From NCBI RefSeq assembly GCF_003641205.1, contig NZ_CP032762.1, forward strand, positions 2,480,001-2,544,000: a stretch of DNA of 64,000 nt, read 5' to 3'. Positions within the stretch are counted from its first letter, which is position 1; each line of letters begins with the position of its first letter. Made by a program: the position numbers and the translations under genes. The DNA comes from Rhodococcus sp. P1Y (GTDB taxonomy: Bacteria; Actinomycetota; Actinomycetes; Mycobacteriales; Mycobacteriaceae). Positions 1-64,000 of this stretch are shown here, piece after piece. A model generated the notes under the pieces. The model ran no database searches and was not told where the DNA came from. It was given only the letters and a program-made list of their open reading frames with translations.

Positions 1-816
1 ACCTCGGCTGGGGCCGCAGCACCCTGCACCGACGACGAGCGAAGTCCGGTATCGATTCGGGAGCGTGTGGAAGCCGTCAGTGACGCCGGTTTCACCGGCT
101 TCGGCATCCAGCACACGGATCTCGCAGTCGTGCGTAACACCATCGGGTACGAAGAGTTTCGGAAGGTACTCGACGGAAACGGGATCAGTACCGTCGAGGT
201 CGAGTTTCTCGAAGACTGGTTCACCGACGGCCCCGAACGCGTCGCGTCCGATGTTGCTCGCCGAGAACTTCTCACTGCGGCAGAAGTTCTCGGCGCCCGA
301 GTCTTGAAGACGGGCGGCAAGTTCCACCGAGAGGAGTTCGATGCCGAACTACTCGCACCACACTTCGCACGACTCGCGCAGGATGCGGCAAACGCGGGCA
401 CGGTCGTCGGGATCGAACCGGCGCCGTTCCGTGAGATCCAGACTCCCCAGCAAGCTATGGCCGTGATCGAACTTGCCGACCACCCAGCCGGTGGTCTTTA
501 TATCGACATCTGGCATACAGAACGGCTTGGCATAGACTTCTCGTACGTTCGCAGTATTCCGGGCCACCGAATTGTCGGAGTCGAAATCGACGACGCAGAC
601 GCCGAAATTCGCGGTTCGTTGCTCGATGACACCGTAAACCATCGTCGATTCCCGGGAGAGGGAACCTTCGATATAGCCGGGTTCGTTTCTGCGATCAAAT
701 CCACTGGCTTCAGCGGTCCTTGGGGAGTCGAACTGATCTCTGCCGAGGTGCGCAGTATGTCGGTGCAGGAGGCTACGCGCCGCGCATATTCTACAACTCG
801 AAAATTCGTAGAATGA
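1..816 (+). CDS. Sugar phosphate isomerase/epimerase family TIM-barrel protein (5'-truncated by window edge)
   Basis: The reading frame is open from base 1, so the gene starts upstream of the window; the GTG at 67 is only an internal codon. The protein has the features of the xylose-isomerase-like TIM barrel (AP endonuclease family 2): an early AGFTGFGI strand, a central GIEPAPF segment with the acidic residue typical of metal sites, and IDIWHTERLG and VGVEIDDAD near the later strands. Such proteins isomerise or epimerise sugars, inosose or hydroxy-keto acids, or act as dehydratases; the substrate is not identifiable. It ends 52 bases before an SDR gene and probably begins or continues a catabolic operon. 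Family call good, reaction unknown. Confidence 0.8.
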   Translation, partial: TSAGAAAPCTDDERSPVSIRERVEAVSDAGFTGFGIQHTDLAVVRNTIGYEEFRKVLDGNGISTVEVEFLEDWFTDGPERVASDVARRELLTAAEVLGARVLKTGGKFHREEFDAELLAPHFARLAQDAANAGTVVGIEPAPFREIQTPQQAMAVIELADHPAGGLYIDIWHTERLGIDFSYVRSIPGHRIVGVEIDDADAEIRGSLLDDTVNHRRFPGEGTFDIAGFVSAIKSTGFSGPWGVELISAEVRSMSVQEATRRAYSTTRKFVE

Positions 817-868
817 CGAGTAACGCACAACGGTACACAGAGAACACAAGAGAATACGGAGAAAGTTC

Positions 869-1723
869 ATGGGATTGTTAGAGGGACATGTCGTATTGAT
901 CACCGGCGGAGCCCGCGGCCAGGGTCGAGCTCACGCGGTCGAATCTGCACGCGCCGGTGCGGATGTGATTCTGCTCGACATCACCGAAGACATCGAAACG
1001 GTCGAGTATCCGTTGGCCAACGCAACCGACATGGCCGAGACCGCGAGCCAGGTCGAAGCGTTGGGACGCCGGGTTCTCACGTTCGACGCGGACGTTCGCG
1101 ACCAGGCGCAACTCGACGCTGCGGTAGCGGCAGGCATCGATGAATTCGGCAAGATCGACGCCTTGATTGCGAACGCCGGCATCTGGGCGCGCGCTCCGTT
1201 CTGGGAGTTGTCGGAAACAGCGTGGAACGACACTATCGACGTCAACCTGACTGGCGTCTGGAAATCGGCGAAAGCACTGGCGCCGCATATGATCGAGCGT
1301 CAAACTGGCTCGATCGTCATCACAGCTTCGGTCAATGCAGTCGAGCCAGGTATGAATTACGGGCACTACGTAGCTGCCAAACACGGTGTGCTCGGTTTGA
1401 TGAAGAACATCGCGCTGGAGCTCGCGCCTCATGGAGTCCGTTGCAATGCAGTCTGTCCTGCTTCGGTTCTGACTCCCATGACGAACCAGCAAAAAGCCTG
1501 GGACATGTTTGCCGGTCACGAGGGCGGTACCGCCGACGACATGATCAATGCGGGCTACAGCTACCATGCTCTGAAGGGAAACACCGTCCTGCCGCCGGAG
1601 ACAATCGCGAATACCGCGATCTTCCTCAATTCGGCTCTGGCGTCATCCGTTACAGGTGCCACTATTCCCGTAGATGCAGGACATCTTCTGCTCACTGGAG
1701 TCAACCACAATCCAGTCCGCTGA
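869..1723 (+). CDS. Mycofactocin-coupled SDR family oxidoreductase
   Basis: A 284-residue short-chain dehydrogenase. The nucleotide-binding motif TGGARGQGR (residues 12-20), NAG at 102-104, Ser154, Tyr167 and Lys171 are all present. The GARGQGR form of the motif, the extended segment after the second strand (about residues 36-62) and the long insert around residues 205-235 are characteristic of the SDR subfamily that carries non-exchangeable NAD recycled through mycofactocin in actinobacteria. It would oxidise an alcohol or polyol to a carbonyl. A GGAGAAAG ribosome site precedes the ATG. Its position in a run of isomerase, aldehyde dehydrogenase and aminotransferase genes suggests it works in the same catabolic route. 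Confidence 0.85.
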   Translation: MGLLEGHVVLITGGARGQGRAHAVESARAGADVILLDITEDIETVEYPLANATDMAETASQVEALGRRVLTFDADVRDQAQLDAAVAAGIDEFGKIDALIANAGIWARAPFWELSETAWNDTIDVNLTGVWKSAKALAPHMIERQTGSIVITASVNAVEPGMNYGHYVAAKHGVLGLMKNIALELAPHGVRCNAVCPASVLTPMTNQQKAWDMFAGHEGGTADDMINAGYSYHALKGNTVLPPETIANTAIFLNSALASSVTGATIPVDAGHLLLTGVNHNPVR

Positions 1724-2009
1724 TCCGATGGACCGTCGGAAGTCGGCATCCACCACACGTCGTGCATGTCGAAGCAAGGGTCTGCACACGTTGCCGATTG
1801 AGGTTCCGTTGGCGTCCGGTCTAAAATCGATTTCACGCTCCTGTTATCGAAAGATCGGGCCGGACACAATGTTCGGCATATGCGGCACGTCTCTCCAGGT
1901 GCCCTTGGGTCGAGAAAACTAGACGCATCGAACACATATCCGAGCGGTGAGCGACACGCAGCAACTGTTGCAACTCCAGAATTTCGAAACAAAAACACGA
2001 TTTGAATGG

Positions 2010-3572
2010 ATGAACATGCCTGTCACATATGCCAGTCTGGTCAACGGAACGGCCACGTACGCGTCGGAACTCGAAAAGGGAATCGCGCAGGCCCGAGCGG
2101 GGCTCGGGAAGGATCATCCCGTCCGCATCGGCACCGAGATTTGCGCCGAAGTCGACCAGTGGCACGAGGAGTGGTCCCCTATCGACAACACTCTGCTGAT
2201 CGGACGGTTCGGCTGGGCAACAGCCGAGCAGACTCAGCGGGCGCTGACAGCCGCGTCGGCCGCCTTCACGTTGTGGTCGAAGGTCGATGTGGCGGAGCGT
2301 ATCGATATTCTCCGCCGGACAGCCGACCGTCTGGAACGAGATCGGTTCGTGCTCGCAGGTCAGATCGTGTTGGAAGCAGGAAAGACTCCAGCAGAAGCCC
2401 TGGCAGAGGCCGACGAGGCTCCGGTGTTCCTGCGGCTCTACTGCGACGAGTTCGAGCGCACCAATGGATTCCGCACCGAAATGCCGGCCGATGCGGACAA
2501 CGAGTCCAACGTGAGTGTGATGCGGCCGTACGGAGTGTGGGCTGTGATCTCGCCACTGAACTTCCCGCTTGCCCTCGCGACCGGACCGTCAGCGGCGGCA
2601 CTGGTCACTGGCAACACCGTCGTTGTGAAGCCCTCGCCTGCCGGACAGCTTGCTGCCACCGTGTTGCGTGATGCGCTGATCGCCGAAGGTTTGCCGCCGA
2701 ACGCATTGACGGTGTTGACCGGAGGCGCCGAGGTGGGTGCTGCCATCACGAGCAGTCCGTTGCTGGGCGGCGTCACTTTCACCGGCTCCTACGCAGTCGG
2801 ATCAGCAATTGCTACCGCGCTCGCACCGCACAGCAAGCCGGTTGTGGCAGAAATGGGCGGCAAGAATCCGACCATCGTCGGTGCGTCGGCTGATCTGGAT
2901 GCTGCCGCCGAAGGGATCGCTCGCTCGGCGTTCGGATACAGCGGGCAGAAGTGTTCGGCGTGCTCACGGGTGTTCGTGCACGAGTCTGTCTACGACGAGC
3001 TGAAGAAGAAGCTGGTCGAGCGGACGGAGGCCATGACGGTCGGCGACCCGAGCACCGAAGCCGTATCTGTCGGTCCGGTCATCAACGCCGCCGCCGGTGA
3101 ACGCTTCACCGCAGCAGTCGACGAGATCGTTGGTGCCGGTGGCGTTGTGCTGGCCGGCGGTACCGTGATTTCCGAGGCACCTTACGACCGGGGAACGTAC
3201 GTCCGACCAACCGTGGTCGAGGCTCCGAGCGATGCCCGTGCATGGCGAGACGAGCTGTTCTTGCCGATTGTGGCGATCAAGAGTGTCTCTACCCTCGAAG
3301 ACGCCATCAGGCAGGCGAACGACTCCGACTACGGACTGACTGCAGGAATCTTCACCAAGGACGAGGCGGAAATCGCCGAGTTCCTCGATGCCATCGAATC
3401 TTCAGTGGTTTATGTCAATCGACGTTCAGGTTCGACGACGGGCGCATGGCCCGGCCGGCAACCGATCAGTGGTTGGAAGCACTCCGGTAACACCGGCCGC
3501 GGCACAGCCGGACCGCACTACCTCCAGCAGTATCTGCGCGAGCAGAGCCGCACCGTGATCTCCGAGGATTGA
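2010..3572 (+). CDS. Aldehyde dehydrogenase of the P5C/glutamate-semialdehyde dehydrogenase type
   Basis: An NAD(P)-dependent aldehyde dehydrogenase of about 520 residues. The catalytic cysteine lies near residue 315 in GQKCSACSR, a form typical of 1-pyrroline-5-carboxylate dehydrogenases (PruA/RocA), and the general-base glutamate is in VVAEMGGKNP. Other conserved blocks are SPLNFPLA, GNTVVVKPSP and FTGSYAVG. It would oxidise a semialdehyde to a carboxylate, plausibly one produced by the downstream aminotransferase. The start is uncertain: ATGs at 2010 and 2016 and a GTG at 1947 are all possible and none has a strong ribosome site. The 223 bases before 1947 hold no recognisable gene. A role in proline catabolism itself is not supported by the neighbours. 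Confidence 0.85.
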   Translation: MNMPVTYASLVNGTATYASELEKGIAQARAGLGKDHPVRIGTEICAEVDQWHEEWSPIDNTLLIGRFGWATAEQTQRALTAASAAFTLWSKVDVAERIDILRRTADRLERDRFVLAGQIVLEAGKTPAEALAEADEAPVFLRLYCDEFERTNGFRTEMPADADNESNVSVMRPYGVWAVISPLNFPLALATGPSAAALVTGNTVVVKPSPAGQLAATVLRDALIAEGLPPNALTVLTGGAEVGAAITSSPLLGGVTFTGSYAVGSAIATALAPHSKPVVAEMGGKNPTIVGASADLDAAAEGIARSAFGYSGQKCSACSRVFVHESVYDELKKKLVERTEAMTVGDPSTEAVSVGPVINAAAGERFTAAVDEIVGAGGVVLAGGTVISEAPYDRGTYVRPTVVEAPSDARAWRDELFLPIVAIKSVSTLEDAIRQANDSDYGLTAGIFTKDEAEIAEFLDAIESSVVYVNRRSGSTTGAWPGRQPISGWKHSGNTGRGTAGPHYLQQYLREQSRTVISED

Positions 3573-3613
3573 TCACTCCGTCTTCTCTCCACCTTCGCAA
3601 GGGGCAACAGGCT

Positions 3614-4969
3614 ATGACAATCAACCATGCGTCACTACAGGATCTCGAATCCGCCTGGCGCGTAGAGTTCGAGGACAAGCACAGTTCGTCGGCTGCAGCT
3701 GACCGTGCTGCAGCGCGATCGATCGCGGCAGGACAACGCACCCGGTTCAGTTCCGGTATGCCACATCCGGTTTACATCGAATCCGGTTCGGGAGCTTGGT
3801 TCACCGACATCGACGGTAATCGCGCGCTGGACTGCAACGCGGGCTGGAACGCGTCGATGTTCGGGCGAGGCAATTCCTATATTGCCGACGCGGTCGCACG
3901 GGCAACCCGCCAGATCGGCGCCCCTGGAGGGGCGATGCACCCGTCGCCCAACCGTGACGAGTTCGCAGAAAGACTGTGCGACCGGGTCCCTGGTGCCGAG
4001 CGAGTGATCTTCGCGCCCTCGGGTTCCGAGGCCAACACGTACGCATTGCGGCTGGCTCGGTCCATTACCGGCAACCAGCTGATCATGCGGATCTCCGGTG
4101 GATTTCACGGACAGAACGACTATTTGCTGCAGGGCGGATCATCGTTGCGCGGTTTACCGTCAGCTGCGTCCACGAACCAAATAGACATCGACTACAACGA
4201 TCTGATCAGTGCGCGGCAAGCCTTCGACAAGCACGGCACGAAGTTGGCAGCGGTGATCGTCGAGCCGATCATGACCATTCCTGGTGCCGTGCATCAACGT
4301 AACGACTTCGTGCAAGAACTTCGCACACTTGCACTCGAAAACGGCGTGCCCTTCATCCTCGACGAGGTCATCGCCGGTGGGCGGTTCTCCGCTGGAGGCG
4401 CCAGCGCGTACCTGGGTCTGACGCCTCCACCCGACCTCACGGTCTTGGGCAAGATGCTCGGCGGGGGTTTACCAGTAGCCGCCGTGGTCGGCAACGCCGA
4501 CCATCTCGAACAGCCGATCAGTGCCTCGAACACGCACGCCCAGAATCCCGTTACTATTGCGGCGGCGATTGCCAACTTCGATTTGGCCACCGATGAGGTG
4601 TTCGTCCAGGTACGTCAGCAAGGAACCGCAATCCGCGAAGGTATCCGGGCAGCAGCTGAGTCTTTGAGTCTGGATGTTCAGGTAACGGGTGACGGGCCCT
4701 GCTGTGGAATTCATTTCACCTCGGACGAGGTCGTGAACGCACGGGTGGCAGGCGACGCAGACCAGCATCTGTGGCGCTTGATGTGTCTGGGTGTCACGAA
4801 CCGCGGACTTGCCATCAGCAGCCGAACATTCGGGCCGATTGCGCCGTATACCGACGAGGACGTTCGCCTGGTGGTGGATGTGTTCGCCGAGGTTCTCGGC
4901 GATATCGATGTTGCGCTGGATTCCTCGTCTTCCAAGCACCGACGCGGACCCGTCGGACAACCGTCCTAG
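3614..4969 (+). CDS. Class III PLP-dependent aminotransferase (glutamate-1-semialdehyde aminomutase-like)
   Basis: A 451-residue fold-type I PLP enzyme. It has the SGSEANTYALRLAR phosphate/cofactor region, ILDEVIAGG with the aspartate that binds the pyridine nitrogen, and the Schiff-base lysine near residue 280 in VLGKMLGGGLP. The family transfers amino groups between omega- or beta-amino compounds and keto acids, or acts as an aminomutase. The ATG at 3614 was chosen because AAGGGG lies just upstream; the frame is open back to 3569. It follows the aldehyde dehydrogenase by about 40 bases. Together they fit amine to semialdehyde to acid conversion. The substrate is inferred only from context. 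Confidence 0.85.
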   Translation: MTINHASLQDLESAWRVEFEDKHSSSAAADRAAARSIAAGQRTRFSSGMPHPVYIESGSGAWFTDIDGNRALDCNAGWNASMFGRGNSYIADAVARATRQIGAPGGAMHPSPNRDEFAERLCDRVPGAERVIFAPSGSEANTYALRLARSITGNQLIMRISGGFHGQNDYLLQGGSSLRGLPSAASTNQIDIDYNDLISARQAFDKHGTKLAAVIVEPIMTIPGAVHQRNDFVQELRTLALENGVPFILDEVIAGGRFSAGGASAYLGLTPPPDLTVLGKMLGGGLPVAAVVGNADHLEQPISASNTHAQNPVTIAAAIANFDLATDEVFVQVRQQGTAIREGIRAAAESLSLDVQVTGDGPCCGIHFTSDEVVNARVAGDADQHLWRLMCLGVTNRGLAISSRTFGPIAPYTDEDVRLVVDVFAEVLGDIDVALDSSSSKHRRGPVGQPS

Positions 4970-5000
4970 AACAAATCAACTCTTGGCAGTGAGGTCGGCT

Positions 5001-6014
5001 ATGGAAGACGTACAGGGTTTGAACTGGGGCCTCGTGGGCGCCAGTACGATTGCTCGCGAGTACGTGATCGACGCTATTCGAAGCCAGTCAGGATCGGATG
5101 TCGCGGCCATGGTCAGCAGTGATCGCGAGAGAGGCGAGCGATTCGCCGCGCAATGTGACATACCAAGAGTCGCAACCTCACTGGAGGAATTGCTCGAAGA
5201 CGATCTCGTCGATGCTGTCTACATCAGCACCACCAATCAGCATCACGCGAGTCAGGCACTTGCAGCAATTCGTGCAGGAAAGCACGTGTTGTGTGAAAAA
5301 CCTCTGGCAATGTCGCTCGATGATGCGCGATCGATGGTGGAAGCGGCCGAAGTCGGAAATGTAGTGTTGGGCACGAATCACCACCTTCGTGGTGCGGCGA
5401 CCATCCAGAAGATCCGAAACCTCGTTGTCGAAGGGGCAGTAGGAACGCCTCTGTACGCGGAAGTTGCTCATGTTTGTCAGCTTCCGCCGGACCTTCGTGG
5501 ATGGAGGTTGGAGGACTCGGCCGCCGGCGGAGGTGTCGCGTTCGATCTGGTTGGGCACGACGCGGATACTCTGCGATACATACTTGATTCAGAAGTTGTC
5601 GAGGTCAGCGCCATGGCTGACAGTCACTATCCGATAGAACAGGGCATGGTCGCAGTGCTGAAGTTCGACAGCGGCGTCCTTGCCCACATAATCGACACGT
5701 TCAATGTTCCCTACGGGGGCACCGGCGTGACGATTCACGGGACTCGGGGAACCATCCGAGCCAACGATGTTCTGACGCAGCAACCTGTGGGAACGGTGAC
5801 ACTGGTAGACGATCGTGGCGAGCGCGCGATGGATGTGCAACATCACGGCCTTTACGAGTACGCGCTGCAACGATTCACGTCAGCTGCCCGCGGACACGGA
5901 ACGCCTCTGGCCACTGGCGGGGATGGAGTGGCTTCGCTCGCAGTGACCCTCGCTGCCAGGGCTTCCGTGGCGTCAGGTTCGTCAGAGACTGTCGAGTATT
6001 CAGGCGGTCTCTGA
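5001..6014 (+). CDS. Gfo/Idh/MocA family NAD(P)-dependent oxidoreductase
   Basis: A 337-residue protein with an N-terminal Rossmann fold (NWGLVGASTIA, residues about 7-17), the family motif CEKPLA near residue 97, and a C-terminal alpha/beta domain containing AGGGVAFDLVGHDAD. Members oxidise or reduce cyclitols, sugars and related polyols. The ATG at 5001 lies 32 bases after the aminotransferase stop; the frame stays open upstream only because it crosses that gene. It is the last gene of the rightward run and meets the leftward RidA operon at a large hairpin. A second Gfo/Idh gene lies at 14525-15559 but differs clearly in sequence. Confidence 0.85.
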   Translation: MEDVQGLNWGLVGASTIAREYVIDAIRSQSGSDVAAMVSSDRERGERFAAQCDIPRVATSLEELLEDDLVDAVYISTTNQHHASQALAAIRAGKHVLCEKPLAMSLDDARSMVEAAEVGNVVLGTNHHLRGAATIQKIRNLVVEGAVGTPLYAEVAHVCQLPPDLRGWRLEDSAAGGGVAFDLVGHDADTLRYILDSEVVEVSAMADSHYPIEQGMVAVLKFDSGVLAHIIDTFNVPYGGTGVTIHGTRGTIRANDVLTQQPVGTVTLVDDRGERAMDVQHHGLYEYALQRFTSAARGHGTPLATGGDGVASLAVTLAARASVASGSSETVEYSGGL

Positions 6015-6138
6015 AGTTGTCCTCGGGGCGCCGAGCGTGCCTCACACACTTTCGATGGCCTTTGCCTGGTTGTGTATTGCCGCTATGGTCGCCGTAATCG
6101 GCATCGGTTGGTTCCGCCCACGCACGAAATCGATGAGA

Positions 6139-6197
6139 CGCACACCCTCCACCGAACCGAACTACGCCCACTAGGTCGGTTCTGTGGAGGGTGTGCG
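6139..6197. terminator. Large inverted repeat between convergent genes
   Basis: Two 22-base arms (6139-6160 and 6176-6197) are complementary with one mismatch around a 15-base loop. The element sits between the convergent stops at 6014 and 6204, so a bidirectional transcription terminator is the simplest reading. No U-tract follows on either strand, so it may act as a roadblock or RNA-stabilising hairpin instead. Confidence 0.6.
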
Positions 6198-6203
6198 GAT
6201 CGT

Positions 6204-6605
6204 TCAGGCCCGGGTACGAACGGCGATAGCGTCGATTTCGATGACCGCGCCTTCGGCCGCCAAGGCGCTCACCTCCACCAAAGTGCTGGCTGGCCTGCAT
6301 GTCCCGAAGAGCTGCTTGCGCACTTCGTTGACAGGTGCACGTTGGCCGATGTCCGTGACATACGTGGTGAGTTGCACAGTGTCGGCGAGGGTTGCGCGAG
6401 CTTCGTGGAGAATGTGCTCCAGGATCTCGAAGATGCGCTGGGTCTGGCCTCGGACATCACCGGGCGCTGTGATCACACCCTTGTCGTCGAACGCAAGAAG
6501 GCCTGATACGTAGATGGTGTCCTGTGCGACGACTGCGTGGCTGAAGTGTCCGCGGGGTGCCGCGACTGACGGACTGTTGATCTGCCGTCGTTCGTGCTCT
6601 TCCAT
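6204..6605 (-). CDS. RidA family reactive-intermediate deaminase
   Basis: A 133-residue protein of the RidA/YjgF/UK114 family. It has the N-terminal SHAVVAQDTIYVSG strand and the long helix region EILEHILHEARATLADTVQ, and the C-terminal IEIDAIAV strand. Family members hydrolyse 2-aminoacrylate and other imines or enamines released by PLP enzymes and amino-acid oxidases. That fits the adjacent FAD oxidase and aminotransferase: it would clear the imine formed on amine oxidation. It is the last gene of the leftward operon that begins at 9562. The arginine expected in the C-terminal part of active RidA enzymes appears as IAVRTRA. Confidence 0.85.
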   Translation of the reverse strand: MEEHERRQINSPSVAAPRGHFSHAVVAQDTIYVSGLLAFDDKGVITAPGDVRGQTQRIFEILEHILHEARATLADTVQLTTYVTDIGQRAPVNEVRKQLFGTCRPASTLVEVSALAAEGAVIEIDAIAVRTRA

Positions 6606-6656
6606 GATTGGATGCTTTCCGTAGATGACGGTGTGAGGACAGGGTGTTGGTCGAGG

Positions 6657-7412
6657 TCAGGGCATTGTTGCCATGACGGTCTGGCCGCCATCGACTGTGA
6701 TCGTCGAGCCGGTCAAATACGCAGGTGCGGATGTCGCGAGATAGGTTACGACCGAGGCTATTTCGTCAGGTCTGCCGGCGCGTGCGAGCGGATTGAGACG
6801 TGCCATGGATTCTTCGGTGGCTTTGTCGAGACGCACGGATGCTGCGTCGGTTCGGACCCATCCAGGTGCAACGTTGTTGACGCCGATTCCCAAGCCGGAC
6901 AGGTCGACTGCAAACGAACGAGCGAATGCACCGAGTCCGGCTTTGGCCGCGCAATAGTGCGCTACGTTGGGTTCGGATTGGACCTCGTCGATCGATGTGA
7001 TCATGATGATTCGACTGCCGGGGCTCATGTGCCGGGCCGCGGCGACCGAGCACAACGCGGCACCACGCATCGCGACATTGACAATGCTGTCCCACGCCGC
7101 AGCGGTCATCTCCGCGGTGGCCACCGGACTGCATGTCCCTGCTGCATTCACCAGGACGTCGACGCGTCCATATCGTTCGACCACTGTTTCCACTAAATCG
7201 TCAGGGCCTTCGGCGGTACCGAGGTCGGCCGGAATCGCCACAACGTGTGCCGCGGGCAACTCCTGCTCGATACGAGTGATCGCATCCTGCAGCACCGCCT
7301 CGCGCCGTCCTGCGATGACGACGGTGAAGTGTTCTGCGGCCAAGGCTCGGGCACATGCGTAACCGATGCCGGTTCCTCCGCCGGTCACAAGCGCAATCTT
7401 TTGCTCATTCAT
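6657..7412 (-). CDS. SDR family oxidoreductase (classical, 251 aa)
   Basis: A classical short-chain dehydrogenase with TGGGTGIGYA (residues about 10-19), NAAG, the serine in MITSIDEV and the YCAAKAG catalytic motif. The C-terminus ITVDGGQTVMATMP is the usual end of this family. It probably oxidises or reduces a hydroxy/keto intermediate. It belongs to the leftward gene run SDR - FAD oxidase - SDR - RidA. A 135-base gap separates it from the oxidase, in which no gene was seen. Substrate unknown. Confidence 0.85.
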   Translation of the reverse strand: MNEQKIALVTGGGTGIGYACARALAAEHFTVVIAGRREAVLQDAITRIEQELPAAHVVAIPADLGTAEGPDDLVETVVERYGRVDVLVNAAGTCSPVATAEMTAAAWDSIVNVAMRGAALCSVAAARHMSPGSRIIMITSIDEVQSEPNVAHYCAAKAGLGAFARSFAVDLSGLGIGVNNVAPGWVRTDAASVRLDKATEESMARLNPLARAGRPDEIASVVTYLATSAPAYLTGSTITVDGGQTVMATMP

Positions 7413-7547
7413 TTCGGTGTATGTCGTCCTAGTCTGTTCACGCCGACATCGATGAGAGCAAAGATGTCGAGCTCGTATTTAGTAGCCGAATGCTTGGAAG
7501 CTCTGGTGTATCGACGTACTGGGTAGCCATCGGCGCCCAGAAACTGC

Positions 7548-8723
7548 TCATCTGCCAGTTGCTGACAGAGATGCTCGCTCTGGATGCCACAGCTCACCGT
7601 CGGTCAGGAGGGTGGACTTTCCGTCGAGGACCCAGTCGGCGCCCACCTCACCCATGGCTGTCGACAACTGAATTCCACTGCCGCCGCCGCCGACCACGTG
7701 CACCAGAGATGGATCGCTCGAGGTGCTTCCGACGATCGGGTATCCGTCCGGCGTCATCGGATAGAGGCCGGCCCAGCCGTGCCCCAGCCCGCATTCGTCG
7801 AGACTGGGACACCGGTCCATGATCAGCTCTGCGATCGCCTCGATGAATGCCTCGTCGGCTCGTGGGTTGCACTCCGTGGGGTCGGTACGCGGATACACCG
7901 ACCGTTCGTTGTGCAAGCACGCAAACAACTGGTGGGTGCCTTCGTGCCGGAGTGACAGCCCGTCCTCGGTCGAACCCGGTACGTATTCGACGACACACGG
8001 CAGTCGCCAATCCGGGGTACTGCCGAGCTCGATGGTGACCGCTTGGTGCCGTTCAGGTTTGACCTCGACGGTCGAGCCGAGTAGTTCGGCGACGGAGTCC
8101 GCCCACGGCCCGGCTGCATTGACGACGACGTCGGCTTCCATACCGGGTTTTCCTTCGAAGCTCAGCTGCCAGCATCCAGCGGAGTTCTTCTCGGCCCCGA
8201 CCAGCCGGTGCTGCTGGGCAATTCTGCCGCCCAAGGAGGTTGTCAAGCGAGCGAGGAGAGAGGCGTAGAGGTATCCGTCGAGATAGCCGTCGCTCGGGCG
8301 CCACAGTCCGGCAACCAGATTGCTGGTGTCGACAGGCGGGGCGACCTCGGCGATTTCCTGCGCGGTCAGAACACGGGCATCGTCGACGCCGAAATCGCGC
8401 TGGACCTCTACGCTGCGCTCGAAGAGTTCCACGTGTTCGTTCTTGGTCGTCGGGCGCAAGAACCCGTTACGCACGAAGTGCAGTTCGTGGTCGGCGACCA
8501 ACCGATCGATCATCTCGCGACCGAGTACCCGGGCATGTACGTCGACTGGATCGAAGAACTGCGTTTCGACCATCCCGACCGAGAGCGCCGAGCTACCGGC
8601 GGCAACGTGCTCGCGGTCGGTGATCACGACATTCTTCGCCCCTCGCTTCATCAAGCTGTACCCGACGCTCAGGCCGACAACTCCTGCGCCGATGACGACG
8701 ATTCGACGGTCGTCGGCTGTCAT
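7548..8723 (-). CDS. FAD-dependent amine/D-amino-acid oxidase (DAO family)
   Basis: A 391-residue flavoprotein of the DAO superfamily (glycine/sarcosine/D-amino-acid oxidases). The N-terminal dinucleotide motif is VVIGAGVVGLSVGYSL, and the C-terminal FAD contact WAGLYPMTPDGYPIVG is typical of sarcosine oxidase beta and related dehydrogenases. It would oxidise a secondary or primary amine to an imine. The gene overlaps the upstream SDR by four bases (ATGA at 8720-8723), so the two are translationally coupled. With RidA and the aminotransferase nearby, an amino compound is the likely growth substrate of the cluster. Confidence 0.85.
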   Translation of the reverse strand: MTADDRRIVVIGAGVVGLSVGYSLMKRGAKNVVITDREHVAAGSSALSVGMVETQFFDPVDVHARVLGREMIDRLVADHELHFVRNGFLRPTTKNEHVELFERSVEVQRDFGVDDARVLTAQEIAEVAPPVDTSNLVAGLWRPSDGYLDGYLYASLLARLTTSLGGRIAQQHRLVGAEKNSAGCWQLSFEGKPGMEADVVVNAAGPWADSVAELLGSTVEVKPERHQAVTIELGSTPDWRLPCVVEYVPGSTEDGLSLRHEGTHQLFACLHNERSVYPRTDPTECNPRADEAFIEAIAELIMDRCPSLDECGLGHGWAGLYPMTPDGYPIVGSTSSDPSLVHVVGGGGSGIQLSTAMGEVGADWVLDGKSTLLTDGELWHPERASLSATGR

Positions 8724-9562
8724 CGGACGAGCCTCGATCCGCCGTCGACCGACACGACATGTCCTGTCACGTAGCGCGCCCCGTCCGAGAGCAGGAAGAG
8801 CAGCACGCCCAGCACCTCCGGAGGAGAGCCGATGCGGCCCAGTGGAATGCCGGACATGACGGATTCGAGAGCCTTCTCGTCTGCACGAAGATCTCGGAGC
8901 ATGTCGGTGTCGATGTCGCCCGGTCCGATGCCGTTGACTCGAATACCGTAGGGACCGAACTCGACCGCAAGGCAGCGAGTCAGGTGTTCCACGCCCGCCT
9001 TCGCCGCGCAGTAGTCGGCGTGTTTCAGACGGGCACGGTTGGCGGCTACCGAACCCATATTGATGATGACTCCACCGCCGTGCTCACGCATGATGTGAGC
9101 TGCTGCCTGGGCGCCGAACAAGGCTCCATGCACGTTCACTCCGAGAGTGCGTGCAAGTTGATCATCGGTGATGTCCTCCGCAGCGGCGGTGGGGAAGATC
9201 CCCGCATTGTTGATCCAGTAGTCGAGACGGCCGAACGTGTCGAACGCCGATTGCGCGACCCGACGCGCAGCAGCCTGATCCGTGACATCGAGCCGATCGG
9301 CGACGATACGACCCGACGATCCGTCCTCGCTTGCGTAGGTTTCGCTGATCAACGCCACCCGATCGCGAAGCGTCTCCTCGGCGACGTCGACGGCAAGCAC
9401 ATTGACTCCGCGTGCGACCAAGCCCTCGGCGTACTGCGCACCGAGGCCTTGTGCTGCGCCGGTGACCACGGCCGTCTTACCAGCCAGCTCGGGGTACTGG
9501 GCTGCGATAGCGTTCCAATCGGAATTTCCGAAGCCGCGTTGCGGGGTGGTGTTCGTAGGCAC
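8720..9562 (-). CDS. SDR family oxidoreductase (classical, 280 aa)
   Basis: Classical SDR with an N-terminal extension of about 27 residues before TGAAQGLGAQYAEGL, then NNAGIFP, the serine in NMGSVAA and the catalytic YCAAKAG. The C-terminus VVSVDGGSRLVR is standard. It is the first gene of the leftward operon and lies head-to-head with the PucR regulator at 9926, which makes that regulator a good candidate for control. A GAAGGAG-type site precedes the ATG on the minus strand. It overlaps the oxidase gene by four bases. Confidence 0.85.
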   Translation of the reverse strand: MPTNTTPQRGFGNSDWNAIAAQYPELAGKTAVVTGAAQGLGAQYAEGLVARGVNVLAVDVAEETLRDRVALISETYASEDGSSGRIVADRLDVTDQAAARRVAQSAFDTFGRLDYWINNAGIFPTAAAEDITDDQLARTLGVNVHGALFGAQAAAHIMREHGGGVIINMGSVAANRARLKHADYCAAKAGVEHLTRCLAVEFGPYGIRVNGIGPGDIDTDMLRDLRADEKALESVMSGIPLGRIGSPPEVLGVLLFLLSDGARYVTGHVVSVDGGSRLVR

Positions 9563-9925
9563 GATGTACTCCTTCGTTACGAGGTCGAAACCTCTACCGT
9601 CTGTGGCCGCACGGGCGACCGACCAATCGCGAGTGCGGTAGGCGGCTGCTGAGTTCTAATTGTGACGGTTCGCGTGCCTCCGGTGGAAATGCCGATAACG
9701 CAGGGGCTATGCCATCTGTGCATGATCGATCTGGTGACTACCTGTTCAGACGATGCAGCCTCGGCGACACCGCGAGTGCGGTGTGTCGATCGAATTTCGA
9801 CGGGCAGTACGTTGGACTTCATTCGTTGCAGGCAAGAAGTAGCTGTCCGGTCTGCGGCGTTCAACCGATCCGGGGCGCTTGCGCCGTTGCTGGGAGGCCC
9901 TGTGTCGAATATCTACGGGAGTGGC
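9563..9925. promoter_or_regulatory. Divergent control region between SDR operon and pucR-type gene
   Basis: This gap of about 360 bases separates two divergent transcription units. It contains a short dyad GAGGT-CGAA-ACCTC near 9580-9595, close to the minus-strand start, and no supported gene. The long open frame running through it (from 9662) is an upstream extension of the PucR gene with poor protein character. Promoters for both directions should lie here. Confidence 0.4.
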
Positions 9926-11491
9926 ATGTGGCAGTCAGCATCAGTGGCAAGCATCCTCGAACTCGAGATTTTTCAGAGGTCGGGAGCCTATCTAGCTGCC
10001 GGCGAAGGCGGGCTCGACCGCTTGGTTCGGTGGGTCCACTCGGGTGAAAGCAGCGACATCGCCAGTTTTCTCAGCGGAGGAGAGTTGCTCCTCACCTCGG
10101 GGCAGGGGATCGGTTCGACGCCCACGGAGCAGCGACGGTTCATTGCGGCACTGGCTGACGTCGGCGTCTCGGCCTTGGCGATCGAGCTAGCCGGGCGCGT
10201 GTTCACCGAAATGCCTCACGCTGTCGTGGAGGAGGCAAACAAGCTGGATCTCCCGATCATCGGTCTGCCGATCAAGATTGCTTTCGTCGAGGCATCAGCT
10301 CAGGTTCTGCAACAGCTGACCGACATCGCAACCAAACAACATGCTCGGTCGGACGAGATCAATCGGTTCCTCATCGAACGGCTTCTGACCGGTGCCGATT
10401 CGGTAGCACTGGTGCACGACTTCGCAGGACTGCTCGACCGGCCGGTAGTCCTCGAATCGATCGCTCACGAAATACAGGCCTACTACGGCGGAGACGATGG
10501 GGGTGCGCACGGCGACATCATCGCGGACTGGCAAACGCACAGCCGTGCGATCGACATTCATTCGCGCGACGCTGCACCCGAGTCTGCTTGCCGCAGGGTA
10601 CCCATCGTTCTACAAGGTACGGAATGGGGTTGGCTGCACCTGCCATCACTCGGGCAAGCAGACAACCGTATGGACCACATCGCCCTGGACCATGCCGCGT
10701 CGGCGATTGCCATCAGTCTGTTGAATTCCCGAGTCACACGTGTCCGGTCTGCCCATCACCAAAGTGTCCTGGTCAATCGGCTCATGGTCGGAGATCTGTC
10801 GGGAACTGGATTTGTGCAGCGTGCGCTGCAGATAGGACAGGACCTGCGCGGTAAGGCGCTGGTCGTGGCGGTCATTGGATCGAAGACACGGTCATCGGCA
10901 AAGGTCCAGCCCGAGATCGTCACGTTGCTTCGGGACGAGAATTTCCCTGCCGTGATAGCCGATGTGGGCCAGTCACTCCTTGCTGTTATCGCGCTGAAGG
11001 AGGGTACAGAGCTCCACGACATCGCAGAACTTCTGAGAGATCAAGACCGATGTATCGGCTTCAGCAAAGTAGCTGAAGCCAGTGATCTACCTGCAGCGGT
11101 AGATCAGGCACGTACTGCTGCATCGACCCGCCAACCAGTTCAGTTCTTCGACGATCTCGGCCTGCTCCGGTTGCTGGTGTCGCTGGCGAGCGGCCCCGAG
11201 CTCGACCAGTACGTCGAAGAAGAACTGGGACCTTTGCTCGACGCGGAAGCATCCAACGAGAAGGGCTTGCTGGAGACTCTCACCGTTTATCTCGACTGCG
11301 ACGGAAACAAGAGCGACGCTGCTACGAAGCTATTCGTACACCGACGGTCGCTGTACTACCGGTTGGAGAAGATCGAGAAAATTCTGGGCAGGTCCCTCGA
11401 GGACCACGAGACAAGGCTCCGACTCAACGTTGCAGTTCGATCGCTTGCAATCGTCCGTGCGCCGCAGATGAACCGCTATCACGACTTCTAG
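9926..11491 (+). CDS. PucR family transcriptional regulator
   Basis: A 521-residue protein with the three-part PucR/CdaR layout: an N-terminal PucR domain (GGLDRLVRWVHSGE, about residues 20-33, then GGELLLTSGQG), a middle region, and a C-terminal helix-turn-helix near residues 460-515 (YLDCDGNKSDAATKLFVHRR followed by LYYRLEKIEKILG). Such proteins activate catabolic genes, often for purines, gamma-aminobutyrate or aromatic compounds. The ATG at 9926 fits the family start best and follows GGGAG; a GTG at 9902 preceded by GGGAGG is an alternative. It is divergent from the SDR/oxidase/RidA operon, its likely target. Confidence 0.85.
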   Translation: MWQSASVASILELEIFQRSGAYLAAGEGGLDRLVRWVHSGESSDIASFLSGGELLLTSGQGIGSTPTEQRRFIAALADVGVSALAIELAGRVFTEMPHAVVEEANKLDLPIIGLPIKIAFVEASAQVLQQLTDIATKQHARSDEINRFLIERLLTGADSVALVHDFAGLLDRPVVLESIAHEIQAYYGGDDGGAHGDIIADWQTHSRAIDIHSRDAAPESACRRVPIVLQGTEWGWLHLPSLGQADNRMDHIALDHAASAIAISLLNSRVTRVRSAHHQSVLVNRLMVGDLSGTGFVQRALQIGQDLRGKALVVAVIGSKTRSSAKVQPEIVTLLRDENFPAVIADVGQSLLAVIALKEGTELHDIAELLRDQDRCIGFSKVAEASDLPAAVDQARTAASTRQPVQFFDDLGLLRLLVSLASGPELDQYVEEELGPLLDAEASNEKGLLETLTVYLDCDGNKSDAATKLFVHRRSLYYRLEKIEKILGRSLEDHETRLRLNVAVRSLAIVRAPQMNRYHDF

Positions 11492-11641
11492 TCGCGCGGA
11501 CTCTTGTCGTACTGGCCAGGTTGGGCAGTGCCGTTGCCATCTGTGCCACACATGGATCCTTCTCGAGCCGCCGCAGGACACATAGCCTGGAGGAAGCAGC
11601 ACTTACGAGGAAACTCCTGCCGGTGCAGACGGGAAGCGGAC

Positions 11642-12562
11642 ATGCAGACGCCACTGCACGCAGCGGGATCGCCCCTTTGCATTGCTTCGGGCGACATCGA
11701 GATTCGCCACCTGAGCATGTTTCACGCGGTTGCACAGTCCGGGAGCTTCACGCGCGCAGCCCAACGACTCCACATCACACAGCCTGCCTTGAGCCGATGT
11801 ATCGCTCAGTTGGAGCGGCGCTTGGGTGTTCGGCTTCTGGATCGAACCACTCACGGTGTCCAACTGACACCGAGTGGGATCGAATTCCTGCCGTACTGCC
11901 GCAATGCTCTGCTCTCGTTCAGCGAGGCTGTAACCTCCGTCCGTGGCGATGCGACGCTGCGCGTTGGATTCACCTGGTCAGCGGCACTCGAACTGACGCC
12001 ACTGATCATCCGCGAATTCGAGCGACTACATCCTGGCGTCGAGGTCGAACCCCGCAAATGCGACGATTCTTACGCGGGGCTGATCGACGGACGAACACAC
12101 ATTGCCTTCCTGCGGGGCGGTCGGGGTCACCCTGCGCTTGAATCGACCATCCTGTTCGAGGAACGACGGGTGGCCGCTCTCCACCCCACACATCCTCTCG
12201 CGGATCGGCATTCGCTGTCCCTGGACGACATCAAGAGCGATCCTCTAGTCGTCAATACTGTGTCAGGGGTGACCACCCCCGATCTATGGCCCGACAGTGA
12301 GGGGTCCCGTGCCACAGTGCGAACGCACAACCTGGAGGAGTGGCTGGAAGCGATCGCGCTCGGACGCGGAATCGGGGTGACTGCTGAGTCGACCAGCCGG
12401 CTGTATGTCCACCCGGGTATCAAATACATCCGACTGATAGATGCTCAAACCATTCCTGTCGTTGTGGCATGGCCGTCTGCACGACCTCATCCCCTGGCTA
12501 AGTCGTTCGTGCAGACATCCATTCGTTTGGCCGAATCGCGGCAGGCCGACCGCCACTTCTAA
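11642..12562 (+). CDS. LysR family transcriptional regulator
   Basis: A 306-residue LysR protein. The winged helix-turn-helix occupies about residues 20-80 (FHAVAQSGSFTRAAQRL, ITQPALSRCIAQLERRLG), followed by the periplasmic-binding-like effector domain. The ATG at 11642 follows GGGAAG and gives the normal family length; the frame is open back to 11504. It lies downstream of the PucR gene in the same direction, with a 150-base gap. Its targets are not obvious, because the next gene on the right is convergent. Confidence 0.85.
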   Translation: MQTPLHAAGSPLCIASGDIEIRHLSMFHAVAQSGSFTRAAQRLHITQPALSRCIAQLERRLGVRLLDRTTHGVQLTPSGIEFLPYCRNALLSFSEAVTSVRGDATLRVGFTWSAALELTPLIIREFERLHPGVEVEPRKCDDSYAGLIDGRTHIAFLRGGRGHPALESTILFEERRVAALHPTHPLADRHSLSLDDIKSDPLVVNTVSGVTTPDLWPDSEGSRATVRTHNLEEWLEAIALGRGIGVTAESTSRLYVHPGIKYIRLIDAQTIPVVVAWPSARPHPLAKSFVQTSIRLAESRQADRHF

Positions 12563-12606
12563 CCGGCGCACGCGGATCGTCGCGCGGCCATACATTCCCG
12601 AACTTC

Positions 12607-13533
12607 TCATTGTTGATTCGTCGAATTTCGAAGGTGGTGTCGGTACACATATTCGGCGATCAGGCGGTGCCCGGCAGTGGTGAAATGTACAGATCCGGCA
12701 AATAGATAGTCGTGGTGGGCAGTGGCTGACACTTGATCGTCGACGCTACAAAAGTTCTCACCTCTTGTCCGGCAGGCATCGGCCCCGCGCCCGAATTCGA
12801 GTCCGTAACTCTCCGGCTGGTTTGCCCATACGTCGACCGCAGACGCTAGATGCACAAGTTCAACGTAACTTCCGAGATTCTGAACCGAATGTCGCAAAGT
12901 AGAATTGAATGATGAGCTCAAGGTGGATATGTACCGGCGAGACGCGCTGGAATCGAACCACGGAGCGAGGGCAAGATCGTATACTTCGAACAGTAGTATT
13001 CTGCGGGCGCCTGCCTCCCGCATGCGCTCGACCAATTGGACGGCATGCTGGGCTGCTTCACTCAACCGGTCCAATTCGTCTTGTAGGAGAGCGCTATTCG
13101 GTTCCACGTCAGCTCTCAAGGACTCGGCCAGGGCTGGATCGATTGCACGGTCGTATCGATAGGTTACGTCGTTCGCTCCAGCAAAGAGCGCCATGGTTTG
13201 ATCCTCAGAGAAAGCGCCGTGCGTTTGCAGGAAAGCGTCGATTTGCTTCGCAGTGGACCAGGGAAAGACCGAGTCCGAGGCCGCTTCGAGTGAGTAAGGT
13301 TGACTTATCCGCGCACCGCCCTGCGCATAATTGTATCCACCGCGAACAGTGAACAATGTCGACGATCCGTCGGCGGCGTTGTCCAAGTGAGCCGACAGAT
13401 ACGGTGTGACTTCGCATCCCAAACGGCGAGCCACCATCTCGGCCCACGTAACGCCCGGTTGAGTGGTAAAGCGGAGACCGAACGATCCGGAGTCGCTCAA
13501 GCTGTCGCCGAAGACTACTAGCTGGATGGACAT
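12607..13533 (-). CDS. SGNH/GDSL family lipase/esterase
   Basis: A 308-residue hydrolase. Block I is VVFGDSLSDSG with the nucleophile Ser11; GANDVTYRY gives the block III asparagine, and the C-terminal SVHFTTAGH supplies the histidine. This arrangement resembles the phospholipase/lecithinase/hemolysin-like esterases. There is no signal peptide, so a cytoplasmic protein or a non-classical export route is implied. The local base use appears slightly more A/T-rich than the neighbours, which may indicate separate acquisition. It is divergent from the transglutaminase-like gene. Confidence 0.8.
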   Translation of the reverse strand: MSIQLVVFGDSLSDSGSFGLRFTTQPGVTWAEMVARRLGCEVTPYLSAHLDNAADGSSTLFTVRGGYNYAQGGARISQPYSLEAASDSVFPWSTAKQIDAFLQTHGAFSEDQTMALFAGANDVTYRYDRAIDPALAESLRADVEPNSALLQDELDRLSEAAQHAVQLVERMREAGARRILLFEVYDLALAPWFDSSASRRYISTLSSSFNSTLRHSVQNLGSYVELVHLASAVDVWANQPESYGLEFGRGADACRTRGENFCSVDDQVSATAHHDYLFAGSVHFTTAGHRLIAEYVYRHHLRNSTNQQ

Positions 13534-13660
13534 GGCTCTCCTTCACCCATGAGCGTTCCAAGCGCACAGCGCCTCTCGCATCAGGGGAATGCTGTCACAC
13601 CACGGTCGGAGTCGTTGGTTCGGCACGGCAAATCCGGCCTCTGCCGTCAGGAATTCGCAC

Positions 13661-13666
13661 TAGTCT
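13661..13666 (+). promoter_or_regulatory. Candidate leaderless -10 element
   Basis: TAGTCT matches the actinobacterial TANNNT -10 pattern and lies eight bases before the ATG at 13675. No ribosome site precedes that ATG. The spacing is what is expected for a leaderless transcript starting at the A of the start codon. No clear -35 was found. Confidence 0.4.
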
Positions 13667-13674
13667 TAGTTGCC

Positions 13675-14499
13675 ATGGGGAAAGTTCTCGACTACACGGC
13701 GCCTGGCCCACTGACTCGCGTCGACGGCGTCGACGTACGTGCGCTCGAACCGTTGGGTGCCGATCCAGTTGCCATCTGCGAAGTTGTCTCCGAACTGGTC
13801 ATTCAGCCCACCGATGCCCAGTCTTTGAAACTGCCTGAAGATCGGTTTGTCGAAAACCAAATCCGATCGACCGATGCGCTACTTGGACTACTGCTCGCTA
13901 TGGATCCGTCGCCGCTGACAAGTGGCAGGCAACCAGCCGACCGCGTTGTCGGAACCTGCCGGCACTTCGCTGTCATCAGTTGCGCGCTGCTGCGCTACCG
14001 AGGTTTCGCAGCACGGGTCCGCTGCGGCTTCGCTACCTATTTTCAACCAGGGCAGGGAGTCGACCACTGGATCACCGAGTATTGGGACGACGACAGCGCG
14101 CGGTGGATCCGAATCGACTCCGAGGTTCTCGGAAAAGATGTCATACCCCATGCGCATGATCTGATGCCCGGCGACTTCCTGAGCGGCGGCGAAGCTTGGA
14201 CTGCCTATCGTCGTGGTGAGATCGACGGGACCCAGTTCGGCGTCTACGGGACCCAAAATTGGGGACCTGCCGAGATCCGAGGAAATGCAGTCAAAGATCT
14301 CGCTGCAGTCAATAGCGTAGAGATGTTGCCGTGGGACGAATGGGGTCGTATGACCGAGGCGTACGACGGAAAGACTGGCCCGGACTACGACTTGCTCCTG
14401 GACGAGCTCGCCATCGTGTGTGCGACAAACGACATCGCCGCCATCCGAGACCTGTACTTCCATGATTCTCTGAGAGTGCCGGAGGAAATGATTCGCTGA
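13675..14499 (+). CDS. Transglutaminase-like cysteine hydrolase domain protein
   Basis: A 274-residue protein with a transglutaminase-like core. A complete Cys-His-Asp triad is visible: Cys95 in VVGTCRHFAV, His131 in GVDHWITEYW and Asp148 in RIDSEV. This core is used by bacterial proteases, peptide amidases and deglycosylases as well as true transglutaminases, so the substrate cannot be named. No signal peptide or membrane segment is seen. The start at 13675 is supported by the leaderless promoter pattern; longer starts back to 13549 have no ribosome site. It is convergent with a Gfo/Idh gene, 25 bases away. Confidence 0.75.
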   Translation: MGKVLDYTAPGPLTRVDGVDVRALEPLGADPVAICEVVSELVIQPTDAQSLKLPEDRFVENQIRSTDALLGLLLAMDPSPLTSGRQPADRVVGTCRHFAVISCALLRYRGFAARVRCGFATYFQPGQGVDHWITEYWDDDSARWIRIDSEVLGKDVIPHAHDLMPGDFLSGGEAWTAYRRGEIDGTQFGVYGTQNWGPAEIRGNAVKDLAAVNSVEMLPWDEWGRMTEAYDGKTGPDYDLLLDELAIVCATNDIAAIRDLYFHDSLRVPEEMIR

Positions 14500-14524
14500 C
14501 ACGGGCGGCCCTGCCCAAGTGTGG

Positions 14525-15559
14525 TCAGGAAGGGAACTCGATCCCCAGTAAGCGTCGTAGTTCGTCGAGTGTTTCCAGGTTGGAAACAGTGTCAGCCATT
14601 GTACGACTGGGGCTTTCGAGCTGTCCGCCAGCGATGCGACGGGCGGCCTCCGCAGCTTCGTATGCAAGTCCGGCTGGGTAACCGCTGATGTCGTCGACGA
14701 AACGAGCCGATCTGCCGTCGCGCAGGGACACGGTGAAGTCGCCCGGTCGGTAGAACACGCCCTCCGTGCGGAGCATGCCTGCCGTGCCACAGATTGCGCC
14801 GAGGTTCGGTGTGTCGGCCAGGATGGTGGTGTTGAGAACGGCGTGAGCGCCTGTCGGCGAGGTCAGGATTGCCGAGATCTGTCCGTTCAGCTCGGAGTTT
14901 GCCTGCTGTCCCACCGCAGTGAGATCGACCGGCTGACCCAGCGCCTTCTGGGCGAAGTATACGACGTAGGTCCCCAAGTCGAGTAGCGGCCCGCCGGCGA
15001 GTGTGGGGTCGTAGATGCGGTGATCGGCGTCGAAGTACTCGCCGTGGTCGGCCATGACGGTACCGATCTCACCGAGCATTCCGTGCGACAAGATCTGGTC
15101 GATCACGTCGAACTTCGGCAGGAAGGCAGACCACATGGCCTCCATTGCGAATAGACCCTTGAATCGGGCGAGCTCGGCGATACCGCGGGCCTGGTGGGCG
15201 TTGAGGGCGAGTGGCTTCTCCACCACGACGTGTTTGCCTGCTTCGAGTGCCAGAGCGGCGTGCTCGAAGTGGAGAGTGTGCGGGGTGGCGATGTACACGA
15301 CATCGACATCGGTACGTGCAACGAGCTCGTCGTACCTGCTGTGGACGAACGGGATCTCCCAGTCGGCCGCGAATGCCGCGGCGCGTTCTGTGTTTCTCGA
15401 AGCGACAGCCGCAATCTTCTGAGAAGTGTGGTGACGCAGCGCCTCTGCGAACCGAGCGGCGATCCAGCCCGGACCGAGGATGCCCCACCGCAGTGCGGGT
15501 GCGTCGACGGGCGAAGCGACGCGCGAGGGCTGAAGCAGCAACTCTGTGGTCGAAGTCAT
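14525..15559 (-). CDS. Gfo/Idh/MocA family oxidoreductase
   Basis: A 344-residue protein with an N-terminal Rossmann fold (WGILGPGWIAARFAEAL, residues about 25-41), the EKPLALN motif and an ATPHTLHF segment, followed by the substrate domain with GGPLLDLGTYVV. This is the trans-1,2-dihydrobenzenediol/dimeric dihydrodiol dehydrogenase-like branch of the family, but members also act on sugars and inositols. It is the last gene of a leftward operon after a sugar porter and a universal stress protein; the gap to the stress-protein stop is only four bases. That context favours a sugar or cyclitol substrate. Confidence 0.8.
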   Translation of the reverse strand: MTSTTELLLQPSRVASPVDAPALRWGILGPGWIAARFAEALRHHTSQKIAAVASRNTERAAAFAADWEIPFVHSRYDELVARTDVDVVYIATPHTLHFEHAALALEAGKHVVVEKPLALNAHQARGIAELARFKGLFAMEAMWSAFLPKFDVIDQILSHGMLGEIGTVMADHGEYFDADHRIYDPTLAGGPLLDLGTYVVYFAQKALGQPVDLTAVGQQANSELNGQISAILTSPTGAHAVLNTTILADTPNLGAICGTAGMLRTEGVFYRPGDFTVSLRDGRSARFVDDISGYPAGLAYEAAEAARRIAGGQLESPSRTMADTVSNLETLDELRRLLGIEFPS

Positions 15560-15563
15560 GGTC

Positions 15564-15923
15564 TCATGCGCTCGGTTGCACGCTCAACACCGGGACCGGC
15601 GAGGTCATCAACAGGCGCTGAGTGACGCTGCCCAGCAGGGCTTTCCCTACCCGGCTGCGTCGCTTCAGGCCGATAACCAGGCGCGTCACGTCGGGGTGCG
15701 CATCGATCTCGTCGAGTACGGCGGTTGCCGGGTCCCGATCGGCGCGGCCTGCCCTGTCGATGACGCGTATCGAGACCTTGCTGTCGTGCTCGCTGACGTC
15801 GAGTGCTCCGAGCGTCAGGTTCACTGCGATGAGGTCGGTCTTCGCACCGACGGCCTCATCGACTGCCATGCGCAGGGCGTGGCGTCCTTCTTCGCTGTCG
15901 GATACTGCTACCAAAATGGCCAT
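15564..15923 (-). CDS. Universal stress protein (UspA fold)
   Basis: A 119-residue UspA-fold protein with the N-terminal MAILVAVSDSEEG strand, the helix HALRMAVDEAV, and the C-terminal nucleotide-binding pattern VIGLKRRSRVGKALLGSVTQ ending in SPVPVLSV. The G-2x-G-9x-G-S/T type motif suggests an ATP-binding member. The start at 15923 was chosen because GGAAGGA lies seven bases upstream; the frame is open to 15944. It is placed between a sugar transporter gene (28 bases upstream) and a Gfo/Idh gene, and is probably co-transcribed with both. Confidence 0.85.
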   Translation of the reverse strand: MAILVAVSDSEEGRHALRMAVDEAVGAKTDLIAVNLTLGALDVSEHDSKVSIRVIDRAGRADRDPATAVLDEIDAHPDVTRLVIGLKRRSRVGKALLGSVTQRLLMTSPVPVLSVQPSA

Positions 15924-15951
15924 GTCGAATTCCTTCCGATGCACCTACCGT

Positions 15952-17367
15952 TCACGAGTATTCGCGACGGAACCTGGCTTCGAGTCCTTCCAGAGTTTCT
16001 CCGCGGGTCTCGGGTACCTGCGTCACGATGAATACGAGCGCAAACAGGCCGAGCCCGACAAAGATGAAGAATGTCGGTGCTATGCCCAATGCCGCCACCA
16101 CAGGCGGAAAAGCCAGTGCAACTGCAGCATTGGCGATCCAGAGCATGAAGACGCAGACGCCGATGGCGAAGCTGCGGATCTTGAGTGGGAAGATCTCGGC
16201 GAGCATGAGCCAGACCAAAGGGCCGATCGTGCCCTGCATGCAGAAGACGAACAGGACGACGAAGACGAGGATGAAGTACGCCTTGGCATCGCCGTCGGGC
16301 AGCAGTAGCGCGGACAGTCCGACCAGAAGGTGGAAGAAGGTCGTCAACGAAAAGCCTGCGATGAGCATCGTCCGCCGGTTGACCTTGTTCATGATGAGGA
16401 GGCCGACAGTAATTCCGAGAACGCTGAAGAGTCCGTTGAGGGTGTTGGCGATGATGGCCGCGCTGTCGGAGAAGCCGGCGTCGCTCAACAGCTGTGTGCC
16501 GTAGTACATCACCGAGTTTATGCCAGTGAACTGCTGGAAGACGCCGAGGCCGACGCCGATGAAGATCAGCCGCCGAATCCAACGTACGGACAGGTCTGCT
16601 GGGCCGCCCGTCTGCGACAGTCGCTCTTCCTCGGCGAGTGCGTGTACCTCGGCCATCTCGGCCTTGGCTCGCTCGGGCGAGCGAACCTGGTTGAGCACGG
16701 CGAGCGCTTCGTCGTCTCGGTTCTGCAGCACGAGCCACCGCGGGCTCTCGGGCATGCGGAGCATGCCGATGAACAAAGCAATTGCCGGGAGTACGGCGAC
16801 GAGCAGCATGTAGCGCCATACCGAGTCGTGGTCACCCCACACGTTGAAGATGATGGCGTTGATGACGAAAGCAGCGAACTGGCCGCCGACGATCATCACC
16901 TCGTTCCGGGTAACCAGTGATCCGCGGCGCTCGTACGGAGCGACCTCGGACAGGTAGACGGGCACGGTCGCGGATGCACCGCCCACCGCCAACCCGAGAA
17001 CGAAGCGGAAGACCGCGAGTACCTCCCACGATGGCGCCAGCACACATCCCATCGTGCCCAGGGCGAAAATGCCGGACAGCAGCAGAATGTTGTGGCGTCG
17101 ACCGTACTTGTCGGACAGTCGGCCGCCGACCAGCGCGCCGATCGCAGCGCCGAAAATCAGAATGCTGACCACGAAGCCCTCGGTGAAGGACGTCAGCGCG
17201 AGGTCTTCTTTGAGGGGTTCGAGCGCGCCGTTGATCACGCCGGTGTCGTAGCCGAACAGCAGCCCGCCGAACGTCGCGACGACGGCGATGACGCCCAGCC
17301 TGCGAGAGTGTCTTCCCGGAGCGTCCGGGGGCAGAGTACTTCGTGACGTGGGCGATGTTGAAGACAT
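15952..17367 (-). CDS. Sugar porter MFS transporter
   Basis: A 471-residue major facilitator of the sugar porter family. It has GGLLFGYDTGVINGAL in TM1, the GGRLSDKYGRR loop 2-3 motif, PESPRWL before the central loop, and QQFTGINSVMYYG in TM7, which are the classic sugar and myo-inositol permease signatures; PETRG occurs after TM12. It imports a hexose, pentose or inositol with protons. It leads a leftward operon with a stress protein and a Gfo/Idh oxidoreductase, which together suggest import and oxidation of one sugar or cyclitol. A palindromic operator lies about 55 bases upstream of the start. Confidence 0.9.
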   Translation of the reverse strand: MSSTSPTSRSTLPPDAPGRHSRRLGVIAVVATFGGLLFGYDTGVINGALEPLKEDLALTSFTEGFVVSILIFGAAIGALVGGRLSDKYGRRHNILLLSGIFALGTMGCVLAPSWEVLAVFRFVLGLAVGGASATVPVYLSEVAPYERRGSLVTRNEVMIVGGQFAAFVINAIIFNVWGDHDSVWRYMLLVAVLPAIALFIGMLRMPESPRWLVLQNRDDEALAVLNQVRSPERAKAEMAEVHALAEEERLSQTGGPADLSVRWIRRLIFIGVGLGVFQQFTGINSVMYYGTQLLSDAGFSDSAAIIANTLNGLFSVLGITVGLLIMNKVNRRTMLIAGFSLTTFFHLLVGLSALLLPDGDAKAYFILVFVVLFVFCMQGTIGPLVWLMLAEIFPLKIRSFAIGVCVFMLWIANAAVALAFPPVVAALGIAPTFFIFVGLGLFALVFIVTQVPETRGETLEGLEARFRREYS

Positions 17368-17419
17368 GTGGTCCTCCGAGACCGGTGGCTGGCGATGTGT
17401 GGAGCGGACTACATCAAAC

Positions 17420-17449
17420 GTTGTGTATATGTCTTAACATACTTACAAC
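17420..17449. promoter_or_regulatory. Dyad operator upstream of sugar porter operon
   Basis: An imperfect 30-base inverted repeat: GTTGT and TATGT in the left arm face ACATA and ACAAC in the right, with 10 of 13 positions paired around a four-base centre. It is A/T-rich compared with its surroundings and lies in the promoter region of the sugar porter. No adjacent regulator gene is evident on that side. A LacI- or GntR-type site is possible; the regulator is not identified. Confidence 0.5.
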
Positions 17450-17504
17450 GAAATGAGTAGTAGGTCACAGCAGGTTGGCGTCGTCGCCAGTGCCGCCAGG
17501 CGGG

Positions 17505-18155
17505 CTACTCGAAACCCGTAAGGCCTTCGTTGCTTCGGTCGACGCCGAGTGTGGCGATCAGATCTTCGTGGAGTTGGAACCAGACTCGGTGGCACGAGTC
17601 CACGCTCGATTTGTCGACCCAGTCCTGCTGGCCGGCTTTCGCTTTGACCAGAGCCGCATCGAACCGGGACGTGTAGCCGTCGAATCTCGACAGCACCTCT
17701 GTGAGACGTTCGATCAGGGGAGCAAGTTCGCGGCCGAGTGCAGCGAGTTCATCGAGAACGCGTTCATCCCATACGAGGTCGGTGTGGTCATTGGGGGAGA
17801 ATTGGTCGGCATCGGTGGCTTTGATCTGCCAGTCGGTGACGGCGCGGAGCAGTCGAGCATTGAGAGGAAGGAAATTGCGGTAAACGGCCGGCACCACGTC
17901 GTGGGGGTCGGCAACTACGCGTTCTGCCGCGAGCTGTCGCTCGTTCTCCACCTTGCCGGATTCGGTAAGTGACCAGCCGTCGAGGTCGGCGAACGCGTCG
18001 TGCTGCACCCAGCCTGCGTGCTCCGACTCGGTCAGCACCCGAAGCGCCTCTGCGTGACTCGTTCCCGCCAGCTTCGCGACCTCGCCACTGTCGGCGAAGC
18101 CGACGAGTCGCACGGCGTGCAGCACGAGCATGTCCGGCTCGGACTGATGCGTCAT
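17505..18155 (-). CDS. Winged-helix DNA-binding protein, function unknown
   Basis: A 216-residue protein. The N-terminal 75 residues look like a winged helix (MLVLHAVRLVGFADSGEVAK, then EALRVLTESEHAGWV), and the rest is helical and acidic with many Trp and Leu. The start at 18155 overlaps the stop of the upstream gene by four bases (ATGA), so both are translated together. The pair lies divergent from the PEP-synthase-like gene at 18609. A regulatory role for that gene is likely but inferred from position. No enzyme motif was recognised. Confidence 0.65.
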   Translation of the reverse strand: MTHQSEPDMLVLHAVRLVGFADSGEVAKLAGTSHAEALRVLTESEHAGWVQHDAFADLDGWSLTESGKVENERQLAAERVVADPHDVVPAVYRNFLPLNARLLRAVTDWQIKATDADQFSPNDHTDLVWDERVLDELAALGRELAPLIERLTEVLSRFDGYTSRFDAALVKAKAGQQDWVDKSSVDSCHRVWFQLHEDLIATLGVDRSNEGLTGFE

Positions 18156-18559
18156 GCTCGTCCATCCTGCCTGGCGCTGAGCCGATTCACGTACTGCTGG
18201 CAGGCCTGGGGAGAGCGGAATCCCATGGCCTCGGCGATCTGTGCCCACGTCAGCCCCTCGCTACGAGCGACGAAGAGCAGTGCGACCTCCACGTTCTCGA
18301 CCTCGGCGCGAGCCGAAGGGAGCAAAGACAGTGCCCCCAGAAGCTCATCCTGGGTCAGCTCGGAAGCGCGCCAAAGCGCGTACTGCGTCAGATCGACTGC
18401 CGAAGGCGTGGCCCCAGCCTCGGGCTGCCACGGCCGCGGTGCGATCTGGTCGGCGCCCTTGTCGAGAAGCCGGACCTGCGCGTCGCGCTCACGTCGAGCG
18501 TGCGGGTGGTCGGCGCCGTTGGCACGGTCGACGTCGTGCTTGCGTTCCATGCCACTCAT
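18152..18559 (-). CDS. Small helix-turn-helix protein, function unknown
   Basis: A 135-residue protein. The C-terminal part contains a convincing helix-turn-helix (EGLTWAQIAEAMGFRSPQA followed by CQQYVNRL), while the first 45 residues are charged and Asp/Arg/His-rich. A second ATG three codons in is an alternative start. It is the first gene of a two-gene leftward operon and its promoter region contains a palindromic element shared with the divergent gene at 18609, consistent with autoregulation and control of that gene. Confidence 0.65.
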   Translation of the reverse strand: MSGMERKHDVDRANGADHPHARRERDAQVRLLDKGADQIAPRPWQPEAGATPSAVDLTQYALWRASELTQDELLGALSLLPSARAEVENVEVALLFVARSEGLTWAQIAEAMGFRSPQACQQYVNRLSARQDGRA

Positions 18560-18568
18560 CCTGTTACG

Positions 18569-18599
18569 ATCAACATAATGTTGTCAATGTTTTGTTGAT
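18569..18599. promoter_or_regulatory. Palindromic operator between divergent regulator and PEP-synthase-like genes
   Basis: The outer arms ATCAACA (18569-18575) and TGTTGAT (18593-18599) are exact inverted repeats. Inside, CAACAT-A-ATGTTG (18571-18583) is a perfect smaller palindrome and CAATGTTTTGTTG (18585-18597) resembles it. TTGACA on the minus strand (18582-18587) could be the -35 of the leftward promoter, so a bound protein would block it. The ATG at 18609 begins ten bases to the right, so the rightward transcript start should also be covered. Confidence 0.6.
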
Positions 18600-18608
18600 A
18601 GGTGTGCG

Positions 18609-19787
18609 ATGTTGACGAAGCTCTCCGAAGCGACTTGGCCGACCTCGGGTGGCAAAGCGTCAGTGCTCGGTGTGTTGCTGCGCGAAGGCATGCCAGTGCC
18701 CGACGGGTTCGTCGTGTCAGACGGCGATCAGTCGGTGAGCTCTGTGGCCGCGCACTCCTTTCGTGACGTCGTTGCTCTCGAGCTCCAAGAATTGGGTAAT
18801 CCAATTGTGGCCGTGCGCTCCTCGGCGGCCGGCGAGGACAGTGCGGATGCTTCGGCAGCGGGTCAGTACGAGAGCATCATCGGCGTTCACAGCGTCGATG
18901 ACGTATGCCAGGCCATCGCGACATGTCGGAAATCGGCCCTCGCAGCACGAGTGGGTGACTACTGGAGACGAACCGGTGGCCCGTCGCGCCACGCGCTCGG
19001 CCCGTCGCCCCACACGCCTGGCATGGCGGTGCTCGTGCAACCGGTGATCGAGGCGGATGCGTCGGGAGTCATGTTCACGCCGCAGCGTGGGGGACCGACT
19101 CGGATCGAAGCATCCTGGGGCTTGGGTCTGGCCGTCGTGGGCGGAACGGTTACGCCGGACACCTACGAGGTCACCTCGAACGGAACTATCCGCTGTGTAG
19201 TGGGAAGCAAACAGACCCGGATCGACCTGGATCACGAGCGCGGCGGTGTCGCCACGAGCCTGGTCGCGCCTGACAAGCGCACCGCACGTGCCCTGGACGA
19301 CGCCACGATCACAGCCTTGGTCGACCTGGGAGGTCGTATTGCCACGATGCTCGACGGGCCCCAAGATATCGAGTGGTCCGTCGAAGACGGCGGTGTATGG
19401 ATTCTGCAGGCACGCCCGATCACAGCAGCGCTTCCCGCCAGCAGAGTTCACGGTTCCGCCGACCATGCGGAGGATTTGAACGGCACTCCAGGTTCGCACG
19501 GACAGGTCACGGCGGTAGCGCGGATTGTGCGCAGCCCCTCGGACTTCTCCTCCGTCCACCGAGGCGACATCGTGGTCTGCCCCTACACCGACCCGGCCTG
19601 GACGCCCCTGTTCACCATTGCGGCCGGGGTTGTCACCGAGACCGGCGGCGCACTCTCGCACGCGGCGATCGTCGCCCGTGAGTACGGCATCCCCGCCGTG
19701 CTCGGCGTCGACAGCGCCACTACTCGGATCGAAGACGGCGCACGGATCACGTTGAACGGCACAGCCGGAACGATCACCGTCCTTTGA
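18609..19787 (+). CDS. Compact PEP-synthase/rifampicin-phosphotransferase-like protein (ATP-grasp plus swivelling His domain)
   Basis: A 392-residue member of the PEP-utilising enzyme group. The ATP-binding part (about 1-280) has VRSSAAGEDSADASAAGQYE and IEASWGLGLAVVGG, and closes with DIEWSVEDGGVWILQARPIT. The mobile phosphohistidine domain (about 300-392) carries TETGGALSHAAIVAREYGIP with His351. PEP synthases (about 800 residues) have a further TIM barrel and rifampicin phosphotransferases (about 860) a large drug-binding domain between these two parts; here the two are joined by only about 20 residues. It could phosphorylate a small or protein substrate or need a partner. It is about 1 kb from arr but lacks the rifamycin-associated element. 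Confidence 0.75.
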   Translation: MLTKLSEATWPTSGGKASVLGVLLREGMPVPDGFVVSDGDQSVSSVAAHSFRDVVALELQELGNPIVAVRSSAAGEDSADASAAGQYESIIGVHSVDDVCQAIATCRKSALAARVGDYWRRTGGPSRHALGPSPHTPGMAVLVQPVIEADASGVMFTPQRGGPTRIEASWGLGLAVVGGTVTPDTYEVTSNGTIRCVVGSKQTRIDLDHERGGVATSLVAPDKRTARALDDATITALVDLGGRIATMLDGPQDIEWSVEDGGVWILQARPITAALPASRVHGSADHAEDLNGTPGSHGQVTAVARIVRSPSDFSSVHRGDIVVCPYTDPAWTPLFTIAAGVVTETGGALSHAAIVAREYGIPAVLGVDSATTRIEDGARITLNGTAGTITVL

Positions 19788-19850
19788 CCCGAACCTTGAC
19801 CCCGAGAGAAAGGAGAGCAGGGGCATCGCCATGATGCCCCTGACGCACTC

Positions 19851-20453
19851 ATGGCTACGAGGTATCTCTACATCGCACGCCACGGCGACGCCGACGCGTT
19901 CGGCAACCTCACCGACATCGGACGTGAGCAGGCCCGTTCGCTCGGCAAGCGCTTGGCGCATCTGCCCATCGACGCCGTATGGCATTCGCCGCTTTCGCGG
20001 GCAGCCGACAGCGCCCGAGAGCTGAACATCTTCCTCAGCGGCAGCGCCCCTGTCGGCGACGCGGCCGAGCTGATCGATCACGTGCCCTACGTACCGTCAG
20101 TGGAGGAGACTCCGCCGTCGTGGGTGCCGTTCTTCGACGGCTACGACGCCAAGGAAGCAGCAGCAGGGCACGAGATCGCGAACAGTCTCACTGCGAGATT
20201 CGCTGTACCGCCGGATGGTGACGACAATGTTCACGAAGTTCTCATCACCCACGCATACCCGATCGCGTGGCTCATCCGTCACGCACTGGGCAGCCCGGCG
20301 GTGCGATGGCTCGGACTCGACAGCGCGAACGCGGCGCTGACCGTGATCGAGAACCGACCCGAGCTGCCGCCGAGCGTCGTCATGTTCAACGACATGAGCC
20401 ACCTCCGCCCAGATCTGCGATGGACGGGATTCCCCAAGGCGCTGCGCGCCTGA
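19851..20453 (+). CDS. Histidine phosphatase family protein
   Basis: A 200-residue phosphoglycerate-mutase-fold phosphatase. The phosphohistidine motif is ARHGDADAFG near residues 9-18, followed by LTDIGREQARSLGKRL and HSPLSRAADSA, and the second conserved histidine is in LITHAYPIAWL. The catalytic RHG is intact. It follows the PEP-synthase-like gene by 63 bases in the same direction, so it may be in the same operon and could remove the phosphate that enzyme installs. It is convergent with arr. Substrate unknown. Confidence 0.8.
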   Translation: MATRYLYIARHGDADAFGNLTDIGREQARSLGKRLAHLPIDAVWHSPLSRAADSARELNIFLSGSAPVGDAAELIDHVPYVPSVEETPPSWVPFFDGYDAKEAAAGHEIANSLTARFAVPPDGDDNVHEVLITHAYPIAWLIRHALGSPAVRWLGLDSANAALTVIENRPELPPSVVMFNDMSHLRPDLRWTGFPKALRA

Positions 20454-20492
20454 ACGTGCCTACAGCACACAGGGATTGAACAGGAGGGGGGA

Positions 20493-20930
20493 CTAGTCGT
20501 AGATGACGTCGGCTCCCGTTCGCCGCAGCTCTTCCAGGCCTGCCCGGAACTCGCGGAGATACTCGGGGGAGTGCCCGACCCAATCATGGATCTCCCCAGC
20601 GACTTTCACTGGGTGAGGGCTTCGAAACGACTGAGTCGGGTTGCCGGGAAACTTCTTGTCGGTGACATTTGGGTCGTCTTCGACGTCGCCGTCAGGTTCG
20701 ACGACGTACACGCGAGGACGTCCCGTCCCGGTTGCCATCTCGGCTGCAAGAACCGCGTTGTCCAACACTTTCGTCATGTAGACGTTGTTCGAGATGAGCT
20801 CGGAACGGTAGTTGGAGCGATACCCCGGGGTGAGGAAGTCCCCAACCCGCAAGTCGGCTTTGGTGCCGTGGAAATACGCACCCGACTCATGCACCTGGAA
20901 CTGCGGGGGTGTGTCTGCCATGTCTGCCAT
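20493..20930 (-). CDS. arr: Rifampicin ADP-ribosyltransferase Arr
   Basis: A 145-residue Arr protein. It has FHGTKADLRVGD, the region EDDPNVTDKKFPGNPTQSFR and GEIHDWVG, which are hallmark blocks of the family. His21, Tyr51 and Asp86 align with the catalytic His19, Tyr49 and Asp84 described for the mycobacterial enzyme. It transfers ADP-ribose from NAD to the C23 hydroxyl of rifamycins, inactivating the drug. The ATG at 20930 was chosen because GAAGGGG lies six bases upstream; the frame begins at 20945. A rifamycin-associated element lies about 50 bases upstream, so induction by rifamycins is expected. Confidence 0.95.
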   Translation of the reverse strand: MADMADTPPQFQVHESGAYFHGTKADLRVGDFLTPGYRSNYRSELISNNVYMTKVLDNAVLAAEMATGTGRPRVYVVEPDGDVEDDPNVTDKKFPGNPTQSFRSPHPVKVAGEIHDWVGHSPEYLREFRAGLEELRRTGADVIYD

Positions 20931-20981
20931 CGAAAACCCCTTCATGAAAGTGATGTGCCGAGCGATTGTGCACGCTTCAGG

Positions 20982-21000
20982 GGGCCTTGCCGCAAGACCC
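20982..21000 (-). promoter_or_regulatory. Rifamycin-associated element (RAE) upstream of arr
   Basis: On the minus strand the 19 bases read GGGTCTTGCGGCAAGGCCC. The RAE consensus as I recall it from the actinobacterial literature is GGGGCTTGCGGCAAGGCCC, a match of 18 of 19. The core CTTGC-G-GCAAG is a perfect palindrome. TTGCGG inside it could serve as a -35 with TGCACA 17 bases on as a weak -10. Its orientation and distance fit arr. Confidence 0.88.
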
Positions 21001-21070
21001 CATCACACAGTTACAGTGAAGTGGGATTGAAACGGCGCGTGTGCGGTCTGATTCGTCCGCATCCGGGGGT

Positions 21071-21076
21071 TAGGCT
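21071..21076 (+). promoter_or_regulatory. Candidate leaderless -10 element
   Basis: TAGGCT (TANNNT) lies six bases before the ATG at 21083, and there is no ribosome site. This is the pattern of a leaderless actinobacterial promoter. The element is about 70 bases from the RAE of the divergent arr gene. Confidence 0.4.
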
Positions 21077-21082
21077 GCGGAC

Positions 21083-21499
21083 ATGGTGCGATCAGCATGG
21101 TGGGTATTGGCCGTTGCCGCGGTGGCCCTCACCGCGTGGAACGCGACGTCGTTGACCATGTTCGACATGTCGATGTCATGCTCGAAAATCGGCGAGGGCA
21201 GCTCCTACCAGTGCAGTGACCGAGCCATCGACGTACTGGGAGTGTGGCCACTTGTCGGCGTAGGTCTAACGCTCGCGTCGCCACCGGTGGTGGCGGCGAT
21301 CGCACTGCGCAAGTGGGTTTCCTGGTTGGCCGTCGCCGTTCTCGTGAGCTTGTTTGTCGCCGGTGTACTGCGTATCACCGCCGACTCGTACACGAGTCTC
21401 TTTATCTTCGCTCTTCCTATGGCCGTCCTCGGATCGATCATCGCGGCCTTTCAGCGAACTGTTCCACGACCCACAGTTGGTCCGGCCGCGCTAGCCTGA
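21083..21499 (+). CDS. Small integral membrane protein, function unknown
   Basis: A 138-residue protein with about four hydrophobic segments: residues 5-22, 50-72, 77-95 and 103-122. Two cysteines in the first external loop (CSKIGEGSSYQCSD) could form a disulphide. It ends with a short Pro-rich tail. It is divergent from arr across the RAE region and convergent with another small membrane protein. I do not recognise the family; a link to rifamycin response is only positional. Confidence 0.6.
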   Translation: MVRSAWWVLAVAAVALTAWNATSLTMFDMSMSCSKIGEGSSYQCSDRAIDVLGVWPLVGVGLTLASPPVVAAIALRKWVSWLAVAVLVSLFVAGVLRITADSYTSLFIFALPMAVLGSIIAAFQRTVPRPTVGPAALA

Positions 21500-21525
21500 G
21501 GACCGTTCGCCAGAGCGCTCGCCCA

Positions 21526-21873
21526 TCAGGAACGCCGACGGATCGGCCAAGGTAGCCCCACTGCGATCAACGCAACGGCGAGCACGCACAGAAGAAGTAC
21601 CCCGAAATTGTCGAGTGCAATAACCGGATCGTTCCGCGAGTAGCGGACTTGCTCGTTGTAGTAACTCTGTCCGGTTTGGAACACGGCCAGCATCGCCAGA
21701 ACAATCGCTGCCGGCCTGTTCCTCCATCGAGTGGACATCAACGCGACGGCCATGACCAGTTCGATCGCGGCCATTACCGCGTACGCAATCCACAAGGACG
21801 TATCGAATGTGGACAGGCCCGTGAAAGACACCCAGGCGATGGCGCAGAGCACGACGACAGCGATCGCCTTCAA
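21526..21873 (-). CDS. Small integral membrane protein, function unknown
   Basis: A 115-residue protein with four predicted membrane segments: residues 1-20, 26-46, 55-72 and 88-107. The connecting loop YYNEQVRYSRNDPVI is charged and aromatic. It ends in PIRRRS, a positive-inside tail. No family was recognised. It is convergent with the previous membrane protein (26 bases between stops) and faces the gene at 22120 across a 246-base region containing a strong dyad. Confidence 0.6.
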   Translation of the reverse strand: MKAIAVVVLCAIAWVSFTGLSTFDTSLWIAYAVMAAIELVMAVALMSTRWRNRPAAIVLAMLAVFQTGQSYYNEQVRYSRNDPVIALDNFGVLLLCVLAVALIAVGLPWPIRRRS

Positions 21874-21964
21874 GATGTGCGGCGCATGTCAAGCCCGTGA
21901 CGTGCCAATACAATTGCACTCATCACATGATCCTCTCACGGACGCATGGTACGAACTGCCCTGA

Positions 21965-21994
21965 CGTTCACTACCGGCCAACTGGTAGTGAACG
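21965..21994. promoter_or_regulatory. Perfect dyad operator with 11-base arms
   Basis: CGTTCACTACC at 21965-21975 and GGTAGTGAACG at 21984-21994 are exact inverted repeats around an eight-base centre. The site lies 92 bases upstream of the minus-strand gene start at 21873 and 126 bases before the plus-strand gene at 22120. No U-tract follows and no gene ends here, so an operator is more likely than a terminator. No regulator gene adjoins it. Confidence 0.6.
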
Positions 21995-22119
21995 AGTAGC
22001 GCAACCGGTAACGCACATGTCATGAAACCTTCAATGCATCCGGGCCCGAGCTGCGTCAAAGTTCTTCTTGTCACCTTGTTCCGCCGGGGATCCGGCACAA
22101 CAGAAGAAAGAAGAACATC

Positions 22120-22686
22120 ATGAGTGCAACTCCCCGTCCCGACCTGCAGCTCTCGCACGCGGTGGTCACAGCTGATGTCACCGCACCGTACGAGCACGTC
22201 GATATCGAGCAGTGGCTCAAAACCCTTCCCACGCACGAGTACCAGCGCTGTGCCCCCGGTGATCACAAGGCAGCCGGCTACACCGTCGACGACGACGGCA
22301 CCCCGATGTCGATCAACGTCGAGATGATCGGCACCGGCCTGGTCATCCAGCAGTACCGTTTCGAGGTCGCAAGCAAGCACTACTGCAAGATGGTGTCGAT
22401 CTCCGACGTCTTCTCTGCCGCGGGATGGACAACGACACAGGTGATTTGGGAGCTGGGCATCGAACAGCTCGACGGTGACAATCTGCGCTACATCAACACC
22501 GTCACCTCCCACCCCACCGAGGAATTCCTCGAATTCATCACCGCCAGTGGCCAGAGCTTCGAAGACGCAGCGGCAGCACGCCAGAAGGCCTCGGGGCAGC
22601 ATTGCGAACTCGAAACCCCGCACTACGCTCAGAGCATCGCCAACTACGCCAAGGCTCGCGCCGCCGAAGCGTCCGTCAACGCCTGA
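22120..22686 (+). CDS. Conserved-looking protein of unknown function (188 aa)
   Basis: A soluble 188-residue protein without signal or membrane segments. It starts with TPYEHVDIEQW-like strands (actual TAPYEHVDIEQWL, about 20-32) and has an alternating pattern suggesting a beta-rich fold, with HYCKMVSISDVFS in the centre and an acidic helical C-terminus ending in YAKARAAEASVNA. A lipid-binding START/SRPBCC-like fold is one possibility, but no diagnostic motif supports it. AGAAAGAAG precedes the ATG. Codon use is strongly C-biased at third positions, as in well expressed genes. Confidence 0.6.
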   Translation: MSATPRPDLQLSHAVVTADVTAPYEHVDIEQWLKTLPTHEYQRCAPGDHKAAGYTVDDDGTPMSINVEMIGTGLVIQQYRFEVASKHYCKMVSISDVFSAAGWTTTQVIWELGIEQLDGDNLRYINTVTSHPTEEFLEFITASGQSFEDAAAARQKASGQHCELETPHYAQSIANYAKARAAEASVNA

Positions 22687-22725
22687 CGCCGAGGGCACGA
22701 ACGCCCGTCGCCGACACAGCTAGTT

Positions 22726-22800
22726 CCGGGCACCACCGATGGGACAGCGGGCCGCCTGCTCGCACGGAAGAGTCAGTGCATCCCTCGGTTCGGTGCCCGG
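22726..22800. repeat. Imperfect inverted repeat between 22120 and 22853 genes
   Basis: CCGGGCACC at 22726-22734 pairs with GGTGCCCGG at 22792-22800, and further pairing extends inward (ACCGA with TCGGT, GGGA with TCCC). The loop is about 40 bases. It may be a terminator of the first gene or an RNA structure preceding the second. Confidence 0.4.
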
Positions 22801-22852
22801 CTGATCAGCACCACCGACTTCAGCATCGACTACGTTCGAAACGAGGCATGAC

Positions 22853-23305
22853 ATGGCGCTCTCCCAGAAAGATCTGATCGGCGCGTGGACCTTCGAAAGT
22901 GCCGTCGAAGTGTTCGACGACGGTGAACGTCGACCCGAGTTCGGACCGCATGCTGCCGGTTACCTCTCGTACAGCCCGAATGGGATCGTCTTGGCTGTCC
23001 TGGGAAACATGGAGCGACCACGGAGCGGCGCAACCGATCCGCAGCGAGCATCCGACGCGCAACTCGTCCACATGGCCCAGGGGTTTATCGCGTACGCCGG
23101 TCCATTCACTGTGGACTCGGACAGCGGCACCGTTACGCACCACATCGAGGTCGCACTGTTCACCGATTGGCAGGGCGCGCCGCAAGAGCGCTCGGTCCGA
23201 ATCGAGGGTGACCGGTTGAGCATCATCGGTTCACCGCGAACCGCGCCGGACGAACGCCGCTTCCATGTCGAACTGGAGTGGCAGCGTTGTTCGCGGAAAC
23301 AGTGA
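22853..23305 (+). CDS. Lipocalin-like domain protein
   Basis: A 150-residue protein with a lipocalin-like pattern: the N-terminal LIGAWTFESAVEVFDDG strand with the Gly-x-Trp typical of the family, GYLSYSPNGIVLAVL in the second quarter, and HHIEVALFTDW later. Proteins with this domain bind small hydrophobic molecules or act as small-molecule isomerases or cyclases; none has a shared catalytic motif visible here. The ATG at 22853 follows GAGG by eight bases. It lies downstream of the unknown 188-residue protein and may share its transcript. Confidence 0.6.
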   Translation: MALSQKDLIGAWTFESAVEVFDDGERRPEFGPHAAGYLSYSPNGIVLAVLGNMERPRSGATDPQRASDAQLVHMAQGFIAYAGPFTVDSDSGTVTHHIEVALFTDWQGAPQERSVRIEGDRLSIIGSPRTAPDERRFHVELEWQRCSRKQ

Positions 23306-23785
23306 AGCCGTCTCCGGCAATCTGAGAATCCGAAAAGCGTCCGCGAACCAAAGCCTGCCGGAAGGTGCGGACTCGACTCACACCCCGATCGTTCCCGGCA
23401 TCACAGTGCATCCAAGACATGGCAAGGGTCTGACCTGTCATAGGGCATCCCGGATGGCTGCTTGTCGGATTCGGGGACGCGTGATGGTGCGCGGCGATTC
23501 GCGGGGCCACGGAAGGCCGGGCGTACGGTTGACGCGTGAACATCTCCCGAGCGAGGAGGGCGTGACCGTGGTGGCGTAATTCCGGTCAGCAAACCGCTGG
23601 CAAACGGTCCGAAATTTTCGAAATCGTCGAAACCGGGTGCTCATGGCGGGTTCGAGGTGGATCGAGGTCGGCCTCGGTGTCGCTGAGTGGACCTTTCGCA
23701 TGGCGATGAGGTGAATATCTCCCCACACTGTTTGCTATTCGACGGCGCTCGTCGTCCTTTGTGTTCGCAGGAGGAGTTGAAATCT
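23306..23785. other. 480-base intergenic region before the APC permease
   Basis: No gene is supported here: the frames crossing it (for example 23265-23579) have poor protein character. Near 23611-23621 there is a perfect short palindrome CGAAA-T-TTTCG, followed at 23617-23633 by TTTCG and CGAAA seven bases apart. These overlapping dyads are good operator candidates for the permease gene. The AGGAGG ribosome site of that gene lies at about 23769. Confidence 0.4.
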
Positions 23786-25234
23786 ATGGTGCCACGTACG
23801 CAGAACAGTGCATCCACGACTGAGGGGCAGACCGAGCTCGCGCAGGGGAGCCTGAATGTCGCGCACATCGTGTTCATGGTGATGGCCACGGTTGCGCCCG
23901 CCGGAGGCGCGGTCGCGATTCTGCCCCTTGCGATCGGATTGGGGGTAGGTGTCGGTACACCAGGAATGTACGTTTTCGTGCTGGTGATCATGCTCCTGTT
24001 CGCCGTCGGCTTCACGCGGATGGTTCCCTATGTGCAGAACGCCGGAGCCTTCTTCGCCTACATCGTGCGAGGTCTGGGACGGCCTGTCGGCTTGGCCGGT
24101 GCCTACATTGCTACAAGTGCCTATATCGCACTGGCATGCGCCACCAGTGGCGCGATGGGTTTCTTCGCGGCCGGTAGTGCCAACAAGATTTTCGGTATCG
24201 ATCTTCCGTGGTGGGTGTACACCCTGGTGGGTCTTGTCATCGTGTTCCTGCTCGGCTATCGCAAGATCACGCTTGCCGCAGGCGTACTCGGAGTTGCCCT
24301 CGTCGTCGAGCTGGTGGTCATTCTGGTGCTCGACGTCGCGATTATCGCGCAAAACGGATTCGGCAGCCTTCCATTGGAATCGTTCAGCCCCAGTCAGGTT
24401 TTCGTTCCCGGAGCCATCGGCGTCGCGATGATCTTCGCCTTCTCGTGCTACCAGGGTTTCGAAGGAACAGCGATCTACGCGGAGGAGGCACGCGATCCGA
24501 AACGCACCGTTCCTCGTGCGACGTACATTTCGATGGGGTGCATTGGCTTCTTCTTCGTCCTGACGTCCTGGGCCTTCCTGGCCAGTTCGAGTGGCGCCAC
24601 CGCCGCGGCCGCCGCGAGCCCGGGCACATTCGTCTACGACCTCAGTGACGAGTTCGTCGGTTCCGCGTGGACGACAACACTCGAGGCGTTGATCGTGACG
24701 AGTTGCTTCGCCGGAGTGCTTGCCTTCCACAACGCAGCGTCACGGTACCTGTTCGCACTGGGCCGGGATGGTTTCTTGCCGCGGCCCATGCGCACCCTGC
24801 ATCCGCGCCATCAGTCGCCGGTGGTTGCCGGTTCGACGAGTTATGTGATCGAGACGGTGGTCGTCATAGCCTTCGCAGTCGCCGGGCTCAACCCTTTGAC
24901 GACTCTCACGTCCGCGCTGACCGGTTTCGGAGCGGTCGGTCTGATGGTCCTGATCACCACGACATCTCTGGCAGTGTTGGTGTTCTTCGCTCGGCAACGT
25001 CAATTCGGTTGGGGTAAAACGGTTGCGCCGGCCCTGGCGCTGATCGGTTTCGGAGCAATCACGTATTTCGCGCTCTCCAATTTTCCGGCCATCACCGGGA
25101 CCGATTCGGTGATCATCAATGGTCTGCCGTTGCTGCATCTCGCGACGATAGTGGTGGCAATCGGGGTTGCGCTGTATGCACGCAAGAACCGGCAGGAAAC
25201 CTACGCGAATATGGGACGAACCCTTGTCGACTGA
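23786..25234 (+). CDS. APC family amino acid/polyamine permease
   Basis: A 482-residue permease with about 12 to 14 hydrophobic segments. The APC superfamily pattern is seen in LNVAHIVFMVMATVAPAGG for TM1, the conserved FSCYQGFEG and EEARDPKRTVPRA in the TM6-TM7 region, and AASRYLFALGRDG with HPRHQSPVVA in the loop after TM8. Such permeases import amines, polyamines or amino acids by proton symport. The ATG at 23786 follows AGGAGG. It overlaps the next gene slightly, so uptake and the following hydrolase are coupled. Proximity to a copper amine oxidase suggests a primary amine as substrate. Confidence 0.88.
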   Translation: MVPRTQNSASTTEGQTELAQGSLNVAHIVFMVMATVAPAGGAVAILPLAIGLGVGVGTPGMYVFVLVIMLLFAVGFTRMVPYVQNAGAFFAYIVRGLGRPVGLAGAYIATSAYIALACATSGAMGFFAAGSANKIFGIDLPWWVYTLVGLVIVFLLGYRKITLAAGVLGVALVVELVVILVLDVAIIAQNGFGSLPLESFSPSQVFVPGAIGVAMIFAFSCYQGFEGTAIYAEEARDPKRTVPRATYISMGCIGFFFVLTSWAFLASSSGATAAAAASPGTFVYDLSDEFVGSAWTTTLEALIVTSCFAGVLAFHNAASRYLFALGRDGFLPRPMRTLHPRHQSPVVAGSTSYVIETVVVIAFAVAGLNPLTTLTSALTGFGAVGLMVLITTTSLAVLVFFARQRQFGWGKTVAPALALIGFGAITYFALSNFPAITGTDSVIINGLPLLHLATIVVAIGVALYARKNRQETYANMGRTLVD

Positions 25235-26075
25235 ATCCGTGCTCGACGACACCGCACCACGCGTGCGCTTCGGCTACGTCGATACCCCGCTCGGACAACT
25301 GCACTACGCAGAAGCGGGAGTCGAGGGTATCCCGCTGATCTGCCTGCACCAGACCCCGCGCTCGTGCGACGAATTCGCTGAGTTGATGCCCCTCGTCGGG
25401 CCGTTCCGTCGCATCATCGCCATGGACATGTACGGGTTCGGCCAATCAGCCAAGCCCGTCGGGCCGCAGACGATCGAGCAGTACGCGTCAGGCGTGCTGC
25501 ACCTGGCCGACGCGTTGGGTCTCGAACACTTCTCGGTGATGGGTCACCACACCGGGGCCGTGGTCGCGGTAGAGGTTGCCAGTGCCGCACCGGGTCGGGT
25601 GAAGTCGGTGATCCTGTCGTCTCCGTCGTACACCGGGTCCGAATATCGTGCCGGCCACGCTGACGGCCCAGGGGTTGATGTCGCGGAAATCGACCTGCAC
25701 GGTGGCCACCTCACGACGTGGTGGGGACAGCGCGAACCGTACTATCCGCCGAATCGTCCGGACCTACTCGATCGTTTCGTACGCGATGCGCTTGCGCCAG
25801 GAGTGGATCCGGCTGAGGGGCATATCGCCTGTTCGCGGTACGTCATGGAAGATCGCATCGGTCAGGTGACGGCTCCGGTTCTGATCCTCGGTGGAGACGC
25901 AGACCCGTTCTCCTTCCCCGATGTCGATGTCGTGCGAGACAGCCTCGTGCGTGCAGCGACGGTCGACATCGTGGTCGTCGAGGGAGGCACCATTCCCATG
26001 TTGGAGCAACTCCCGACACCTGTTGCCGCCGCTGTAATCGGCTTTCTCGATACGCACACGCCCGAGGGTCGCTGA
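25224..26075 (+). CDS. Alpha/beta-hydrolase-fold protein with degenerate catalytic triad
   Basis: A protein of about 283 residues with the alpha/beta hydrolase order: ICLHQTPRSCDEF as the oxyanion region, MGHHTGAVVAVEV at the nucleophile elbow, and ILGGDADPFSFPD at the acid position. The residue expected to be Ser, Cys or Asp is His109 (GHHTG), and the catalytic histidine position near the end reads EGGTIPMLEQ with Thr256. The acid is intact but the other two members are replaced, so ordinary ester hydrolysis is unlikely. The start is uncertain: TTG at 25224 overlaps the permease stop, GTG at 25239 or the upstream frame from 25167 are alternatives. Confidence 0.75.
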   Translation: MSTESVLDDTAPRVRFGYVDTPLGQLHYAEAGVEGIPLICLHQTPRSCDEFAELMPLVGPFRRIIAMDMYGFGQSAKPVGPQTIEQYASGVLHLADALGLEHFSVMGHHTGAVVAVEVASAAPGRVKSVILSSPSYTGSEYRAGHADGPGVDVAEIDLHGGHLTTWWGQREPYYPPNRPDLLDRFVRDALAPGVDPAEGHIACSRYVMEDRIGQVTAPVLILGGDADPFSFPDVDVVRDSLVRAATVDIVVVEGGTIPMLEQLPTPVAAAVIGFLDTHTPEGR

Positions 26076-26085
26076 CCGTAAACAA

Positions 26086-26138
26086 AAGAAGCTGCGAACG
26101 TTGGTGTGCGGAGAGCACATCAGCGTTCGCAGCTTCTT
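26086..26138. terminator. Bidirectional intrinsic terminator
   Basis: A perfect 15-base stem (AAGAAGCTGCGAACG at 26086-26100 with its complement at 26124-26138) is extended inward by TGGTGTGC/GCACATCA with one G-U pair. The A-rich side gives a short T-run on each strand. It lies between the convergent stops at 26075 and 26194. Confidence 0.88.
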
Positions 26139-26193
26139 TACGTCGGTGGGCGAGCACGTGCCCGCCCACCGCACTCCGAGGAATCGGTTCAGG

Positions 26194-28173
26194 TCACCCC
26201 TGGGGAATCTCCGCATCCCACTCTTGCACGATGAAGTGCGCGGTTCGGCTTGCGTAGGCTTCGATCGACACCATGGGGTTCACGCCAGGCGCAGTGGGTA
26301 GTGCGCTCGCGTCCACGACGTATACCCCAGAACAATCGTGGAGGCGACCACGGCCGTTCACCACCGACGTCGCGGGGTCGGAACCGGTCGAGCAGGAGCC
26401 GCTCTGGTGTGCTGACAACGTCAGGATGTCTGCGGCTTCCAGGCTGCCGAGCGTATCGAGAAATGCATCGAAGTCATCGCCCTGACGCCAGCGAGGGTCG
26501 GACGGTAGAAATGTGAAGATCTCCTTTGCCCCTGAAGCCCGGAGAATGCGGGCGAGTTCCTGATGCGAACGACGGACGACTGCCAAGTCGACTGGATCGT
26601 CCAGACCCCACGTGACGACAGGCATTCCGTCTGCATCGCACTCCACGCGTCCAGAACCGTGATCTCGAACGAAGCCCCAGACTCCGGAGACGTGCTCGAG
26701 GCGCAACTGCTCTCTCTTGTGTTGCTCACCGGAGTGCCATGGTGTGAGACCTGTCCAGAAGCCGAGACCCATGGGAGCGGCTTCCACGACGAATCCGTGT
26801 TTGCCTTCCACGTGCTCGAAGTCATGACTGACACTGGTGAGAATCTGTCCGGCCCAACCCTTCACGACCTCGTCGTACACTCCGCTCACGAAGTACGAGG
26901 GGTGAACGTGCAGGTTGCGACCAACGCTCGGTCCGCCCAGCCCGGAACGGAGCAGCAGGACGGGTGAGGCGAGTGCGCCCGCGGCGACGACGACGATCGG
27001 TGCCTCGACGACTACGTCGCGGTCTCCGTCGGCAGTACTCACAACCGCACGGACGCCGACGGCGCGACCGTCGGCGTGAACGATTTCGCGTACGTCGCAG
27101 TTGGGCAGCAACTCGGCACCCGAGTCGCTGGCATCCTGAAGGAAGGTTTTCATCGTGGATTGTTTGCATCCCACGAGGCAACCGGCATTGCACTCGCCGC
27201 AGAAGCGGTCGTCATCATCTTTGGCGTTGCGTGCAAGGGTGTTTCGGTTGAGACCGGCAGCGTCGAGGCCACGATTGAGAATACGGTTGACGCTGTTGTG
27301 AACGGTATTCGAGGGAACAGCGTTTATCCGCTGCATCACCGTTTCGATGTGGGGGCCGAACTCGTTCGAGGACGCGCCCTCCATGCCTTCCTCGGCCCAT
27401 TCCGCCAGTACGTACTCGGGTGTCTCGAGACATGCCATGGAGTTGACCGTGGTTCCGCCTCCGACAGTCGAGCCGGCCAACAGGCCGACGCTGGCATCGG
27501 TGGACCAGACGAAGCCACCGCCGAGATACAGATTCGGAAACGACAACGCCTCCAATTGCGGCAGATCGGGCTCGTTCCGGTAAGCCCCCTTCTCCAGGAC
27601 GAGTACCTTCATGCCCGCGGCCGCAAGACGTGCCGCAGCAACGCCGCCGCCCGCACCGGAACCTACGACCACCGCGTCGACCTGCATTGTGGTCGACCCG
27701 TGTTCGGATAGCTCGGCCAGTTTCAAAGTCTTCGGAAACTGCACTGCAGTCGGCGGTTCGAGCAGCGGACCGGGGAAGCCGAGTGCCGGCCACGTCAGGT
27801 TCTGCGACGCCTCGTCCGGCGCGGTGTAGAACATTGCCAACACCGTGCTCTGCAGTATCAGAGCGCCAGGACGAGTCGACGGGTCGGCAAGCACCGTCAG
27901 CCATTGCTCGGCGCGGCGGTCCGGGGGGTTGTCCGCGAACGATTCCGACAGACCGTCCAATGCCCGTGCTACGAGGATCTTCACGTGGGGGGCCCAGAGG
28001 GGAAGGACGGAGTCGAGAATCTGGTCGACGGCAAGATCGGAGGCACTCGTGCTCCAAAACACTTGTTCGTCGATCGAAGCCGAATCGGGCGGCGAGATTC
28101 GCGGAACCAAGGTGTCGCAGAGTGCGGCCAAGATACGGCGGTTCCAGGATGGTTGTGCGGAATCGACAGGCAC
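26194..28173 (-). CDS. GMC family FAD oxidoreductase (long-chain alcohol oxidase-like)
   Basis: A 659-residue GMC oxidoreductase. After about 160 helical residues comes the FAD motif VVGSGAGGGVAAARLAAAG, then GSTVGGGTTVNSMACLETP (GMC signature 1 region) and a Cys-rich segment CGECNAGCLVGCKQST. The C-terminus has SAHQSGSCSTGSDP and VDASALPTAPGVNP with the active-site His/Asn region. Length and layout resemble long-chain alcohol oxidases/dehydrogenases rather than cholesterol oxidase. The GTG at 28173 was chosen because AAGGAG lies five bases upstream; the frame extends to 28326. It is divergent from the copper amine oxidase gene, so alcohol and amine oxidation may be co-controlled. Confidence 0.85.
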   Translation of the reverse strand: MPVDSAQPSWNRRILAALCDTLVPRISPPDSASIDEQVFWSTSASDLAVDQILDSVLPLWAPHVKILVARALDGLSESFADNPPDRRAEQWLTVLADPSTRPGALILQSTVLAMFYTAPDEASQNLTWPALGFPGPLLEPPTAVQFPKTLKLAELSEHGSTTMQVDAVVVGSGAGGGVAAARLAAAGMKVLVLEKGAYRNEPDLPQLEALSFPNLYLGGGFVWSTDASVGLLAGSTVGGGTTVNSMACLETPEYVLAEWAEEGMEGASSNEFGPHIETVMQRINAVPSNTVHNSVNRILNRGLDAAGLNRNTLARNAKDDDDRFCGECNAGCLVGCKQSTMKTFLQDASDSGAELLPNCDVREIVHADGRAVGVRAVVSTADGDRDVVVEAPIVVVAAGALASPVLLLRSGLGGPSVGRNLHVHPSYFVSGVYDEVVKGWAGQILTSVSHDFEHVEGKHGFVVEAAPMGLGFWTGLTPWHSGEQHKREQLRLEHVSGVWGFVRDHGSGRVECDADGMPVVTWGLDDPVDLAVVRRSHQELARILRASGAKEIFTFLPSDPRWRQGDDFDAFLDTLGSLEAADILTLSAHQSGSCSTGSDPATSVVNGRGRLHDCSGVYVVDASALPTAPGVNPMVSIEAYASRTAHFIVQEWDAEIPQG

Positions 28174-28506
28174 CAGAACTCCTTTGGGTAAGAATGCGCC
28201 AGTGTTCACCTCAGTTGTCGATCGCAGGTCTCCGCGGTCTCGGTGAGCGAACCACTCGGTGCAGTCCGAGGTAGGCACAATCGGTATGCGTATCGGTGAA
28301 CGAACTCGTGCAGGGTGATCGGACAAATTCCCGCGTTACTGCGTGCGGCGAAGGCCCGTGCGGAGCTCGCGAAAGAGATGCCCGAATGTTTCGAGGACCG
28401 CTGAGCAAAACATAGAGCTGCGCGCTCGACCGCGCGCTGGTTGTGTGTGAAGCACACGCTGGCGAATCAAGATCCCGACCAGACGAATGCTATGAAAGGA
28501 ACACCC
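28174..28506. promoter_or_regulatory. Divergent control region, GMC oxidoreductase / copper amine oxidase
   Basis: A 333-base region holding the promoters of two divergent oxidase genes. Both ribosome sites (AAGGAG at 28179-28184 minus strand; AAGGA at 28496-28500 plus strand) are clear. GCGCGCTCGACCGCGCGC near 28422-28439 is a GC-rich inverted repeat. A short plus-strand frame ending at about 28401 has coding-like composition but no recognisable product. Confidence 0.4.
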
Positions 28507-30444
28507 GTGCGTCATCCCCTCTTCGATTCCCTGACATCCGACGAGTTTCGCCGCGTCGCAGATGTCGTTCGTCGTGAGGCCATCGCGGAAAGGCCGGGGT
28601 TCGCCGCGGTCTACACCGACGAGCCGGACAAGCGACTGCTCCGTGAAGGTCACGAGATCGCACGTCGCGCAAGGGTCTTGCTGGTCGATCGCGCGTCCGG
28701 TGCGACGCACGATGTCGTCGTCGATCTCGATGCCGACGCGGTTGTCTCGTCTTCGGTGATCACCGACGGTGCGGCACCCGTCCTGCTCGAGGAGTTCGAC
28801 CTCGCTCCGGACCTGATCAAACAGGATCCACGTTACGTCGAGGCGCTGGCGCTGCGCGGCATCACCGACATGGACAAGGTTCAGATCGATCCGTGGGGTG
28901 TCGGCAACATGGCTGTCCCCGGTGTGCTCGATTACCCGGTCGACGGTCGACGCCTGGCAGGCTCGGTCTCGTACTACCGCGATTTCGCCGACGACAACGG
29001 GTACGCGCACCCCATCGAAGGTGTCATCGCTGTGGTCGACCTGGTGACGCTGAAGGTGGTCGACGTCCACGACTTCGGCGTGCGGCCGATGAACGTCGAG
29101 CAGGCCAACTACACGGCGGACGCGAACCAGCCGATGCGCTCGGACGTCGCCCCGCTCGTCATCACTCAGCCCGAGGGTGTCGGCTTCAAGATCGACGGCC
29201 GCGAACTCACTTGGCAAAAGTGGCGCTTCCGGATCAACTGGCATCCGCTCGAGGGGCTGGTCCTCCACGCGGTGGAATACCTCGATGGCGACAACTACCG
29301 CTCGGTCTTGCACCGCGCGTCTCTGGGAGAGATGGTCGTGCCCTACGGCGATCCCTCCAAGGAGCACTTCTGGCGCAGCGCATTCGATGCTGGCGAGTTC
29401 GGACTCGGAAAGCTTGCCAACTCGTTGCGACTCGGCTGTGACTGCCTCGGTGAAATCGTTTACCTGGACGCGGAGAACGCCGGCGAGAACGGTGAGCCGA
29501 CCACTATCGAGAACGCGATCTGCATCCACGAAGAGGACGCGGGCATTCTGTGGAAGCACACCGACTGGATGACCGGCAAGGTCGACGTACGTCGCTCACG
29601 CCGCCTGGTCGTCAGCTTCATCGCAACAGTCGGTAACTACCACTACGGCTTTTACTGGAACTTCTACCAGGACGCGTCCATTCAAATGGAGGTCAAGCTG
29701 CTCGGTATCGTGCAGACCCGCTCCGTCGAAGAGGGCGAGACTTCTGCGCACGGCACCCGCATCGCCAAGAACCTCGTGTCCAGCTACCACCAGCATCTGT
29801 TCTCGTTCCGGCTCGATCCCGAAATCGACGGGTGGCAGAACACTGTCGTTCAGAACGATGCCTACGGCGTGCCGGTCGGCCCGGAGAATCCCTACGGCAA
29901 CGCAATCGGTGTCAACCGAACGGTTATCGACCGTGAATTGACCGGAGACGACCACACCAACCCGCAGTCGTCTCGCAGCTGGTCGGTCATGAACACCTCC
30001 AAGCAGAACGCGTGGGGCAATCCGGTCAGTTACAAGTTCCTGCCCGGTTGGTCGTCGGCGACCATGCTGGCGCAGGCTCCGTCACTGATTGCCAAGCGAG
30101 CCGGCTTCGCCACCCGCAACATGTGGGTGACGCCGTACTCGCCCGCAGAAATGCGCCCCTCGGGTGACTTCCCGAACCAGAGCCGGTCCGGTGACGGTCT
30201 TCCCCGTTGGACTGCGGAAAACCGCGCGACCGACAACACGGACGTGGTGCTGTGGCACACCTTGGGAGTGACACACATCCCGCGCGCCGAGGACTGGCCG
30301 GTCATGCCGACCGAGGTCGTGGGATTTCATCTGCTGCCGGTCAACTTCTTCGACGAGAACCCGGCATTGGACGTGCCGGCCTCGTCGACTGCACACGGCG
30401 AGAAAACTGCGGACGACCAGCCGGACGGCCCGTCATGTCACTGA
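28507..30444 (+). CDS. Copper-containing primary amine oxidase
   Basis: A 645-residue copper amine oxidase close in length and spacing to the Arthrobacter phenethylamine oxidase. The catalytic base is Asp294 in FDAGEFGLG, the topaquinone precursor is Tyr378, and copper ligands are His428, His430 (HQHLFS) and His590 (THIPRAED). It oxidises primary amines to aldehydes with release of ammonia and peroxide. The motif around the cofactor reads Asn-Tyr-His-Tyr instead of the usual Asn-Tyr-Asp/Glu-Tyr/Asn. The GTG at 28507 follows AAGGA at six bases; an ATG at 28492 would overlap that site. Its 3' end overlaps a His/Met-rich membrane protein gene. Confidence 0.92.
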   Translation: MRHPLFDSLTSDEFRRVADVVRREAIAERPGFAAVYTDEPDKRLLREGHEIARRARVLLVDRASGATHDVVVDLDADAVVSSSVITDGAAPVLLEEFDLAPDLIKQDPRYVEALALRGITDMDKVQIDPWGVGNMAVPGVLDYPVDGRRLAGSVSYYRDFADDNGYAHPIEGVIAVVDLVTLKVVDVHDFGVRPMNVEQANYTADANQPMRSDVAPLVITQPEGVGFKIDGRELTWQKWRFRINWHPLEGLVLHAVEYLDGDNYRSVLHRASLGEMVVPYGDPSKEHFWRSAFDAGEFGLGKLANSLRLGCDCLGEIVYLDAENAGENGEPTTIENAICIHEEDAGILWKHTDWMTGKVDVRRSRRLVVSFIATVGNYHYGFYWNFYQDASIQMEVKLLGIVQTRSVEEGETSAHGTRIAKNLVSSYHQHLFSFRLDPEIDGWQNTVVQNDAYGVPVGPENPYGNAIGVNRTVIDRELTGDDHTNPQSSRSWSVMNTSKQNAWGNPVSYKFLPGWSSATMLAQAPSLIAKRAGFATRNMWVTPYSPAEMRPSGDFPNQSRSGDGLPRWTAENRATDNTDVVLWHTLGVTHIPRAEDWPVMPTEVVGFHLLPVNFFDENPALDVPASSTAHGEKTADDQPDGPSCH

Positions 30445-31004
30445 CAGCGGGGCCGGCCTCGTCTGTCGTGAACGCGCCGGTAGGACGCGAACGGAGCGAG
30501 AGCAGAACCGATCTCGTCGATACAGCTCTCCCCGCTGTTGCGATTCTGTGCCTTGTGGTGCACGTCGTTCTGCTTGTCGTCACGGGAACGTCGATGCTCG
30601 TCATGGTCGTGCCGATGCTCGTGCTGTCCAGCCTGTGCGTTGCGTTCACGTGCGGGAAGGGCAATAGCCACCGAGTTCGTGATTACGCGGTGACCGCAGG
30701 GTTCGGAGTTGCCATGCTCGCTGCGCACTGGGCTTTGACGTCGGCGTCGCTGGGCCACTCGAACCACATGGCGACTGAGGGTCCTGCAATGGATCACGCG
30801 GCGATGGGTCAGGGCTCGATGGGTCACGGGTCGATGAGTCACGGGACCGTGGGTCACGGGGCGATGGACATGGCAGGCTCCGGCAGTGTCGTGTCCGGAG
30901 GGCAGCTCGAGCTGTTGATGCAGGCCGGGTTGTTCCTCGCAGCTGTTCAGGTCCTGTTGGCAGTGGGCGCAGCGGTGCGTGCATTGCGTACCAGCGGTGA
31001 GTGA
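30435..31004 (+). CDS. Membrane protein with His/Met tandem repeats, candidate copper-handling partner of the amine oxidase
   Basis: A 189-residue protein with hydrophobic segments at about 31-50, 52-72, 86-104 and 158-182. Between the last two lies a segment (about 108-146) very rich in His and Met, built from five-residue units such as MGHGS, MSHGT and VGHGA. His/Met-rich stretches of this type bind copper in CopC, CopA-like and related proteins. The ATG at 30435 lies inside the amine oxidase gene ten bases before its end, so the two are translationally coupled. Delivery of copper for topaquinone formation is a reasonable inference; no family was recognised. Confidence 0.75.
   Translation: MSLTAGPASSVVNAPVGRERSESRTDLVDTALPAVAILCLVVHVVLLVVTGTSMLVMVVPMLVLSSLCVAFTCGKGNSHRVRDYAVTAGFGVAMLAAHWALTSASLGHSNHMATEGPAMDHAAMGQGSMGHGSMSHGTVGHGAMDMAGSGSVVSGGQLELLMQAGLFLAAVQVLLAVGAAVRALRTSGE
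30789..30863 (+). repeat. Five tandem 15-bp units encoding [MV]-x-[HQ]-[GA]-x
   Basis: Five in-frame 15-base units start at 30789, 30804, 30819, 30834 and 30849, each beginning ATG or GTG and containing TCA(C/G) at codon 3. They encode MDHAA, MGQGS, MGHGS, MSHGT and VGHGA. Copy number could vary between strains. Confidence 0.8.
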
Positions 31005-33111
31005 ATTCATCGCCGCGACCGAGCGCGACAGCGGAAACTCCGGCGCCGACGGCGCCGGAGTTTCCGCGTCCGCGGCGACGGCACCGTCGGGTCGGGGACG
31101 TCTCCGGTTGGTCGTGATGCTCGGTGCCCTCACCGCGCTCGGCCCGTTCACCGTCGACATGTACCTGTCGGCTTTTCCGGTCATCGCAACCGAATTCGCC
31201 ATATCGGAGACGGCGGTGCAGTTCACCCTGACCGGCACTCTGATCGGGTTCGCCGTCGGCCAACTGGTGATCGGTCCGATGTCGGACGCGCTCGGTAGGC
31301 GGCGTCCACTGATCGTGGCGTCGCTGCTGCACGTTGCTGCCTCGCTCGGGTGCGTAGTCGCACCGGGGATCGAGGTGCTGGCCGTACTTCGGGTAGTGCA
31401 AGGTTTCGGAGGTGCAGCCGGGGCCGTCCTGGCCATGGCCGTGGTACGAGATCTCTACCAGGGCAACGCGGCTGCGGTCATGATGTCTCGGCTGATGTTG
31501 GTGATGGGTGTGGCCCCGATCCTGGCACCGTCGATCGGCGGCCTGGTCGTCGACCTCTCGACGTGGCGCGTCATCTTCGTGGTTCTCGCAGTTCTGGGGT
31601 TGACGGCTGTCGCGATCGGGGTGTTCGCGATGCCCGAGACATTGCCCCCTGCTGCCCGGCAGCAGAACGGTGCGCGCACCGTACTGCGAAATTATGCCCA
31701 CCTCGGCACGGATCGAGCCTTCGTCTCGATGGTGCTCGTGTGCGGCCTGGGCCGGGTGGTGATGTTCTCGTACATCTCGGCATCGCCGTTCGTCCTGCAA
31801 GGAAGCTTCGGCCTCACACCACAACAGTTCGGAATCGCCTTCGCGGTAGGCGCTGTCGTGTTGATCGGAGCGTCGCAGCTCAACGTCGTCGTCCTTCGTC
31901 GATGGACAACGCGAACCGTTCTGGTCTTCGCGCTGCTGATCGGCGCCGTCGTGGCTGTCGTGTTCGTGATCCTGGCCGCGACAGGTGCCGGAGGGTTGGC
32001 TGGGTTCGCGGTGCCGGTGCTGCTGATGCTGGCCGTGATGGGCTCGGTGCTGCCGAACGCCCCGGCGCAAGCACTGGCCGGCTACGGTTCCGTGGCCGGT
32101 ACTGCGTCGGCCTTGATCGGCGGAGTCCAGTTCGCGTTCGCGGCGGCAGCTGCCCCCGTCGTCGGCCTGCTCGGCAACGATGCCCTCGCAGTGGCATCGA
32201 TGATGGCCTTCGCGGCGTCGGCAGCGTTGGTGCTGGTTCTCGTCGGCACCACGCCATCGTCGAGGACCGCTGAGCGAGACGCGGTTGTTGCCGGTGACGC
32301 CCTCGTGTCCGAAGCTTGCGTCGTGACTGTGAGCCAGAACAACATCGAGGCCGCCGCCGAGCGGCTGACTCACGCTGCGTTCAGCGGCGAGCCCTGTCAA
32401 CCGGTCCGCGACCTGATCGGGAGCGACGACGTGACGGCAGCCTATGCGGTACAGGAAATTCTCAACACTCAGCGCCTGGATTCCGGAGCGGTAGTGGTCG
32501 GCCGAAAGATCGGTTTGACATCGAAAGCTGTTCAGGCGCAATTGGGTGTCGATCGTCCCGACTTCGGAATGCTGTTCGACGACATGGCCTACGGCGCCGA
32601 CTCCGTCATTTCCACCGAACGGGTGTTGCAGCCGCGTGTCGAGGCCGAGATCGCCTTCGTGCTGCGCGAAGACCTGGCCGACGGGCCCCTCGATGCAGAT
32701 CGTGTCAGGCGTGCCACGGACTACGTGGTCGCCGCACTGGAGGTCTGTGGCAGCCGAATCACCAATTGGGACATCAGTTTTGCAGACACCGTGGCCGACA
32801 ATGCGTCGGCAGGCGCGTACGTACTCGGTGAGCGGAAAGTGCCCCTCGGGGATCTGGACCTCACCGAGGTAGCGATGACCATGTCCATCGATGGATCTCA
32901 GGTGTCCGAGGGCACAGGTGCCGCCTGCCTCGGCGATCCGGTTGCGGCCGTGGTGTGGCTGGCGCAGACCGCGAGCGATCTCGGCCGCCCTCTGCGTGCT
33001 GGGCAGGTCGTTCTGTCCGGAGCTCTGGGTCCGATGCGTGCGGTCGCAGCAGGGCAGTCGGTCACGGCAACCCTGAGCGGCCTCGGATCGGTGAGCGCTT
33101 CCTTCCAGTAG
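30997..33111 (+). CDS. MFS transporter (Bcr/CflA type) joined in frame to a 2-keto-4-pentenoate hydratase-like domain
   Basis: One open frame of about 704 codons. Residues about 30-430 are a Bcr/CflA-type drug/metabolite transporter (GALTALGPFTVDMYLSAFP, GPMSDALGRRRPL, the VQGFGGAAGAVLAMAVVRDL segment). Residues about 443-704 are a MhpD/XylJ/CarD-type hydratase (DDVTAAYAVQEILN, VVGRKIGLTSKAVQ, FADTVADNASAGAYVLG, GAACLGDPVAAVVWLA). The hydratase adds water to 2-hydroxypenta-2,4-dienoate after ring cleavage. GTG at 32323 or 32329 is a natural hydratase start, and in the +1 frame TGA at 32324-32326 would overlap it as GTGA. Either a genuine fusion exists, or a small indel has joined two coupled genes. 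Start GTG 30997 overlaps the preceding stop. Confidence 0.8.
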   Translation: MSEFIAATERDSGNSGADGAGVSASAATAPSGRGRLRLVVMLGALTALGPFTVDMYLSAFPVIATEFAISETAVQFTLTGTLIGFAVGQLVIGPMSDALGRRRPLIVASLLHVAASLGCVVAPGIEVLAVLRVVQGFGGAAGAVLAMAVVRDLYQGNAAAVMMSRLMLVMGVAPILAPSIGGLVVDLSTWRVIFVVLAVLGLTAVAIGVFAMPETLPPAARQQNGARTVLRNYAHLGTDRAFVSMVLVCGLGRVVMFSYISASPFVLQGSFGLTPQQFGIAFAVGAVVLIGASQLNVVVLRRWTTRTVLVFALLIGAVVAVVFVILAATGAGGLAGFAVPVLLMLAVMGSVLPNAPAQALAGYGSVAGTASALIGGVQFAFAAAAAPVVGLLGNDALAVASMMAFAASAALVLVLVGTTPSSRTAERDAVVAGDALVSEACVVTVSQNNIEAAAERLTHAAFSGEPCQPVRDLIGSDDVTAAYAVQEILNTQRLDSGAVVVGRKIGLTSKAVQAQLGVDRPDFGMLFDDMAYGADSVISTERVLQPRVEAEIAFVLREDLADGPLDADRVRRATDYVVAALEVCGSRITNWDISFADTVADNASAGAYVLGERKVPLGDLDLTEVAMTMSIDGSQVSEGTGAACLGDPVAAVVWLAQTASDLGRPLRAGQVVLSGALGPMRAVAAGQSVTATLSGLGSVSASFQ

Positions 33112-33191
33112 TAAACCGGGACAACCCTTTTCCGTGTATCGAACTCCGGGAGCGGGTTGCACTCACAACGTGTCACGTCAGAAGGAGAACA

Positions 33192-34716
33192 ATGTCGTCG
33201 ATTCGCCTCTCGGAAACCGCACGCGCGGCTTTCGTCCCCAGTGGGGAGTATCAGCAGTTCATCGGTGGCGACTGGGTCAGTGGCCGCAGCACCTTCGACG
33301 CGATCGACCCCAGTGTCGGTAGTGCCTGGGCTGTCCTGCCGCAGGGAACGGCCGCGGATGCGCAGTCTGCCGTGTCGGCCGCCGTCCGTGCCTTCGGCCA
33401 GTGGCGCAGGACGACGCAGGATCAGCGACAGGCAATCCTGCTGTCGATCGCGGATCGCTTCGAGTCCGACGGCGAACGGTTCGGCGCCTTGCTGGCGACC
33501 GAGAACGGACGACCGGTCCGCGAAGCAGGTATTGCCGACATCCCTACGGTAGCAGCAATTTTCAGATTCTACGCCGGCGTCATCCGCGCCTTCAACGGCG
33601 AGCAGATTCCGCTGGCGAACGCCGATACCCTGCTCTACACCAAGCGTGAACCCCTCGGCGTGGTCGCGGCGATCATCTCGTGGAATTCGCCGTTGATCAC
33701 CTTCGCCAACAAGGTGGCACCCGCACTCGCCGCCGGCAACACCGTGGTCGTCAAGCCCTCGGAGTACGCGTCTGCGAGCATTCTCGCAGTTCACCCGGTT
33801 GATCGGGGACCTACTGCCGGCGGGTGTGTTGAACATCGTGACCGGTCTCGGCCCCGAGACCGGAGCGGCGTTGGTCTCGCACCCCGATGTAGCCAAGATC
33901 ACGTTCACCGGCGGACCGGAAACCGCGCGAGCAATTCTCGGATCTGCGGCCCGCACATTGCGGCCGAGTTTGATGGAGCTCGGCGGTAAGGGGCCGATGA
34001 TCGTCGCTGCCGACGCAGACCTCGACCTCGCGGTTCAAGACGCGCTCATGGGGATCTATCTTGCGAACGGACAGGCCTGCATCGCGGCCTCACGTCTTCT
34101 TCTGCACGACGAGATTCACGACGAATTCGTCGAGCGGTTCGCTGCCGTGGCACGGAAGATCAAGGTGGGCGATGCGACGGATCCGAGCAGCGAGATGGGG
34201 CCGCTCGTGTCGAGTCGTCAACTCGAACTGGTCAGCGGGCACGTAGAACGGGCGCGCGCGGAGGGGGTCTCCGTAGTCGTCGGAGACGAACCTCTGGACC
34301 TCGACGACTCCCTGCGCGGCGGTTTCTATCATCGGCCGGTCCTGCTGGCCGACCCGAAGGGCCAGGCCACGATCGTGCGAACCGAGGTTTTCGGTCCGGT
34401 CACCGTCGCGGAACGATACCGAACCGACGAGGAAGCGATTGCCCGCGCAAACGCATCGCCGTACGGCTTGGCGGCCGGAGTGTGGACACAGAACCTGCGC
34501 CGCGCACACCAGTTCGCAGATCAATTGGACGCAGGAATCGTGTGGGTGAACCGATGGTTCGATCTGCCGCCCGGGATGCCGATGGGCGGCCGGGGTGACA
34601 GTGGGTTCGGACGTGAGTTGTCGTTCGAGACGCTGCGTGAGTACTCCGCAGTCAAGTCGGTCAACATCGATCTCGGAGGCGATCGGCCACCGCTGTGGGG
34701 ATTGGCCGGGCAGTAG
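33192..34716 (+). pseudogene. Aldehyde dehydrogenase gene interrupted by a single-base insertion
   Basis: The two halves of one aldehyde dehydrogenase of about 507 residues lie in different frames. The first runs from the ATG at 33192 (AAGGAG upstream) through IISWNSPLITFANKVAP and VVVKPSEYASASIL; the second has FTRLIGDLLPAGVLNIVTG, LMELGGKGPMIV with the base glutamate, and the catalytic NGQACIAASR. Removing the C at 33787 restores SILEFTRLIG exactly. Without correction the product ends in unrelated sequence after about 200 residues and lacks the active site. It follows the hydratase and would oxidise an aldehyde from ring-cleavage products. A sequencing error cannot be excluded. Confidence 0.85.
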
Positions 34717-34751
34717 CGACGCGGTCGTCGGTGGCGTGATTTGCTGTGGGT

Positions 34752-35342
34752 ATGAACGTTGCCGACGACTCGACGGAACATGAATCCGATCAGTCCACCA
34801 GAGATCGTCTGCTGGATGCAGCCATCGATATCGCCGGCGAGACGGGTGTGCAGGCTGTCACCTACCGAGCAGTGGCAGCCCGTGTCGGTATGGCGCACGG
34901 ATTGGTCCGGCATCATTTCGGCACCCGAGAGCAGTTGCTGATCGAGGCATTTCGTCGCGCGGCGACGCAGGATTCGGACGAAGTAGGACTGGAGGCGAAC
35001 TCGATCGACGAGTTCGCCTCCAATCTTGTTCCAACATTGAATACTTCGCGTAAACGCCAGTTGCTTCAATACGACGAGACCACTCAGGCCGTCCGCGGTA
35101 ACCTACCGATCGAAAATGTCCGTGGGCTGTACCGGAGATACGCGGCTCAAGTCCGAAACACGCTCGACAATGCCGGCGTGCCCGACCCCGACGGCAGCAT
35201 CTCCGAGCTGGTGTTCTCGGCGCTGGATGGACTGGTGATGCAGCATATGGTGTTCTCCGACGACGCCAGAACCTCGCAGCTGCTGGAGCAGCTGCGAGAG
35301 GTCCTCAGACGCCTGGCGACGAGCCGATCGATCAGTGATTAG
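34752..35342 (+). CDS. TetR family transcriptional regulator
   Basis: A 196-residue TetR protein. The N-terminal helix-turn-helix is RDRLLDAAIDIAGETGVQAV followed by TYRAVAARVGMAHGLVRHHF, about residues 18-60. The effector domain is typical and ends with LEQLREVLRRL. ATG at 34752 or GTG at 34746 are both possible; no ribosome site is clear. It follows the aldehyde dehydrogenase by 35 bases, and its 3' end overlaps that of the convergent ferredoxin gene by 11 bases. It may control the aromatic operons on either side. Confidence 0.85.
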   Translation: MNVADDSTEHESDQSTRDRLLDAAIDIAGETGVQAVTYRAVAARVGMAHGLVRHHFGTREQLLIEAFRRAATQDSDEVGLEANSIDEFASNLVPTLNTSRKRQLLQYDETTQAVRGNLPIENVRGLYRRYAAQVRNTLDNAGVPDPDGSISELVFSALDGLVMQHMVFSDDARTSQLLEQLREVLRRLATSRSISD

Positions 35343-35667
35343 CCGTGAATTCGGTGTCGACTCCCAACGGCCCCAATTTCTGAGATCCGCCGGGATCGCC
35401 GATCGCTTCGCTTCGTCCTGGCAACGGCTCATTGAAGAAAGCGATCGAATCCGCGACGAATTCTGCGAGCTCGGGATCCTTGCGCGCCTTTCGGTCTACG
35501 AAGACCGCGTCGACCGGGCACTCCACTTCGCATGCGCCGCAGTCGATGCACTCGTTGGGGTTGATGTAGCTGCGGCGGTCGCCGATGTAGATGCAGTCCA
35601 CAGGACACACTTCGATGCACGACCGATCGAGCTGATCGATGCAATTGATTCCGATGACGTACGACAT
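35332..35667 (-). CDS. 7Fe-type bacterial ferredoxin
   Basis: A 111-residue ferredoxin. It has an N-terminal cluster region CIDQLDRSCIEVCPVDCIY and CIDCGACEVECPVD, the pattern of seven-iron ([3Fe-4S][4Fe-4S]) ferredoxins of actinobacteria, followed by a C-terminal extension of about 40 residues. The ATG at 35667 follows AGGAGG. It lies 28 bases downstream of the reductase gene and is the likely electron carrier to the divergent Rieske oxygenase. The N-terminal cysteine spacing should be compared with FdxA to tell whether both clusters form. Confidence 0.88.
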   Translation of the reverse strand: MSYVIGINCIDQLDRSCIEVCPVDCIYIGDRRSYINPNECIDCGACEVECPVDAVFVDRKARKDPELAEFVADSIAFFNEPLPGRSEAIGDPGGSQKLGPLGVDTEFTANH

Positions 35668-35695
35668 AGTTGTTCCTCCTGCTGTAGTGCGGCGC

Positions 35696-36691
35696 TCAAG
35701 CGCCGTCGGTCGAATGTCCGGGGAAGAGCACGAGGTCGGGGTCGAGGTCGACCGCAACATGGTTCATCGCGGTTGCAACCTCTCCGAATCCGACCGACAT
35801 GAGCTTGACCTTTCCGTCGTAGTCGGTCACGTCACCGGCGGCGTAGACGCGCGGCAGATTGGTTCGCCCCGAACGGTCCACTGCGATGGAACGACCCCGC
35901 AGTTCGAGGTTCCACTCGCGGATCGGGCCGAGATTGCTGATGAAGCCGAGAGCAGCGATCACATGATCGGCCGCGACGACGGTTTCCTCGCCGCTCTTCG
36001 CCCGCAGCGACACCTTCGACAGAGACCCCGTTTCCAGATCGCCCAGCAGAGCAAGGACTTCCGTGTCCGTGTGGATCGCGACCTTGCCCGAACGGACGCG
36101 GTCGAGAGTCGCGGCATGACCTCGGAACGTGGCTCGGCGGTGGACCAGGGTGACCGATCGGGCGATCGAAGCCAGAGCATCGGCCCAGTCGAGCGCGGAG
36201 TCGCCACCACCGACGATGACTACATCCTGGTCGGCATGAACGGTGGGATCGGTGACGAAGTAGGAGAGCGCAGATCCGAGCCATTCGCTACCGGTCTCCA
36301 TCGCCCGTGGCGTCGGGGTACCGATACCGGCCGTCAGCACCACGGCACCGGCACGAACGATTGTGCCGTCGTCGAGTGTCAAGACCGGCAGGCCGTCTTC
36401 GTGAGTGAGCTCGATTGCCTGGCGGCCGAGCAGGTAGGTCGGCGAGAAGGCACCTGCCTGTTCGACGAGATTGGCGACGAAATCACGGCCCCGGATCGAC
36501 GGCAGGGCGGCCACGTCTCGAATCTGCTTCTCCGGGTACAGGGCCATCACCTGCCCGCCCGCTTGGGGGAGTGCGTCGATGACTACGGTCTCCAGCCCGC
36601 GAAAGCCGGCGTAATACGCGCCGTAGAGTCCGGTCGGGCCAGCGCCGACGATGGCGACGTCGGTCGTGACGACCGAGGGCTGAATGGTCAT
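35696..36691 (-). CDS. FAD-dependent ferredoxin-NAD(P)+ reductase (thioredoxin-reductase-like)
   Basis: A 331-residue two-dinucleotide-domain flavoprotein. FAD binds at VAIVGAGPTGLYGAYYAGF (about 12-30) and GQVMALYPEKQI, the pyridine nucleotide at VVIVGGGDSALDWADAL, and the C-terminal FAD contact is VYAAGDVTDYDGK. There is no CxxC redox pair, so it is the ferredoxin-NADP reductase branch rather than thioredoxin reductase. It supplies electrons to the adjacent ferredoxin. It is divergent from the Rieske oxygenase gene, so the three genes form one electron-transfer system with shared control. Confidence 0.85.
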   Translation of the reverse strand: MTIQPSVVTTDVAIVGAGPTGLYGAYYAGFRGLETVVIDALPQAGGQVMALYPEKQIRDVAALPSIRGRDFVANLVEQAGAFSPTYLLGRQAIELTHEDGLPVLTLDDGTIVRAGAVVLTAGIGTPTPRAMETGSEWLGSALSYFVTDPTVHADQDVVIVGGGDSALDWADALASIARSVTLVHRRATFRGHAATLDRVRSGKVAIHTDTEVLALLGDLETGSLSKVSLRAKSGEETVVAADHVIAALGFISNLGPIREWNLELRGRSIAVDRSGRTNLPRVYAAGDVTDYDGKVKLMSVGFGEVATAMNHVAVDLDPDLVLFPGHSTDGA

Positions 36692-36946
36692 CGGGTCTCC
36701 TTCGAGTTCGTTGTGTCCAACGGACAGTAGGAGCCACCGTCGGATACATCACGTGGATTGGACCGCTGAGCGGAACAGGGAGGTCTTCTTCGACCGAGGA
36801 CGCCGGGTGCGGAGACAAATTCCGGTAGGCGGACCGCTTCGATTGTGGTGTCCGCAGCGCAGTGATGTGCTGTGCCGACTCGGAGCGATCAGACGAGAAG
36901 TCGATCGCTTCCCACGATACGAGTGAACTGCACCTGGAGAGCACCT
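36692..36946. promoter_or_regulatory. Divergent control region of the Rieske oxygenase system
   Basis: This 255-base gap contains a perfect palindrome CCGCT-G-AGCGG at 36763-36773 and GCGGAC (36829-36834) facing GTCCGC (36850-36855). The sequence ATTGGACCG at 36757-36765 recurs in the control region of the aldehyde dehydrogenase at 50159. These are candidate sites for one of the IclR or TetR regulators of the cluster. Confidence 0.45.
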
Positions 36947-38218
36947 ATGAGCGAGACGCTGGAACCCCGCGCGGCGTCGACGGTATCGCGCCCTACCGTC
37001 GCGCAACCGCCGAAAGAAGCGGACCGAGTGAAGACGCCGGCCCAGAAGAAGAAGGACGGCAACCTGCCCGGCAGGCAGGACTGGTCGAGTTGGCCCCTGT
37101 ATCAGGCAGCCGGAGCAGGCTTCCGAGGCTACTGGTACCCCGTGGTGTTCTCGTCCAAGGTCGGCGAGCGTCCCGTACGGGTCAAGCTGCTCGGTGAGGA
37201 CATCTTCGTCATCCGCGACCGCGGCGTCGTTCGAGGAATGGCCAACCGGTGCCCCCACCGCGGAGTGCCGCTGAGTTACGGAAACAAGCAGTTTCCCGGC
37301 ACGATCTCGTGTGTCTACCACGGCTGGACCTTCGACCTCGAGAGCGGCGACCTCAAGGCCGCAATCACCGATGGTCCCAAGTCGCCGATCTGCGGCAAGG
37401 TCACCCAACCGACCTACCACGTCGAGGAACGACTGGGAATGGTGTGGATTTTCGTCGGCGACGGTGAAGAGCCACACCCCATCGACGAGCAGCTGCCCGA
37501 GGAACTCGTCAGCAACGCGGCCGTGATCGGTTCGCGGATCATGCCGCGAGAAGGTAACTGGCGCTTCGCCTGCGAGAACGGTTACGACGAGGGGCACGCG
37601 AAATACCTGCACCGAACGGCGCTGTGGCGACTGTTCAAGGCCATGCCGGTGTGGAACACCACCAAGATCGTCAAGCGAGGTCGCTGGATCTACCGAGTCC
37701 AGCTGGAACAGTTCTGGGATGCGGACTTCCCCGGGCTCGGCAAGTGGACCGGTAAGGCCTGGTTCAAGAGCAATCCGCCGAAGACCACCACGAACATCGG
37801 CAACACCGGTTCGCACCGTGAGGTGAACGAAGTGATTGCGGCACAGGAGTTCCCAGGTTTCGCGTCGGTGAGTATGCCGGGCGTTCTGCGGATTGCCTAC
37901 CCCACCTTCATTCACTACGAGTTCTACGTGCCGGTCGACGAGGACAACCACCTCTACGTAGGAGTGATGGCGGACTTCCAGAAGGGGTGGAAGACCATCC
38001 CCTTCTACTTCAAGTATCTCGGAGCGGTCCGGTGGCTGTTCCACGGTCAGTTCTCGAGCCAGGACAAGTGGATGGTCGAGGTGACCGATGCGCCGCCGGA
38101 GAAGCTGTACCGGCCGGACGACTCGCTGCTGCAGTGGCGCAAGCTCGCCGAGGACACGACAGAGGACCGCATCGATGCCTTGGCCGAACAGGGCATCGAC
38201 GTACCGACCCCGAACTGA
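36947..38218 (+). CDS. Rieske non-haem iron oxygenase, carbazole 1,9a-dioxygenase (CarAa)-like
   Basis: A 423-residue oxygenase. The Rieske ligands are Cys102, His104, Cys122 and His125 (CPHRG and CVYHGW). The catalytic iron ligands are His217 and His222 in NGYDEGHAKYLHR, with the bridging Asp214. The segments GFRGYWYPVVFSSKV, VWIFVGDGEEP and QWRKLAED resemble CarAa-type terminal oxygenases, which act as single-subunit trimers and can attack the ring carbon next to a heteroatom. The ATG at 36947 follows GGAGAG. It is divergent from its ferredoxin and reductase and followed by ring-cleavage genes. The aromatic substrate is not determined. Confidence 0.88.
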   Translation: MSETLEPRAASTVSRPTVAQPPKEADRVKTPAQKKKDGNLPGRQDWSSWPLYQAAGAGFRGYWYPVVFSSKVGERPVRVKLLGEDIFVIRDRGVVRGMANRCPHRGVPLSYGNKQFPGTISCVYHGWTFDLESGDLKAAITDGPKSPICGKVTQPTYHVEERLGMVWIFVGDGEEPHPIDEQLPEELVSNAAVIGSRIMPREGNWRFACENGYDEGHAKYLHRTALWRLFKAMPVWNTTKIVKRGRWIYRVQLEQFWDADFPGLGKWTGKAWFKSNPPKTTTNIGNTGSHREVNEVIAAQEFPGFASVSMPGVLRIAYPTFIHYEFYVPVDEDNHLYVGVMADFQKGWKTIPFYFKYLGAVRWLFHGQFSSQDKWMVEVTDAPPEKLYRPDDSLLQWRKLAEDTTEDRIDALAEQGIDVPTPN

Positions 38219-38257
38219 TCTCATCCTCTGATCCGAGCTCGACCGAAGGAGCAAAAC

Positions 38258-39211
38258 ATGTCAATCGTGCTGGGAATCGGGGCGTCTCATTCCACGTTGA
38301 TGAACACCCACTGGGACAAGGTGGTTCACACCGACCGCGCCGAGGCGTTTCGGGACGGACTGGCGACGGCCCGCGACCGCATCGTCGAAGCACGTCCGGA
38401 CGTCGTGGTTCTGGTGGGATCCAATCACTTCCGGGGTTTCTGGCTGGACCTGATTCCGTCGTTCACCATGGGCGTCGGCGAGGTGATTGCCGCAGGTGAC
38501 GGCGGAACACCGAAGGGGCCGCAGAAGACCGATCCCGAGTTCGCTCGTACGTTGGCGCAGCACCTCGTCGATGCCGGCACCGAGGTCGCCATTTCGGCAC
38601 GCCTGCAGATCGACCATGGACAGTCCCACGCAATCCAGTACCTACTCGACGGAATCGACGTTCCGGTAGTGCCGTTGGTGGTCAACGTCTTTGCTGCGCC
38701 CCTGCCGACACTTCCTCGCGTTGCTGAGCTCGGTCGCAATATCGCACGGGCCATCGAGAGCATCGGTGATCGCCGTGTCGTCGTCGTCGCGTCGGGCGGA
38801 CTGTCACATCAGCTGCCCTGGCCCAGTGACTGGACCGCTCCCGAGGGAGAGGACGAGGAGTTCCTGGTCGAGGCCTGGTTGAACGGGCGCGGCGAGTGGG
38901 AGCGATACGACAAGCGGCGACGGGAGATCATCGTCGGTGCGCAACCGACCATATTCCCGGAATTCGACGAACAGTTTCTGCGCGACCTCGAACACGGCGA
39001 TCTGCAGAAGTACACCCAGTGGACATCCGAGCAGATCGCCGAAAACGCAGGAAACGGTGGCCAAGAGCTACGAACGTGGCTGATGATGGCTGCTGCTCTC
39101 GGCTTCGCGCCGGGCAAGACTCTTGCGTATTCGCCGATGCCCGAATGGTTGACGGGAATGGGCGTGGCCGTGATCGAACCCCAATCCTTGCCAGGAGAGA
39201 AGAACTCATGA
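38258..39211 (+). CDS. Type III extradiol ring-cleavage dioxygenase (LigB/MhpB-like)
   Basis: A 317-residue enzyme of the LigB superfamily in the single-subunit MhpB form. Conserved blocks are IGASHSTLMN with a likely iron ligand His, LVGSNHFRGFWLD with a second His, QIDHGQSHAI and ASGGLSHQLPWP. The C-terminal PEWLTGMG matches the MhpB end. It cleaves a catechol next to its hydroxyl groups using Fe(II). It starts 39 bases after the oxygenase gene and its stop overlaps the start of the hydrolase (ATGA at 39208-39211). The likely substrate is the dihydroxylated product of the Rieske oxygenase. Confidence 0.88.
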   Translation: MSIVLGIGASHSTLMNTHWDKVVHTDRAEAFRDGLATARDRIVEARPDVVVLVGSNHFRGFWLDLIPSFTMGVGEVIAAGDGGTPKGPQKTDPEFARTLAQHLVDAGTEVAISARLQIDHGQSHAIQYLLDGIDVPVVPLVVNVFAAPLPTLPRVAELGRNIARAIESIGDRRVVVVASGGLSHQLPWPSDWTAPEGEDEEFLVEAWLNGRGEWERYDKRRREIIVGAQPTIFPEFDEQFLRDLEHGDLQKYTQWTSEQIAENAGNGGQELRTWLMMAAALGFAPGKTLAYSPMPEWLTGMGVAVIEPQSLPGEKNS

Positions 39212-40104
39212 CTGTCGCATCACCGGTTGCGGTCGAGAAGTCGCCCGCCGCTTCGGCACCCCCGGAAAGCCGCTTCATCCAAGCGGACGGTGCCACCTAC
39301 CACTACTACGACATCGGCACCGGGCAGGACACGATCTTCCTGCACGGTGGCGGCCCAGGATGCACCGCGTGGAGTGACTTCGGTCCCGTCGCACCGTATT
39401 TCGAGGCAGACCGACGCTGTGTCCTGGTCGACATCCTGCAATACGGGCAGTCGGAGAAGTGCCTGATCAATGGCCCGATGTGGGACTTCCATGCGGCCAA
39501 GACCGTGGCGCTGATGGACGCACTCGGCATCGAACAAGCTGACTTCGTCTGTAACTCATGGGGCGGAACGATCGCGCTGAACGTGGCGGCGCTGTACCCC
39601 GAACGTGTTCGCTCACTGGTCATCACCGGCAGTATGCCGGTGTTCTACGGTCCGTTGGCCCCACTCCCCGAGCGCGGTCATCGCGGACGGACAGCACGGG
39701 ACGTCTACTACGGCGGTGAGGGCCCTACACGGGAGAAGATGCGGACACTGATCACTCGTCTGGAATGGTGTGACGCCGATCGTCTCCCCGAGGAGACCCT
39801 GGACATGCGCTACCAGCAGAGCCTCGATCCCGAGGAAACGGCACTGGCGGCGATGTCGGACAGCCCGCGCGGCGAATGGCAGGACCTGACACAGCAGTTG
39901 GGCCTGATCGAGGCACCCACCTTGTTCATCTGGGGCCGCGAGGATGCATTCCTCACGCCCGACTATCCGATGATGCTCGCACGCATGATCAAGCGCGGAA
40001 ATCTGCATGTCATGGACAACGTCTCGCACCATCTGCAGGAAGAGCGACCCGCGGCGTACCACGCCGTGGTCAATGGATTCTTCACTGCCAGCCAACATCC
40101 CTGA
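39208..40104 (+). CDS. Meta-cleavage product hydrolase (MhpC/BphD-like alpha/beta hydrolase)
   Basis: A 298-residue C-C bond hydrolase. It has LHGGGPGCTAWSDFG at the oxyanion site, the nucleophile Ser117 in VCNSWGGTIALN, Asp246 in WGREDAFL and His274/275 in NVSHHLQEERP. The family hydrolyses 2-hydroxy-6-oxohexa-2,4-dienoates to a carboxylic acid and 2-hydroxypenta-2,4-dienoate. The ATG overlaps the dioxygenase stop, so the two steps are coupled in translation. The downstream product would feed the hydratase domain at 32323-33111. Confidence 0.88.
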   Translation: MTVASPVAVEKSPAASAPPESRFIQADGATYHYYDIGTGQDTIFLHGGGPGCTAWSDFGPVAPYFEADRRCVLVDILQYGQSEKCLINGPMWDFHAAKTVALMDALGIEQADFVCNSWGGTIALNVAALYPERVRSLVITGSMPVFYGPLAPLPERGHRGRTARDVYYGGEGPTREKMRTLITRLEWCDADRLPEETLDMRYQQSLDPEETALAAMSDSPRGEWQDLTQQLGLIEAPTLFIWGREDAFLTPDYPMMLARMIKRGNLHVMDNVSHHLQEERPAAYHAVVNGFFTASQHP

Positions 40105-40126
40105 TCGAGCGAACGAGGACACCGTC

Positions 40127-40270
40127 GTGAAGATTCTGTACATACCGCTTGCCATCGGTTCGGCGCTCGGCGCACTGCGCTACTTCAGCGGTCGCCTGGC
40201 CACCCACCAGCGTCTGATCCCGAACCCGTTGGCTCGCGTCAACACCCAAGTACATCGCATCAATCAATAG
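40127..40270 (+). CDS. Possible 47-residue membrane peptide
   Basis: A small frame between two hydrolase genes. From GTG at 40127 it encodes a hydrophobic stretch (KILYIPLAIGSALGALRYF, about 2-20) followed by a basic, Asn/Gln-rich tail ending VHRINQ. A GAGG lies about ten bases upstream; GTG at 40124 is an alternative. It fills most of an otherwise 196-base gap in a tight operon. I do not recognise it. It could be a small subunit, a membrane anchor or a spurious frame. Confidence 0.45.
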   Translation: MKILYIPLAIGSALGALRYFSGRLATHQRLIPNPLARVNTQVHRINQ

Positions 40271-40300
40271 CACCGTATCGACTGAGTAGGAGCATCCAAC

Positions 40301-41176
40301 GTGACGCAGGAACTCGCACGAACAATTTGGACTGAACTGGCGGGGCTGGACTTCAGTGTCAGCACCATCGACGCAGGTGGCATCCCCACTCGATCGCTTC
40401 GGGCCGGTAACGGTGCCGAGCACGTCGTGTTCTTACACGGCACCAGCGGTCACCTGGAAGCGTTCGCCCAGAACATCAAGGCACACGCAGAGCGCTACAC
40501 CGTTCACGCAATCGACATGCTCGGCCACGGCTACACCGGAAAGCCGGACTACCCGTACGAAATCCCGCGTTACCGCGATCATTTGCTCGCGTACTTCGAT
40601 GCCGTCGGTATCGACAAGGCGCATATCGGGGGAGAGTCACTGGGAGGCTGGGTCGGCGGCAGGACCGCAATCGACAATCCCGAACGCATCGCCTCGCTGC
40701 AGATGATCGCAGCCGGTGGAACCGTGGCCAACCCGGAGGTCATGGATCGCATTCGCACGAGCACGCGAAAGGCCGTCGAGACCGACGATGTGGAGCTCAC
40801 ACGCCGTCGGATGCAGTTGCTCATGCACGACCCGGCCAACGCGAGCGAGGAATTGATCTCGGTTCGTCACACCATCTACCACCAGCCTGATTTCGTCGCA
40901 GGTATCGACAATCTCCTGTCGTTGCAGAACATGGAGACTCGGCTGCGGAACATCCTCACACCCGAGGACCTCGCCCAGATCACAGTTCCCACACTGGTCG
41001 TCTGGGGTCGCAACAACCCGTTCGGGGACATCCCGGAAGCAAACGCGATGCACCAGAACATCGCCGGATCCGAGCTTCTGTTGTTCGACAACTGTGGACA
41101 CTGGCCCCAGCGTGAGCACGCGGACGAGTACAACGCGGCCAGTCTCGCGTTCCTCGAGAAGCACCCGATCGCATGA
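40301..41176 (+). CDS. Second meta-cleavage-hydrolase-like alpha/beta hydrolase
   Basis: A 291-residue alpha/beta hydrolase. The nucleophile is Ser113 in GGESLGGWVGG, and the histidine region NCGHWPQREHADEYN is almost the same as in BphD-type enzymes. At the acid position it reads WGRNNPFGDIPEAN, with Asn where BphD has Asp, so the acid may be supplied elsewhere or the activity altered. Oxyanion region LHGTSGHLEAFA. It is followed by an MDR oxidoreductase with a four-base overlap. Two hydrolases in one operon suggest two ring-opening or ester substrates. Confidence 0.82.
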   Translation: MTQELARTIWTELAGLDFSVSTIDAGGIPTRSLRAGNGAEHVVFLHGTSGHLEAFAQNIKAHAERYTVHAIDMLGHGYTGKPDYPYEIPRYRDHLLAYFDAVGIDKAHIGGESLGGWVGGRTAIDNPERIASLQMIAAGGTVANPEVMDRIRTSTRKAVETDDVELTRRRMQLLMHDPANASEELISVRHTIYHQPDFVAGIDNLLSLQNMETRLRNILTPEDLAQITVPTLVVWGRNNPFGDIPEANAMHQNIAGSELLLFDNCGHWPQREHADEYNAASLAFLEKHPIA

Positions 41177-42159
41177 GTGGAACGATGCGCGCAGCCCGTG
41201 TGCACGCGTGGGGACAGGCACCTGTCGTCGAAGACGTCGATGTACCCGTACCGGCACCGGGGGAGGCGCTCGTCCGCGTCGAGGCCGCATCGGTGGCGCA
41301 CCTCGATGTGACCGTCGCCAGTGGTGAGTTCGGTATCAAGCCGACGCTTCCCTACACCGGAGGCGTGGAGGGCAGCGGCGTCGTCGTCGAGTCGGCCGTC
41401 TTCGAGCCCGGAACCAAAGTGGTACTGCGCGGCGGCGGCCTGGGACTGTTCAAGAACGGAACCTGGGCCGAGTACGTCGTCGTCAAGGACAAGGCGTTGG
41501 TCGAGGTGCCCCAGGGTCTCTCGCCCGAGGTCGCTGCGACGTTCTGGGTACCGACGACGACCGCCCACGCTGCACTCGTCGACGTCGGCCGACTCGGCTC
41601 GTGGTTGCCCGATGTCGGCAGCGCGGCCGAGGAACACGTCATCGTGGCCGGTGCCGCCGGGGCCGTCGGCTCGATGGTCACTCAGTTGGCCCTGCGACAC
41701 GGAGCCAAGGTGACGGCCCTCGTGGCCGACCGCGAGCAGGCTTCGCGAGTCGCTGACGGAGCCACCGCATTGGTCGCCGACGATGACGAGCAGTTCGCCG
41801 AACTGGCGAAGCAACGCCCGGCCACCTTGCTGGTGGACACGCTGGGCGGGTCTAATCTCATCGTCCGATCCCGTTGGGTGCGCCCCGGCGGCCGCGCGGT
41901 TTCGATCGGATACGTCACCGGCAACGACGTGTCGATCGGGCTGTCGAACTGGCTGCTCGACGACGTTGCACTGTTGCCGGTCAACATGATTCGTCGCGAG
42001 GAGTCGGCGCGTGCCACAGTTCCCGAACTTGCTGCTCTGTTGGCGGCGGGAGATCTGACGCTCGATTACGAGAGCTTCACGTTGGACGAGACCGGGATCG
42101 CGCTCGACAAGCTCGGCGCAGGAAAGGTCCGTGGACGAGCGGTGGTCATTCCCAAGTGA
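41173..42159 (+). CDS. Zinc-independent MDR oxidoreductase (quinone oxidoreductase-like)
   Basis: A 328-residue medium-chain dehydrogenase/reductase. The N-terminal GroES-like part has GEALVRVEAASVAHLDVTVA and PYTGGVEGSGVVVE; the Rossmann part has VAGAAGAVGSMVTQLALRHG. The cysteines that bind zinc in alcohol dehydrogenases are absent, as in quinone and enoyl reductases. It probably reduces an enone or quinone double bond with NADPH. Start overlaps the hydrolase stop (ATGA), and its stop lies five bases before the next ATG. Confidence 0.82.
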   Translation: MSGTMRAARVHAWGQAPVVEDVDVPVPAPGEALVRVEAASVAHLDVTVASGEFGIKPTLPYTGGVEGSGVVVESAVFEPGTKVVLRGGGLGLFKNGTWAEYVVVKDKALVEVPQGLSPEVAATFWVPTTTAHAALVDVGRLGSWLPDVGSAAEEHVIVAGAAGAVGSMVTQLALRHGAKVTALVADREQASRVADGATALVADDDEQFAELAKQRPATLLVDTLGGSNLIVRSRWVRPGGRAVSIGYVTGNDVSIGLSNWLLDDVALLPVNMIRREESARATVPELAALLAAGDLTLDYESFTLDETGIALDKLGAGKVRGRAVVIPK

Positions 42160-42164
42160 CGACA

Positions 42165-43484
42165 ATGAGCAGAAGGGACTCCGCCGACGACGCAATCGAG
42201 CGCGTTCTCGCACATCTCACGCGAGAACGTCTGCTCGCTGCCGTCCGTGCGATGGTGGACATTGCCAGCCCCACGGGCGGGGAGGCGCCGTTGGCCGAGT
42301 GGATCACGTCGAATCTGGCGTCGGCCGGGGTCGATGCCGAGGTTCAACGCATCGACGCGAGCCAGGCGAACGCCGTCGCGACCATCCCCGGCAGCGACGG
42401 ACCGTCCCTTCTGCTCTACGCCCCGATCGATACGTTCACCACCGGTGACCCCTCGCTCGACATCCCGGGCGCGGCGGTGTCGTGGCGGCCGGATCTTGCA
42501 CCGCAGTCGGTGGTCTCGGGCGACATCGTCGAGGGACTCGGAGCCGGTAATCCCAAGGGCCACGGGGCTGTGGTGCTGGCTGTGCTGCATGCGTTGCACG
42601 CAGCCGGCGTCGCTCCGCCCGGAGACGTCGTGGGAGGCTTCGGAGCCGGCGGAATGCCCAGTTTCGCAGTGTCGGGAGTCGGCGCGCCGGACCGCACGAA
42701 CACCGGTCACGGGGTCGGCGCGGGGTTTATGCTCGAGCGCGGCTACACCACCGACTTCGCCGTCATAGCCAAGCCCGGTTGGACGGTTCTGCACGAGGAG
42801 GTCGGGCTCGTGTGGATCGACGTGACCGTGCACGGGCGGCATACCTACGTCGGCAGCCGCCATCGAATTCCGTACAGCAATGCGGTCGCGTCGGCCGGCC
42901 GCGTGGCCATCGCCCTCGAAGACTGGCTGGAGGGGTACGCACAGCGCCACCGATACGCGACGATGACGCCGCAAGGAGTGGTTTCGTCGATCAGTGGCGG
43001 CCTGCGACGACTCGCGGCGTCGACCCCTGCTGCAGTGACGCTCAGGCTCGATCTGAGGCTGACGACCCAGCAGACGCCGGCCACGGTGCTGCGGGAAGTG
43101 CGCGCCATGTTGGCCGGTGTGAGCGAGCAGCTCGGCGTAGAGGTGTCCGCACGAGCGGTGGCGGCCATTCCTGCGACCTGCACGTCCCCCGACTCGCCGG
43201 TGATCGCGGCGGCTATCGAAGCGTTCGAGACCGTGTCCGGTTCACCTCACGAGGTCGTCATGGACAACAGCGGGGCAACCGACGCAAACATTCTACGCAT
43301 GCGCGGCGTGCCCACCGCCAGGGTCGGGATGCCGAAAGTGGCTGCGGTGCCGGATGGTTCGAGCATCGACTTCACGCGCGGCATGAACCTGGTCGACGTC
43401 CGGGAGATGGCGCGGTTGGCAGAGATTCTGATCCGGACCGTGTTCCTTCTCCCTTCGAAAGCCGACAGTGCCCGGACGGAATGA
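42165..43484 (+). CDS. M20-family amidohydrolase homologue with degenerate metal site
   Basis: A 439-residue protein with M20 organisation: catalytic domain, an inserted dimerisation domain (about residues 205-320), and return to the first domain. The metal-binding His-x-Asp is replaced by PIDTF in LLLYAPIDTFT, the following GxGxxDxKG is GLGAGNPKGHG, the usual glutamate pair is missing in VGGFGAGGMPSF, and the final His region reads DFTRGMNLVD. Only DNSGATDAN keeps the usual Asp. Standard di-zinc peptidase activity is therefore doubtful. It may be a binding protein or use a different mechanism. Its end overlaps the IclR gene by 17 bases. Confidence 0.7.
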   Translation: MSRRDSADDAIERVLAHLTRERLLAAVRAMVDIASPTGGEAPLAEWITSNLASAGVDAEVQRIDASQANAVATIPGSDGPSLLLYAPIDTFTTGDPSLDIPGAAVSWRPDLAPQSVVSGDIVEGLGAGNPKGHGAVVLAVLHALHAAGVAPPGDVVGGFGAGGMPSFAVSGVGAPDRTNTGHGVGAGFMLERGYTTDFAVIAKPGWTVLHEEVGLVWIDVTVHGRHTYVGSRHRIPYSNAVASAGRVAIALEDWLEGYAQRHRYATMTPQGVVSSISGGLRRLAASTPAAVTLRLDLRLTTQQTPATVLREVRAMLAGVSEQLGVEVSARAVAAIPATCTSPDSPVIAAAIEAFETVSGSPHEVVMDNSGATDANILRMRGVPTARVGMPKVAAVPDGSSIDFTRGMNLVDVREMARLAEILIRTVFLLPSKADSARTE

Positions 43485-44238
43485 CTGCGCCACACCCAGC
43501 GTCGCGAACTCCGTGCTGGGGAAGACTCGGTTGATTCTCGAAGCATTTCGACTCGACGACGACAGTCTCACGTTGACCGAACTGGCGCAGCGCACACAGA
43601 TATCGAAGGCATCGGTCCACAGGCTGAGCCGTGAACTCCTCGAGTGGGGAATGCTGGAGCGGTCCGGCCTCGAATATCGCCTCGGGATGCGAGCTTTCGA
43701 GTTGGGTAGCCGTGTCCCGAGATTGCGGGTTCTGCGCGACGCCGTCCGGCCGTTCATGGAGACACTGCATCACCGCACTCATGAGACAGTGCATCTGGCG
43801 GTGCTCGACGGGCACGAAGTGCTGTACCTGGAAAAGGTCGCCGGCGGTCCCACTTCCGCGCGCCCGTCACGGATCGCGGGGCGGCTTCCGTTGCACTCGA
43901 CGGCCACCGGGAAAGTGCTGCTCGCTTTCGGGCAGCCGAAGCTGTTCAACGATCTGCTCGCCAGGGGCCCGCTGGAGCGGGTGACACCGGCGACGATCGT
44001 CCTACCGGGCATGTTGGCCGAACAACTTCGTCGAGCGCGCTCGGATGGGTACGCATCCGAGCGGGAAGAGATGACCGCGGGTTACTGCTCGGTTGCAGCA
44101 CCGATTTTCGGGCCCACCGGCCTGCTGTTGGCGGCAGTGTCGTTGACCGCGTCGGCCGCCCGCGCGGACCTGCCGCAGTTGGCCGCGCTGGTGAAGTCGC
44201 TGAGCGACAACGTGTCTGCTACCGGCGCGGTCAACTGA
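43468..44238 (+). CDS. IclR family transcriptional regulator
   Basis: A 256-residue IclR protein. The winged helix-turn-helix (about 15-75) contains LTLTELAQRTQISKASVHRL and the effector domain has LYLEKVAGG and HSTATGKVLLAFG, the standard IclR blocks. The GTG at 43468 lies within the preceding M20-like gene, so it ends the long rightward aromatic operon and is coupled to it. IclR proteins often control aromatic and CoA-ester pathways. It resembles the IclR at 51734-52615 in the HTH and effector regions. It is convergent with the enoyl-CoA hydratase gene. Confidence 0.88.
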   Translation: MPGRNDCATPSVANSVLGKTRLILEAFRLDDDSLTLTELAQRTQISKASVHRLSRELLEWGMLERSGLEYRLGMRAFELGSRVPRLRVLRDAVRPFMETLHHRTHETVHLAVLDGHEVLYLEKVAGGPTSARPSRIAGRLPLHSTATGKVLLAFGQPKLFNDLLARGPLERVTPATIVLPGMLAEQLRRARSDGYASEREEMTAGYCSVAAPIFGPTGLLLAAVSLTASAARADLPQLAALVKSLSDNVSATGAVN

Positions 44239-44247
44239 TTCGACAGA

Positions 44248-45024
44248 TCAACGACCTTCGAACTGCGCAGCGCGCTTGTCGAGAAACGATCCGATGCCCT
44301 CGGCCGCGTCGCGCAATTCGAGGTTGGCCAGAACGTGCTGTTCCTCGACCTCCATAGCCTCGTCGATGGACAGGTGTCGGCCGCGATCGATCACGGACTT
44401 CACCAACCCGATTGTGGCAGTCGGACGATCGGCGAGTCGACGTGCTTCGCGGGCAACGACGTCCTCGAAGTTTTCGCCCGCGACCAGGTCGACCAACCCT
44501 TCGTGCAGAGCTTGCTCTGCGGTGAACTTGGTGGCGTCGATGATGAATCGCTTGGCCCGATGTGCGCCCACCAATCGGGGAAGACGCTGCGATCCACCGG
44601 CACCGGGAAAGATCCCGAGATCGGTCTCCGGAAATCCGAACAAGGCTTTCGCGTGCAATATTCGTAAGTCGCAGGCCAGCGACAACTCGGCACCTCCACC
44701 GAGGGCATGGCCGTTCAGCGCTGCGATCACAGGTTTGGGAGCCAACTCGAGAAGGCGTTGCACCACGACCCACCGGCGCATGTCGCGGTAGGTGTCGGGG
44801 TCGAGTCGTTGCATGACGCGCAGATTCGCTCCGCCTACGAAGATTCGGTCCTTGCCGCGAACTACCACGCATCGAACGGTCGGGTCGTCCAGGACGGTGG
44901 GAAGATGGGTGATCATCGATTCGATGAGTTCCGGATCTACGATGTTGATCGGCCCATGGTCGATCACGACGGTGACGATGTCGCCGTCGCGCTCGTAGCG
45001 GTGACCGGTCGGTTCGATGCTCAT
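44248..45024 (-). CDS. Enoyl-CoA hydratase/isomerase family protein
   Basis: A 258-residue crotonase-fold protein. CoA-binding and oxyanion residues are in FVGGANLRVM and NGHALGGGAELSLACDLRI; GFPETDLGIFPGAGGSQRLP carries the conserved acidic region. It hydrates or isomerises an enoyl-CoA, or may act as a ring/side-chain hydrolase. It is the last gene of a leftward CoA operon (acyl-CoA ligase, CaiB transferase, hydratase), with a four-base overlap with the transferase (ATGA at 45021-45024). Confidence 0.88.
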   Translation of the reverse strand: MSIEPTGHRYERDGDIVTVVIDHGPINIVDPELIESMITHLPTVLDDPTVRCVVVRGKDRIFVGGANLRVMQRLDPDTYRDMRRWVVVQRLLELAPKPVIAALNGHALGGGAELSLACDLRILHAKALFGFPETDLGIFPGAGGSQRLPRLVGAHRAKRFIIDATKFTAEQALHEGLVDLVAGENFEDVVAREARRLADRPTATIGLVKSVIDRGRHLSIDEAMEVEEQHVLANLELRDAAEGIGSFLDKRAAQFEGR

Positions 45025-47306
45025 GAAAGAACTCCTTCGTTGTGCAGGTCGGCCAGCTCGTCCGGAGTGAGACCAAGCTGTTCGACGAGGATGTCGTCCG
45101 TGTGTTGGCCCAGAAGTGGTGCCGCTGTGCGCAATGCTCCCGGAGTCGTGGACAGGTGTGCCACGAGTCCCTCGTGCGCAACGGATCCGGCAAGGGGGTG
45201 GTCGAGGGTGGGGTAGAAATTGCGGGCCCGCAGCTGTGCGTCCGTGTCCACCAGCTCGCGACCGTCACGTACGGGATATGCGGCGATTCCCTGGCCCTGC
45301 AGGCGCTCCGCGAGCGCGTCGGCGTCCATCGTCGCGGCTGCACGAGTGAGAGCGTCCGACGGATCGTGCCCGGCGTCTATCCCGATCGCAGTGAGCGCCT
45401 CGCGCAGTGTGTCGGGAGTAGTACCGCCCCCGACGGCTATCCATCGGTCTTCACCGAGACACTTCAGGATTCGTGCGGCAGCATCGGTCGGAACTACCTC
45501 TGCCATTTGGCTTTCGAGTGCCGCGGAGCCCAGGTGTGACGCCATCGCTTCGAGCTGCGACAGGTCGACGTGGCCGCCTTCACCGCGATACAGCAGTTCG
45601 AGTGCGCCGATGACAGCTGAATTCGCAGCAACCATGTCGCCGAGTCCGAACGTCAGCCCCTGTGGATCGCGATCGGGCCGTGCTGTCTCTGCAGTCAGTC
45701 CGGACATCGCTGCGAGGGTGTCGGCGAAGGTCACGGCATCGCGCCACGGTCCCGTCTGGCCGGTCCCGGCCATGGACACCAACACGACGCGGGGGTTGAT
45801 CTTGCGGAGTTGTTCGTAGTCGAGCCCCCATCGTGCAAGGACGCCCGGGCTGAAATTCTCGACGACGACGTCGACATCAGCGGCAAGCCGACGCAGGAGC
45901 TCCTGGCCTGCTTCGGTCTTCAGATTCAACGCAATGCTTCTCTTGTTGCGATTGAAGTTGAGGAAGTAGCCACCGTCGTCGAACCCGGCGTCGGGGCGCA
46001 GTCTCATCCCCGGCGAGAAGCGGGTCGGATCCTTTCGGTGGTACGACTCGACCTTGAGAATGTCGGCACCATGTTCGGCGAATGTCTTAGTGACGTATGG
46101 GCCGGCCAGAACCCAGGTCAGATCGAGAACGCGGACACCGTTCAGTGCGCCAGTGGTGCTCACTCCGTTGGCCTCTGCGCGCCCCCGATGCTCCTCGGCG
46201 GCGTCGGCGCTCGGGTTCGATCGTGGAACCGTCCAAACTTCGTTTGCCGCGACTTCACGGGGTTCGTCGAGGCGTACGGGTCTCGGCAGCGCGGGTGACT
46301 CCCAGCCGAAGCCGACGTCCTGGTAGTTGCCTTTGGTTCCACTGTGTACGAAGAACTGTCGATCTCGCAGCTGCGGATTGTCCAGTAGCGCCTGGCCGTT
46401 CGCCACTTCTGCCCACGGCAATGCTCGGCGGCGGGCCTCCTCGGCGAACGTTCTGGCCGAACGTCGACCGGTGAAGCGGGACACCACTGCATCCACGTGT
46501 GCTCGCTCGCGCCACCGAATATCGTTGTCCTGCCAGCGTTCATCGGCCAGATCCTCGGCCTCGCCCTCTTCGACCATCCAGGCCAGGAGGTCCGTCCACA
46601 TGCGAGGGGATCCGGAGTACCCGCCGGCGAGGAATCCGTCGGACGCCCGGAACACTCGGTGGGCAACATGACCGTAGATGCCGGATGTGCGTCCGGGAAT
46701 CGTCTGGCCGTGTATCCACGAGATGGCACCGATCTCCAGTGTGGCGGCGACAGCTTCCTGAGCGGAGATTTCGACCAATTGACCTGTGTTCGTTCGACGT
46801 CGGGCAATGAGGGCGAGGAGTGCTCCGATGGCACCGTGGGTGCCGGCGAGCTGGGTACCCTGCTCGCGCGGCGGTGGCTCGGGGGCCTGCCCGGCATCGC
46901 CGCACAGCCACGCCATCCCGCCTGCTGCGGTGATCACGGTGTCGTCGCCCAGCCACTCTCGTCGTGGTCCCGAAGTTCCGAACGGTGTGATCACCGTGTG
47001 CACGATCCCAGTCCACAGCGACGGATGCGTGTCGCGCAGAGCTAGGGTCCGAAGCCCCGGCACCGGGCCGGACTCGAGTACTACGTCAGCCTCGGTGATC
47101 AGTTCGATCAACGTGGCGTCCGAGACGCTGCCCGAATGGCGTACGACCTTCTTTCCGGCGTGCCAGTGCAACTGATCTGCCGCGGAATCCGAATTTTCGT
47201 GCAGGGCTACCCGTACCACGTCGGCACCGAGGCCGACGAACACACGCGCGGCCTGATAGCCGAGCCGATCGGTGAGGTCCAGGACGCGAATCGCAGGAAC
47301 GGACAA
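45021..47306 (-). CDS. Tandem-domain CaiB/BaiF family CoA transferase
   Basis: A 761-residue protein made of two CaiB/BaiF CoA-transferase units. The first half (about 1-355) begins AIRVLDLTDRLGYQAARVF; the second (about 375-761) begins GVRVLDLTWVLAGPYVTKTF. The second has FGLGDMVAANSAVIGALELL, with the Asp that carries the acyl anhydride in family III CoA transferases. The corresponding place in the first half reads TQLAGTHGAIGALLAL without that Asp. The TTG at 47306 was chosen because AGGAG lies seven bases upstream. It would move CoA between carboxylic acids in the pathway. Confidence 0.85.
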   Translation of the reverse strand: MSVPAIRVLDLTDRLGYQAARVFVGLGADVVRVALHENSDSAADQLHWHAGKKVVRHSGSVSDATLIELITEADVVLESGPVPGLRTLALRDTHPSLWTGIVHTVITPFGTSGPRREWLGDDTVITAAGGMAWLCGDAGQAPEPPPREQGTQLAGTHGAIGALLALIARRRTNTGQLVEISAQEAVAATLEIGAISWIHGQTIPGRTSGIYGHVAHRVFRASDGFLAGGYSGSPRMWTDLLAWMVEEGEAEDLADERWQDNDIRWRERAHVDAVVSRFTGRRSARTFAEEARRRALPWAEVANGQALLDNPQLRDRQFFVHSGTKGNYQDVGFGWESPALPRPVRLDEPREVAANEVWTVPRSNPSADAAEEHRGRAEANGVSTTGALNGVRVLDLTWVLAGPYVTKTFAEHGADILKVESYHRKDPTRFSPGMRLRPDAGFDDGGYFLNFNRNKRSIALNLKTEAGQELLRRLAADVDVVVENFSPGVLARWGLDYEQLRKINPRVVLVSMAGTGQTGPWRDAVTFADTLAAMSGLTAETARPDRDPQGLTFGLGDMVAANSAVIGALELLYRGEGGHVDLSQLEAMASHLGSAALESQMAEVVPTDAAARILKCLGEDRWIAVGGGTTPDTLREALTAIGIDAGHDPSDALTRAAATMDADALAERLQGQGIAAYPVRDGRELVDTDAQLRARNFYPTLDHPLAGSVAHEGLVAHLSTTPGALRTAAPLLGQHTDDILVEQLGLTPDELADLHNEGVLS

Positions 47307-47316
47307 GTGGAAGCTC

Positions 47317-48858
47317 CTAATCTTGTTGGTGCGCTTCGGCATCGAACGCGGAGGTTGGTATACCCCGATCGCGTAGTGCGCGCCGGTTGAGTTTCTTACT
47401 GGCCGTGGTCGGCAAGGCGGTCTCCACGTTGACGTACCGGGGAACCTCGTGGCGCGGCAATTCCTGGGCGCAATATCGGAGAAGATCGCGCGGGCAGATG
47501 TGTCGTCCGTGGCGGGGGACGACGGCGAGCAGAACCTCGTCCTCGGTCAGCTCGGACGGCACGCCGACAGCAGCAGCGTGGGCAACGTCCGGGTGGCCGG
47601 ACGCCACCCACTCCACTCGTTCGGCATCGACAGTCAATCCCCGGCGCCTGATCGTGTCTGCGGTTCGCCCCTCGTAGTAGAGCCATCCATCGACCAACCG
47701 GCCGCGGTCACCGGTGACGAACCAACCGTCACGCCAGGCGTTGCGGGTGATCTCGGGTTCTCCGATGTACTCGGTGAACGTCAGATTTTCACGACGTGGT
47801 TGTACCTCGAGCGAGCCGGCGGTTCCGCCGTCGACTGTGCGTCCGTCGTTTCCCACCACGCGTACTCGATAGTCGTCGACGACTCGACCGGCCGCTCCCG
47901 GAAGAGGTTCCGCACCGGTCGTGGCGACATCACCGAGCTCGGTCGATGCATATGCCTGCCGTAGTTCTACACCGAAACGCTCGGCGACGCTGTGGAACAT
48001 CCAGTCCGGAGCAGGCCCACCGTAGGCTCGCGAAATCGTATGTGCGCGATCGTCTTCAGTGGCGGGGGAGCGAAGCAGTATGGCGCAGACCGCACCCATG
48101 AAGTTGAAGGCGGTGATGTGCTCTTCTCTGGCGGTGCGCCAGAACCGTCGTGCGGAGAAGTCGTCGACGACCAGCCGGGCTCCGGACATCACCGCGGGGA
48201 GGAACGCTGCATGCCGGGCATTGACGTGTTGCCAGGGAAAAACGTTCAGCAGAACATCGTCGGTGTCGTACGCCATGGCGCGGCAGACACGTTGGGCCTG
48301 ACCGATACCGACGCCATTGCACAGGAGTGCGCCTTTCGGGCGCCCTCCGGTACCCGATGTCACCATGATCGCCGCCGGGTCGCCCACGGACGTCCGAAAA
48401 CGGGCCGGTCGGGGCCCGGTACGGTCGGTCACCGCAGCCAAGCCCTGCCAGCGGCCGTCGACAGTCATGGTGGAGACGCCGATCGACTCACCGAGCTGAA
48501 TCAGATGTGGCTCCGCGGCCAACCGTGCCGGTGACGCGACAGTGAGCACAACACTGCCCGCATCCATCAGTTGACGAGCAACGCCGGGATCCAGAGCCGT
48601 GGGGATCGGCAGTTCGATTGCTCCGAGCCACGAGATCGCAGTGGTGAGTATCGCGGCGGCGGGTCCGGATGAGCACGCGGTCGCGACGACGGTGCCGGCG
48701 CCGACGACGGTGGACATCGAGCCGGCCATGGTCAGCGCATCTTCGAGCAGCCGACCGGCGCTGATGCTCGGACCGCCGACGCGACGGATTACTTCACCGT
48801 CGGCATCGGCGTGCGCACGAAGCTCGAGCGCCTCGGCCCACGAGGTCGGGGTAATCAC
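47317..48858 (-). CDS. AMP-dependent acyl-CoA synthetase/ligase
   Basis: A 513-residue ANL-family ligase. The P-loop-like AMP motif is MVTSGTGGRPKGAL, followed by AYASTELGD and the hinge WFVTGDRGRLVDGW with YYEGRTADTIRRRG; the lysine near the end is in TTASKKLNRRALRD. It activates a carboxylate to its CoA thioester via an acyl-AMP. The start is a GTG at 48858 that overlaps the TGA of the preceding 38-codon remnant (GTGA). It provides the CoA ester for the downstream transferase and hydratase. Substrate: probably an acid released by the C-C hydrolase. Confidence 0.88.
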   Translation of the reverse strand: MITPTSWAEALELRAHADADGEVIRRVGGPSISAGRLLEDALTMAGSMSTVVGAGTVVATACSSGPAAAILTTAISWLGAIELPIPTALDPGVARQLMDAGSVVLTVASPARLAAEPHLIQLGESIGVSTMTVDGRWQGLAAVTDRTGPRPARFRTSVGDPAAIMVTSGTGGRPKGALLCNGVGIGQAQRVCRAMAYDTDDVLLNVFPWQHVNARHAAFLPAVMSGARLVVDDFSARRFWRTAREEHITAFNFMGAVCAILLRSPATEDDRAHTISRAYGGPAPDWMFHSVAERFGVELRQAYASTELGDVATTGAEPLPGAAGRVVDDYRVRVVGNDGRTVDGGTAGSLEVQPRRENLTFTEYIGEPEITRNAWRDGWFVTGDRGRLVDGWLYYEGRTADTIRRRGLTVDAERVEWVASGHPDVAHAAAVGVPSELTEDEVLLAVVPRHGRHICPRDLLRYCAQELPRHEVPRYVNVETALPTTASKKLNRRALRDRGIPTSAFDAEAHQQD

Positions 48859-48971
48859 GCCGGCTGTGCTTCGCCTTCGGCCACCAGACCGAGAGAGCGT
48901 CCGATCTTCGTCATCACATCGGTTCCGATGTTCCCAGATTCGATAACGGCGACTCTGGTGGCGATTGGCAT
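48855..48971 (-). pseudogene. 38-codon N-terminal remnant of acetylating acetaldehyde dehydrogenase (MhpF/CarF-type)
   Basis: From ATG at 48971 the frame encodes RVAVIESGNIGTDVMTKIGR (residues 6-25) and then 13 residues to a TGA overlapping the ligase start. The first part matches the NAD-binding start of acetylating acetaldehyde dehydrogenases (VAIIGSGNIGTDLMIK-type), which run to about 300 residues. The remaining 85-90 per cent is missing. It appears to be a deletion relic whose initiation region was kept because it drives translation of the ligase. It could also now work as a leader peptide. No ribosome site stronger than GGTAAA is seen. Confidence 0.7.
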
Positions 48972-49020
48972 GGATTTACCTCACTCGACGGACTGCGGCG
49001 TCACTGCCGTTGTGGCAGAA

Positions 49021-49920
49021 CTACTCCAGCCTCGCAGCTGAACGACGTTCGACGAACGAATCGGGTCCGTTGAGCGATACGGGCTCCGCCAGTCGTTGTG
49101 CCGCAACGACGCCGGGCGTGCTCATTGCCGCGCGAGTGTGCTGAACGGTGATTCCGTGCGATGCGAGCCGCAGTGCGTTGATCAATGCGGCGTCACCGGT
49201 GTGGTCCACCGGCACTGTCAGCGACAGCGCCGCGATGGCGTTGTCGCCGGAATCGTAGATGGGCACGGCGAAGCTCTTGTATCCGACCAAAGCCTCTTCG
49301 CGCTCGGTGGCCAGGCGCTGAGTGCGAATCGACACCAGCTCGCGGCGAACGGCTTGCATGTTTCGCGCGCTCTGTGCGGTCAGCCGTGGGAAGTCGCTGT
49401 CCATCAGCTGCTCGAGAAGTCGGTTGGGGTCGGGAGCCATAGCGAGAAGCAGCTTTCCCGACGCAGTGCACGTCAGTGGAAGACGGCCGCCGACACGAGA
49501 GAGCGAGTGCACACTCCGTGTTCCGCCCAGCTTCTCCAGGTAACAGGTATGCGTGCCTTTGAGGATTGCCAGGTGTGCGGTCCCGCGCGTCGACGCGACC
49601 AGATCGACGAGGACCGGCCTGCCCACTCGCCGAAGCAGCGATGTGCTCCCCGCACGTTGACTCAGGGCGAAGACGCTGAATCCGATTCGGTACTCGTGAC
49701 CGACACGCTCGAGCAAACCGAGAGCGACCAACTCTTGTGCCAACCGGTAGACCGACGGCTTGGGCACCCCACTGCGCTGACAGAGATCGACGAGGCGCAG
49801 GGAATCACTGTCGCCGTCGAAGGCCGAGAGTATCGAGAAGGCTTTTCCGAGCACTGAGTTCGGCGGGGCCAGCGACGAGTCCTCATCCAGGTCGTCGAAC
49901 GGGTGTGCCAACACGGACAT
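49021..49920 (-). CDS. IclR family transcriptional regulator
   Basis: A 299-residue IclR protein with a winged helix-turn-helix (RLVDLCQRSGVPKPSVYRLA, about 42-61) and an effector domain containing CYLEKLGG and CTASGKLLLAMA. The C-terminus is longer than in the other two IclR proteins of the window, with 35 extra residues. AGGAGG precedes the ATG at 49920. It leads the leftward run to the CoA genes and is divergent from the aldehyde dehydrogenase at 50159. A palindrome 56 bases upstream of its start is a likely binding site. Confidence 0.88.
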   Translation of the reverse strand: MSVLAHPFDDLDEDSSLAPPNSVLGKAFSILSAFDGDSDSLRLVDLCQRSGVPKPSVYRLAQELVALGLLERVGHEYRIGFSVFALSQRAGSTSLLRRVGRPVLVDLVASTRGTAHLAILKGTHTCYLEKLGGTRSVHSLSRVGGRLPLTCTASGKLLLAMAPDPNRLLEQLMDSDFPRLTAQSARNMQAVRRELVSIRTQRLATEREEALVGYKSFAVPIYDSGDNAIAALSLTVPVDHTGDAALINALRLASHGITVQHTRAAMSTPGVVAAQRLAEPVSLNGPDSFVERRSAARLE

Positions 49921-49975
49921 GGTTGCCTCCTGCGCTTACGGGTGACGGGTGTGCGCCCTGTCACAACTACCATCA

Positions 49976-49991
49976 TTATCCAGATGGATAA
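49976..49991. promoter_or_regulatory. Palindromic operator, IclR / aldehyde dehydrogenase divergent region
   Basis: TTATCCA-GA-TGGATAA is a perfect 7+2+7 inverted repeat. The size and form resemble known IclR-type operators. It is 56 bases upstream of the IclR start at 49920. Confidence 0.6.
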
Positions 49992-50056
49992 CAATGTCCA
50001 GCCCGGTGAGCAGATTGCAACGCGCTGTTTACGACGCATGGAACGTTCGGGGTCGG

Positions 50057-50069
50057 TTCGGTCACCGAA
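50057..50069. promoter_or_regulatory. Short perfect palindrome
   Basis: TTCGGT-C-ACCGAA, six-base arms with one central base, 90 bases upstream of the aldehyde dehydrogenase start. Second of three dyads in this control region. Confidence 0.4.
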
Positions 50070-50103
50070 ACACTTCGATACGGGGTCGGCTTACGGCTGG
50101 CAC

Positions 50104-50124
50104 ATTGGACCGTCGAAGTCCAAT
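50104..50124. promoter_or_regulatory. Palindrome close to the aldehyde dehydrogenase start
   Basis: ATTGGAC (50104-50110) and GTCCAAT (50118-50124) are exact inverted repeats with a seven-base spacer, 35 bases before the ATG at 50159. The left half plus two bases (ATTGGACCG) also occurs at 36757 upstream of the Rieske oxygenase. A repressor site is likely. Confidence 0.55.
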
Positions 50125-50158
50125 ATGGCGCTCGCCGAACGAGATGTTGAGGAAACAC

Positions 50159-51604
50159 ATGCACAACACGCAATTGCTCATCGCAAACGAGTGGGTCGAT
50201 GCCTCCGACGGCCGTACCGGCGAGACCGTGGATCCAGCTACGAACCAGGTGATCGGACGGTTCGCCGAAGCCACGATCTCGGACGTCGACGCTGCGGTGG
50301 CAGCGGCACGTGCGGGGTTCGAATCCAACGCCTGGCAGGGTATGAGCCCGGACGCACGAGGGCGGCTTCTATGGAAGATCGCTGACTTGATCGAGCGAGA
50401 CGCCGAGGAAATCGCAGCACTCGAGACCGCCGACCAGGGGCAGCCGACCTTTATGAGTGTCGGCGTCAACCTACCGCTGACCGCTCAGGTCTTCCGGTAC
50501 TACGCGGGTTATGCAACCAAGATCGAGGGCACCGTATCTCCCGTGTCCATTCCCGGGAACCTCAGTTTCCAGCAGCGCGTGCCGGTCGGGGTCTGTGCGC
50601 TGATCACACCGTGGAACTTCCCGTTGGCCATTGCCGCGTGGAAGTTGGCACCGGCGTTGGCCACGGGCAATGCGGTGGTTCTCAAACCTGCCGAACAGAC
50701 GCCGCTGTCGACCATGAAGCTGGTCGAATTGTGCCTCGAAGCGGGAGTGCCGGCAGGGGTGGTCAACCTGTTGACCGGAGGACCCGAAGTCGGAAAAGCG
50801 TTGGTTGCTCATCGCAATGTCGACAAGGTGTCGTTCACCGGCTCGACCGAGACCGGGCAGCACATCGTTCGAGCCTCGGCTGGAAATCTGAAGCGAGTAT
50901 CGCTCGAACTCGGTGGGAAAGCCCCCAGCATCATCGCTGCCGATGCCGACATCGATGCTGCCGTCGCCGGCAATCTGCAGGGTGCGGTATTCAACACAGG
51001 TCAGGCCTGTGGCGCCTACACCAGGTTCTTCGTGCACAGCTCGCGTGCGGAGGAGTTCACCTCCAAGATCGCCGCGGCGGCCGATGCTTTGCAGATCGGT
51101 CTCGGATCGGATCCGTCGACCGTGATCGGTCCGTTGGTATCCCAGGAACATCTCGATCGAGTGCATTCCTACGTGGAATCCGGCCAGTCGCAAGGGGCCG
51201 AGTTGGTGACGGGCGGAAGCCGCGTCCAGGGAGATCTGGCCGATGGTTTCTTCTACAAGCCAACGGTGTTCGCCGGAGTGCGCGACGACATGACCATCGC
51301 CCGTGATGAAATTTTCGGGCCGGTGCTGTCGGTCATGGCGTACGACGACGAGGACGAGGTCATCGCCCGGGCGAACGACACCGACTACGGGTTGGCTGCG
51401 GTGGTGTGGACGAAAGCACTCGACTCCGCTCTCACACTCCCGCCCAGGTTGCGCTTCGGCACCGTATTCGTCAATCAGCTGCCGCTGCTCGACCCGGCAT
51501 CACCCTGGGGTGGTTTCGGGATGAGTGGCTGGGGCCGTGAATTCGGTTCCCATTCGATCGATGCCTACACCGAAGTCAAGACGACGTTCATCAACCTCGC
51601 CTAG
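50159..51604 (+). CDS. Aldehyde dehydrogenase (betaine-aldehyde-dehydrogenase-like)
   Basis: A 481-residue aldehyde dehydrogenase. It has [27 protein letters not shown], the base glutamate in [11 protein letters not shown], the catalytic Cys284 in [14 protein letters not shown], and [11 protein letters not shown]. The ATG at 50159 follows GAGGAA at five bases; the frame is open upstream to 49949. It is an intact paralogue of the interrupted aldehyde dehydrogenase at 33192 and could cover for it. It is transcribed alone, divergent from an IclR gene, and ends at a strong hairpin. Confidence 0.88.
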
Positions 51605-51655
51605 CAGGGCCGAGTCCGCACGGCGGTGGGCTGAACTTCGTCCATCGCCGTGAGT

Positions 51656-51727
51656 GAGCGGCTTCGCCACATGCGCGGAAACTCGTTCTCTGCTACGAAG
51701 TTCCGCTCACTTGCGGCGAAGCCGCTC
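51656..51727. terminator. Two-tier inverted repeat between convergent genes
   Basis: GAGCGGCTTCGCC (51656-51668) pairs perfectly with its complement at 51715-51727. A second stem forms inside it: the segment starting GCGGAA near 51674 pairs with TTCCGC near 51710, 10 of 12 positions. It lies between stops at 51604 and 51734 and probably ends both transcripts. Confidence 0.6.
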
Positions 51728-51733
51728 TTCCAA

Positions 51734-52615
51734 CTATTTGCCACAGCCGTTGAAAGCGCACACGGTGGGGTGGCACGTCCCGCCTCCGCGCGCAGCACCC
51801 GCCGGTTGGAGGCACCGCATTGCCTGCAGGCTGCGCGAAATTCCGATTCCGGCGGTACGCAGCGCTCCGGCAACGCGATTGACGTTCATTCTCGAGGTCG
51901 GTGCGGTCACCGACAAGGCGCCCGCCAGGACAGCATTGCCGCTGAAAACGGGTACCGCGACGCTCATGTAGCCCAGTCGCGTTTCTTCTACTTCCACCGC
52001 CAATTGGTCCTTGCGCATTCGCTCGAGTTGCTGAGCCAGGACCGCTACCGACATCGTCGTGCGTGAGGTGTGGGCGACGAAGCCCTGCGCAACTACCTCG
52101 TCGAAGACCTCTCGTGGCGAGAACGCCAACATGATTTTTCCCGTTGCCGTGCTGTACAGCGGAAGTCGCCCCGCCACCCTCGAGTTCTCGTTCAAGCCCC
52201 GATGGCCCACGATCTTCTCGATGTAGAGCACGTCGAACCCTTCACGCACAGCGAAGTGGACGGTCTCTTGAGTGGCGAGAAGTAAGTCCTCCATGTACGG
52301 CAGGGCCGCGTCGCGAAGAATCCGCTGCCGGGGGACCATCTGGCCGAGCTCGAACAGGCGTAATCCCAATCGGTACTTCGTGCCCGCACGTTCGAGCAAA
52401 CCCCACTCGACCAACTCGCCGGCAAGTCGATGCACGCTGGCTTTGGACACTCCACTGCGGCGCGTGAGCTCGGTCAGCGAGAGGTCGGTGTTCGTACTGT
52501 CGAACGTGTCGACGATCAGCCTGGCTTTTGCCAACACCGACGTCATGTCCGCAGCCGGCTCGATGTCCAGTGGTCGCGGACCGTTCGCAGTTCGTGCGGA
52601 GAGTGCGGAAGACAT
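51734..52615 (-). CDS. IclR family transcriptional regulator
   Basis: A 293-residue IclR protein with the HTH block LTELTRRSGVSKASVHRLAG (about 48-67) and the effector block LYIEKIVGH and LYSTATGKIMLAFS. Its sequence is close to the IclR at 43468, suggesting a duplicated regulator pair within one regulon. ATG at 52615 follows GAGG at five bases; GTG two codons upstream is an alternative. A perfect 18-base inverted repeat lies eight bases upstream of this ATG, so it probably represses itself. Confidence 0.88.
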   Translation of the reverse strand: MSSALSARTANGPRPLDIEPAADMTSVLAKARLIVDTFDSTNTDLSLTELTRRSGVSKASVHRLAGELVEWGLLERAGTKYRLGLRLFELGQMVPRQRILRDAALPYMEDLLLATQETVHFAVREGFDVLYIEKIVGHRGLNENSRVAGRLPLYSTATGKIMLAFSPREVFDEVVAQGFVAHTSRTTMSVAVLAQQLERMRKDQLAVEVEETRLGYMSVAVPVFSGNAVLAGALSVTAPTSRMNVNRVAGALRTAGIGISRSLQAMRCLQPAGAARGGGTCHPTVCAFNGCGK

Positions 52616-52623
52616 GCTCACCT

Positions 52624-52664
52624 CTAACGTCGAAATGTCGGAAACCCCGACATTTCGACGTTAG
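52624..52664. promoter_or_regulatory. Perfect 18-bp inverted repeat, probable IclR operator
   Basis: The arm CTAACGTCGAAATGTCGG at 52624-52641 is exactly complementary to 52647-52664, with a five-base centre. It sits directly upstream of the ribosome site of the IclR gene and downstream of the aldolase operon end. Because it precedes a start codon and not a stop, an autoregulatory operator is more likely than a terminator. Confidence 0.75.
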
Positions 52665-52763
52665 GCCCTTGTTTACTTTTTGTTCGGGTTTCAGGGTCCA
52701 CTGGGTGAACCCGTTTCGAGGTGTTAACAATTGCGCAGGGCTATCGGGCCGGCCGTGCTTCGA

Positions 52764-52793
52764 CGCCCGCACCGACACATGACGGTGCGGGCG
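52764..52793 (-). terminator. GC-rich hairpin after the ABC/aldolase operon
   Basis: CGCCCGCACCG (52764-52774) and CGGTGCGGGCG (52783-52793) form a perfect 11-base stem with an eight-base loop, 26 bases past the aldolase stop on the minus strand. No U-tract follows, as is common in actinobacteria. Confidence 0.6.
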
Positions 52794-52818
52794 GTAGCGA
52801 TCACTCCCCGAACGAGGG

Positions 52819-53611
52819 TCACGCGTCGAAGATGTCCGGCTCTTCAGCAGCAATTTTCTGAATGATGGTCGAGTATGCGAACCAACCGACCTTGTCCACC
52901 CCGACCGCCTCGAATGTCTGTGCCGCGATCTTGTCGTGCAGAACCACTGGATCTCCGGCCGCGCACGCGGCCAGCTCGGCTTGCATGGACCGTTCCATCG
53001 AGACGTACCACCACACGGCAGCCTCGACCGAGGTTCCCACGGTGAGGTGGCCGTGGTTGGAGAGGATCACGGCCTTGTTCGTACCAAGGGCCGCGGCAAT
53101 CCTCGACCCTTCTTCGGCGTCGAGTGCGACTCCGTGGTACTCGTCGTACAGTGCGTGATCCTGGTGGAAAGCGCAGGCGTCCTGCGTGATCGGCTGCAGG
53201 AGCCGGTGCAGGGCCGAGAACGCTTTGCCGTGCAGCCCGTGTGCGTGTACGGCTCCGGATCACATCCGGGCGTGCTTCGTGCACCTTGGAGTGGATGACG
53301 AAGGCCGCGCGATTGAGCGGTCCCGATCCGGACAGAACGGTGCCGTCGGCACCGACGTGCAGTAGCTCCTCGGGCCGTACCTGTGAGAAATGGCGTCCGA
53401 ACGGCGCGGTCCAGAACGTGTCGGGATCTTCCGGGTCACGGGCGGTGATATGGCCGGAGATGCCTTCGTCGAGGCCGAATCGCGACAGTATGCGGTAGCC
53501 GCCCACGACCGCGATCTTGCGTCGGGTGCGCTCTTCCTCAGTGGTCAGACCGGTAGGCGGATCCGGTATCGAGGCGAGTTCGGCAATGGATGGGGCCGGG
53601 CCCGGAATCAC
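52819..53611 (-). pseudogene. Class II aldolase/adducin family gene interrupted by a single-base insertion
   Basis: Two frames together encode one class II aldolase of about 263 residues. The first part has ISGHITARDPEDPDTFWTAP and FVIHSKVHEARPDVIR; the second has ILSNHGHLTVGTSVEAAVWW. Dropping the T at 53254 (an A on the coding strand) restores RAVHAHGLHGKAFSALHRLL, which carries the metal-binding His-x-His of the family, so the site interrupted is the active centre. Uncorrected, translation ends in Arg-rich nonsense. Family members cleave sugar phosphates or act as decarboxylases/hydroxy-ketone lyases. It overlaps the ABC permease gene by four bases. A sequence error is possible. Confidence 0.82.
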
Positions 53612-54441
53612 TTGACTCCGTAACGGCCGAGGAACCGTTTGGAGAGCAATCTCAGTACGCGGTCGAACAGAAAGCCCATGATTCCGAGGGTGATGATGCC
53701 GACGAATGTCCAGTCGATGCGGCCGTAGTTTCGCGCTTGCCAGATCATGGAGCCGATGCCTGCATCGGCGGCGACGATCTCGGCCGACACGATGGTCAAG
53801 AAGCTGTTACCCATGGCCAACCGAGCTCCGGTCACGATTCCCGGGACCGTGGACGGCAGTACGACAGTCTTCATGATCTGTAGCCGGCCGGCACCGAGGT
53901 TCGTGGCGGCTTGCAGCTTGTTTTCGCTGATCGACACTGTCGCAGCGATCGTACTCACGGTCACGATGAACACCGAGGTGTAGAAGATGAGGACGACTTT
54001 GGACGTTTCGCCGATGCCGAACCACACCACCGCGAGCGTGACGAACGCGATGGGCGGGATGAACCTGAAGAATTCGATGTACGGATCGAGCAGCTGGCGG
54101 ACGATGTTGATGCGTCCCATCAGGATTCCTACCGGTGCTCCCACGATCACACCCATAACCCAACCGATGAGGATGCGTTGTCCGGATGCCTGGATCGATG
54201 TCCACAGGACCCCGCTGTCGGACAGTTCTTTCGCAGCAGAGATGACGGCTGCCGGAGACGCCATGGTCGTCGGTCCGTACCACCACGCCAGGAACGACCA
54301 GAGTGCGAGACCGATTGCGGCCGAGACGACGAACAGAGCAGCGGTACGTACAGCAGATTTTCCCGCACCCCACGCCCGGTTGCCCCGACCAGGCTTGGTC
54401 GACGGTCCAGCCTCGGTGCGTCCAGCGATCACGGCGGTCAT
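53608..54441 (-). CDS. ABC transporter permease (SsuC/TauC/ThiX-like)
   Basis: A 277-residue permease with six hydrophobic segments and the EAA loop region GAGRLQIMKTVVLPSTVPGI. The family partners with NMT1/SsuA-type binding proteins to import alkanesulfonates, nitrate, taurine, thiamine precursors or aromatic acids. Overlaps the ATPase gene by four bases (54438-54441) and the aldolase by four. Together with the ATPase and binding protein it forms a complete importer. Confidence 0.88.
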   Translation of the reverse strand: MTAVIAGRTEAGPSTKPGRGNRAWGAGKSAVRTAALFVVSAAIGLALWSFLAWWYGPTTMASPAAVISAAKELSDSGVLWTSIQASGQRILIGWVMGVIVGAPVGILMGRINIVRQLLDPYIEFFRFIPPIAFVTLAVVWFGIGETSKVVLIFYTSVFIVTVSTIAATVSISENKLQAATNLGAGRLQIMKTVVLPSTVPGIVTGARLAMGNSFLTIVSAEIVAADAGIGSMIWQARNYGRIDWTFVGIITLGIMGFLFDRVLRLLSKRFLGRYGVK

Positions 54442-55244
54442 AGCGTGTCCTCCTCGATTCCTTGATTGCGAAGCGAGGCAACCACTTCGGCTCGAATGTC
54501 ATCTCGTAGTCGTTCGTACAGGTCTACAACGGCGGGATGATTGCGGTCACGCGGACGCGGAGCATCGACCTCGTACACGCTCTTGATTCGAGCGCTCGGA
54601 CCGGCTGTCATGACGACGACACGGTCGGCCAGGGTGATCGCTTCGTCGATGTCATGGGTGACGAACACGACGGTGCATCCGGTGCGCCGCCAGATTCCGT
54701 CCAGTTCGGTTTGAAGAACTTGACGCGTCTGGGCGTCGAGAGCACCGAACGGCTCGTCCATCAGCACCAAGCGAGGTTGATTGGCCAGCACGCGCGCGAT
54801 CTGAACACGTTGCTTCATGCCACCGGACAATTGCGTGGGGTATTTGCTGCCTGCGTGCTTCAACCCGACCATGCCCAGGTACTCGGCTGCGATACGGGAC
54901 TGTTCGGACTTGCTCGATCCGTGCATTCGGGGGCCGTACGCCACGTTCTGGCTGACCGTCATCCACTCGAACAGCGCTTCCGAACTCTGGAACACCATGC
55001 CGGCGTGGGTGTTGTTTCCTTTCACCGTCTCGCCGTCGCAACTGATGTCGCCTGCTGCCACCGCTACGAACCCGGCAAGGGCCGACAGAAGCGTCGACTT
55101 GCCGCAGCCACTGGGCCCGAGCAGACAGACGAACTCGCCTGGTCGAATGTCCAGGTCGATGCCGCTGACTACCTCCAATTCTCCGAATCTGATGGCTACG
55201 TCGCGTGCCTCGATCGGAACGCCCTCCACTGTGTCCACACTCAT
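54438..55244 (-). CDS. ABC transporter ATP-binding protein (SsuB/TauB-like)
   Basis: A 268-residue ATPase with Walker A GPSGCGKSTLL, the signature LSGGMKQRVQIARVLA, Walker B LVLMDEPFGALD and the switch histidine in VFVTHDIDEA. The start at 55244 follows GGAGGG at five bases and overlaps the stop of the binding-protein gene (ATGA); the frame extends further upstream without meaning. It energises uptake through the permease at 53608. Confidence 0.9.
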   Translation of the reverse strand: MSVDTVEGVPIEARDVAIRFGELEVVSGIDLDIRPGEFVCLLGPSGCGKSTLLSALAGFVAVAAGDISCDGETVKGNNTHAGMVFQSSEALFEWMTVSQNVAYGPRMHGSSKSEQSRIAAEYLGMVGLKHAGSKYPTQLSGGMKQRVQIARVLANQPRLVLMDEPFGALDAQTRQVLQTELDGIWRRTGCTVVFVTHDIDEAITLADRVVVMTAGPSARIKSVYEVDAPRPRDRNHPAVVDLYERLRDDIRAEVVASLRNQGIEEDTL

Positions 55245-56224
55245 CGCGATCCCTCCGTCGACCAACCGACGAGGAGCGCCGTGTTCAGGTCGGGTTGGTT
55301 GTTCATGACGCCGATCTCGGTATAGAAATCGACCACGGTCTGTGCATCGGCGACACTGGTCGCCGTCAAATCCTCCACCGCGTAATCGATTTCGTCGATC
55401 GCGGTCAACGTCTGTGCTTCGTCGGTGTTCACTGCGGCCATCGTTGCCGCCGCCGCGGCCTGCGGGTCTGCTTCGACATCCGCACTTGCCTCCGACAGCA
55501 CGTCTCGAACGGCGCGTGCGGTGTCCTCGTTGCCGTCGAGCCACGATTGGGTCGTGATCGCCCAGTGGTGGTAGTACCAATCGAAGTCGCCTGTGGTCGC
55601 TACGACCCTGCCGGTTCCTTGCTCGATCGCAGCTGCCGGCCAGGGCTCCCACATCACATATCCGTCGATGTCACCGCGACTGAGGAGTGCGGGCATATCC
55701 GTCGGTGTTGCCGAGATCATCTCCACGGAGTCGGGAGACACACCGTTCGCTTCCAAATACTTGACGGTCGAGATCTGGCTGAGGCCGGCAACGATGCCGA
55801 GCTTGCGTATCGATTGCGGACCGTCGACGCCGTTGCGGAGCACAACTTTGATGTATTCGCCCGAGGACTCGTACGAGTACATGGCACGCAGCGCTGGGTT
55901 CTGTTGGAGCTGAGCGATCGTGGTCGTATCCGAACTACCCGCCATCTGTACCTGGCCGGTGGACAGTGCGTCGACGGCTTCGCCACCGCGGCCGAACTGA
56001 ACCAATTCGACGTCGAGGCCGGCCTTCTCGAAAAGGCCTCGCTCGTCGGCAAGGAAGAACGGTGCATATGAGGCGTCGATGCCGACAGCGATGCGAATGC
56101 TGCCGGTGCTGCTCGCCGCATCCGCGGACTCGGTCGCCGGACGGCTGCACGCCCCTGCGAACAGCGCGGCGACTGCGGCGATTGCAACAAGACTCGACTT
56201 CTTGATTGTCGATCGTGGGGCCAT
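55241..56224 (-). CDS. ABC transporter substrate-binding lipoprotein (SsuA/NMT1 family)
   Basis: A 327-residue binding protein. A lipoprotein signal is present: basic start, hydrophobic VAIAAVAALFAGAC with the lipobox cysteine at about 26. The mature part begins IRIAVGIDASYAPFFLADERG, the NMT1/THI5-like pattern, and SRGDIDGYVMWEPWP marks the hinge region. It captures a small, probably anionic or aromatic ligand outside the membrane. First gene of the leftward ABC operon. It is clearly homologous to the divergent protein at 56543. Confidence 0.88.
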   Translation of the reverse strand: MAPRSTIKKSSLVAIAAVAALFAGACSRPATESADAASSTGSIRIAVGIDASYAPFFLADERGLFEKAGLDVELVQFGRGGEAVDALSTGQVQMAGSSDTTTIAQLQQNPALRAMYSYESSGEYIKVVLRNGVDGPQSIRKLGIVAGLSQISTVKYLEANGVSPDSVEMISATPTDMPALLSRGDIDGYVMWEPWPAAAIEQGTGRVVATTGDFDWYYHHWAITTQSWLDGNEDTARAVRDVLSEASADVEADPQAAAAATMAAVNTDEAQTLTAIDEIDYAVEDLTATSVADAQTVVDFYTEIGVMNNQPDLNTALLVGWSTEGSR

Positions 56225-56542
56225 GGGCGCACGCTTTCCTTACTGTGATCTGGACCGCATTTGCGGTGGTGTGAGGCAAAGCTAGTGGCGGTCTGAGTTC
56301 ACGCCCACCAACTCGGTCCACCGTGTGGACCCGACCGAGGTCTTAACGTGGCCGAAATCCAGGACACCGACGTCGAGTGAGTCCATGGCCGTGTCACCCC
56401 GGGCTCGGGACGTCGAACGACGGGTCTGGTGGCCGGACCGTCGGACGTACACGTCGGCGCGAGTTCCGACATCATCATGTTTTCCGATACACGGGACTGC
56501 TGGCGCACCTGTTCGACTGCAATCCACATCGAAAGGCAAAAT
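56225..56542. promoter_or_regulatory. Divergent control region between two substrate-binding protein genes
   Basis: A 318-base region with a perfect dyad GGTCCAC-CGT-GTGGACC at 56315-56331, set inside a wider pair CTCGGT (56312-56317) and ACCGAG (56334-56339). It probably binds the regulator of both transcription units. No gene is supported in the gap. Confidence 0.5.
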
Positions 56543-57517
56543 ATGCTCTTCACACGCACTCTCCCCACCGCCGGTCGGGTACTGGCCGTCGTCGTGGCCT
56601 CTGTGGTCGTGTTCGCAGCAGGCTGCTCGCGACCTGCCACCGAAGCAGCGGCGACCGCCGATCTGGTACGAATCTCGGTCGGTGTCGACCCGTCGTACGC
56701 GCCGATTTTCCTCGCCGACAGTGAGGGAATGTTCGAGGCCGCAGGCCTCGATGTCGAGGTCATCCAGACAGAGGGCGGGGCGGCCGGCGCGCAGAACGTG
56801 GTGGCGGGAACTTCGGAGTTGTCCGGGAATGCCGATTCGACCGCGCTGACCGTCATGGCTGCGAACCCGGGGCTTCGTGCCCTCGGGGTGTTCCAGGATT
56901 CGGATCGCTACTTCCAGGTCGTCCTCCGGGACGGGGTCGCACCAGCGGACATCAAGACCATGGGGGTGTTTCCCGGTATCGGTTTGTACTTCACCGATCT
57001 GTACCTTCGGAGCCTGGGGTTGGATCCAGCTGCGGTGACTCTGGTGACCACGAGCCCGCCGGAGCAGCCGGCGCTTCTGGCGCGAGGTGACATCGACGGG
57101 TTCATTTCCTTCGACCCGTGGATTGCCCAAGCGGAGGATGCCGGGTCGACAGTTGTCGCGACGACCGGTGACTTCGGTGCCAAGTACTCGCAGTGGATCA
57201 TTGCATCCGAGGGTTGGCTCGAGGCCAACGAGGAACTCGCTGGAAGGGTGTTCTCGGTCATTGCCGAGGCATCTGCCATCGTGAACACCGATCCGGCTCG
57301 TGCAGCGAGGGCGGTGTCCTCGGAGATCCAGATGGATGCCGCCGAAGCGCAGGATCGGGCGTCGCAGATCGACTTCGGTGGTCGAGACTTCACCGAAGCC
57401 GACGTCCAACAAGCGCAGAGCTTGGTCGACTTCTTCACAGCACAGGGCAAGATGGCCGGGCCGGTCGACCCGTCGAAGGTGCTGCTCAGCGGCTGGGTCT
57501 CACAGCACGGAGGCTGA
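56543..57517 (+). CDS. Orphan ABC substrate-binding lipoprotein (SsuA/NMT1 family), paralogue
   Basis: A 324-residue binding protein with a lipoprotein signal ending VVVFAAGC at about residue 28. The mature start VRISVGVDPSYAPIFLADSE and the block LARGDIDGFISFDPWIAQAE parallel those of the protein at 55241, as does the C-terminal TAQGKMAGPVDPSKVLLSGW. There is no permease or ATPase beside it, so it probably uses the transporter encoded at 53608-55244 with a different ligand. The ATG at 56543 follows GAAAGG. Confidence 0.88.
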   Translation: MLFTRTLPTAGRVLAVVVASVVVFAAGCSRPATEAAATADLVRISVGVDPSYAPIFLADSEGMFEAAGLDVEVIQTEGGAAGAQNVVAGTSELSGNADSTALTVMAANPGLRALGVFQDSDRYFQVVLRDGVAPADIKTMGVFPGIGLYFTDLYLRSLGLDPAAVTLVTTSPPEQPALLARGDIDGFISFDPWIAQAEDAGSTVVATTGDFGAKYSQWIIASEGWLEANEELAGRVFSVIAEASAIVNTDPARAARAVSSEIQMDAAEAQDRASQIDFGGRDFTEADVQQAQSLVDFFTAQGKMAGPVDPSKVLLSGWVSQHGG

Positions 57518-57529
57518 CGGCTGGGAGAA

Positions 57530-58195
57530 TCACGCGTCGTACGCGACGTAGTGCAATTCGGCGGCATGGCGCTCGTCGTACAACGCCGTGTATGCCTTCG
57601 CGATGATGTCCGGTTCTGCCTCGGGATGACCTCCCCCGATGAGGGCGGTGATGCCGACATGGGCGACGTAGACGCCCTTGGGTTCGAGGGCGTTGTGCAG
57701 GTTCAGCACCCAGTTGCGAAGGCCCGCGGCGGCGATGTTGATGTTCCCCAGGAACGGCATCGGACTGATCGAGCCGCCGCCGGTGGTCACGAGAATGGTT
57801 CCGGTGCCGGCGGCGACCATGTCGGGGATCACATCGCCGATGGCGTGTAGCGCTCCGCCGATATAGAAGTCGATCTGCGGCTGCAGGTTCTCAGGGGCTA
57901 CGTCGAGCACGTCGACGGGAACGAGCGTTGGATCCGCCGGGGAGAATTCCAGCACGTCGATCGGTCCGAGTTCGGCCTTGATCTGGCTGAGGGCGGCTGT
58001 GATCGTGTCGGGCCGACTGACATCGGCGGCAAAGCCGCGAGCTCGAAACCCTTCATCGGTCAGCGTGCCGGCGAGGGCATCGAGCTTGGCCTGGTTGCGA
58101 GCGACCAGGGCGATATCGAAGCCCTTGCGGCCGAATGCGCGGGCGATTTCCAGACCGAGGCCGGGGCCAGCTCCGATGATGGTGATGAGAGGCAT
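57530..58195 (-). CDS. SDR-fold protein lacking the YxxxK catalytic motif
   Basis: A 221-residue Rossmann-fold protein of the SDR superfamily. IIGAGPGLGLEIARAFGRKG (about 5-24) and LVARN give nucleotide binding with an NADP preference. The usual Ser is kept in VTTGGGSISP, but the Tyr-x-x-x-Lys region reads FLGNINIAAAGLRNW, without either residue. It may be a regulator or nucleotide sensor, or an enzyme with an altered mechanism. It is divergent from a TetR gene with two matching operators between, so it is probably the main target of that repressor. Confidence 0.75.
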   Translation of the reverse strand: MPLITIIGAGPGLGLEIARAFGRKGFDIALVARNQAKLDALAGTLTDEGFRARGFAADVSRPDTITAALSQIKAELGPIDVLEFSPADPTLVPVDVLDVAPENLQPQIDFYIGGALHAIGDVIPDMVAAGTGTILVTTGGGSISPMPFLGNINIAAAGLRNWVLNLHNALEPKGVYVAHVGITALIGGGHPEAEPDIIAKAYTALYDERHAAELHYVAYDA

Positions 58196-58249
58196 GTGGA
58201 TCCTTTCGCGAGCCGCCGGACAGGCGGTGCAGACACGTGATGGGCTAAG

Positions 58250-58298
58250 TTGAGGTTGGCCTCAATTAACTTGTACCCTAACTTGAGGCCATACTCAA
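58250..58298. promoter_or_regulatory. Paired TetR-type operators
   Basis: Two 16-base sites of the form TTGAG-N6-CTCAA lie at 58250-58265 (TTGAGG and CCTCAA arms) and 58283-58298. Their centres are 33 bases apart, about three helical turns. The spacing lets one repressor cover both the leftward SDR promoter and the rightward tetR promoter. Confidence 0.75.
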
Positions 58299-58313
58299 CA
58301 TCTAGGAGCTGGC

Positions 58314-58877
58314 ATGGTCCCCGACAAAACCCTTCGGCGCGACGCACAGGCGAACTTGGACAAGCTCCATTCCGCAGCCCTGAGGGTGTTCGCCGAGCAT
58401 GGGTTGGGGGCACCCCTGGAGGACATCGCCCGGGAAGCTGGCGTGAGTATCGGCACGCTCTACAACCGTGTCGGATCACGCGAGGCACTCATCGACGCCG
58501 TCGTTCCTGCCGTCGCGGGCGAGAAGCTCATGACACTCACCGAGCACACGCTGGCTCAGGGGTCGCCCCGTGCGAGGTTGCAGACGTTCGTCGACAGCAT
58601 GATCGATCTTCAGCTGAGCGACCCGGCGCTGAACGACGCCATGCTCCGGCGGTTTCCGAACGCGACCACGTTGATCGACGCCTGCGAGCGCTCGACGGCT
58701 CTGGGCGGTCGACTCGTCGAAGAGGCACATGGCGCCGGCGTGCTCTCGACGTCGTTCTCGGCGGACGACCTCATGGCGATGTTGTGGATGGCAGGCACCG
58801 CGAGCCGCGACGAGGCGGCACCGTCGGGCTGGCGTCGCGTGGTCGACCGCGGTCTTACCGCGGCGTGGACGCAGTAG
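58314..58877 (+). CDS. TetR/AcrR family transcriptional regulator
   Basis: A 187-residue TetR protein. The HTH is LHSAALRVFAEHGLGAPLED followed by IAREAGVSIGTLYNRVGSRE, about residues 18-60. The effector domain includes RLQTFVDSMIDLQL. AGGAGC precedes the ATG. It is divergent from the SDR-fold gene and its own operators begin 16 bases upstream. Its 3' end overlaps that of the convergent LysR gene by 23 bases. Confidence 0.88.
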   Translation: MVPDKTLRRDAQANLDKLHSAALRVFAEHGLGAPLEDIAREAGVSIGTLYNRVGSREALIDAVVPAVAGEKLMTLTEHTLAQGSPRARLQTFVDSMIDLQLSDPALNDAMLRRFPNATTLIDACERSTALGGRLVEEAHGAGVLSTSFSADDLMAMLWMAGTASRDEAAPSGWRRVVDRGLTAAWTQ

Positions 58878-59844
58878 CTCCACTGCGCAGCGACGTGTTC
58901 CCTCCCTCTCCCGTTGCTGCGTCGTTCACGGCCGCGATGCGCTCGGCTGCACCGCGCAGCGCGGTCGAGATCGCGTACATCGCCGGGGTGTACTGACGCC
59001 GGGCGAGTGAGGCGATGTAGATGACGCGGGTCGGCACGCGGTCCGATTCCGGAAAGGCAATTGCGGTGACGTCGGGTCGGTGGTGCACCACCGACAATCG
59101 AGGCACCATGGCAATCCCGACGCCCGCGGCAACCATGGCCTCGATTTCTTGATAGTCGTGGGCCTCGTACACCACGTCGGGTTCGAAATTCGCCACCCGG
59201 CAACTTCGATACAGCACTTCGGCAGCAGGGTGGTCGTTGCTGCGGATAATCCACCGAGCGGTCCGAAGCTCATGCAGGGACACGTCGTGTTCGACTCGCT
59301 CGTCGTCGATCGGAAGCAGCAGTACGGTCTGGTCTTCCATCAGCGGCTCGAGTGACAGCGATCGCTCGGCCTCCTCGGTCCAGGCGTAGCTCCACAGCAA
59401 CGCCAAGTCGATTTCGCTCGAATGCAGCATGTCGAGCAACTGTGGACGCACTGCCGACCGCACACGCACGTCGATCCCCGGCCACCGCGAGTGGTAGTCC
59501 TTCAGCGCATCGGAGAGTAGCGACGCGCTGACGGTCGGGAACGATCCGAGGCGGACCGACCCGCGTTCGAGACCCCGGATGGCCTCCAGGTCGCCACTGG
59601 CAGCACGCATCTCCCGGCGGAAGAGGCGTGCCCGGCTGGTGAGTATCTCACCGGCTTCGGTGAGCTGCACCCCGCGTGGCAACCGAGTCAACACCGGCTG
59701 CTTGATGCCGAATTCGAGTTTGCTGATCCGTTGGGACGCAGCAGACGGTGTCATATTCGCCCGCTCGGCCCCTGCGGTCAGGGAGCCGGCCTCGGCGATG
59801 TCCAGCAGAAGGAACAACGTCACGACGTCGAAGGTGTGGTTCAT
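58855..59844 (-). CDS. LysR family transcriptional regulator
   Basis: A 329-residue LysR protein. The HTH is FLLLDIAEAGSLTAGAERAN followed by MTPSAASQRISKLEFGI, and the C-terminal part is the usual effector domain (LEPLMEDQTVLLLP, EVLYRSC). It is divergent from the MatC-like carrier and PrpF genes, which it probably controls, by LysR custom. A related LysR gene lies at 62639 in the same position relative to a second PrpF. Confidence 0.88.
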   Translation of the reverse strand: MNHTFDVVTLFLLLDIAEAGSLTAGAERANMTPSAASQRISKLEFGIKQPVLTRLPRGVQLTEAGEILTSRARLFRREMRAASGDLEAIRGLERGSVRLGSFPTVSASLLSDALKDYHSRWPGIDVRVRSAVRPQLLDMLHSSEIDLALLWSYAWTEEAERSLSLEPLMEDQTVLLLPIDDERVEHDVSLHELRTARWIIRSNDHPAAEVLYRSCRVANFEPDVVYEAHDYQEIEAMVAAGVGIAMVPRLSVVHHRPDVTAIAFPESDRVPTRVIYIASLARRQYTPAMYAISTALRGAAERIAAVNDAATGEGGNTSLRSGATASTPR

Positions 59845-59982
59845 GCGTACATCTTTCAGCTGAGCTAAACGACTAGGTAGCAGAACGATATTGTCCTAAA
59901 AGTCTTGCGTCAATAATGTGACAGATACAACGTTCGAGTGCGGATGTAACCGAGCACTTACCCAGCCACCTGAAAGACGCCC

Positions 59983-61374
59983 ATGACCTCCATCGAGATC
60001 CTTCCGCTCATCGCATTGGTTGCGATGTTCGTGATCGCAACCTTCTTTCCGATCAACATCGGCATCCTCGGCTTCATCGGTGCCTTCGTAGTCGGGTACT
60101 TCGCATTGGGATACGACGACAAGGAAATCCTCACCGCGTTCCCCAGTTCGATCGTGTTGACCATCGTCGGCGTCACGTACTTCTTCGGTATGGCAAAGCG
60201 CAACGGCACAATAGACCTACTGGTCAACAGCTGCATCCGGGCAGTGCACGGGCGGGTGACGGTAGTTCCGTGGGTGTTCTTCTTCGTCGCCTCGGTATTG
60301 ACGGCGCTCGGTACCTTCAGCCCAGCCGCAGTCGCGTTGATCGTGCCCGCAGCCATGGCATTCGCCGCCCGTACCGGTATGAGCCCGCTGGTCATGGGAA
60401 TCATGGTGATCAATGGTGCGCACGCAGGCGCGTTCTCTCCGATCTCCGTATCCGGCGTTCTCGTCCGAGACATCGTCGAAAACAACGGCCTCGCACTCGA
60501 CCCGTGGACCCTGTTCTTCGCCAGCTACGGCATCAACCTGCTGCTCTCGGTACTGACGGTCGTCGGCTACGCGGCCCTGGCACGCGTGAAGGGCTTCGAA
60601 TACACCGCAACCGGATCGACCGACCCCGCACCCGGCAGTGGCCCGGTGGGTGGATCGGGCGTCAAGACACCGGTCCCCGCCGGCGGCGGTACCGGTGGTA
60701 GCAGCGCCGGCGGTGGCAGCACCCAGGTGCTCACTCGCCCGACGACGACCGCGCTGGTCGACGCCCCGGCCCCGATCACGTTCGTACAGAAGCTCACGCT
60801 CTTCCTCATCGGCGCGCTTCTCGTGCTCGTGCTCGTTCTGCACCTGCCGATCAGCTTCATCGCCATCGCAGCCGGCGCAGTCCTGGCGTTCACGGATCTG
60901 AAGAAGCAAAACGAGGCCATTGCAGACATCAGCTGGTCGACGGTTCTGCTGGTCGCCGGCATGGTTACGTACATTTCGATCCTGCAGGAAGTCGGCACCA
61001 TCGATCATCTCGCCGAGATGGCCATCACCATCGGCGCTCCCATCATCGTGGCCATCGTGCTCTGCTACGTCATCGGCGTCACCTCGGCCTTCGCTTCCTC
61101 CACCGCGCTGCTGGCCGCCGTCATTCCGCTGGCGATGCCGTTGCTCGGCACCGGCGCGCTGCCCGTCGTCGGCGTCGTCGCAGCTCTGGCCATCTCCGCC
61201 ACCGTCGTCGACGTCTCGCCCTTCTCGACCAACGGTGCTCTCGTGCTGGCCAACGCGCAGAACATCGAGCGCCCACGCTTCTACCGTCAGCTGCTGCTCA
61301 ACGCCGGAATCGTCGTGGCGATCGCGCCTGCCCTGTGCTGGTTGATCCTGGTTGTCGTCCCCTCCGTGTTCTGA
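59983..61374 (+). CDS. MatC-like / SLC13-type dicarboxylate carrier with Gly-rich central loop
   Basis: A 463-residue carrier with 12 or so hydrophobic segments. The N-terminal region resembles the dicarboxylate carrier MatC N-terminus (MFVIATFFPINIGILGFIGA, then GVTYFFGMAKRNGTIDLL). Between the halves (about 205-270) is a long Gly/Ser/Pro-rich loop (GSGPVGGSGV and GGGTGGSSAGGGST) unusual in length and low complexity. The second half has SSTALLAAVIPLAMPL. It imports di- or tricarboxylates. Divergent from LysR, followed by PrpF, which acts on such acids. Confidence 0.85.
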   Translation: MTSIEILPLIALVAMFVIATFFPINIGILGFIGAFVVGYFALGYDDKEILTAFPSSIVLTIVGVTYFFGMAKRNGTIDLLVNSCIRAVHGRVTVVPWVFFFVASVLTALGTFSPAAVALIVPAAMAFAARTGMSPLVMGIMVINGAHAGAFSPISVSGVLVRDIVENNGLALDPWTLFFASYGINLLLSVLTVVGYAALARVKGFEYTATGSTDPAPGSGPVGGSGVKTPVPAGGGTGGSSAGGGSTQVLTRPTTTALVDAPAPITFVQKLTLFLIGALLVLVLVLHLPISFIAIAAGAVLAFTDLKKQNEAIADISWSTVLLVAGMVTYISILQEVGTIDHLAEMAITIGAPIIVAIVLCYVIGVTSAFASSTALLAAVIPLAMPLLGTGALPVVGVVAALAISATVVDVSPFSTNGALVLANAQNIERPRFYRQLLLNAGIVVAIAPALCWLILVVVPSVF

Positions 61375-61416
61375 CCGCAGCCTTCGCGTTAAGCGCTGCT
61401 GCACGGCGTGAACATA

Positions 61417-61434
61417 TTTCGTAATTGTGCTTGA
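61417..61434 (+). promoter_or_regulatory. Shared 18-bp box upstream of the first PrpF gene
   Basis: TTTCGTAATTGTGCTTGA lies 54 bases before the ATG at 61488. An almost identical box (16 of 18) lies upstream of the second PrpF gene. It contains the TAATT core often seen in LysR sites and may be a common binding site. Confidence 0.55.
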
Positions 61435-61487
61435 TCATCCTCTGTCGCAGGGTGGAAGCATCGGATCCTGATCGGAAGGCACACCAG

Positions 61488-62624
61488 ATGTTCACTCTTC
61501 GAGGAACGTGGATGCGCGGAGGCACCAGCAAGTGCTGGCTGTTCAACGCGGTCGACATCGACCCGTACATCGCCGACGCCGGCGGTCTCGACAACATCCT
61601 GACCGCAGCCTTCGGTTCCGGTGACCCCCGCCAGCTCGACGGGGTCGGTGGAGGTAGCTCCACCACCTCGAAGGCAGCCATCGTGCGACGCTCGAGCGCG
61701 CCCGGTATCGACGTCGACTACCTCTTCGCTCAGGTCGCCATCGAGAACCGCACCGTCGAGTGGGCCAGCAACTGCGGAAACTGTGCGACGGCGATCGGCC
61801 TCTACGCAGTGCAGACCGGCCTCGTCGCCGTCGATGACCGCGTCACCGTGGTGCGAATGCGTAACGAGAACACCGGCGCGATTCTGGCGGCGGAGATCTC
61901 GACGCCCGGCGGACGTATTCCTGCGGAGGGCGACGCGTCCGTCCCGGGCACCACGGCCCTCGGCGTTCCGGTGGGCTTGACCTTCACGGATCCGGCCTCG
62001 GACCGCGTGACGATGCTCCCAACCGGCGCGGAGATCGATCGAGTTACCCTCGACGACACCGAGTTTCGAGGAACGTTCGTTCGGGCGGGCGCGCCCGCCG
62101 CATTGTTCGACGCCGCCGATTTCGGGCTGAACGGGTCGGAGGGCAACGACGTTCTCGCCGCGTACGTCCCCACGCTCATCGCGCTACGCCGACAGGCAGC
62201 TCTGCGGATGGGTCTAAGTAAGCCCGAAGAGCCTGTCTCGCATGCTGTTCCGAAGGTCGGAATCGTCGGACCGCCACAGGATTACGTCACCACGACGGGC
62301 GAGCATGTCGCTGCCACCGACTACGATATCTCGGTGCGCATGCTCTCGATGATGGCACCGCATCCGGCCATCGGGCTCACCTCGGCGGTAGCCGTGGCCG
62401 CCGCAGCAACCGTCATCGGCGGGGTAGTGACGGCCAACGCAGGCGCTGGCCGTCCGGGGACCATTCGTATCGGTACCGCCGCGGGGGTGCTCGAGGTCGA
62501 CTACACGGTGGACGGCAACGGGTTGCTGCAGTCGGTCACCCTGCACCGCGCAGTCCGGCGTATCGCCACCGCAGACCTCTTCGTGGTGCCGATGCCCGCT
62601 CTGGTCGGCGCACACTCCGCCTGA
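61488..62624 (+). CDS. PrpF family isomerase (aconitate or oxalomesaconate tautomerase type)
   Basis: A 378-residue protein of the PrpF/DapF-like fold. GTWMRGGTSKCWLF (about 5-18) carries the conserved Gly-Gly-Thr-Ser-Lys; GVGGGSSTTSKAAIV is the second conserved loop, and WASNCGNCATAIGLYAV carries the cysteine. PrpF proteins isomerise 2-methylaconitate, aconitate or 4-oxalomesaconate by proton transfer. GGAAGG precedes the ATG at eight bases. It follows a dicarboxylate carrier gene, which favours an exogenous di- or tricarboxylic acid or a product of protocatechuate/gallate 4,5-cleavage. Confidence 0.88.
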   Translation: MFTLRGTWMRGGTSKCWLFNAVDIDPYIADAGGLDNILTAAFGSGDPRQLDGVGGGSSTTSKAAIVRRSSAPGIDVDYLFAQVAIENRTVEWASNCGNCATAIGLYAVQTGLVAVDDRVTVVRMRNENTGAILAAEISTPGGRIPAEGDASVPGTTALGVPVGLTFTDPASDRVTMLPTGAEIDRVTLDDTEFRGTFVRAGAPAALFDAADFGLNGSEGNDVLAAYVPTLIALRRQAALRMGLSKPEEPVSHAVPKVGIVGPPQDYVTTTGEHVAATDYDISVRMLSMMAPHPAIGLTSAVAVAAAATVIGGVVTANAGAGRPGTIRIGTAAGVLEVDYTVDGNGLLQSVTLHRAVRRIATADLFVVPMPALVGAHSA

Positions 62625-62638
62625 GGTTGTGCGGTGCC

Positions 62639-63535
62639 TCAAAACCGCGCAGCAACGTCCTTGAAAATCTTCAGCAGCACCGTCGCACTCGGTGATAGCT
62701 TCTGCTCTGTCAGGTGCGCCAACAAAATTCGACGCGACGGTGCACCAGTCAAGGGCACCAGGCGCACATCGTCACGAATATTCGACAGCGCCATGCGCGG
62801 TGCAAACGAAACGCCCAGATCCACAGCTACCATCGCCTGAGCTTCCTGGTAGTCGTTCGCCGCGAACGAGACGGTGGGGGAGAAACCCGCAGCGTGGCAT
62901 GCGCGCTCGAGCGCGGTGCCGACCGGATGAGTGTCCTCCCGTGTGATCCACTGCTCGTGCTCGAGCTCGGTCATGTCCACCGAATCACGTTCTGCCAGAT
63001 GGTGGTTGACGGCGACGACCAGCATCGGCGGGTCGACGATGAGCTGGTGCACCGTCAGGTCCGAGTCGGTGATTCTGGCCCACTCGTAATCCCAGAGTAG
63101 AGACAGCTCCACCTCGCGGGTGTCGAGCATTCCTCGCAGTCCGGCGAACCTCGAGCTGCGCACAGTCAAAGCCACAGCGGGATGGCGGGACTTGAACAGT
63201 TTGACCACCGGTGGCAGGAGACTTGATCCGGCCGTGGGGAAGGTGCCGATCCGCAATGTTCCGGCGCGGAGACCCGACAGATCTTCGAGTTCGTTTCGTG
63301 CGGCGAGTAATTGAACTTCGATCCTCTCGGCGTGCCGCACCAGGACCTCGCCTGCCTCGGTGAGTCGGACCCCTCGGGCATGACGCTCCAGCAGTGGCTG
63401 CCCAGCCTCCAGCTCGAGCTTGCTGAGCTGTTGCGAAACGGCAGATGTGGTGAAGCTCAACCGACTTGCGGCTGCCGTGATCGACCCGCTGCGCACGACT
63501 TCGACCAGAAGCAGTAAGCGTCGGGTGTCGAACAT
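62639..63535 (-). CDS. LysR family transcriptional regulator
   Basis: A 298-residue LysR protein with HTH LLLVEVVRSGSITAAASRLS followed by FTTSAVSQQLSKLELEAG, and the effector domain (VAVNHHLAERDSV). It is similar in layout to the LysR at 58855, including SLLWDYEWARI, matched there by LLWSYAWTEE, so the two are paralogues. It is divergent from the second PrpF gene, 181 bases away, and convergent with the first PrpF gene (14 bases). Confidence 0.88.
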   Translation of the reverse strand: MFDTRRLLLLVEVVRSGSITAAASRLSFTTSAVSQQLSKLELEAGQPLLERHARGVRLTEAGEVLVRHAERIEVQLLAARNELEDLSGLRAGTLRIGTFPTAGSSLLPPVVKLFKSRHPAVALTVRSSRFAGLRGMLDTREVELSLLWDYEWARITDSDLTVHQLIVDPPMLVVAVNHHLAERDSVDMTELEHEQWITREDTHPVGTALERACHAAGFSPTVSFAANDYQEAQAMVAVDLGVSFAPRMALSNIRDDVRLVPLTGAPSRRILLAHLTEQKLSPSATVLLKIFKDVAARF

Positions 63536-63575
63536 GATCGAACCGCCTTCAGTAAAAGTTAAGGTATCTCGACTT

Positions 63576-63593
63576 TTTCGTAATTGTACTCGA
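63576..63593 (+). promoter_or_regulatory. Shared 18-bp box upstream of the second PrpF gene
   Basis: TTTCGTAATTGTACTCGA differs at two positions from the box at 61417-61434. It lies between the divergent LysR start (63535) and the PrpF ATG (63717). Confidence 0.55.
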
Positions 63594-63716
63594 CGGCTGT
63601 GTGATGCAGGCTATGTGCAGTAACTGCGCGAGAGCTGCGTCACATCATGGAAGCACTCCCTCGAATGTTCAGCTCCAAGAACGTTTTCGAGAGTAACGAT
63701 CGGAAGGTAGCCGAGA

Positions 63717-64000
63717 ATGTACTCACTGCGTGGCACGTGGATGAGGGGAGGGACCAGCAAGTGCTGGCTCTTCAGCTCCGTCGACGTCGAGCCACTGATC
63801 GAACAAGCAGGAAGCCTGGACGAGATCCTGGTCTCCGCCTTCGGGTCCGGGGATCCGCGCCAACTCGACGGCGTCGGCGGTGGAAGCTCCACCACTTCCA
63901 AAGCGGCTATCGTCAGCAGGTCATCCGAGGACGGCATCGACGTCGACTACCTCTTCGCTCAGGTGGCTATCGGTGATCGAAAAGTGGAGTGGGGCAGCAA
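63717..64000 (+). CDS. Second PrpF family isomerase (3'-truncated by window edge)
   Basis: An open frame runs from the ATG at 63717 to the window end without a stop. The 94 residues visible include RGTWMRGGTSKCWLF, GSGDPRQLDGVGGGSS and DVDYLFAQVAIGDRKVEWGS, closely matching the start of the PrpF protein at 61488. GGAAGG lies about ten bases upstream of the start. It is a paralogue under a divergent LysR gene; the cysteine motif (NCGN) would be just beyond the window end. Confidence 0.88.
   Translation, partial: MYSLRGTWMRGGTSKCWLFSSVDVEPLIEQAGSLDEILVSAFGSGDPRQLDGVGGGSSTTSKAAIVSRSSEDGIDVDYLFAQVAIGDRKVEWGS

Follow-up and report, generated by a model that had tools for sequence, protein, structure and literature searches.

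The rifamycin-associated element before a Rhodococcus arr gene as the candidate core of two back-to-back promoters

The stretch of DNA analyzed here, called the window, comprises 64,000 nucleotides of the genome of Rhodococcus sp. P1Y (contig NZ_CP032762.1, positions 2,480,001 to 2,544,000) and contains arr, a gene for a predicted NAD+-rifampin ADP-ribosyltransferase (Table 1). The arr product scored 172.3 bits against the NCBIfam model NF033144 (rifampin_ARR; cut-off 130) and 151.1 bits against Pfam Arr-ms (PF12120; cut-off 25), and it fell under the cut-off of 250 of both narrower "exception" models, Arr_Ms and Arr_Sa. The nearest solved structures are those of Arr, 9iaf and 2hw2. The full Arr signature that a preliminary description of this DNA had reported is present, with His21, Tyr51 and Asp86 numbered from the ATG at 20930; we take these to be the catalytic residues. 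The reading frame extends upstream to a second in-frame ATG at 20945, a possible alternative start. By family models and solved relatives the gene is a genuine arr, and ADP-ribosylation of rifampicin by its product is predicted. Two plus-strand genes are convergent with arr. The first (18609–19787) encodes a short protein of 392 amino acids with PPDK ATP-binding and PEP-utiliser domains. It has no counterpart of the large central portion found in Rph or PEP synthase, and its domains correspond to the outer two of a rifamycin phosphotransferase; the second (19851–20453) is a histidine-phosphatase gene.

Table 1. Features of the arr locus, in positions of the window; promoter elements are candidates
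Feature	Positions	Strand	Basis or remark
arr, NAD+-rifampin ADP-ribosyltransferase, 145 amino acids	20493–20930	−	Pfam Arr-ms, NCBIfam NF033144, PDB relatives, H21/Y51/D86
Likely ribosome-binding site of arr, AAGGGG	20937–20942		6 nt before the ATG
Candidate −10, sense (arr) promoter, CACAAT	20965–20970	−	CANNNT here in 119/133 sites; RNA start expected near 20958
RAE palindrome, GGGTCTTGCGGCAAGGCCC on the minus strand, 19 bp	20982–21000		Sole exact match in the genome
Candidate −35, antisense promoter, TTGCCG	20987–20992	+	19 nt from −10; read from sequence
Candidate −35, sense promoter, TTGCGG	20990–20995	−	19 nt from −10; read from sequence
Candidate −10, antisense (decoy) promoter, TACAGT	21012–21017	+	TANNNT here in 129/133 sites; RNA start expected near 21024
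ORF of 138 amino acids toward which the antisense RNA would run, no known family; candidate only	21083–21499	+	ORF list, family-model search

The preliminary description had placed a rifamycin-associated element (RAE) 52 bases upstream of the arr start. The element is indeed there, in an exact copy; the gap to the ATG at 20930, when counted, is 51 bases. The same description had put its agreement with the RAE consensus at 18 of 19 letters, a fair figure when judged against the commonest letters of the 133 sites described below instead of the published consensus: the window RAE differs from these at the fourth letter, and its 16th is G instead of A, both of which are common there. Within the window, GGGTCTTGCGGCAAGGCCC matched at a single place with up to three mismatches allowed, and 100 shuffles gave no match. 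The genome (5,868,661 bases) was searched with the pattern GGGNCTTGCNGCAAGNCCC, mismatches being allowed, in place of a matrix scan, and yielded one exact match (at arr), one with a single mismatch and one with two. The one-mismatch site lies 61 bases upstream of a HelR ORF, the partial sequence of which scored 723 bits against the HelR model (the cut-off of 750 applies to the whole protein), and the two-mismatch site, judged from ORFs, falls inside coding sequence. At up to three mismatches the pattern was found in 25 places, compared with 93 for the reversed control, so the weaker matches are meaningless and only the two best sites count. At least one RAE site with no more than one mismatch occurs in 32 of 37 genomes of the genus; one genome of the same genus (G033) carries four RAE-like sites at this level, not one or two, including the one-mismatch sites C19:165228 and C43:23449.

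The element shares its 19-bp palindrome and the kinds of gene that it precedes with the known actinobacterial RAE, which stands before helR/helD, rox, rgt, rph and arr. In M. smegmatis, arr (MSMEG_1221 and MSMEG_1224), rox and the helicase gene helD are listed in the accessible text among the genes most induced by rifampicin (PMC6529629). For helD, the available portions of a second report state that induction was abolished by deletion of half the RAE, that the RAE overlaps the −35 of a mapped sense promoter, and that a second sense promoter starts ∼20 bp upstream of the RAE (PMC10719064). The presence of an RAE before arr, and the rifamycin induction predicted from it, are consistent with this published record. 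An RAE-controlled arr is a known kind of arrangement, and the new part lies in its surroundings: the earlier account covered the palindrome alone and overlooked two flanking −10 boxes.

A comparison set was assembled from a scan of genome contigs, which gave at least 119 stretches with the exact palindrome. Palindromes among the matches listed, together with loci from searches of the organism's own genome and of its genus, made up 151 sites; blastp matched the genes at 136 of these to one of five reference proteins (HelR, 61; Rox, 34; Arr, 20; Rgt, 11; Rph, 10). Removal of one spurious assignment (L044) and of identical flanks left 133 distinct sites before resistance genes, a set that includes close relatives and is not phylogenetically independent. 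The HelR and Rph references score above their curated NCBIfam cut-offs, and those for Rox and Rgt are named by likeness (339 bits against the rifampin monooxygenase model and 508 bits against the Rgt model, respectively, each with a cut-off of 800).

On the strand facing away from the gene, 129 of the 133 sites have TANNNT at a distance of exactly 11 nt from the edge of the palindrome, compared with a mean of 0.20 at 59 other offsets. The box was present before every gene family (HelR, 58/60; Rox, 33/34; Arr, 18/19; Rgt, 11/11; Rph, 9/9), and its first, second and last letters were conserved at 98, 98 and 99%; these are the −10 letters that sigma70-type polymerases need most. Four sites lack it at the fixed place (L082, L107, L120 and L161), two of which, L107 (before arr) and L120 (before rox), are alphaproteobacterial palindromes from the contig scan. 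On the gene side, CANNNT occupied the position exactly 11 nt from the palindrome in 119 of 133 sites (mean elsewhere, 0.93) and TANNNT occupied it in one; the 14 exceptions mostly differ in the first letter, with GANNNT in eight. The distance between each box and a same-strand TTG within the palindrome is 19 nt, longer than the usual 17 between −35 and −10; the TTG of the candidate sense −35 is itself part of the RAE pattern by which the sites were collected. With −10 boxes at a fixed distance on both sides, the RAE looks like a −35 core common to two back-to-back promoters. A conserved box for a second, upstream sense promoter of the helD type was not found in the RAE site set, and a search within 300 nt for an upstream sense promoter facing the antisense one gave no sense TANNNT column of at least 8 hits, except one adjoining the antisense box.

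A pattern demanding both −10 boxes and CTTGNNNCAAG, with the outer arms left free, matched in 183 of 394 genomes of the class, with one reversed-control match among the matches listed. Of thirty loci taken from this search, 29 precede HelR, Rox, Rgt or Rph, and the other precedes an exporter. The 16 palindromes that carry no assigned gene (15 plus L044) divide evenly into eight with both boxes and eight that have neither box; no record with an actinobacterial name holds any of these last eight. As judged from these loci, the two candidate −10 boxes sort chance palindromes from those adjoining resistance genes. Carriage of the RAE by phages was considered and rejected: the palindrome occurs in three viral contigs, none of which has the antisense −10 in either orientation, and these were taken as chance. 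RAE modules also stand before MFS drug-exporter genes in L172 (1608–3052) and L035 (229–1797), the former above and the latter just below the DHA2/EmrB cut-off, which suggests RAE-controlled efflux of rifamycins. Many HelR, Rox, Rgt and Rph loci (e.g. L018, L061 and L063) have an additional conserved stretch in their leaders, roughly GGCCGAGGCCAGAACCTGCGGAAA, placed after the sense −10 in front of several unrelated genes; the window does not have it.

The palindrome arms were analyzed in 112 distinct strings from 150 listed matches of the box-demanding search. The outer arms proved to be kept though not demanded, with G in 106, 109 and 111 of the 112 strings and C in 106, 109 and 97, i.e. 95–99% at five of the six positions and 87% at the last. 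One could also suppose that the RAE works as a leader hairpin within a longer RNA: transcribed from an upstream start, the palindrome could fold, and many leaders contain the additional conserved block. We set this explanation aside as very improbable, since the free pair of the palindrome (its fourth and 16th letters) was complementary in 23 strings against 21 expected, with shuffles reaching 33, and its commonest combinations, G-A and G-G, do not pair. This lack of covariation indicates that the palindrome is read as DNA.

Should the antisense promoter fire, its RNA is expected to start ∼24 nt upstream of the palindrome. A hairpin (score of at least 7) starting within 5 nt of this point was found in 47 of 132 sites, nearly always at that very base. 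The control counts were 3/132 (window shifted by 60 nt), 2/131 (100 nt) and 4/128 (150 nt), with 0/133 and 2/133 for two windows on the sense side, and 3.3% of 399 shuffles gave such a hairpin. The stems vary in sequence from site to site. In a slightly narrower search, at least four T in the 8 nt after the hairpin were counted in 34 of 46 cases on the antisense strand, against 2 of 46 for the same hairpins on the sense strand and 9 of 86 sites without a hairpin; a stricter hairpin-plus-T rule was satisfied by 30/132 sites, with 1/127 and 0/132 in controls. A hairpin at the start of the RNA, usually followed by a T-run, looks like an antisense RNA that is terminated at birth. By gene, the hairpin is common at Rph (8/9) and Rox (14/33) sites and rarely seen at Arr sites (3/19); the RAE of the window has none, as is the case for 85 of the 132 sites at the cut-off used. 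Across the set, then, the sequences hold two −10 boxes at a fixed distance, an asymmetry of TANNNT on one side and CANNNT on the other and, in part of the sites, a hairpin with a T-run at the predicted start of the RNA.

The antisense −10 might also be the ordinary promoter of a divergent gene and have nothing to do with rifamycin control. In the window such a gene could be the 138-amino acid ORF, which begins 58 nt past the predicted antisense start; this ORF had no tblastn match at E 1e-5 in the RAE loci collected, the antisense box is constant before five unrelated gene families, and at many sites the RNA would stop immediately at the hairpin and T-run. We regard a divergent-gene promoter as improbable.

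Searches outside the Actinomycetota demanded the antisense box and the core, leaving the gene-side box and the arms free. Among 200 genomes of the Xanthomonadales (the order of a Stenotrophomonas genome), 58 matched the loose pattern, which the reversed control also matched in many; an RAE-like core, judged by eye, was present in 15 of the 58. Nine of these Xanthomonadales sites, unlike the Stenotrophomonas one in sequence, lie before Arr (eight) or Rox (one). At all eight Arr sites the first base of a hairpin coincides with the predicted antisense start, and at least five T follow within 8 nt in all eight, the hairpin score being at least 7 in seven and 6.5 in the other; the Rox site has no such hairpin and T-run. 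In this order, the arr loci L225, L227, L230, L231, L234–L237 and L084 have the RAE module and, where the antisense RNA would start, a GGGAGGCGC-type hairpin with a T-run. The RAE module with its hairpin at arr in this order suggests that the module travels with the gene across phyla. In the Chloroflexota (the phylum of a Chloroflexi record), 37 of 301 genomes matched, with some reversed-control matches as well, and the loci examined gave 11 sites before Rph, Rox or Rgt, of which 10 had the gene-side [CT]ANNNT that was not demanded. Arms are looser outside the Actinomycetota in L227 (CGG...CTC), L260 (GGT...CGG) and L271 (TGG...CTG), both boxes being kept. Several of the non-actinobacterial records are metagenome-assembled genomes, for which misbinning is possible; two Stenotrophomonas records are named strains. 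By sequence, the predicted RAE module is linked to rifamycin-resistance genes in three phyla. Matches to a looser pattern in 15 of 289 genomes of the Alphaproteobacteria (the class of Mesorhizobium intechi) were taken as chance; the 15 loci have neither RAE-like arms nor any of the five reference genes.

We propose, at about even odds (roughly 0.5), that arr is driven by a bidirectional RAE promoter module in which a decoy and a sense promoter compete and rifamycin tips the competition. The palindrome would supply the −35 of two back-to-back promoters: the sense promoter, which serves arr, has a poor −10 (CACAAT), and the antisense promoter, directed away from arr, has a canonical one (TACAGT). 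Because the same −35 region is claimed on opposite strands, the two could not both hold RNA polymerase, and by geometry one would be used at a time; because the antisense promoter has the better −10, we interpret it as a decoy by which expression of the resistance gene is held down. Without drug, polymerase would be drawn mainly to the decoy and arr expression would be low, the decoy RNA ending, in about a third of relatives, in a hairpin within its first ∼30 nt. We infer that the antisense promoter fires and competes and that rifamycin shifts the balance to the sense promoter, upon which Arr would be made and the drug inactivated. The switch may be carried by the polymerase itself or by a dimeric RAE-binding protein.

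Several points speak against such a switch. Simple kinetic reasoning on how rifamycin would tip the balance gives the wrong sign for overlapping promoters, in that a polymerase halted by the drug at the decoy would be expected to obstruct the sense promoter as well; the way out would be rapid departure of the halted polymerase or switching by a dimeric RAE-binding protein. Moreover, the conserved GGG/CCC outer arms are not needed by a −35 and would be explained by a dimeric protein, which they favor; the antisense box and the terminator-like hairpin favor a decoy role either way. Also against the switch are the 85 of 132 sites without the hairpin, the four without the antisense box, the second sense promoter reported for helD and a literature search that turned up no antisense RNA or start site. 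It is a tentative proposal, and in our judgment a doubtful one, that the RAE is itself the rifamycin sensor, made up of mutually exclusive promoters and a tiny self-terminating decoy RNA and requiring no dedicated regulator.

The strongest competing explanation is that the RAE is the operator of a dimeric, rifamycin-responsive transcription factor that controls the sense promoter, with the antisense promoter a by-product or helper; we consider this quite possible, if somewhat short of even odds. It is the view taken in reviews, as far as their accessible text goes, and it accounts for arms that extend beyond the −35 letters and are kept undemanded, as well as for a palindrome read as DNA. However, an operator leaves unexplained why the antisense −10 is at least as constant as the sense one (129 against 119 of 133) and why a terminator-like hairpin follows it, and it needs the same factor in Actinomycetota, Chloroflexota and Xanthomonadales.

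There is precedent for rifampicin sensing by promoter pairs. In B. subtilis, the available parts of a recent report describe convergent promoter pairs at helD and pps as rifampicin sensors (PMC12802891). As predicted for the RAE sites, a sense promoter and a dominant antisense promoter lie before rifampicin-response genes; there, however, the two are oriented toward each other, with 39 bp between their starts, whereas those predicted at the RAE stand back to back with a common −35 region and a palindrome and are not of the convergent type. Steric overlap of the two B. subtilis promoters abolished induction, according to the same text, which adds to the sign problem of the overlapping promoters predicted at the RAE. 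The mycobacterial rpoB-rpoC promoter pair is a second precedent (PMC6181997): in the portion available, one promoter represses the other and rifampicin preferentially inhibits the repressing one, as would be the case at the RAE; unlike the RAE pair, these promoters point in the same direction, the rise is ∼1.6-fold and transcription between the promoters is needed. The actinobacterial RAE literature, in the sections accessible, differs from the present module in that it mentions no antisense promoter, terminated antisense RNA or sites outside the Actinobacteria. A literature search for an antisense RNA or start site at the RAE, an antisense RAE promoter, a terminated RNA or sites in Chloroflexota or Xanthomonadales returned none in print, although the primary RAE papers may describe them.

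How the RAE senses rifamycins was, in the available text of a 2026 account, still to be elucidated (PMC12802891). Should the RAE prove to be the shared core of two opposed promoters, the sensing question becomes directly testable. For finding rifamycin-response genes, the double −10 rule is more specific than the palindrome alone, and it already leads to two putative efflux pumps and to two further bacterial groups. A regulator-free RAE sensor, if true, would explain how a portable module comes to be present in Actinomycetota, Chloroflexota and Xanthomonadales.
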